A DNA stretch of 30,698 nt from Saccoglossus kowalevskii. Taxonomy: Eukaryota > Hemichordata > Enteropneusta > Harrimaniidae. Positions 1 through 30,698 of this stretch are shown piece by piece (the stretch's first letter is position 1; every line of letters begins with the position of its first letter). The notes under the pieces were generated by a model. It was given only the letters and a program-made list of their open reading frames with translations. It ran no database searches and was not told the DNA's origin. The stretch lies in contig NW_003149269.1 in the NCBI RefSeq assembly GCF_000003605.2, positions 376,760-407,457 on the forward strand. The letters are read 5' to 3'. The position numbers were made by a program, and so were the translations under genes.

Positions 1-689
1 AACCATGTCTTTAAAGTTTATTGCTAATGGTGACATTACATGAAAAAGCGAAGGTCGTGAAGAAAGAAGCATTTCAACCTAAAGTCTAACCGTGATGGAC
101 GACGACAGAACCGTGCGAATTTGTGCCACTAATTGAACCAAACAGCCAAGCGTTAGTGTTAAAAATACCCAATTAAGAGCCTTGCTGAGCCAATTTACTT
201 ATTCCCGGGCTTACCTCTATGGTAGGGGATTCCTCATTTATGTTATTGGCACAAAATAGCTGTATGATGTGCAGCCTCAATATAGTCACATGACTAGTTT
301 CTAAGAGTCCCCTACTGTGATGGTTCACACTTTGATATTTTTGACATGAACACCATATGATTGGATACTGATCTGTACTATATTGTGCAAGCAATTATGG
401 ATTCATTGTTCCTTGGTTTGAATATGCGAATTCATTTCTGATCTCTGCTAATTGTTTATTGTGTGGTCAAAATGGTTAAAATGTCTGACAAGATACACAA
501 GATATTTCGGTAAGAGTTGTTACATATGTGACTTTATAGTAAAACATCTCGTTCATTAAATAATTTTGGAATTAATTTTAGGCGTAATTATCTATTTATT
601 ATGTTTAGTGCATCCAAGAGTCAATGTCATATCCACCTAGAGTTAATTGAATGTCAGTATCAATGCAAAACTAACCAATGTTTTGAAAT
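1..689. other. Intergenic DNA, no gene recognised
   Basis: AT-rich sequence. The only open stretches are short, lack domain features and have no counterpart elsewhere in the window. I see no RNA gene or mobile element. Confidence 0.5.
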
Positions 690-1890
690 TTGATAGACCT
701 TTTGAAATAAAACTTTGCTGATGTTTTTGACTTTCTCTTCCATATTTACCACATTAACTGTGGTAGCCATATTTCTGGTATTTTACGGTCGAATATGGTG
801 AGAAGCAATGCAGACAACTTAATTGTTCAGTGGACGTGGTTTGGAGAAAACGTTATATTTTCATGCCTCAACCTAACTTTTTTTGTTTGACAGCAAAGAT
901 TTTATGACATTTTGAACACTTTTCCAATTTGAGCACTTTCTATTTGTGTTAACTTTGGTAAAAATTATATTTGCAACTTCTTCATGAACCAATCATTTAC
1001 TTTTCTGCGTCATATGCAGGTACGTTTAACATAGTTCTGTCAGATTAGTTTATTTCATGACAACATAATTGTTGGTAAAAATGTGGCCATATAAGCATAT
1101 GTCGCTTCATGGGTGTGATATCAGTTGGATCAATTGAACAATTTGTCTGATGAAGGTGACATTGATAACATTTTTTTGGTCATGTCAATATCAACTAAAT
1201 TCATATCTCTCCTATATTCTAACAAGAATGATTTTTGAATTTTAAAATCAAATCGCCACAAACGGCTATATTTTTATATACACATACCTGGAATCATCAT
1301 GAATGTGCTTTGAATGACACCATGTGATAACGAGGTTTGCTGAAAACTAATAGCCCCACTATACCTCCCATCCACACCATCTTACTACAGCGTGTGTAGT
1401 GGTGGGTGTAGAATGCTATGTGATCATTATATCGGCCAGTCGAACGTCCACCTTCTCCAGGCTAATCGAATCGATGTTACTGTCATGGTGTCATTGAGTA
1501 GTGTTATGTTATTAGAAAAAAACTGTAATTTAAATATGACATTAATTATTGTATATTATTGTATTTATTACTTGACGTATCACTAACCATTGAATATTAC
1601 TGAATATAAATAGAAATAAGATGAAATAGAACTGTTTTACAATCGTACAGTTACAGGTATATAACATCCAATACGTTACAACTACATGTAGACTTTATCA
1701 GATAAACATTAAAGAGCCATCCTGACGTGAGAACTAAGTTAAGAATGGATGTGTAGTTTACAGAAATGAAATACTTCAATACTAATTTTTCTATTCACAG
1801 CAATTATTTGTATTGTAGTAATAGTAGGTGATATACCACATGTTAAGTTGCGTTTGAAGTCTAGTACAGTGTACTCTAATTTGAATAACA
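690..1890 (+). repeat. Duplicated 5' flank module, copy A
   Basis: This upstream block recurs before genes B and C. Positions 700-930 match 13325-13540, sharing for example GCTGATGTTTTTGA and GGTGAGAAGCAA. Positions 1570-1890 match both 6850-7136 and 13755-14100, sharing the AAGAATGGATG-type and GTGATATACC-type stretches. Copy A has about 630 bp between the two matching parts, against about 215 bp in copy C. The shared order shows that the genes were duplicated together with more than 1 kb of upstream DNA, which probably includes the promoter. I cannot place a transcription start. Confidence 0.65.
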
Positions 1891-1977
1891 ATGAGGCAGT
1901 ACTTACACTGCGAGTTCCTCTATGAAGGAAATAGCGTCGCGGTATTGCGTCACCTGTACGGTCGATATTGCTTCAGA

Positions 1978-2340
1978 ATGTTACTTAACGTTGTGTTATT
2001 CTGTATCGGGGTTTTACCAAGTATTGCAACTCCTACTATTCAGTTCAGCCTCAGGACACAATGGAACACGGGAATAATAGATGAATTGTTACATCAATTA
2101 CGTGGGGTCTGGGCAAGTAGTATCTTGGATGAAAGACGGAAATGTTATTCCACTGAAATGAGTACCAGTGCTGACAACATTGACACACCATGATACTCCA
2201 TAATCGATGACGTTACTGCACAGTTTACATTACAAATAACATATATTACTGAGTCTACGGCTGTATTCGACAGTGGACAATACCAATGTGTTGTGACTTT
2301 CAATAACAATGAGGTCATCGGATTTGACAGAACGCGTAAT
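1978..2340 (+). pseudogene. Ig receptor pseudogene A (signal peptide and Ig1 remnant)
   Basis: This is a broken copy of the cluster's Ig receptor, closest to gene B. The ATG at 1978 sits just after a CTTCAG tract, as in B. It opens a signal-peptide-like stretch (MLLNVVLFCIGVLPSIATP). The middle of Ig domain 1 is scrambled by several small deletions relative to B. The frame resumes at STSADNID and meets a TGA at 2191-2193, where paralogues have CGA (Arg of the SRYSII motif). After that stop the reading continues in frame through the hallmark AVFDSGQYQCVVTFNN. Homology ends near 2340 after a deletion that joins the end of Ig1 to the NEPxTRN linker. Ig2, Ig3, stalk, membrane helix and tail are absent. 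It is non-functional as a receptor; a small secreted product cannot be excluded but is unlikely. Confidence 0.85.
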
Positions 2341-2940
2341 GTGGAAATCGGTAACAAAAACACTGACTTCAAGCACTTGGGGGAAGCTAACACTTCTGAA
2401 CACTAGTTGGTTCGCATCTGCAAAGTCAAAGAATTAGACAACAGAATTCCACTCAGGAAACCAGTCAGGAATTCTAGAATCAAAACAAGAACAGGATTTA
2501 CATCAAAAAGGGTAAAACATTTAATCATTCGCAAATAAAAAAAATACTGTAAACTGCTTAATTGTTGCCGGCATATTGAATATTGAATCCATAACGACAT
2601 ATGCAACATGTGTAAGATGCATGTTTAACTTTTTCACCACCAGACTTTTCGCGCAAATTTTTCTGCACTTTTTTCCTGTATTCTTCAATATTTCAATAGA
2701 AATGAACCCTATTTTTTGGAGCCAACAGACACAATTTGAGTAAATATTTATTTTTTACTAAAGAAATTTTTGTCCCCATCTTTTAAAGAAAAGTGGAAAT
2801 CGTCTATCATTTTTGAATTTGTGATAAAAAGAGGGAATTGGTGGTGAGAATGTTTGAACATGTGCTTTAATTTAATACCGAAGGTCATACAAATTGATTT
2901 TTCTAGGTTTTTGGTAGCATACAACACACTGCATCTCATG
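2341..2940. other. Intergenic DNA, no gene recognised
   Basis: No homology to the receptor copies is visible after 2340. A minus-strand open stretch at 2748-3053 has low-complexity composition and no recognisable domain. Confidence 0.4.
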
Positions 2941-3330
2941 CAATTAAAATTGACCTTAGACGGGGATGGGGGGAATACGGAGGAGGACGCGTAAGGCGGT
3001 CCGCTCCATGGAGAGGGCCCCTCTATAAAAGAAGTGGACGCTCCCTTTCCCACTGAGTTGTCCCCCTACTGATCCTCTAAAGGAGAGATCACTGGGGGGG
3101 GGGGCTGGAACACACCTGACCCTAGCCATGGTGGTGGAGGGACAGGCAGTATCTCAGCCCGTGCTCCCATCTGACTTGCCCCCTATGTCCTAATGCGTCC
3201 TACCTTGAGAAGTAGAAGGGAGTTCACTTTTGAAGCTAGATTTCGCATCCGGGATCTCCAAGCCACCTCAGCACCATGGGAGAGTTGGTCACCTTGACTA
3301 ATACCGGTAAGGGACGGCACTCAGGCTGCA
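2941..3330 (+). other. GC-rich segment with TATA box, possible first exon or element head
   Basis: The base composition is much richer in G and C than the rest of the window, with a G tract near 3093-3102. A TATAAAA box lies at 3024-3030 in GC-rich surroundings. An ATG at 3276 in good context (CACCATGG) starts MGELVTLTNT and runs into a donor-like ACCG|GTAAGG at 3307. This could be the promoter and first exon of an unrelated gene, or the 5' end of a retroelement. I recognise neither, and no reading frame is long enough to decide. Confidence 0.3.
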
Positions 3331-3757
3331 TCAGTACCGATATTCTATTGTTATTCTACATGTTCACGTAATTTTAATTTAAAGAATTTCATTTTTTAAC
3401 GAAATTAAAAACCAGTGAAAAATTATGCATTTACAGTATTTGTAATATAAAAGATATTGCAAGATAGTGTCATAGGACTCCACATCTCAAAATTTGAGCT
3501 CAAAAGTTAGGTCAAACCATTCTGAACAGGAGATGTCAATCTAATAGTGAGAGACTCAGACATGATTCATTTCGTCTTATAGTATAAATTGCTATGTAAC
3601 AAATAGCAAAGTTGTCAAAACTAAGTGTATTTAATTTTTTCTGAAAGTCGGTACACAGTCACTAGTGTGTCTAGTACATAGCATAATGCTGGCCATTGCG
3701 TGCACTTAAGCAAATAACATACCCCTCATAAAAGTGGTTTGATCTAACTTGTTCCAG

Positions 3758-3943
3758 GAATTTTTTAACAAGGGAACAAGGGCGCAGGGCCTTCATGCCA
3801 TGGCTATGCGCCCCCTTACCCTGGGGAGCAGATTCTCTTGCAACAATAACATTCTGATTGACCAGCGATCACATGTGGCCAAAGTCTTCAACTGTGACCT
3901 GTCTGATATTAATTTTGGGAAGCCATATAATGCTCCATTTTAA
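3758..3943 (+). other. Possible exon, unrecognised
   Basis: A TTGTTCCAG acceptor-like site ends at 3757. It is followed by an open frame of about 61 codons (EFFNKGTRAQGLH...GKPYNAPF) ending in TAA at 3941-3943. Composition is GC-richer than the neighbours in its first half. There is no clear branch to the next candidate exon at 4082, and I do not recognise the peptide. This is weak evidence for coding. Confidence 0.2.
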
Positions 3944-4081
3944 TTAGAATTATCAAAAGATTGTAAAATTTTGTCACTGGGAAGAATTTACAAAATTAGT
4001 TGTCGATGGAAATCTGTAAATTAATGTATTATGTTATTTTCAAAATTTTAATCTTTTTTTCTTTCTCATCAAACTTTTCAG

Positions 4082-4168
4082 ACAAACAAGAAGAAGCGTG
4101 ACTACGTTAAAAATAAACCTGTAATCAAGAAAGGAAAAAGGAAGCTTAAAAGTAAATCTAAGAAGTAA
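4082..4168 (+). CDS. Candidate terminal exon encoding a Lys-rich C-terminus
   Basis: A long pyrimidine tract (4052-4079) ends in TTTTCAG at 4081, a strong splice-acceptor pattern. It is followed by 28 open codons and a TAA at 4166-4168. The peptide begins TNKKKRDYVKNKPV and continues almost entirely as Lys/Arg with small residues. Such basic tails are typical of nucleolar and ribosome-biogenesis proteins, but I cannot name the gene. No matching upstream exon was identified with confidence; 3276-3306 and 3758-3943 are possible but unproven partners. It may be an exon of an unrelated gene or a fragment of a pseudogene. Confidence 0.3.
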   Translation, partial: TNKKKRDYVKNKPVIKKGKRKLKSKSKK

Positions 4169-4835
4169 TTGAGTGTAAATCAGTGTGGATAAGTAGTCCT
4201 TATCCATTGTAAACTCTTGAGGATCCCCTATGTTGTGAAAAATTGGTTGTAGATTTCCATTCTTTCGGGTAATATTGTGCAATGAGAGGAACTCATGTTT
4301 GGTATTTTCTTCGCGTGCTGCTACCATTGCTTTTCTTGGGAAAATACCCAACTAATTTGCATATATGTTAATCACATCATTTGTATTCATGGTTATGGTA
4401 ATTTGTTAGAAAAATAGAATTCCCTGCTGTATAATCCGACTGATCTACCAAAATTATCATATTTTTCAAAGCTACACACAGGGTTTGGGAGTAAAAAAAT
4501 TTTTTTTGCGTTCAAACATGTGTGATTCAACACATCCCCTGAGGTCAAATCGCTACAATCATCGTGCCGTGTCATATTCGATATGGGACTCATAGCAAAA
4601 TTTGCAATATGCATAAAATATATTGTTGTTCACACGAAATTTGAATTCACGCTGTGTGACGATTGTAGCATTTTAATATCGGAGACCACACAAATTGAGT
4701 TTCCTACTTTTCTGGTACCATACAACACACTGGATCTCAAGCCATTACAATGTACTTGTTTACAAAACTCATGATGTTACTATAAAGGAAAGCTTTTTCA
4801 ACAAATTCATCAAATGTAAGGGTCAAAAACAAAAA
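4169..4835. other. Intergenic DNA, no gene recognised
   Basis: AT-rich sequence; short open stretches occur on both strands without domain features. It could include the 3' untranslated region of the 4082-4168 exon if that exon is real. Confidence 0.35.
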
Positions 4836-5197
4836 CAAGTACTGTATAATCTGTATTACCGTAAAATCCGTATTAGAAGTCGCATCTCTAATAGAAGTCG
4901 CACCCATCTATTTGAATAATTGGGAATCGAAAATTGATCATTTCTCATAAGTGTAGATGCCCAAAAAGAAGCTGCATCCCCTCTGTTGCATTGCACTATT
5001 TTAATATACATTTTATATTAAAATGTTACAATGCAACAGAGGGGATGTGGCTTATAATGGAGCACTTAAACATATGGGTAATGGTAAATTGTTGGTTCTC
5101 ATTTGTTCAAAAAGACTGTAAGTGCAGCTACTAATCGGGATGAGGCTAGAAGCCTCAACCCTAATAGTAGCCACAGATACAGATTGTACAGTACTTG
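4836..5197. mobile_element. Foldback / MITE-like element (362 bp)
   Basis: The two ends carry a 21-bp terminal inverted repeat. The left copy at 4836-4856 reads CAAGTACTGTATAATCTGTA then T, and the right copy at 5177-5197 is its reverse complement with one mismatch. Inside are repeated AGAAGTCGCA units (4876-4905). There is also a near-perfect palindrome with 39-nt arms (4970-5008 and 5014-5052) around a 5-nt loop, with mismatches mainly in one four-base patch. A smaller palindrome, GAGGCTAGAAGCCTC, lies near 5141-5155. No transposase is encoded, so this looks like a non-autonomous DNA element. I could not identify a convincing target-site duplication. Confidence 0.6.
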
Positions 5198-6839
5198 GTT
5201 TCCACTCTAAAAAACTAGTTGTGCCAGAGCGAAATGTGTTTTCATCTTTTACAAAACAAATCTGAACTATTGGTGGCACCTCATGTACATGTATAAATTT
5301 TGAAAACTTGTCAGTAAAAATATGTTTTACTTGTTTGACAATTTTACACTGAACTGAGTACTATTACGTAAGATTTCTGAATTTATTTTCGTGGCCCAAT
5401 TGGCAAGAAGTTTTCATATTTTGTTGCTACATGACAAAAGTGGTGGTCCAGATTTGTTTTTATTCCAGCAAATGTTCATTCCTGTTTTCGGGATTCATAA
5501 TTGCTGTGGTACCATGTATTCCAGTTAAAATAGGACTGTTTTGATTCCTGTTTTGTTTAACGAACTGACTTTATTTGCATATATTTGTGAGAATGTGTCA
5601 TTGTACTTTCCTTGCACTGGTTAGTTTCACCGATCACTTTTTTTTGTAAAACCACAAAATCATTCAAAATAAATCACTATCTCTAGAGGTCACACATCCT
5701 GGTATATTCTGGGATTCAGATTCACTTACCAGTAGTTCAGTTGATCATGGTGAAAATTGAAATATAGTATTTTAAATTATGGCAGTTATAAAAAAAACAA
5801 TCCTTTTGAAAGTACCAGGATGTTTGACCTTTCAGGATCAAGGCAAAATCAGTGACAAAGTGTTTCTTTATTATGGATTAACTTTTCAAAAATCTGTTTC
5901 AGTTTTTTCGCAGTTGTCTTAATTCACTATCTGATTTATTATTGTCACTATACGCACAAAACGCCATTGATATCTCGTCTGACGTGTCTCGTATTTTGTT
6001 TGCGCTAAAATTAGTTGACTTTGCGTAATGTGTGAAAGATACAGATCGAACGCCTGCCACAAAAAATTGAATGATTTAGCTTTGAACTTGAATTTAAATT
6101 TTTTCAATAGTTCAATGTCAAAATACTTACCCTCAAAACGAAATATGACATTAAAATAGTGTTTACTTCATCAAAATTTACCATCATCGAATGTTTATAG
6201 CAGAAAAATGCCTTAAAAATAGTTTTTCGTTCACCAAATCACATGTTTGGATGCACCTAGGACGCTATGACCTTTGTTTGTCCTGTTTTTATGTCTGATT
6301 TCACACATAACGCAGAATCTCAGTGACAGAAAATTGTCTATTCTTGTCTTTTTTCACCATGAATTGTTTATTCATACTTGAGTGATGAAATAGTAATGGC
6401 GTAGATGGCTTTGATTTTCTTAAAAATTTTAAAAATGAGTAACATTGTCATCAACTTATTCTTTGTATTTCCCTATATTTGTAAAATGTCCAGGAGAAGA
6501 ATTCATAAATTCTGGTATGTAAATCTGATATATAAATCATTATATAAAATGAAGCTGTGAAAACATTTGATCATAAAAACATAAACTGTCAGTTTGAAAC
6601 AAGATTGTTATTAATGGGACAGCGGAAATCTTGCACTACTTCCATATTACGTCTCACTACACACATTCCAACACAAAATTTCACTGACCATGAGATCCAA
6701 CACTGCACATGAAATTCCTCTCATCATGAGGTGTCATTCATAGAGAGATCACTGGCATCAGGATATTTCATTTTACATGAAGTTTCACTGAACACAATAT
6801 CTCACTCAACATTAATCTACAAACTACTGTATTGCCATT
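5198..6839. other. Intergenic DNA, no gene recognised
   Basis: About 1.6 kb of AT-rich sequence with only short frames on both strands. No receptor homology, RNA gene or element ends were seen. Confidence 0.45.
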
Positions 6840-7136
6840 ATGTACATATTTCTTGACGTATCACTAATCATTGAAAATTACTTATAGTTAAATAAGATAA
6901 AATAGATCTATCTTACAATCGTATAGATAGTTAGGAGTGTAAAGTAACAAAGCTGCTTTTTGAACTATATTAGAATTCTTTTTTCTATTACCATCATGAC
7001 CATTATCCAATACGTCACAACTAGACTATTATGCCACCCCTAGGTAAGAACTAAGGTAAGAATGGATGCATAGTTTGTCAAATGTAATTTACAGATACTG
7101 AATTTTCATCTTCAACAACGAACTGTATTGTAGTTT
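6840..7136 (+). repeat. Duplicated 5' flank module, copy B (distal part)
   Basis: This matches 1570-1830 (before A) and 13755-14035 (before C), for example the shared GACGTATCACTAA and AAGAATGGATG stretches. In A and C the module continues without a break into the GTGATATACGCC block close to the gene. Here it is interrupted after TGTATTGTAGT near 7136 and resumes only at about 8450. Confidence 0.6.
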
Positions 7137-8449
7137 TATAATCGGAGGCATCTTTAATTTTTAAGGTGAATGTCCCGGCGAAGCACTCCACTATCACCAA
7201 CAGCCAATCATATTGCTTCATTCTTCAACGCGCTTGGCAAAGCTATCAATATATTCGAGGAGGACCTAAGTCACAAGACGCTCCACATTGCTATTTAACA
7301 CGCGCACCGCTCTACCATGTATTTATATGTGCTTTGCGCGAGCTGCTGTGGAACACCGATCGAAAAGACGGTGAAAATAGATAAAAAAGCAGCACAAACT
7401 TAACTTTGAAAAAATCCTAAACAACCACATTTAAATATGTTGAATATGTGAGCGTAATCTTGTTACTGTTCAGGAAGGTGTCAACAACTATGATCGAGCG
7501 TGGTAATAGTGTTGTCACCACCGTTGAGTATTATAGAAGGGGGGCAAGGGTTAATTTCGTTCAACGTAAAAATCGTAAAGAATAATCCAGGGAAATTACA
7601 TTTTAGAAACTGTAAAACGACTAGATGACACAATTCACTGGAAAATTGAATGTCAAGAGGTAAAAGGCCCTCTAACCGAATGAAGAGCATTACGATTGTA
7701 ATATGCGCATGCGTCTCTACACACGGCGCAGCAATGGCGGAGAATTTGAGTCGGAGAGCACTTCCGACCATTCAATGTACCATTTTTCATCACTGTAAAC
7801 TGTAAAAACGTCTTTTTTCCTTGCAAATTGTAAAAAGCCCTTTTTATTTCACGTAAAACTGTACCAGCTACCCCCCTCTCAGAAGAGTAGGTATTATACC
7901 TCAAAGCTCATGATGTCACTGCAACATATATTGGCAGAAATACAGCCAAAACAAGGTCAGATTGGACGTTCAGTTGCGAGACATAACAAACGAAACGCAG
8001 CCAGTGACACAGTGATTTAAACTTGTTACTTCCGTTGTCAAAGTATTCTATATACGGAAATAGCATGTGTGTGTGCGTTTGTGTGAGTGAAAGATGCAGG
8101 TGAGATTCCTCGTCGCAACGCATTTATTTCCAACGCGCATGGTCGGCGCCTTTGATTGTGTTTATTTTGTTTTTTCATTCGCGAAAGCTATCGCTTCCAC
8201 CGTTTATTTTGTCATGTCTCACAACTGAATGTCCAAGCTGACTTTGTTTTGGCTGTAAAGCCGAACACCTTATAGACATGCAAAGCTTTAAATTCAAGCT
8301 TTCTGGTAGTCATTGTAACAAAGCTTTCTATTGGTCGGAAAATTTTCTATCGCACAACCAAGTGACATACACGGTTATGAATAGAATTACTGATGGTATC
8401 GTAGAGGAAGGAATGTCCAAACGGAACAACAACGTGCAGGCGGACGATG
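7137..8449. mobile_element. 1.3-kb insertion in the 5' flank of gene B
   Basis: The two flanks of this segment are adjacent in the A and C copies of the same module, so about 1.3 kb was inserted here or lost from both others. Terminal repeats and a target-site duplication are not evident. Inside, TGCGCATGCG (7704-7713) matches the NRF-1 palindrome. GCAATGGCGG (7731-7740) resembles a YY1 site and starts a 23-codon frame beginning MAENLSRRALPTIQ. The short motif ACTGTAAAA recurs between 7605 and 7855. The content looks like a housekeeping-type promoter fragment, but no full gene follows. The type is a best guess. Confidence 0.4.
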
Positions 8450-8600
8450 AATAGGAGGTGATATACGCCACATTAAATTGAAATCGAGTGCATTGTCTGA
8501 TTTAAATAACAAAGACACAAGACGTTCACCGAGTTCCCGTATGAAGGAAGTAAAGTCGTGAGTTGTGTTGTGTCACCTGTACGGACGATATTGTTTCAGG
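8450..8600 (+). promoter_or_regulatory. Conserved proximal 5' region of gene B
   Basis: The block from GTGATATACGCC through GAGTTCCCGTATGAAGGAAG to the start codon is shared with A (1830-1977) and C (14037-14144). It contains a short upstream frame, ATG at 8541 to TGA at 8558-8560. A TTGTTTCAG tract ends at 8599, one base before the ATG. A related GTTxCCCGGATTGAGGAA-type stretch is found upstream of D, E and F. This conserved DNA is probably core promoter and/or 5' leader; no TATA box is obvious. Confidence 0.45.
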
Positions 8601-10331
8601 ATGATACTAAACGTTATGTTACTCTATATCGGGGTGAGTGTGGGATTATTCGTTTTACCAAATATTGCAACGCCTACTATTCAAGTTCAGCCTCAGAATA
8701 CTAATGTTAACCTGACTGAAGGACACAGTGGGGCACGGGTACAATGGATTAATTGTTATATCAGTAACATGGAGTCTGGGCAAGTCGTGTCTTGGAAGAA
8801 AAACGAAATTGTCATAAGTTATGACACTGACATGATTGCCAGTGCTGACAACATTGACACATCACGATACTCGATAATCCATTACGCTGCTGTACAGTTT
8901 TCATTACAAATAACAGGTATTACTGAGTCCACGGCTGTATTCGACAGTGGGCAATACCAATGTGTGGTGACTTTCAATAACATTGAGGTCATTGGATCTG
9001 ACCTGGTTCACCTCTACATATACGTTGAAAAAACATACAATCCAACTTGTCAAACCAGTATACCGTCAGATAAAGAGGTACAAGAAAGCGATACGAGAAT
9101 ATTCACTTGTAAAAGTAAGTTTATATTGTCACCACAAGTCGTACTCCAATGGTTCAGAAATGATATAAATAGTGATCCACTCACAACGTCAACACCATCC
9201 ATTGTTGATAGCATGCTGATAACGACGTACACGTGGACGGCAGTGAAGGTAGATGAAGATGTTACGTTCTACTGTATAGCAACACACGAATCGTGGCAGT
9301 CACGTTATGCATGTCATGTTGGTCCATTTGTGATTCTATCAAAACCGGATGTAGTAGTTATACCTGCACAGCTAACACTTACTTCTCAGAATTACGCAAC
9401 GTTCATTTGCTCAGCATCTGATGAACCTGAACATTACAGTTATATGTGGAAATATGATGACGTCATTGTTGTATCAGGGGGACAATTTACATTTAATGCA
9501 GATAGAACTGTTCTAAATATTATTGATATATCCATCCACGATAATGGCCATCACATAATAACGTGTAGTGTACATAATTCAAATGGCATAGGAACTGGTA
9601 CTGCTGATTTATAGGTGTCATTTCCCACTACCACAGTCCACATTACTTCTGTCACTACTCATAATCACGTGGTATCAATGTCAACAAAGCAAGAATTGGT
9701 TACGAAACAAAAACGAAAAGAAACTAATAGTGATACACCAGTTACCATGTCATCTGAACCGTCTTATCGTTCACACATTCCAACCGATATACCAAGCATC
9801 TCTTCTTCACGCTCAACAAAAGATCGATCAAGTGTCCCCCTGATTGCTGGAGTAATGGTGTTTGTTCTGGTAGTGATCACCATGGCAATTGGAATATTAT
9901 TTGCATTAAGATGTCGAAAACAAAAACATAATGACGTAAACAAAAATAAAGATCCACAATCGTTGAGTGTTTATGAAGAAATTGAATGCCGTAAAACAGA
10001 TTTAGGCTACACTAATAATGCAAATCCCAACACAGCGCGTGACTTGAATGTAAATAATCCCACAACAATACAACGCACGCAATACGTGAATGCAGACGTT
10101 TACAGACAAGATGATGCAGACAACCAAGTCTTGGATGACAATGACAATACACAGATAAGTAGAATTGCTGATTACAGCAAAACACATAAAATCAGGGGTG
10201 GTGACGAAACCCACGTACATGAATATGTTAATGTAACCCATGGTAACAACAACAGCGAACATTATCAAAGTTTGGGTGAACGAAGTACTGACACTTATAT
10301 GACTTTAAATGCAAAGACATTAAGTAAATAA
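8601..10331 (+). CDS. Ig receptor B, ITAM-tailed, interrupted by one in-frame TAG
   Basis: Single-exon type I receptor of about 575 codons. The start at 8601 is chosen because it opens a signal peptide (MILNVMLLYIGVSVGLFVLP) aligned with the paralogues. Ig1 has C52 and C121 with DSGQYQC. Ig2 carries four Cys, and Ig3 ends in DNGHHIITC. At 9612-9614 a TAG stands where paralogues have a His or Tyr codon. The same frame then runs open for 238 codons: a Ser/Thr-rich stalk, a membrane helix (9834-9908) followed by RCRK, and a tail with eight tyrosines. These include SVYEEI, QYVNA, EYVNV and the terminal YQSL-x7-YMTL, which fits the ITAM spacing. As read, the first product is a 337-residue secreted ectodomain. 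Options are a recent pseudogene, stop readthrough, a soluble form, or a sequence error. Known: paired YxxL motifs recruit SH2 kinases. Inferred: an immune or self-recognition role. Confidence 0.8.
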
Positions 10332-10946
10332 CCATTTGGAATATGCTATGCAATGAAAGTTTGAATCATGATTTCACTCAATATTGCCCACGTTTTTAAG
10401 TTGGCGTCAACAGTAGATTTTAAATCAATTGCATGGCATTGTTGAGCAACTATTTCAAACTATTTCAATTCTGAACAAAAGTAAATGTAGTTCCACACTA
10501 TTTACATTAAATCCGGCAAATGAATTATGATGAATTTGACACTTGATAAATCTAAGATGCCATTTATGGAAGGTCGAGTGTTGCAATATCCATTAAAATA
10601 TTTATGTTCACGAATTTCATTCATATTAATAATTGGCACAAGACATATTTTATTCAGAATCCTTCATAGGCAATATGCATAAATTTTTCTTTGCTTTTCA
10701 AGCAGCATCAACGTGATTTTGAACCAATCCATGCTCATAGCTATGTTATATGTTTCATAGCTTACTTATTTTCCTCTTACTGGATTATTGTCCTTCACCT
10801 GTACAGCATCTGGTGACTTTAGCACAATGAAAGTCGCTGATAATTATAAGCACTTAAAAAAACAACAGATGGAAAATAACAGCAGACGACGCGGTTTTCC
10901 AAGCAGCGGGTAAACCATCGCTAATTGATTTAGCGACATTAAATTA
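10332..10946. other. 3' flank of gene B with a stray Ig3 fragment
   Basis: There is no gene here. Positions 10794-10816 are an isolated 23-bp identity to the Ig3 Cys region of the receptors (TTCACCTGTACAGCATCTGG...), with no receptor sequence on either side. Confidence 0.5.
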
Positions 10947-11020
10947 AAGCGTTACATAGTTCGACCAATTTAACAAATCTCTACTCTAATCTCTACTAAT
11001 AACGAAATGATTGGTATACA
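10947..11020. repeat. 3' module N, copy 1 (first part)
   Basis: GCGTTACATAGTTCGACC and the following ACTCTAAT...CTACTAATAACG stretch recur at 17511-17575 and 27886-27955, each lying downstream of a receptor gene. The second part of the module continues at about 11900. Confidence 0.55.
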
Positions 11021-11389
11021 TGCGTGTATGCCATAACATCAAATTATATAAATAATAATTTGAGATCTAATCTACGAAATCAACTCAATAACACAAATTT
11101 ATATTATTATTTGCAAGTATTGTGACATTGCGGCACGTAATTGATGTAGTCTATAAGACAAAACATGCTAAACTCTATACTGTTATATACGTCATGTTTG
11201 TGAAAAAAAAAACGAAATCAAAGCGACCCTTTAATACAATAAAACCAGCTTGCTCATGCGTGGTACATGGGTACATTGCTAAGACACCTTATATTGGGGT
11301 ACATCATCGCTGAATGGAAGACACGCTCTCCATTTAGATATACATGATGTTGCTGTTTGTATGCGTCGGTACGAGTATTGCAGGGTTGA
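11021..11389. other. AT-rich DNA within module N, no gene
   Basis: This is absent from the copy at 27886-28250, where the two halves of the module are adjacent. A short plus-strand frame at 11122-11313 has no recognisable domain. Confidence 0.35.
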
Positions 11390-11660
11390 AATAATAAACA
11401 TGTGTACGTTTAGGTCAATATGTCATGTTGCACTGTAACATTGTATACTGCTCTCAATCGCATTTGTTAGAATGTATGTACAAATGATATAATGTCTCGT
11501 ACACTATAATTCAGTGACTGATTGTGTTCGTGATTTGAGGAGGTAAATCGGGTTTTGTTTCATCATGGCGAGATATATTCCAGTAACTGTGTCGCAAACT
11601 ATACAATGCGATATTTATTATTCCTATTCGGTGTATCTTTTGTCTCACAAACATGTATCA
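11390..11660 (+). promoter_or_regulatory. Orphan receptor 5' flank (promoter relic)
   Basis: This is similar to the DNA upstream of gene D (19220-19460) and in part to that of E (25180-25300). Shared stretches in the same order include AACATGTGTACGTT, CATTTGTTAG, ATATTCC followed by a TAACTCTG/TAACTGTG element, and a GTATTTTGTC-like end. No receptor coding sequence follows, so this appears to be a flank whose gene was lost or never copied. Confidence 0.45.
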
Positions 11661-11899
11661 TTGCCACAGTATTAATTTTGTATTAGTACAGGCAAGAACA
11701 AATGAAACTTATTGTTTTCTGTTTTGTTTTTTTTGTTTTAAAATTCAATATAAATACTGCTTCCTGTGAGCTTACATGAGGTTATCACAGGAATGCCGCA
11801 AAGTATGGCTGAAGGCGTACAGCGATCATATTAAACAATTCCTGAGTGCATACTTTGTGGTATGATAACTTAATATTTCTGTAATAATTAAAAAAGGGA
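11661..11899. other. Short spacer, no gene recognised
   Basis: AT-rich DNA between the orphan flank and the second half of module N. Confidence 0.3.
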
Positions 11900-12200
11900 T
11901 TATAGTTCGCAATTTCTTCAAAAAATCGTCATGCAATGAGTGAAATTTACGTTCATTGTTTATTGTGCAAACGTGTTCAGTTGTGATGTAAACGTGACTT
12001 CCAATTTCGAAAGTTTCGAAAGCATCTATAACACTTACGAGTACGTCCATTTACGGGCGGGTAAATAATATTGTTGTTGGATATATAATAATATTTGTTA
12101 AATGACAAATTAGGTGGTACTCTGCTGAAGTAAGTATCAGTGAGATTTGAATTCCGTCAGACTTTTCTACATCGTATTTACTATTATATGACAACTGGTT
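11900..12200. repeat. 3' module N, copy 1 (second part)
   Basis: This matches 27960-28250, sharing TTTACGTTCATTG, AAACGTGTTCAG, GTGATGTAAAC and the later CATATGACAAC-like end. The separation from 10947-11020 by about 880 bp is specific to this copy. Confidence 0.55.
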
Positions 12201-13319
12201 TGAATGTATATTTATTCATGGGTCATTGTCACTAATGATGGCTGACTGTGTATTCAGACGTTATTTTATTATAAATGTACTTTTGTTTTGACCTATTTGC
12301 TTGTATCAATTCTTAGCTGTGATTTATATGTATTTATATATATTTTAATTATTATTGATTATTGCTTGTATATATAATCTGTGACTAATGTTATTATTGG
12401 AATATCATTGAAGTAGATGCATTTATACATTAACAGATATAGGTTTATTTTTAACATAGTTTTGATTTTGAGTATAATTTTATTACATGTATCTATAAAT
12501 ATTTTTTTAATTATGCAAGAACATTTAAAACATTATTTTTATAATATGCATGTAATTCATATAAATATCGAGATTTCATAAAATGGAAATATTCTGATAT
12601 TAATAATGATATTATATATTGTTTTTACTTGCATATTGTTTTACAACGAATGGCTATCTAATAGATATTGATATGTATGGCATAAATGTATATCTGAAAA
12701 CGTATAACATGACAATAATAAATTCATTAATTACTTAATGAATAATAATGTATGTATAGTATGGGAACACCGATGACCTATATGCAATGTAGGTGAATAA
12801 CCACGTGTTGACAGAATAGTCCAGTATCAATTCACCAATAAAATCTGTACTTTTAATGTGATCACATATATAGTAGGCTCAATTAAAAGTTCCCCAAAAC
12901 GACACGTGTATTTTGTCTTTATTGATATTCAAACATAGAAGCGTTGACTGGTTTTAGTTTAAAACCTGAGTGATGCCATTGTTGTCAACAGTCCGGGCTA
13001 ATCGGTAGGTGAAGGGCTCTCATCACTAATTGACAAGCAGGTAAAATTGTATATTTCACGATACGTTTTCTAAGGCCAAACTCAGCACATTCGTCATACT
13101 GCATCGTGCGACATGCATATACGCTCAGCATTATTTATGAAAGCCACTTCAGCATTAATCTACATTTGACATTAATATGGCTGCCATATTTTGAATCGAA
13201 TCATGAAACAATGAAACAAATGCCTGTGAATATGTCTGATGTGATGTATGTGTGAAATTTGCATTTTGATCGGTTCAGGCATGTTAAATATTTGTATTCG
13301 GAACTGAATTTTTTAAAAA
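12201..13319. other. Very AT-rich intergenic DNA
   Basis: No gene is seen. Positions 12880-13100 show weak resemblance to the 3' module M copies (16980-17350, 24660-25000), including the order of TATTTT, a CATAGA...GTTGA stretch and a GTCAACA stretch. Too diverged to call with confidence. Confidence 0.35.
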
Positions 13320-14136
13320 CAACTAAATTTTGCTGATGTTTTTGAGCCTCTCTTCTATAATTTGCCGGTAACGGTATACTTCTTGTATTTATATGGTTAG
13401 ATACGGTGAGAAGCAACGCAGACTACTCTTGAGAAAAAGGTTTAGAGAAATCAAGTTTGGCAGGTTATTTTTTAGTTTTATTTTTTTATTTGAACGTTTT
13501 GATGGCACACTTTTTTATGGCGTTTTGAACACTTTAATAACACAAAACAGATGACAAAATAGAAGGTACTGGAGGACGCACTACATATACCCCATTGTAC
13601 TGATATACGTCGGCAGGGATTCACCTTAATTGTAAAAAGTGAAAAGAAAAAAACAACAACTATTGTATTGAACACACTTATACGTGTGCAAGTCACAGCA
13701 AACTAAAACTACTGTATTGCCGTTATCGATTATACTATGGTACAGAGTGGATCTGATTGCTGAACGTATCACTAATCATTGAAGATTACTTACAGATGAA
13801 TCAGATAAAATAGTACTTTCTCACAACCGTATAGTTAGAAAAGTTGCTTTTGAGCGATATTAATATGATTTATTTCTAATACATCAGCATTAAGAGTGGG
13901 TGGAATTAAGGAATGGATGTGTGGTTTGACGAATGGTATTTACAGCAATGGCATGATTACAATACTTATATATGAAGTATTTCAATACTGACTTTCATTA
14001 ATTTTCACACCAATAAAATGTATTGTAATAATAGTAGGTGATATACGCCACGTTATATCGTCATAAATTGAGTGCACTGTCTACTTTAAATAACAATAAC
14101 ACGAGACGTACAAAGAGTTCCCGTATGAAGGAAGTA
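13320..14136 (+). repeat. Duplicated 5' flank module, copy C
   Basis: Positions 13325-13540 match 700-930, and 13755-14136 match the flanks of A and B through GTGATATACGCC and GAGTTCCCGTATGAAGGAAG. The block runs uninterrupted up to the deletion junction at 14137-14144, confirming that gene C derived from the same ancestral unit as A and B. Confidence 0.65.
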
Positions 14137-15890
14137 AAGTCGTGTCTTGGAAGAAAAAAGGAATTGTCATAAGTTATGACACTGACATGAGTAACATTGA
14201 CTTATCACTGTATTCTATAATCCACGACGTGTCTGCACAGTTTTCATTGCAAATAACAGGCACTACCATTCTGTGGTGACTTTCAATAACAATGACGTCA
14301 TCGGACCTGACCTGGCTCACCTCCACGTATATGTTGACCCACAAACATATACCCCTACATGTCGAACCAGTATTGAGTCTGGTGTAGAGGTACCAGAAGG
14401 TGATATTCTATACTGTAATATCCACTTGTACTAGTCAGTCTACATGATCACCACAAGTTGTACACACTTGGTTCATAGGTGAAATATTAGACACCCACTC
14501 GTGTCATCGACGTCTTACACAAGTGGTGGTATAGTAACAACAAACTGTTGGTGGACGGCAGTAAAAGCATATGAGAATGTACCATTTTTCTGTCAAGCTA
14601 AGAATACTCTGTGGTCCGGTGGCTATACATGTCAAGTTGGACAATTTGTAATTCTGTCAGAAGCAGCGAGGCTGACTCCTCATAATTACGCAACGTTCAC
14701 CTGTACAGCATCTGGTGAACCTGAACCTTACATTTATGTATGAAAATATGATGACATCATTGTTGAAACAGAAGTACATTCTATAAAATGCTATAAATAT
14801 TACTGACTTCTTCATCTATGATAACGGCCACCATACAATAAAATGTGAGGTTCAGAATTCCAAAGATGTAGGGCCTGATACTGCTTATTTATACGTGGGA
14901 ATTCCCATTACCACAGACACCGTCACCACCACTGCCTTCACTCACACAGCAACTTCTGTCTCTAGATCACTGGCAGTTGTGAGCATAGGTTTACCAAACA
15001 CGGGCACGACAAAAAAAACATGAACGTACATCATTTAAGACACCTGCTATTTCACCAACAAGCAACAAGGCGTTTAGCGCAACACCAAAGTCCGTATTAG
15101 GAACTGATGTTATAATAGTTGCTCCTCATAAAAATACAAGCAGAGAAAAACTACAATCCCGTTTGGAAAATGATTATGGAGAAATCGAGATGTGTGGGCA
15201 TGCTAGAACAGACACAGATACAGAACGAGTCATGAATGACGTAAGAGATGAAATTAATATGAAGGTTAAATTGGCGATACATCTTAGACGTGCTGATGCA
15301 ACTCCAAAAGGGAGTTTTGGGAGTTACAATAAACACGTCCAAAATGAAGATTACACCACATCTGGATGTAGTGATGTAGTCATGGATACACGGAGGGATG
15401 GCAACCAGGAAAACAACTTTTATAGCCAGGTAAATAAGAAAAAGAAAAGCTCTCCGGCCTTGATGAGCACTGACTGTGCAAATAACAATGAAGTACCATA
15501 AATAACCAGATCAAAGAAAAGTAAAGCCACAAGTAAAACCTAAACCGAACAGACCTACAACCCACAGTGCTGACACAGATCGAGATACTGACATTAAAAC
15601 AACTGAATCTGACGTCATACATTCGACCACTGATAATTCTAATGATTATGAAACCAAGTATATTCCAGGAAAGGAAATGTGACGTGATCACCAGCAAGTA
15701 TAGATTATCAGTTTTACAAGCGGACAACAATGCTGTTTTGTATGCAGATATTAAACCACCATAAAGTGACCACGCAGTAAATAATGCTGACATAACAATG
15801 TGGAAGGTCTGACCTACGCTGACATCGACTTCATTGACACAATAGAGGTGAAAGAGACATTGAATAGAGAGAGCGGAAGTAAAACTTTAA
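14137..15890 (+). pseudogene. Ig receptor pseudogene C with ITIM/ITSM-type tail
   Basis: This is a multiply broken receptor carrying the second tail class. At 14137-14144 (AAGTCGTG) the leader joins directly to mid-Ig1; in B the same octamer occurs twice, 229 bp apart. Signal peptide and half of Ig1 are therefore missing. Ig1 also lacks the ESTAVFDSGQYQ segment (about 14264). Ig2 has a small insertion near 14404-14420. Ig3 has a deletion in its start (14665) and TGA in place of the core Trp codon (14742-14744). A Thr-rich stalk follows, then a remnant of the membrane region, largely deleted. The tail reads LENDYGEIEMCGHA, NFYSQV, VLYADI (15735-15752) and LTYADI (15809-15826). The last motif, TMYAEV in the 24.1-kb copy, has been deleted. 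It is not functional but shows the design of an inhibitory-type partner to B, D and E. Confidence 0.85.
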
Positions 15891-16899
15891 TAATACAGAT
15901 ATAATATTGTACTATATGATGATGAAATCATCACACAATGGGTTGTTTGTGTCGAGTGAATGCACAGTAGCATGGAAATCGTGTTTTGGTAGTTGAAAAA
16001 TTGAATATTTCGAAATTAGTGTCAGAGGGGTCGTTGACTACATTTACCGCATTATTTTTAGCTCCAATGTCATCAAACAAAACTGAGCGAAGCTCATGGT
16101 TGACCACACATGTCGCCGTCAGACCGTCAGATTTGTTCATTTCATGACATCGCATGTGAACCTCTATTGTTGGGGAATATATTTGTCAAGGTCCCAGTTC
16201 AGGTTAATCTCAAGGTCACACGTTGATTAATGTGTATTGGGGTGAGCAGGTCAACCCTCAATGAAAGGTCAAGGTCATCTCAATATCACAAGTCACTTTG
16301 CTATATTTTCTAACTTTGTCATACCCAATTCAGTCACATATACAGAAACCAAATAATGCAAAAGTATAATCTAGTTTCAGCTTCAATTTCCTGTACACAT
16401 AAATATGTTTTCTCTTATGGGATTTGCCCTTCCAGTGACCATTGCCACAATTACTAAACACATTCCTCCTATTAACTGCCACTGTCCTCTTCACTTGTCA
16501 ATTACAGCGGATCTCTATGGACCACAAGTCGCTTGTTACTGACAGCGATAACATTTATTATACAATTCACTGACTAATATGTTTTCCAATTAGATTCAAT
16601 ATATTATTATTATATTCCTAAATACATATTCTGTTTATAACGATACATGTTTTCATTAATTTTAAAGAATATATTTTTACATTTTCTTTAATTTCACCTG
16701 TGAAAATTGTCTTTCAATATGCAGCTAAATTCACTACAGAATTTAACTGCAAGTACTTAACGAATATGAATATTGTGATTTCATAAAATAGCATTATAAT
16801 GATATACAAATAATTGTCTTAATTGCAAATTATTTCATGTAGCCTTGTTCGGCAATAAAATAACACAGATCTGAATATGTAGAGGAATATATATAGAAG
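15891..16899. other. 3' flank of C, with nuclear-receptor half-site cluster
   Basis: No gene is recognised. TCAAGGTC occurs at 16186-16193 and TCAAGGTCA at 16210-16218. AGGTCAAGGTCA, a tandem half-site, lies at 16266-16277. These match the half-site of orphan nuclear receptors but may be chance or a repeat. A minus-strand open frame at 15931-16155 has no recognised domain. Confidence 0.35.
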
Positions 16900-17480
16900 T
16901 AAATAAATTATTTTTTCATGAATATTAATGTGCTTTGCATGATAGCCACACGCTCTGTGACCAAATATGAGACATTACCAGTGATCAGAAACATAGTGTC
17001 AACACACAATCACTGTAAACACAATATTCACACGAACATAATTGTCATTTTTTTTTATATATCTGCTGTTTGTGTTTGTGTTTGTATTTTATAAAATTCT
17101 AGGCATAGATGTGTTGATTGCTTTAACTAAAATGTTTGTTTTTGCTTGACTGATGTGACTGGAGTCAACAGATCCATAGAGATAATAGGTTAATGGGATC
17201 GTGTCTTTGGAACTATTGTTTGACACACTTGAATAGACATTTATAGTGAGACACGCAAATAAACGTATCATTTGGCACTATGACAAGTCATTCACCTATT
17301 CAATGAGTATACCTCACGACTATGACCTACTTAACCGCAGTTAAAATCGTCTTTTCATGGCTTTATGATGGATAAAACATGTATTTAGTGGTTGTCAAAC
17401 ACGGTAACCAATATGATAGTTGTCATTGTGCTGTATTATACGGGGGAATCTAGTAATATCCATTTAGAGACAATGGTGTA
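16900..17480. repeat. 3' module M, copy after C
   Basis: This is colinear with 24560-25100 and 27440-27850. Shared stretches include the CATGAATATTAATG-like start, ATTTTATAAAATTC, GGTTAAYGGGRTCGTGTC, ACACACTTGAATAGA and CAAGTCATTCACC. It is non-coding, and an AAATAAACG stretch within it could serve as a poly(A) signal. Confidence 0.65.
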
Positions 17481-17510
17481 CTTATAATATGCTCCAAAAT
17501 TATATTGAAG

Positions 17511-17580
17511 CATTACATAGTTCGACCGATTCAACTAATCTTGACTCTTTGCTATTATTCTTGTAAAAAAATTATAGTGT
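17511..17580. repeat. 3' module N, copy 2 (partial)
   Basis: GCATTACATAGTTCGACCG and the following bases align with 10947-11015 and 27886-27955. Homology fades after about 17580. Confidence 0.45.
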
Positions 17581-19219
17581 AGTAATTCTAAGGACATAGA
17601 CGACGATTCGTTGTGAAGTTTGTTTGGATGTTGAAGAAGTCAAAGCTACTGAACAGTACTATGTACAAGCGATGAATCGACGTGCGTAGAAAAAGTGCTA
17701 CATACTGCTCACTATTGTGCTGATAGTTATTTATTTTGCTTTTATTTATTTACAAGAGTGCATTCTATGCCAACTATATTCGACCAAAGAGGAAACATAC
17801 ACAGGAAATTTATATCAAGGATAATATTCCTGAAAGATGATGAAAAATTGCTGACGTGAAGAAATTTATGTGGAAATACTGAAATCCCAAATAACTACAT
17901 TTTCTTCCATGAATATCCATGTCTTTTTAAGAACATCCTTATTGTATCACAGCCATTTTTAATATCGTATCACCAAAATTATTCACTAGAGATTAAGGTA
18001 GAGGAAAAGACAATTTTTAATCTTTTCCAGATTTTCAAAAAACCGATAAAATGATTATTGTGGACCTTGAAACATCATTCAAGCTTTTCAAATGATCGAT
18101 TATTTGGGCACGACGATGCTCAAATTAATGTTTTAAACGCTAACACAAATAATTAGGCTACAGCTTTGTGAATATTTAAAATAATGTGTATCTTTGATAC
18201 TACTTACATGATGACATCTTATGTGCATACTCTTGTTGACGATTCAGATTTTAACGGGTGATAAACTTCCAGTCGCAAACAATGCGTCCATTGTCACCAT
18301 TAATGTCAGTTAAGACTTCGTCGGGCAAACAAAGGCATAACTTTGCGTAACTCACTGTTAAATCAATTTTTTATTTCGAATTATTTTCCAATTCAATATT
18401 CTATTTTTCTAACACCATTATACTAACACAATATCGAGGAAAAGAAAGAAAGAAAGCGAAGACCAACTGCCAATGTGGTTAAAAAAAGATGGTGAGGTTG
18501 TGGTTCAATGCGGTCAATGCAATACTTTTACGCCATCATAACTGCAAAGTATTTACATCAAGTTATAGCTTTGATTCAGGCGTAGGCACAGTAAATAAAC
18601 AAAATATACTTGCTAATGAAAAAGAAAGAACGTAACCACGATAAAGCGTAGTCATATACAGTAAAAGTTTCAATTGGAAAACGATAAGTTTCATTCTAAT
18701 TTTGCGTAACGAACTTGGTAATTACATCGCCATCCATGAGGAAGCCGTAACTGGGCGACGCTTACCCATCATCTTGTTTTTCTTCCACCAAATTTAACGA
18801 GGAGTAGCTAAAGAAGGGACTGTTCTTTGCGATTTCTACGGCAACAGGCTATGGCCTTCTTGTCACACTTTGGAGCAGAAAATTGTTTCTTTGGTTTCAC
18901 CTTGATAATAGTTTTATTAGATCAGAAACACTTGAAGGATTAGCTTGTTTGTGAACAGTCAGCGTGTACAGTGTTTGGTAATGTTTGTCAGTGTGTTAAC
19001 CCTCGTTGGTTCTTGTATGTTTATAATAATGCAGCAAATTTGTAGAGTTTCATTATCCCAAAATTGTTTCGTTTTCGTTAGCAGCATAATGACGGTACAA
19101 AATCTGATTTTTAAAAAATAAAATACTATAATTGTCTGTTAAAGGTGTCATGTATGAAATAATTAGGGAACAAAGGCTTGATGTAGTAGTTGTTGTTCTT
19201 ATGCTTCGGCCAGAGAGTG
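17581..19219. other. Intergenic DNA, no gene recognised
   Basis: About 1.6 kb without a convincing frame or receptor homology. A short GAAA-rich tract occurs at about 18440-18456. Confidence 0.45.
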
Positions 19220-19579
19220 GTGGATTAATTAACATGTGTACGTTAAAGCCATTTTGTCAGAATATATTTGTTAGTTAAAATTATAACACAATGTCTCAGA
19301 TATGAGCATTCAAAAACTGAGAAATAAGTGCGTGACTCGACCCGGTCAATGGGCTCTGGTAGGAAATTATGGCAATGTATATTCCGATAACTCTGTAACA
19401 TTACTATTCAACACAGGTAGCTATATTGTTCATAGAGTGCGTATTTTGTCAATGTGGCCTTTCTTGTCATTTAAATAACAATACCGCAACCATACAGTGT
19501 TACCCGGATGGAGGAAGTAGCAACAAAACCACTCTACATTACTACTAGTGTTAATTTCTAGTGAAATAATTGCCTTGGC
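19220..19579 (+). promoter_or_regulatory. 5' flank of gene D
   Basis: This is shared with E (25180-25419) and with the orphan copy at 11390-11660. Closest to the gene, GTTACCCGGATGGAGGAAGTA (19499-19519) is conserved before E (GTTACCAGGATTGAGGAA) and F (GTTGCCCGGATTGAGGAA). A TTAATTTCTAG tract ends at 19561, 18 bases before the ATG. The conservation suggests core promoter or 5' leader; a 5' untranslated intron ending at this AG is possible. Confidence 0.45.
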
Positions 19580-21226
19580 ATGGCGTTCAAATGGAGATTA
19601 TTGCTTATCGTGTATGGTTTGTTAATCTTATGTGTTCCTGGTAGTTCATCGCCTGTTATTACTCGTCACCCCGTGGACCAATACGTTGACTTAACTGAAG
19701 GGAATAACGAATATGTGATACGATGGTTGGATTGTTATATTCAGAACTTAAATCTAGGCGACTTGGTGTCGTGGAAGAAAAACGGATATGTCATCATCAG
19801 TTATAATAATCATGCAAGTAGTACTGTTTATAACATGGATTCATCTCGATACTCAATAATACATGATGTGTCTACACAGTTTGCATTGTCAATAACAGGC
19901 ATTACTGAGTCTACGGCTGTATTCGACAGTGGGCAATACCAATGTGTGGTGACTTTCAATAACAATGAGGTCATCGAATCTGACCTGGCTCACCTGCACG
20001 TATACGTTGAACCAGAAACACGTAATCCTGCTTGTCAAACCAGTATTGAGTCTGGTGCAGAGATAACAGAAGGTGATACTGTGGTATTCACATGTACTAG
20101 TAAGTCTACAGGTTCACCTCAAGTTGTACACAAGTGGTTTAGGAATAATCTTTTCGAGACAATGTTATTTACTTTGTCATCATCAGTAATCAATGATATG
20201 CTATCAACGACGTACACATGGACGGCAATAAAATCTGATGAACATATTTTGTTTTACTGTTGGACAAATAACACACGATGGAACACTGGTTATTCATGTC
20301 AAGTTGGTCCATTCGTAATTCTATCGAAACCAGATGTAGTAGTTATGCCAGCACAGCTAAAACTTACTTCTCAGAATTACGCAACGTTCACCTGTATAGC
20401 ATCTGGTGAACCAGAACCATACAGCTATGTGTGGAAATATGATGACGTCTTTGTTGCATCAGGGGAACGATTTGATTTTAATGTAGATAGATCAACTCTG
20501 GACATTAAAGATATCGATATCCAGGATAATGGCGATCATACAATAACATGTGAGGTACAGAATGCTTATGGTGTAGGAACTGATACAGCTTACTTACATG
20601 TAGCAATAATTGTTACCATTACTAAGACAACGCCCACTAATAATTATATCTCCAGGTTACTGATAGATTCTTCACCAATCCAAGGTATTACATCAGTAAT
20701 AAATACTACACCGATCATCACATCACGTGGTACGTCTGGTTTAAATCACACAGCCTCTCTAATTGGTAATGGAGTATTGACATGCTTATTGCTAATTATA
20801 ATTACACTATTTGGAGTTTACTTTATAATTAATTGTCGTAAACACAGACATGTAAACAATAACACAAACAATGAACCACTGCCATTGAGTGTTTACGAGA
20901 ACATTGGTAACCTTTCAATAGACGTAGGTGACATCGATACTATAACTCCACACACAGTATGTATGACACATAATAAACCTACGGATTCTGAGCATATGCA
21001 CAATAACATAACAGATGGCGCAGACAATCATGCCTGTGATGAAAATGGTCAGGATGTGGAAAATGGCGGATTACACAGTTCAAGGTTAACCAACGAAGGC
21101 GAAACACAACACGACTATATTGATGTAATCCATGAAAACAATGAAGACAGCGAACATTATCAAAGTTTGGGTGTACGAAGTAATGACACTTATATGACAT
21201 TACACATAGATGCCTTGATTGAGTAA
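19580..21226 (+). CDS. Ig receptor D: intact three-Ig transmembrane receptor with ITAM-like tail
   Basis: This is the only uninterrupted copy, with 548 residues in a single exon. A signal peptide spans residues 1-24. Ig1 is V-like (C52-C122, W65, DSGQYQC at 116-122). Ig2 has C172-C227 and W186, plus a second conserved Cys pair, C152 and C240, that could form an extra disulfide. Ig3 is C2/I-like (C272-C324, W285). A Thr/Ser stalk (343-390) leads to a membrane helix (about 394-417) followed by NCRKHRH. The tail has four tyrosines. Y439 lies in SVYENI, which fits the ITIM pattern. Y513 lies in DYIDVI. Y527 and Y538 form YQSLGVRSNDTYMTL, two YxxL motifs seven residues apart, the ITAM spacing. The extracellular part should bind a ligand and the tail should recruit SH2 proteins once phosphorylated. 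Ligand and pathway are unknown; an immune or allorecognition role is inference. Confidence 0.93.
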   Translation: MAFKWRLLLIVYGLLILCVPGSSSPVITRHPVDQYVDLTEGNNEYVIRWLDCYIQNLNLGDLVSWKKNGYVIISYNNHASSTVYNMDSSRYSIIHDVSTQFALSITGITESTAVFDSGQYQCVVTFNNNEVIESDLAHLHVYVEPETRNPACQTSIESGAEITEGDTVVFTCTSKSTGSPQVVHKWFRNNLFETMLFTLSSSVINDMLSTTYTWTAIKSDEHILFYCWTNNTRWNTGYSCQVGPFVILSKPDVVVMPAQLKLTSQNYATFTCIASGEPEPYSYVWKYDDVFVASGERFDFNVDRSTLDIKDIDIQDNGDHTITCEVQNAYGVGTDTAYLHVAIIVTITKTTPTNNYISRLLIDSSPIQGITSVINTTPIITSRGTSGLNHTASLIGNGVLTCLLLIIITLFGVYFIINCRKHRHVNNNTNNEPLPLSVYENIGNLSIDVGDIDTITPHTVCMTHNKPTDSEHMHNNITDGADNHACDENGQDVENGGLHSSRLTNEGETQHDYIDVIHENNEDSEHYQSLGVRSNDTYMTLHIDALIE

Positions 21227-21462
21227 CTCTGCGGCCATGATAGTTACAATTGTTAGCGAGAAATACTTGTGTAATGTGTTTTAAATGACTGGTTCAGTTC
21301 TTAAGAATAAGTCGAGCAGTTTAGTTTTTGTATCAAAATCGCTCAATCGAATAATTATCGCATTATCATACCGCTTTATTTTTTTCTATAAAATTAGTTT
21401 TGACTAAGACACTGATAATTGGAATACTGCTAATGACTAATGACTAATGAATGTAATGACTT

Positions 21463-22000
21463 CAGCCAGGTTTAGAAAATGATTATGAAGTAATCAATAT
21501 GTGTGTGCATGCTGGAACCAACACAGATACAAGACAGGTCAACTTAGAAGATGTCATTGAACATGGCAGTGATGACATAAAAGATGAAATTAATATGAAT
21601 TTTAAGTTGGCAATCAATCTAAGACGTACTGATGCAACTCTAAAACATACTTATCGTCGTTCAGGATTTGAGAATAACAATAGTGACGTCCAAAATGAAG
21701 ATGAAAGCATCCTTTGAGAATGTACGTGAACATCAGAACAGTCTAGTCATGGCTACAGAGAAGGATGACAACCAGGAAACTGAACAAGAACACGTTTATG
21801 CGCAGGAACTCTCCGACTTTGATGAACACTGACTTTGTTATTAATAATAATCAAATCAAAGAGAAAGTCAAGCCAAAAGTTCAAACTAACACGACTAGTG
21901 CAGACACAGATCTAACTACTTCAAGTGGCATCAAAACAACTGAATGTGACGTCACACACGTACCCACAGTGAAAGTAATTGATAATTTTAATAGTAAAAA
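21463..22000 (+). pseudogene. Type II receptor tail relic 1
   Basis: This begins 236 bp after the stop of D. It aligns with the tail of C from LENDY onward (LENDYEVINMCVHA against LENDYGEIEMCGHA). It continues through DEINMNFKLAINLRRTDAT, and after a frameshift near 21712 through VREHQ and EQEHVYAQ. After another break it runs through NQIKEKVKPKV and KTTECDVTHV. Homology stops near 22000, before the YADI motifs. No type II ectodomain precedes it. It is most simply the remains of a deleted type II gene. A less likely alternative is an alternative 3' exon for D, since CTTCAG precedes it at 21460-21465. Confidence 0.7.
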
Positions 22001-22399
22001 AACTTTTTGTTTTATGGAAGTAGAAAATGTTTCACTTTTGGGTAGTAATTTTAAATTGTATAGACTATCTAGAAACGGTTATTTTTTGAACGTTATATTC
22101 GGTGGCTGAATGCGTAATAATTTTTTTATTTGCTTGTTTTTTCTTATTGGCAGTGATGCCATTTGCAACACTTTTGATTTGGTATTATTATAGGATATAT
22201 TATTATTATTATTTTAGAAATGCACAAGCCCAAACAAATTATATTGTATGTCTATTATAAATTTGTTTTAAAATCGGTATTTACGATTAAAATTAACGAA
22301 TAATATAGCAAATAAAATAGCACAAAAATGTACTTGTAACATATATTATTAAACAGTATTGAATTTACGGCTACTACATTTTTTTATGAGTGAATATAT
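22001..22399. other. AT-rich spacer, no gene recognised
   Basis: T- and A-rich sequence with an AAATAAAATAG stretch near 22312 that could act as a poly(A) signal. Confidence 0.35.
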
Positions 22400-22755
22400 T
22401 TACTTCTTATGAATATTAATGCTTTACTTTGAATAAATGTGACACACTTGTCTGAGTGCAAGCATTGCTGTCAACAGCAACACAGAATGTTAACAGGTCG
22501 TGTTTGGTGCTCCATTGTCAGACACACTTGAATAACTATTTAGATACATTAGTGAACGGGTCATGTGACACCGTAATTTACATCTTATGAATATTAATGC
22601 TTTACTTGGCATAAATGTTATACACTTGTCTGGGTGCAGTCAATGCTGTCAACATCAAGACAGAAGGTTAACAGGTGGTGTTTGCTGCTCCATTGTCAGA
22701 CATACTTGAATAACTATTTAGATACATACAAGAACGTGTCATGTGACACCGTAAC
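22400..22755. repeat. Tandem duplication, two 178-bp units
   Basis: Two copies start at about 22400 and 22578. Both contain CTTATGAATATTAATGCTTT, then ACACTTGTCTG, GCTGTCAACA, GTTAACAGGT, CTCCATTGTCAGACA, GAATAACTATTTAGATACAT and finally CATGTGACACCGTAA. They are diverged by roughly a tenth. The unit is a shortened relative of 3' module M found after C, relic 2 and E. Confidence 0.8.
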
Positions 22756-23432
22756 ATGTCATTCACCTATTCAATACGTATGTATTGTGATTATTGGTCT
22801 GTTTAATCAAACAAAATGCTTGCATGTGTTGGTCAATGACGCTATCAGAATTGGGAAAGTGATAGTGTGTGTTATTCTTTATCCCACAAGTCAGCAAAAT
22901 CCTTATAGAGAAAATAGTTCTCTTGAAATTGTTTAGAATCACCACATTGTACGAGAAAGAATCAAATGAAAGTTACAAAGGCATCCAGCCTTTTGAGCAT
23001 GCTATATTTGTAAGCTACAGATAATAATCTACTATAAAATTGAAGTATCATTTTAAAAGCCAAGAAAGCCTGCATACGCTCCTTTTTGCTCAATATAGTC
23101 CCGATTGCCTCAAATTGTGCTTTATCCTACACATACAATTCAATGTAAATGTAAACTCAGGTCGATCTCACATTTTTCTTCGCTTCTGTTGAACACATGT
23201 ATGTCTCAGTGAGGTGAAAGGTGGAACTATTCGCTTCATCTTGTTGTTTAATACGTCTCTTGTTGATTGCTTGTAGCAAATCTGCGTTTGTCGTTTATGA
23301 ATATTTGAAACACATATTTGGGCTTCAGGGTGATGTTTATGTTGTCTTATGCTACCACCATACTTAAGAATATTTTGTAACAGCTTGCTGATGCTCGATA
23401 TCACTATGTCTTTTTTATTCTAATTCACTGTC
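22756..23432. other. Spacer, no gene recognised
   Basis: The start continues module M (CATTCACCTATTCAAT; TAGAATCACCACAT near 22933 matches 25107). The rest has short frames on both strands without domain features. Confidence 0.4.
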
Positions 23433-24167
23433 GTGTTTCTAAGACGTACTGTTTCAACTAAAAAAATATACTTGTCGTGTTTCATGATTTGCGAAATGCA
23501 GCTTGCACCACGTCTGGATATAGGGATTATGTATCGTATGATCAGGTTAAGAAGAAACTCAAGATACCAGCATCAATTGAGAAATTACGTGAGCATGAGT
23601 TCACCATGGTCATGGATACAGAGAAGGGTGGCAACCGTGAAGACGAACAAAATCACGTATTTGCACAATAAGGAAAAATAAGAACTCTCCGAATTTGCCG
23701 AGCACTGGCCATGTTGATGGAAGCAAAGTATCATATCGGGGTGATAATTATCAAATCAAAGAGAAAGTTAAGCCAAAAGTTAAACCGAAACTGAACAAAC
23801 TCACAGTGTTGACACAGATCGAGATACTGACATTAAAACAACTGAATGTGACGTCACACACTTGACCACAGAGAAAGTCACTATTAATTTCATTGTTTAT
23901 GATATTGTAAATATTCCAGTCACATAAACGACACGTGACCACACACATATGGCAAATGACAAGTCTACAGCAGCTGACACTGCTTTACATGCAGATGTTA
24001 AACCATCGCCAAGTGATTGAGACCAGACAGTAAACAATGTAGACTCTAGGCATAGTAATGTGGAAGGTCTGACCTACGCTGACATCAACCACAATCGCAC
24101 AATGGAGGTGAAAGGAACATTGAATAGAGAGAGTGAAGAAACAATGTACGCGGAAGTAAAACTGTAA
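23433..24167 (+). pseudogene. Type II receptor tail relic 2, ITIM/ITSM motifs
   Basis: This is the most complete copy of the C-terminal half of the type II tail. It includes YRDYVSYDQV, REHEFTMVMDTEKGG, EDEQNHVFAQ (Tyr replaced by Phe) and, after frame breaks, IKEKVKPKVKPK and KTTECDVTH. It then reads ALHADVKPSPSD, with His replacing the Tyr seen in C. A TGA at about 24018 interrupts it. The same frame then runs through LTYADI (24069-24086) and ends in TMYAEVKL with a TAA at 24165-24167. LTYADI fits the ITIM pattern and TMYAEV fits the ITSM pattern TxYxxV. No Ig domains or membrane helix precede it. It is non-functional, but it preserves the ancestral tail's end, lost in C. Confidence 0.75.
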
Positions 24168-24559
24168 TAATATACGGATGACATCGTGTTCATTAACCAG
24201 TAGTTGCACAATTGTATAGATTTTGAACATAGTTTATCTGAAAAAAAAAATTGTGAACGTCTGCGACTGCATATTACACATTTACTCACATTGACATTGG
24301 ATTTGTGTTTCTGTAGTTATTTGGTAAGAGTAATTTTTCACTCAAGATATTACTTTGAAATGTTTGGAATATCTTGAAATTTGTTGTCAGTGTCTGTTTG
24401 TACCGCATTGTTTTATTGGCTGTGATACAAATTTCCATATATTTTTCTGTTTTCAAATTAGATTCGATACAGAAATATAACGATACTTTCTCTTTAATTT
24501 TCATCATATCAATGATAACGTGTATACTATTTGAAAGTATCTAGGATATATTGAAGTAA
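24168..24559. repeat. 3' flank of tail relic 2, shared with E-side copy
   Basis: TTCATTAACCAGTAGTTGCAC (24189-24209) and the following A-tract region match 27340-27440, showing that tail and 3' flank were duplicated together. No gene is seen. Confidence 0.5.
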
Positions 24560-25110
24560 ACAAATTTAATTGTTATGATTATTAATGAGCTAGATTTGCA
24601 TGATTGCTACAAATACTGTGACAAACTATGAGGTAATACTAGTGATCAAAAGCATTGTATCAAAACACAATCATTGCACATACAATGTAAATACAAACAT
24701 CATGGTCAAAATAAAAGCATAATTTTCTATATATTTGTTTTTTTTTATAAAATTCGAAGCATAGACATGTTGATCGTTTTTACAATAAAACTTGTTCTTG
24801 CTTGTCTGGTGTAATGTAGTAAACATATCAATAGAGACAGGTGGTTAACGGGGTCGTGTCTGTGGAACTATTATTTGACACACTCGAATAGACATTTAGA
24901 ATAAGACACAAATAAACGTGTCATGTGACACCATGACAAGTCATTCACCAATTCAATGCACATCCCTCAGCATCATGACCTACTACTCCTTTCCATTGCA
25001 TTATGATCAATGCAGATGACAACTGACTCTTAGCACTGTGCTATATAATACAGAGAAAGCCAGTAAAATTCATATAGAGACAATTTTTACTTGTAATTGT
25101 TCAGAATCAC
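24560..25110. repeat. 3' module M, copy before E
   Basis: This aligns with 16900-17400 and 27440-27850. Shared stretches include ACACAATCATTG, ATTTTATAAAATTCG, GTTAACGGGGTCGTGTC, CGTGTCATGTGACACCATG and CCTCAGCATCATGACC. Contains AAATAAACG (possible poly(A) signal). Confidence 0.7.
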
Positions 25111-25123
25111 CACATCATGCGTT

Positions 25124-25172
25124 AACTTCTCATAATTACGCAACGTTCACCTGTACAGCATCTGGTGGATCT
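25124..25172 (+). pseudogene. Isolated Ig3 fragment
   Basis: About 49 bp identical or nearly so to the start of Ig3 in the receptors. It encodes LTSHNYATFTCTASG around the first Ig3 cysteine. The CAT codon in place of CAG links it to C rather than to D or F. It sits between module M and the 5' flank of E with no other receptor sequence beside it. Confidence 0.75.
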
Positions 25173-25179
25173 GACTTGG

Positions 25180-25419
25180 ACTTGGTTTGTTAAATAGGGT
25201 ATGGTAGGACATCATGGCAAGTTGTAATCCGATAACTGTGAGGCAGACTATAAAATACCGTAAATTATAAAGCCCATAACGTGCGTGATTTGTCATTATG
25301 ACCTTCCCATTTAAATAACAAAAACACAACCATATAGTGTTACCAGGATTGAGGAAATAACAATACAACTACTCCTCGTCATTATCACTGTTTATTCCAG
25401 GTGCAAAACTTGCATTGGA
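25180..25419 (+). promoter_or_regulatory. 5' flank of gene E
   Basis: This is colinear with the flank of D (19350-19579): a CCGATAACT element, CATTTAAATAACAA, then GTTACCAGGATTGAGGAA (25339-25356). A TTTATTCCAG acceptor-like tract ends at 25400, 19 bases before the ATG. Confidence 0.45.
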
Positions 25420-27017
25420 ATGGCATTTAAATCCAGTTTATCACTTATCTTGATTGGTTTGTTATTTCTATGTGTTCATGCTGGTGCAGCACATGTTATT
25501 ACTATTGAACCTGTGGACAATTACGTTGATTTAACTTAAGGAAATAACGAATACTTGACACGATGGATACATTGTTATATCACTAACTTAGAGATAGGCG
25601 ATTTGGTGTCATCATCAGTTATGATAGTCATGCAAGTAGTACTATTTATAATATTGATTCATCACGATACTCGATAACCCAGAATGTACCTACGCAATTC
25701 CAATTACGACTTACAGGCATTACCGAGTCTACGGCTGTATTCGACAGTGGACAATACCAATGTGTGGTGACTTTCAATAACACTGAGTTCATGGGATCTG
25801 ACCTGGCTTACCTCCACGTATATGTTGAACCACAAACACGTAATCCTACTTGTCAAACCAGTATTGAGTCTGGTTTAGAGGTACCAGAAGGTGACACTGT
25901 AATATTCACATGTACTAGTAAGTCTACAGGGTCACCACAAGTCATGCACACATGGCATAGAGAGGATATAAATGCCGCTTTGCTATTTTCATCTACATCT
26001 TACACAAGTGGTGCCATAGTGACAACGACTTATTGGTGGACGGCAGTAAATGCAGATAAAGATGTTATGTTTTATTGTCGAGCAAGAAACACTAAATGGG
26101 ATACAGGTTATACATGTCAAGCTGGTCCATTTTTAATTCTAACAAAACTTGATGTAGTAGTTTTGCCTGCACAACTAACACTTATTTTTCAGAATTACGC
26201 AACGTTCAACTGTACAGCATCTGGTGAACCTGAAACGTACACTTATGTGTGGAAGTATGATGACGTCATTGTTGAAACTGAAGGACGATTTGTACTTAGT
26301 CTAGATAATACTACATTAGGTATTAATAATATAGATGTTCGTGATAATGGCTATCATAGAATAACATGTGAGGTACAGAATTCCTATGGTGTAGGAACTG
26401 ATACAGCTGACTTACATGTTGCAATAATTGTTGCCATTACTGAAACAACTCCCACTACTAACTATATGTCCAGCTTATTGATAGATTCTTCACCAATCCA
26501 AGGCAGTATTACATCATGTGGTACGTCTGATGTAAATCATACAGCATCTTTAATTGGTAATGGAGTATTGACATGCTTATTGCTAATTATAATTACACTA
26601 ATTGGAGTATACTTTATAATTAAATGTCGTAAACACAGACATATAAACAATAACACTAACAATGACCCACTGCCATTTAGTGTTTACGAGGACATTGGTA
26701 ACCGTTCAATAGATATAGGTGATACCATTACTACAACTCCACACACAGTATGTATGGTGCATAATAAATCTACAGATTATGAGAATATGCAAAATAACCT
26801 CATAGATGGTGCAGACATCCATGCTTGTGATGAAAATACTGAGGATTTGGAAAATGACGGAATACGCAGTTCAATGTTAACCGACGAAGGCGAAACAGAA
26901 CTAGACTATATCGATGTAATCCATGAAAACAATAAAGACAGCGAACATTATCAAAGTTTGAGTATACAAAGTAAAAACACTTATATGACATTAAATATAG
27001 ATGCCTCGAGCAAATAA
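25420..27017 (+). pseudogene. Ig receptor E, ITAM-tailed, with two lesions in Ig1
   Basis: A close paralogue of D. The ATG at 25420 opens a good signal peptide (MAFKSSLSLILIGLLFLCV). Codon 40, Glu in D, is TAA (25537-25539). At about 25608-25613 a 22-bp segment that includes the Ig1 core Trp is missing relative to F, and GTC repeats flank the loss. This shifts the frame. Downstream of the deletion every codon to the TAA at 27015-27017 is open: the rest of Ig1 (DSGQYQC), four-Cys Ig2, Ig3 (TASGEPE, DNGYHRITC), stalk, membrane helix followed by KCRKHRH, and tail. The tail has SVYEDI, TDYENM, DYIDVI and YQSLSIQSKNTYMTL, keeping the ITAM spacing. No downstream start would restore a signal peptide, so this allele should be null. 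The intact remainder suggests it died recently, or that an intact allele exists. Confidence 0.82.
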
Positions 27018-27154
27018 CCGTTTGGTTATAATATAAAGTAGTGACTATTTTTGTTGATAATAGTAATAATAACTTGTGTAACTTTTTAATGAGTGGTTCA
27101 GAAATAATGTAGTTCTTAGTAATATTTCATTTGAGTCTGTGGTTTCCTCGGTAT
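27018..27154. other. 3' untranslated/flank region of E
   Basis: It shares ACTTGTGTAACTTTTTAATGA-like and GTGGTTCAG stretches with the 3' flank of D (21270-21300), so part of the 3' untranslated region is conserved between D and E. Confidence 0.4.
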
Positions 27155-27330
27155 GTTAAACCATTGCTAAGTAATTTAGACCAGACAGTAAATAATGCAG
27201 ACAAAGATTCTAGGCATAGTAATGTGGCAGGTCTGACCTATGCTGACCTCGAGGCAATGACATAATGGAGGTGAATAGAACATTGAATAGAAACAATGTG
27301 CATGGAAGTAAAACTTTAGTAATATACATA
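27155..27330 (+). pseudogene. Type II receptor tail relic 3 (LTYADL end)
   Basis: This is the last part of the type II tail. It reads KPLLSNLDQTVNNADKDSRHSNVAG followed by LTYADL (27233-27250), a textbook ITIM hexamer, then breaks up. The final TMYAEVKL is only recognisable as ACAATG...GCATGGAAGTAAAACTT near 27293-27318. It lies about 140 bp after the stop of E, just as relic 1 follows D. Confidence 0.7.
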
Positions 27331-27850
27331 TAGCATCGTATTCATTAACCAGTAGTTGCACCATTGTATGGAGTATGCACATACATAGGCAGACATTAAT
27401 TAATCTTAAAAAAAAACGTGACCCTATGTGAGTGCATTATACATATTTCTTACAATGTGGACACAAACATCATGGTCAAAATAAAAGAATATTTTTTTAT
27501 ATAGTTGCTGTTATTGTGTGTATTTTATAAAATTTGAACCATAGGCATGTTGACAATGAAACTTATTCTAAGTAATTGTAGTCCACAGCTCAATAGACAC
27601 AGTAGGTTAACGGGGTTGTGTCAGTGACACACTTGAATAGATGTGTACAATGAGACACACAAATAAACGTGTCATGTGACACCATGGCAAGTCATTCACC
27701 TATTCAATGCATATCCCTCAGCATCATGACCTAATTAACCACAGTTCAAATTGTCTTTCCATTGCTTTATGATTAATATAGCAAGCAGCAAGTGGTGATT
27801 AACCATGGTAACAATATAAGAAGAATTTACACTTAGATACACTTAAATAC
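27331..27850. repeat. 3' module M, copy after E
   Basis: TTCATTAACCAGTAGTTGCAC (27340-27360) repeats the flank of tail relic 2. From 27440, ACATCATGGTCAAAATAAAA, GTTAACGGGGTTGTGTC, CGTGTCATGTGACACCATG and CCTCAGCATCATGACC match 24690-24980. Confidence 0.7.
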
Positions 27851-27879
27851 ATTCCGCGTGACATGTTCGCCAATATTAA

Positions 27880-28250
27880 ATTAAAGCGTTACATAGTTTG
27901 AAAAATTGAAATAATTTCTACTCTAATATCTACTAATAACGAAATGATTAAATGGTCTTGAAATGAGCAAAATATTTACGTTCATTGGCGGGATTCTATT
28001 TGTATAAACGTGTTCAGGTGTGATGTAAACAGGACTCCCTATTTACAGACTTTCGAACGCATCTATGACACTTACGAACACGTACACAAGGTATTTTACG
28101 AACGGGAAAATTATATTGTTGTCTGATATGTTATAATTTATCAAACAAAAAATTGTGTGACACTATGGTGAATTAAGTGCTATTGAGAGTTAATTCTGTA
28201 AGATTTTGCTATTTCCTCTCATATGACAACCGCCTTTCTATTGGACAATA
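27880..28250. repeat. 3' module N, uninterrupted copy 3
   Basis: GCGTTACATAGTTTG, CTACTAATAACGAAATGATT and then TTTACGTTCATTG, AAACGTGTTCAG and GTGATGTAAAC follow one another without the 0.88-kb segment present at 11020-11900. This copy helps define that segment as an insertion, or a deletion here. Confidence 0.6.
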
Positions 28251-28636
28251 ATTGAACATAATTTATTAATATTACGTTGATCTACTGAAAATGTAGCGAA
28301 CACCCCAAAGATATATCAAGTAGACTTCATATGAAAAATGTTCAAGATACATATGCATATCGGTCATATAAAAAATAACATAAGCGTAATTAATTACTAT
28401 ATTAATGTTTCAAATATGAGAACGCTGTTTTGCATAATTTATAAATATATAAATGCATTGATTCAGATATTTAATGAAATACTTGCAGTGAAGAATTAAA
28501 CACGTTTCGCGTATAAAGTAGCTTCCTGGGACTCTCAAATCTTAACCAGGATCTGATTATGAATCTACTATTTTTGCTAGTTACTATTGCACAAATTCAA
28601 CTAAAGGCGTAGTGTTTTATAGTGTGTCACCATTAC
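28251..28636. other. AT-rich spacer, no gene recognised
   Basis: No frame or homology of note. Confidence 0.4.
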
Positions 28637-28719
<83 letters not shown>

Positions 28720-28737
28720 ATTAATTAATTAATTAAT
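28637..28737. repeat. (TAAA)n microsatellite with (TTAA)n end
   Basis: About 21 uninterrupted TAAA units at 28637-28720, followed directly by four TTAA units at 28721-28736. The purity suggests a young, length-variable tract. Confidence 0.95.
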
Positions 28738-29589
28738 TTCACGAACCGCCATCTATGCCTCAACTAGTCCCAGCACTGCCTATTACTTAACACAACTTGA
28801 ATATATTGTAGTGTGTAGTTACGCTGCTTGTGCGTCCTCATATTACTGAATTAATTATTCGAAAATATAAGTTATATTATTTTTAGAAAAGTACATTACT
28901 TTGCAAGCCCTGAATCCATGTCGCATTACAAACAAAATAGAAACCTATACCAATTTAATATACCAAAGCATTAGATTGTTATTCACGGATTCAACACAAG
29001 ATAACAATGAGACGTGTTGACTTCAAGCAGCCAACATGTAGACTGAATCTCAGCCAGTGATTTCGCTCTCAATGGCCAACAATACAAAATATTGCTATCT
29101 GTTTTCATGTTGTGGCTAAAGAATATAGACTTTCGTGCCCTGCTGTATGTGCTCGGGAATATTCGACTGATAACACAAGACATCACCAGTACAGATCCAG
29201 ATCAGTAAGAATGTGATTTATACTTTGTGCATATGAGTGTCGTTGCACAATAACAATTGTTCAGGAAAAGCCTCCAATATTCAATAAGATTATCGGTAGG
29301 TTGTGACGACAGCAAGACTGTGACTCTGAACATATGTTTCTGAATCAAGGGGTACGTATTTGTTGCAACATTTCATTGTTTCCGACGGGACACCCAGCAT
29401 ATTGTTATGATAGTAATCATGGTTGCAGACGTGAGAGTATATGACGCAACATGTGGCTATGCCCTTGTACAATATATTGACAGATTAACCCTTCCAGCTA
29501 TTTTGATCCCGTGAGCGAATAACAAAATGCATTGAATCATGGGTAACTTTTTATGCTGACATTTACACCGAGAGTAAAGTGAACAGAGA
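28738..29589. other. Spacer upstream of F, no gene recognised
   Basis: About 0.85 kb with short minus-strand frames lacking domains. It does not resemble the D/E flank except close to the gene. Confidence 0.4.
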
Positions 29590-29676
29590 GTTGCCCGGAT
29601 TGAGGAAACAATAATCTTCGCAATTCTGTTAAAGTTTATTTCAGTGCTATATTTGCCATCAAGACACAGCTTCATA
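29590..29676 (+). promoter_or_regulatory. Proximal 5' region of gene F
   Basis: GTTGCCCGGATTGAGGAA (29591-29608) is conserved with D and E. A TTTATTTCAG acceptor-like tract ends at 29644, 32 bases before the ATG. Confidence 0.4.
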
Positions 29677-30698
29677 ATGATATTTAATAGAAGTTTAGTT
29701 ATTGTCGTGGGTAGTTTGATAACACTATGTGTTCCTGGGAGTGCATTACCTGTAATTACCATTCAACCCGGGGACCAATACGCGGATTTAACTGAGAGAA
29801 ATAATGAATACTTGACACGATGGATGAATTGTTACATCACTAACTTAGGGATAGATAATGTGGTGTCGTGGAAGAAAGACGGAACTGTCATCATCAGTTA
29901 TGATAGTCATGCAAGTAGTACTATTTATAATATTGATTCATCTCGATACTCAATATTCAACAATATATCTACGCAGTTTGTATTAGAAATAAAAAGCATT
30001 GCTGATTATACTGCTGTATTCGACAGTGGACAATATCAATGTGTGGTGACTTTCAATAACAATGAGGTCATCGGATCTGACATGGCTCACCTCCACGTAT
30101 ACGTTGAACCACGAACACGTAATCCTACTTGTCACACCAGTATTGAGTCAGGTATAGAGGTACACGAAGGTGATACGGTAATATTTACCTGTATTGGCAA
30201 GTCTACAGGGTCACCACAAGTCGTACACACGTGGCATAAAGATGGAATAAATGGTACTCCCCTAGTTTCATCTGCATCTTACACAAGTGGCGGCATAGTG
30301 GCAACGACATACTGGTGGACGGCAGTAAAAGTAGATGAACAATTTCTGTTTTACTGCCAAGCTAAAAACACTTGATGGAACACTGGTTATACATGTCATG
30401 TTGTTCCATTTGTAATTCTATCAAAACCGGATGTAGTAGTTATGCCTACACAGCTAACACTTACTTCTCAGAATTACGCAACGTTCACCTGTACAGCATC
30501 TAGTGAACCTGAACCTTACAGTTATGTGTGGAAATATGATGACGTCATTGTTGAAACAGGAGGACGATTTGTTATTAACCTATACAATACTACATTAGTT
30601 ATTAAAGATATAGCAGTTGATGACAATGGAATCCATACAATAACATGTGATGTACATAATACCCATGGTATAGGGACTGATACTGCTGATTTACATAT
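29677..30698 (+). pseudogene. Ig receptor F (partial, runs off the window) with one TGA
   Basis: The ATG at 29677 is preferred over the upstream GTG at 29644 because it starts the signal peptide (MIFNRSLVIVVGSLITLCV). Ig1 (DSGQYQC) and most of the four-Cys Ig2 are open. At 30373-30375 a TGA replaces CGA/AAA (Arg or Lys before WxTGYTC), a single CGA-to-TGA type change. The same frame then stays open to the window end through the rest of Ig2 and all of Ig3 (TASSEPE, DNGIHTITC). Stalk, membrane helix and tail lie outside the window, so its tail class is unknown. Read as is, it encodes a 232-residue secreted two-domain fragment. It is either a recent pseudogene, a nonsense allele or a sequence error. 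Confidence 0.8.

Follow-up and report, generated by a model that had tools for sequence, protein, structure and literature searches.

The window analyzed here is a 30,698-nt stretch of contig NW_003149269.1 of Saccoglossus kowalevskii (surrounding genome, 572 Mb). It most probably belongs to a tandem array of receptor genes, single open frames that fall into two tail classes. The signal peptide, Ig domains, stalk, membrane span, and tail follow one another in one open frame; signal peptides and single exons were read from open frames only. All window features described below lie on the + strand. Gene D (19580..21226) is the sole intact gene seen within the window and encodes, in 548 aa, three Ig domains, a membrane span, and a type I tail with an ITAM (YQSLGVRSNDTYMTL, 21158..21202). 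Gene B (8601..10331) has three Ig domains and is broken by a TAG stop at 9612-9614, beyond which the stalk, membrane span, and ITAM tail (YQSLGERSTDTYMTL, 10263..10307) are still open. Gene E (25420..27017), also type I, is interrupted early on by a TAA stop and carries a deletion near 25612, and the remainder is open to the ITAM tail (YQSLSIQSKNTYMTL, 26949..26993). Gene F (29677..30698) has three Ig domains broken by a TGA stop at 30373-30375, and its tail lies beyond the window. Blastn self-comparison revealed two further fragments: gene A (1820..2328), comprising the 5' flank and part of Ig1, and an isolated Ig3 fragment (25125..25174), which is probably the remnant of another lost unit. 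Shuffle testing gave no significant type II tail match downstream of gene A. The Rfam scan returned nothing at gathering score, and two scans each of collections of genome contigs and of viral contigs found no relatives.

Remnants of type II tails in the window

The window holds five type II copies, none of which is intact. Gene C (14137..15910) is a type II pseudogene that has lost its start and half of Ig1, carries stops in the remaining ectodomain, and has no membrane span. Its tail, from 15160, contains the motifs VLYADI (15735..15752) and LTYADI (15809..15826). Relic 1 (21458..21988), behind D, is the N-terminal part of a type II tail. Relic 2 (23438..24167) is a type II tail without an ectodomain, with LTYADI at 24069-24086 and TMYAEV at 24141-24158; its pieces are 43-72% identical in protein to intact tails. 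Relic 3 (27153..27319), behind E, is the C-terminal part of a tail (approximately the last 55 residues), with LTYADL at 27233-27250 and TMCMEV at 27293-27310. Gene C and relics 1-3 share homology at the DNA level (E 2e-20 to 1e-56 for the best blastn pieces). Relic 4 (10794..10937), behind B, had been overlooked in the sequence-only reading of this DNA. It consists of a 23-nt exact Ig3 fragment (10794-10816) run into a tail piece (10816-10937). Its score was reached by 0/500 shuffles against relic 2 and 0/500 against relic 3; its best match to the tail of C was not significant (165/500 shuffles).

That reading had described ITAM-type tails (B, D, and E) and ITIM/ITSM-type tails (C and relics) in one cluster, and the motifs are indeed present at the positions it gave; the N-terminal tail part it placed behind D is relic 1. 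Its claim that the type II motifs are repeated across the broken copies held for one motif of three. Among the copies reaching the respective position, LTYAD[IL] is retained in 3/3, LYADI in 1/3 (C alone; relic 2 has LHADV and the stretch in relic 4 is unrecognizable), and TMYAEV in 1/3 (relic 2 alone; relic 3 has TMCMEV and C lost the motif through a 17-nt gap). The divergence between C and relic 1 is like that of neutral DNA (dN/dS 1.18); other relic pairs gave dN/dS values of 0.42 to 2.52 in blocks of 7-22 codons each, too short to be informative.

Gene C had further been taken to show that a type II tail was attached to the same three-Ig ectodomain. On its own, C is weak evidence, since it lacks a membrane span. 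Extending the C/relic 1 homology upstream into a membrane span gave no significant match (440 and 203 of 500 shuffles). The stalk of C does match that of an intact type II gene outside the window, gene G (75 nt, 0/300 shuffles). The corresponding matches to G were not significant for B and E (52 and 28 of 300 shuffles) and weak for D (4/300). On the window alone, the claim of paired receptors would look weak.

Intact type II genes and shared ectodomains in the genome

Searching the genome for intact type II genes had been proposed as a check, and reading of flanks and searching with tails yielded three. Gene G lies on the same contig, approximately 21 kb beyond the window, and L015 and L017 lie on other contigs. 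All three are full open frames and retain LTYADL and a C-terminal T[ML]YAEV. Neither outcome named earlier as refuting the paired layout, a lack of any intact type II gene or a loss of the motifs where the tail is whole, therefore occurred. Several ITIM-like motifs are found in the type II tail, which finishes with L[TS]YA[DE]L and a final tyrosine five residues ahead of the stop; the type I tail ends in its own ITAM, YQx[LI]-x7-8-YxxL. This position of the final tyrosine, with a spacing of 22-29, occurs in 7/7 type II tails (L042 counted) and the ITAM ending in 7/7 type I tails, counts that describe the classes and do not test them, because the classes were assigned by the same motifs. The class of L023 is based on a tail in a different frame from its ectodomain. 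Ten genes were fetched by ectodomain match alone, chosen for long open frames in the upper part of a list of 60 ectodomain hits: four have the ITAM ending, two have the ITIM ending, L042 mixes both, and L044, L046, and L048 fit neither class. Charged residues inside the membrane span were absent from 12/13 genes examined; L042 carries one close to the edge. The six type I genes covered have none there.

Type I and type II tails showed no homology at the DNA level in two pairs compared (250 and 421 of 500 shuffles). The endings NVEGL[TS]YA[DE]L and YQx[LI]x7-8YxxL are each common to genes with distant ectodomains; therefore, each tail class looks like one old cassette, judging from these endings. 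The suggestion that the partners had evolved independently does not fit within this genome, given these common endings. Three pairs of intact type II tails gave dN/dS values of 0.71, 0.42, and 0.49, and type I tails gave 0.57-0.74. By these ratios, the intact tails of both classes are under constraint, compared with 1.18 for C and relic 1.

Three ITAM/ITIM pairs have common membrane-distal domains: B with L015, L045 with L050, and L049 with L047/L051. The tract that B shares with the type II gene L015 spans 8932..9405, and its first part (8932-9224) differs at 1/293 bases. DNA identity is 98.1% over 8915-9330 (416 bp) and 72% and 86% in the aligned flanks, and the longest identical run is 155 nt (0/10000 permutations). 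In 8915-9330, the identity of B to its type I relative on contig C2784 is down to 74.5%. L045 and L050 are adjacent genes on contig C1345, both open frames, with opposite tails; their dS is 0-0.165 across residues 41-281 and >1 beyond. Sharing of membrane-distal Ig domains between opposite classes is marked by a conversion-like tract in one pair and a clear break in another. Comparing the ectodomain tree with tail class, another check proposed earlier, showed the classes to be interleaved. The tree of 13 labelled rows had six class changes and rejected type I as one clade (p-AU 8e-18), and the tree of 11 rows had five class changes (p-AU 5e-46 for type I as one clade). The branching of an early five-row tree including C was not resolved. 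Partners are clustered in the genome, in the window and on contigs C3945, C2784, and C1345 (L045/L050), and the type I/type II layout is interleaved in the window, on C2784, and on C1345.

A paired-receptor layout and its alternatives

The family thus combines highly similar ectodomains on opposite tail classes, an inhibitory-type partner whose ITIM/ITSM motifs are conserved in intact tails (G, L015, and L017), an activating-type partner with an ITAM, and clustering of the two. Given the intact type II genes, the interleaved trees, and the shared domains, the paired-receptor layout is real at the sequence level, and at that level the earlier interpretation is supported. ITAM-type tails usually switch cells on, and ITIM-type tails usually switch cells off. 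From these motifs, we infer that the two tail classes would signal in opposite directions. Ig1-Ig2 may bind a ligand common to both partners; type I tails would recruit a Syk-like tandem-SH2 kinase, leading to activation, and type II tails would recruit an SHP-like phosphatase, leading to inhibition. Gene conversion may keep the binding domains matched during gene birth and death. On balance, we think it fairly probable that a non-vertebrate, single-open-frame Ig receptor family maintains matched partners, activating ones with their own ITAM and inhibitory ones with multiple ITIMs and an ITSM, by swapping Ig domains between old tail cassettes in the membrane-distal part only, that is, with CEACAM-like evolutionary mechanics without an exon-by-exon gene structure.

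An inhibitory gene could instead have gained an ITAM tail upstream, leaving the relics as fossil former tails in the 3' UTR. An ITAM tail is followed by a dead type II tail in 3/3 type I genes of the window, the 3' UTRs of D and E are alike up to near the relic (0/500 shuffles), and recurrent replacement of inhibitory tails by recombination is described for cattle KIR (PMC4258407). However, the Ig3 fragment of relic 4 and the class-specific stalks favor separate neighboring genes, and both tail endings are old, being common to genes with very distant ectodomains. Such tail switching is unlikely.

A different possibility, which we regard as quite doubtful, is that the motifs arose by chance in ordinary adhesion molecules, with YxxPhi tyrosines serving endocytosis or adaptor binding and no pairing. 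Short tyrosine patterns are common, and loose ones mean little alone because the six-frame background per 100 residues is 0.40 for ITIM and 0.13 for ITAM. The single ITSM in the tail of G was not significant by shuffling (P 0.11), so that one is often expected, and a match to the ITIM pattern, SVYE[NDE]I, is present in the ITAM tails of B, D, and E as well. Only Ig families were found by Pfam above the curated cut-off in B, D, E, F, and G, and the PDB matches were likewise generic Ig. Against chance stand the position-exact endings in both classes, the constraint on intact tails, and the ectodomains shared across classes. The type II core is also specific genome-wide: [ILV]xYA[DE][ILV] has 0 occurrences among 26,788 background residues, and GLTYA[DE]xD, searched across 572 Mb as a 24-base pattern, matched seven places (reversed control, 0), all of them in members of this Ig receptor family. 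The three ITIMs of the G tail were significant by shuffling (P 0.003), and the ITAM YQSLx7YMTL is present in B, D, and E (3/3; shuffle P 0.009-0.019 each). The first genome pattern, CTNTAYGCNGAYATH, gave 744 matches against 79 in controls and was uninformative because 94/100 places among the matches listed were on one contig, in a repeat of approximately 52 bp.

It is highly improbable that one gene has two alternative last exons, the ITAM tail and the type II tail downstream of it, so that each locus could make either receptor. In favor of this reading, type II remnants follow all three type I genes at 0.1-0.6 kb on the same strand, relic 1 has an acceptor-like sequence in front of it, and motif-swapping splicing has a precedent in Botryllus FcoR (PMC12065747). 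It was set aside because an Ig3 fragment adjoins relic 4, which therefore probably had its own ectodomain, the stalks are class-specific (that of C matches G, with B and E not significant and D weak), and C and relic 1 drift neutrally; the intact type II genes, moreover, are complete open frames.

Comparison with known receptor systems

Taken as paired receptors, the Saccoglossus genes resemble the mammalian CEACAM1/CEACAM3-type pairs (PMC2832619) and the Xenopus ceacam pairs (PMC5112662), whose Ig genes form clusters and encode tails that bear ITIM/ITSM or ITAM themselves, with binding domains alike across opposite tails. Gene conversion is reported to keep the CEACAM ligand-binding domains alike, leaving stretches with few synonymous changes (PMC2832619, PMC5112662). 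In CEACAM genes, Ig domains and tails are encoded on separate exons, whereas the Saccoglossus genes encode the ectodomain, membrane span, and tail in one frame. Among solved structures, a PDB search with D gave only generic Ig matches (Robo, titin, and NCAM) and no specific kinship of the ectodomain to vertebrate CEACAM, Siglec, or KIR.

Among invertebrates, Botryllus FcoR is a polymorphic IgSF cluster whose tails bear ITIM or activating tyrosine motifs, read as inhibitory and activating (PMC12065747). FcoR combines V-Ig, sushi, and two C2-Ig domains with a hemITAM, and exchanges motifs partly by splicing (PMC12065747); the Saccoglossus family has two-tyrosine ITAMs. No sushi domain was found by Pfam in B, D, E, F, and G; in FcoR, one lies between the Ig domains. 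The Alr genes of Hydractinia are multi-exon. By description alone, Alr can be set beside this family as clustered invertebrate Ig receptors (PMC12065747, PMC11999971), with ITAM and ITIM motifs reported in candidate genes (PMC12065747). Oyster CgIgIT2 likewise has its own ITAM, with five Ig domains, and the available text of its source describes no inhibitory partner (PMC11999971). Cattle KIR form a birth-and-death array with many dead copies, in which activating and inhibitory tails are exchanged by recombination (PMC4258407), and the Saccoglossus array also has many dead copies and both tail types. Activating cattle KIR have short tails with predicted adaptor signaling (PMC4258407), whereas the activating-type tail of Saccoglossus has its own ITAM. 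A search for the MHC class I family gave 0 matches, as did its 14 positive controls.

If signaling confirms the paired-receptor reading, opposite-tail pairs with shared ligand-binding domains, matched by gene conversion, would not be a vertebrate specialty. The family would link the oyster ITAM receptor, the Botryllus ITIM/hemITAM receptors, and Hydractinia Alr to a full pair system, and it raises the question of whether pathogen mimicry or self-recognition drives pairing. L045 and L050, near-identical in Ig1-Ig2, opposite in their tails, and each expressible without introns, offer a direct test case.

Type I and type II copies in the array

Ig receptor genes, all on the plus strand, are arrayed in tandem in the window (30,698 bp, GC 0.351; C3945:376760-407457; surrounding genome, 572 Mb in 4,830 contigs). 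Ig matches in Pfam were obtained for each of genes B, D, E, and F. Gene D is the sole intact gene seen in the window; its open frame of 548 aa runs from the ATG at 19580 to the stop codon at 21224-21226 and encodes Ig domains, the membrane span VLTCLLLIIITLFGVYFII, and a tail of 130 aa. Gene B has one stop codon (9612-9614), gene E an early stop codon and a deletion, and gene F a TGA at 30373-30375. Gene A is a fragment, and gene C, which has a type II tail (several ITIM-like motifs), lacks its start and half of Ig1. The type I (ITAM) tails of B, D, and E are open, carry YQSL-x7-YMTL seven residues before the tail end, and have dN/dS values of 0.57-0.74. All three (9912-10331, 20834-21226, and 26625-27017) also contain a match to the ITIM pattern, SVYE[NDE]I, and the E tail has an additional fit, LDYIDV, together with YENM; motif content is mixed within the tail classes.

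A tail unlike type I was found in C and four relics, including relic 4 (10816-10937), which was absent from the sequence-only reading. The order in the window is B (I), relic 4 (II), C (II), D (I), relic 1 (II), relic 2 (II), E (I), relic 3 (II), and F (unassigned), with gene G (II) farther along the contig. Among the tail motifs proposed as recurrent, LTYAD[IL] was present in all three copies reaching that position; LYADI and TMYAEV were each found in one of three. For most of their divergence, C and relic 1 were apparently dead, since their differences are even over codon positions (27, 30, and 26 in 105 codons, with out-of-phase columns excluded; the first block aligns poorly in its last codons) and their dN/dS is 1.18, against 0.57-0.74 in the type I tails. 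Other relic pairs gave 0.42 to 2.52 over shorter blocks of 7-22 codons, too few to judge.

The relics downstream of type I genes seem to derive from adjacent type II genes and not to be second tails belonging to the type I genes, because relic 4 runs into an exact 23-nt Ig3 fragment. Ectodomain traces were sought at relics 1 and 3 and were not found, so for these two we only infer separate neighbouring genes. A lone 50-bp Ig3 fragment (25125-25174, 94% to C) just upstream of gene E is perhaps the trace of another deleted unit. A 179-bp unit in two head-to-tail copies, 89% alike, lies at 22398-22754, and parts of it resemble the 3' flank of type II tails; a long AAAT repeat run occupies 28640-28720, between relic 3 and gene F.

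Judged from the window alone, the proposed paired-receptor layout would be doubtful, because no membrane span remains in C (best hydropathy 1.03 vs 2.89-3.04 in B, D, and E) and an ectodomain tree including C gave no resolution.

Intact type II genes and motif conservation

The intact type II genes sought across the genome were found: G, L015, and L017 are open and carry the same motifs. G lies about 21 kb past the window end on the same contig (L011:1064-2941); its open frame, 657 aa from stop to stop and 625 aa from ATG, encodes two Ig domains followed by stalk, membrane span, and a type II tail that contains VSYEEV, NVYARV, ICYAVV, LTYADL, and TMYAEV. In shuffled tails, three ITIMs were unusual (P 0.003), five YxxPhi motifs moderately so (P 0.02), and a single ITSM not (P 0.11). 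The C and G stalks match over 75 nt (0/300 shuffles), the D stalk matches that of G only weakly (4/300), and those of B and E do not match (52/300 and 28/300 shuffles reach the score). The G tail gave 10 genomic matches, counting G and the window relics. L015 (C2784, 770 aa) and L017 (C3769, 699 aa) were found in this search and have three Ig domains by eye. L023 (C3983, about 160.3-162.3 kb) is a diverged type II-like gene with ectodomain and tail in two overlapping frames, which may reflect either a frameshift or a small intron. The three intact type II tail pairs have dN/dS values, calculated from dN and dS, of 0.71, 0.42, and 0.49.

As a genome query, the D tail gave four matches, namely B, D, E, and one broken gene on C2784, and the D ectodomain gave 60. 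Ten more open genes were fetched from the upper part of the latter list, a nonrandom choice that favoured long open frames. By tail, L043, L047, L050, and L051 belong to the ITAM class, L045 and L049 to the ITIM class, and L044, L046, and L048 to neither, with loose patterns still matching L046 and L048. The tenth, L042 (G000:C3769:334250-336250), has an ITAM-like tyrosine pair with spacing 10 and the type II ending LTYADL/TLYTKV; it could be a natural hybrid, or its type II tail could be a shortened one. The motifs are conserved in the type II tails: L[TS]YA[DE]L and, at a spacing of 22-29, a final tyrosine located five residues before the stop codon occur in 7/7 (G, L015, L017, L042, L045, L049, and L023). 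YQx[LI]-x7-8-YxxL occurs in 7/7 type I tails (B, D, E, L043, L047, L050, and L051). Because the classes are defined by these motifs, the fairer count is that of the ectodomain-picked genes, seven of ten with one ending or both and three with neither. As a 24-base pattern, the GLTYA[DE]xD core matched seven genomic places, all in this receptor family (control, 0). Motif searches are swamped by a roughly 52-bp repeat on contig C326, each unit of which includes CTGTATGCCGACATC or close variants.

Shared ectodomains with opposite tails

The family has two tail classes with open members in each and common membrane-distal domains. Comparison of ectodomain tree with tail class was consistent with the paired layout: on a tree of 15 ectodomains (13 rows labelled by class), tail class changes six times, which equals or exceeds the number under label shuffling (means 5.3 and 4.9), and a single type I clade was rejected (p-AU 8e-18). 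A second tree, without L043, L023, F, and L042, gave five changes over 11 rows (type I clade, p-AU 5e-46). C, the relics, the C2784 type I gene, L044, L046, and L048 are absent from both trees. B groups with L015 (99/97 and 92/95 in the first and second trees), L045 with L050 (100/100), and L049 with L047/L051 (100/100); G is placed with D, E, and F only weakly.

Identity between B and L015 is 98.1% in 8915-9330 (8 differences/416), compared with 72% before 8915 and 86% after 9330, and their alignment stops at 9636, upstream of stalk and tail. Their longest identical run is 155 nt, which 0/10,000 permutations reach. Against its type I relative on C2784, B is 74.5% identical in the 8915-9330 stretch and 84-89% elsewhere. 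On C2784, a type II relic, the broken type I gene, and intact L015 are consecutive on one strand. L045 (ITIM) and L050 (ITAM), both open, are separated by about 4 kb on C1345 and oppositely oriented; their dS is 0-0.165 over residues 41-281, then above 1. L049 vs L051 and L047 shows a similar, less sharp trend (0.07-0.56 over residues 41-200, then mostly above 0.5).

Possible signaling and known systems

The membrane span lacks an internal charged residue in 12/13 genes; therefore, the receptors of each class would signal through their own tails. Ig1-Ig2 of the partners may bind a common ligand, with type I tails predicted to lead to Syk-like activation and type II tails to SHP-like inhibition. 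Amphioxus BbLcLRR, an LRR receptor that carries an ITIM and comes from a chordate outside the vertebrates, is reported to be able to bind such phosphatases when in mammalian T cells (PMC8211107).

The literature searched, with most subscription papers outside its coverage, contained no report of such a single-open-frame family with conversion tracts between opposite tails. The closest working likeness is the CEACAM pairs, with opposite ITIM/ITAM tails and gene conversion of the binding domain (PMC2832619, PMC5112662), and a like conversion is described for primate CD300A/CD300C (PMC12447643). Such motifs on invertebrate Ig receptors are described for Botryllus FcoR, Hydractinia Alr, and oyster CgIgIT2 (PMC12065747, PMC11999971).
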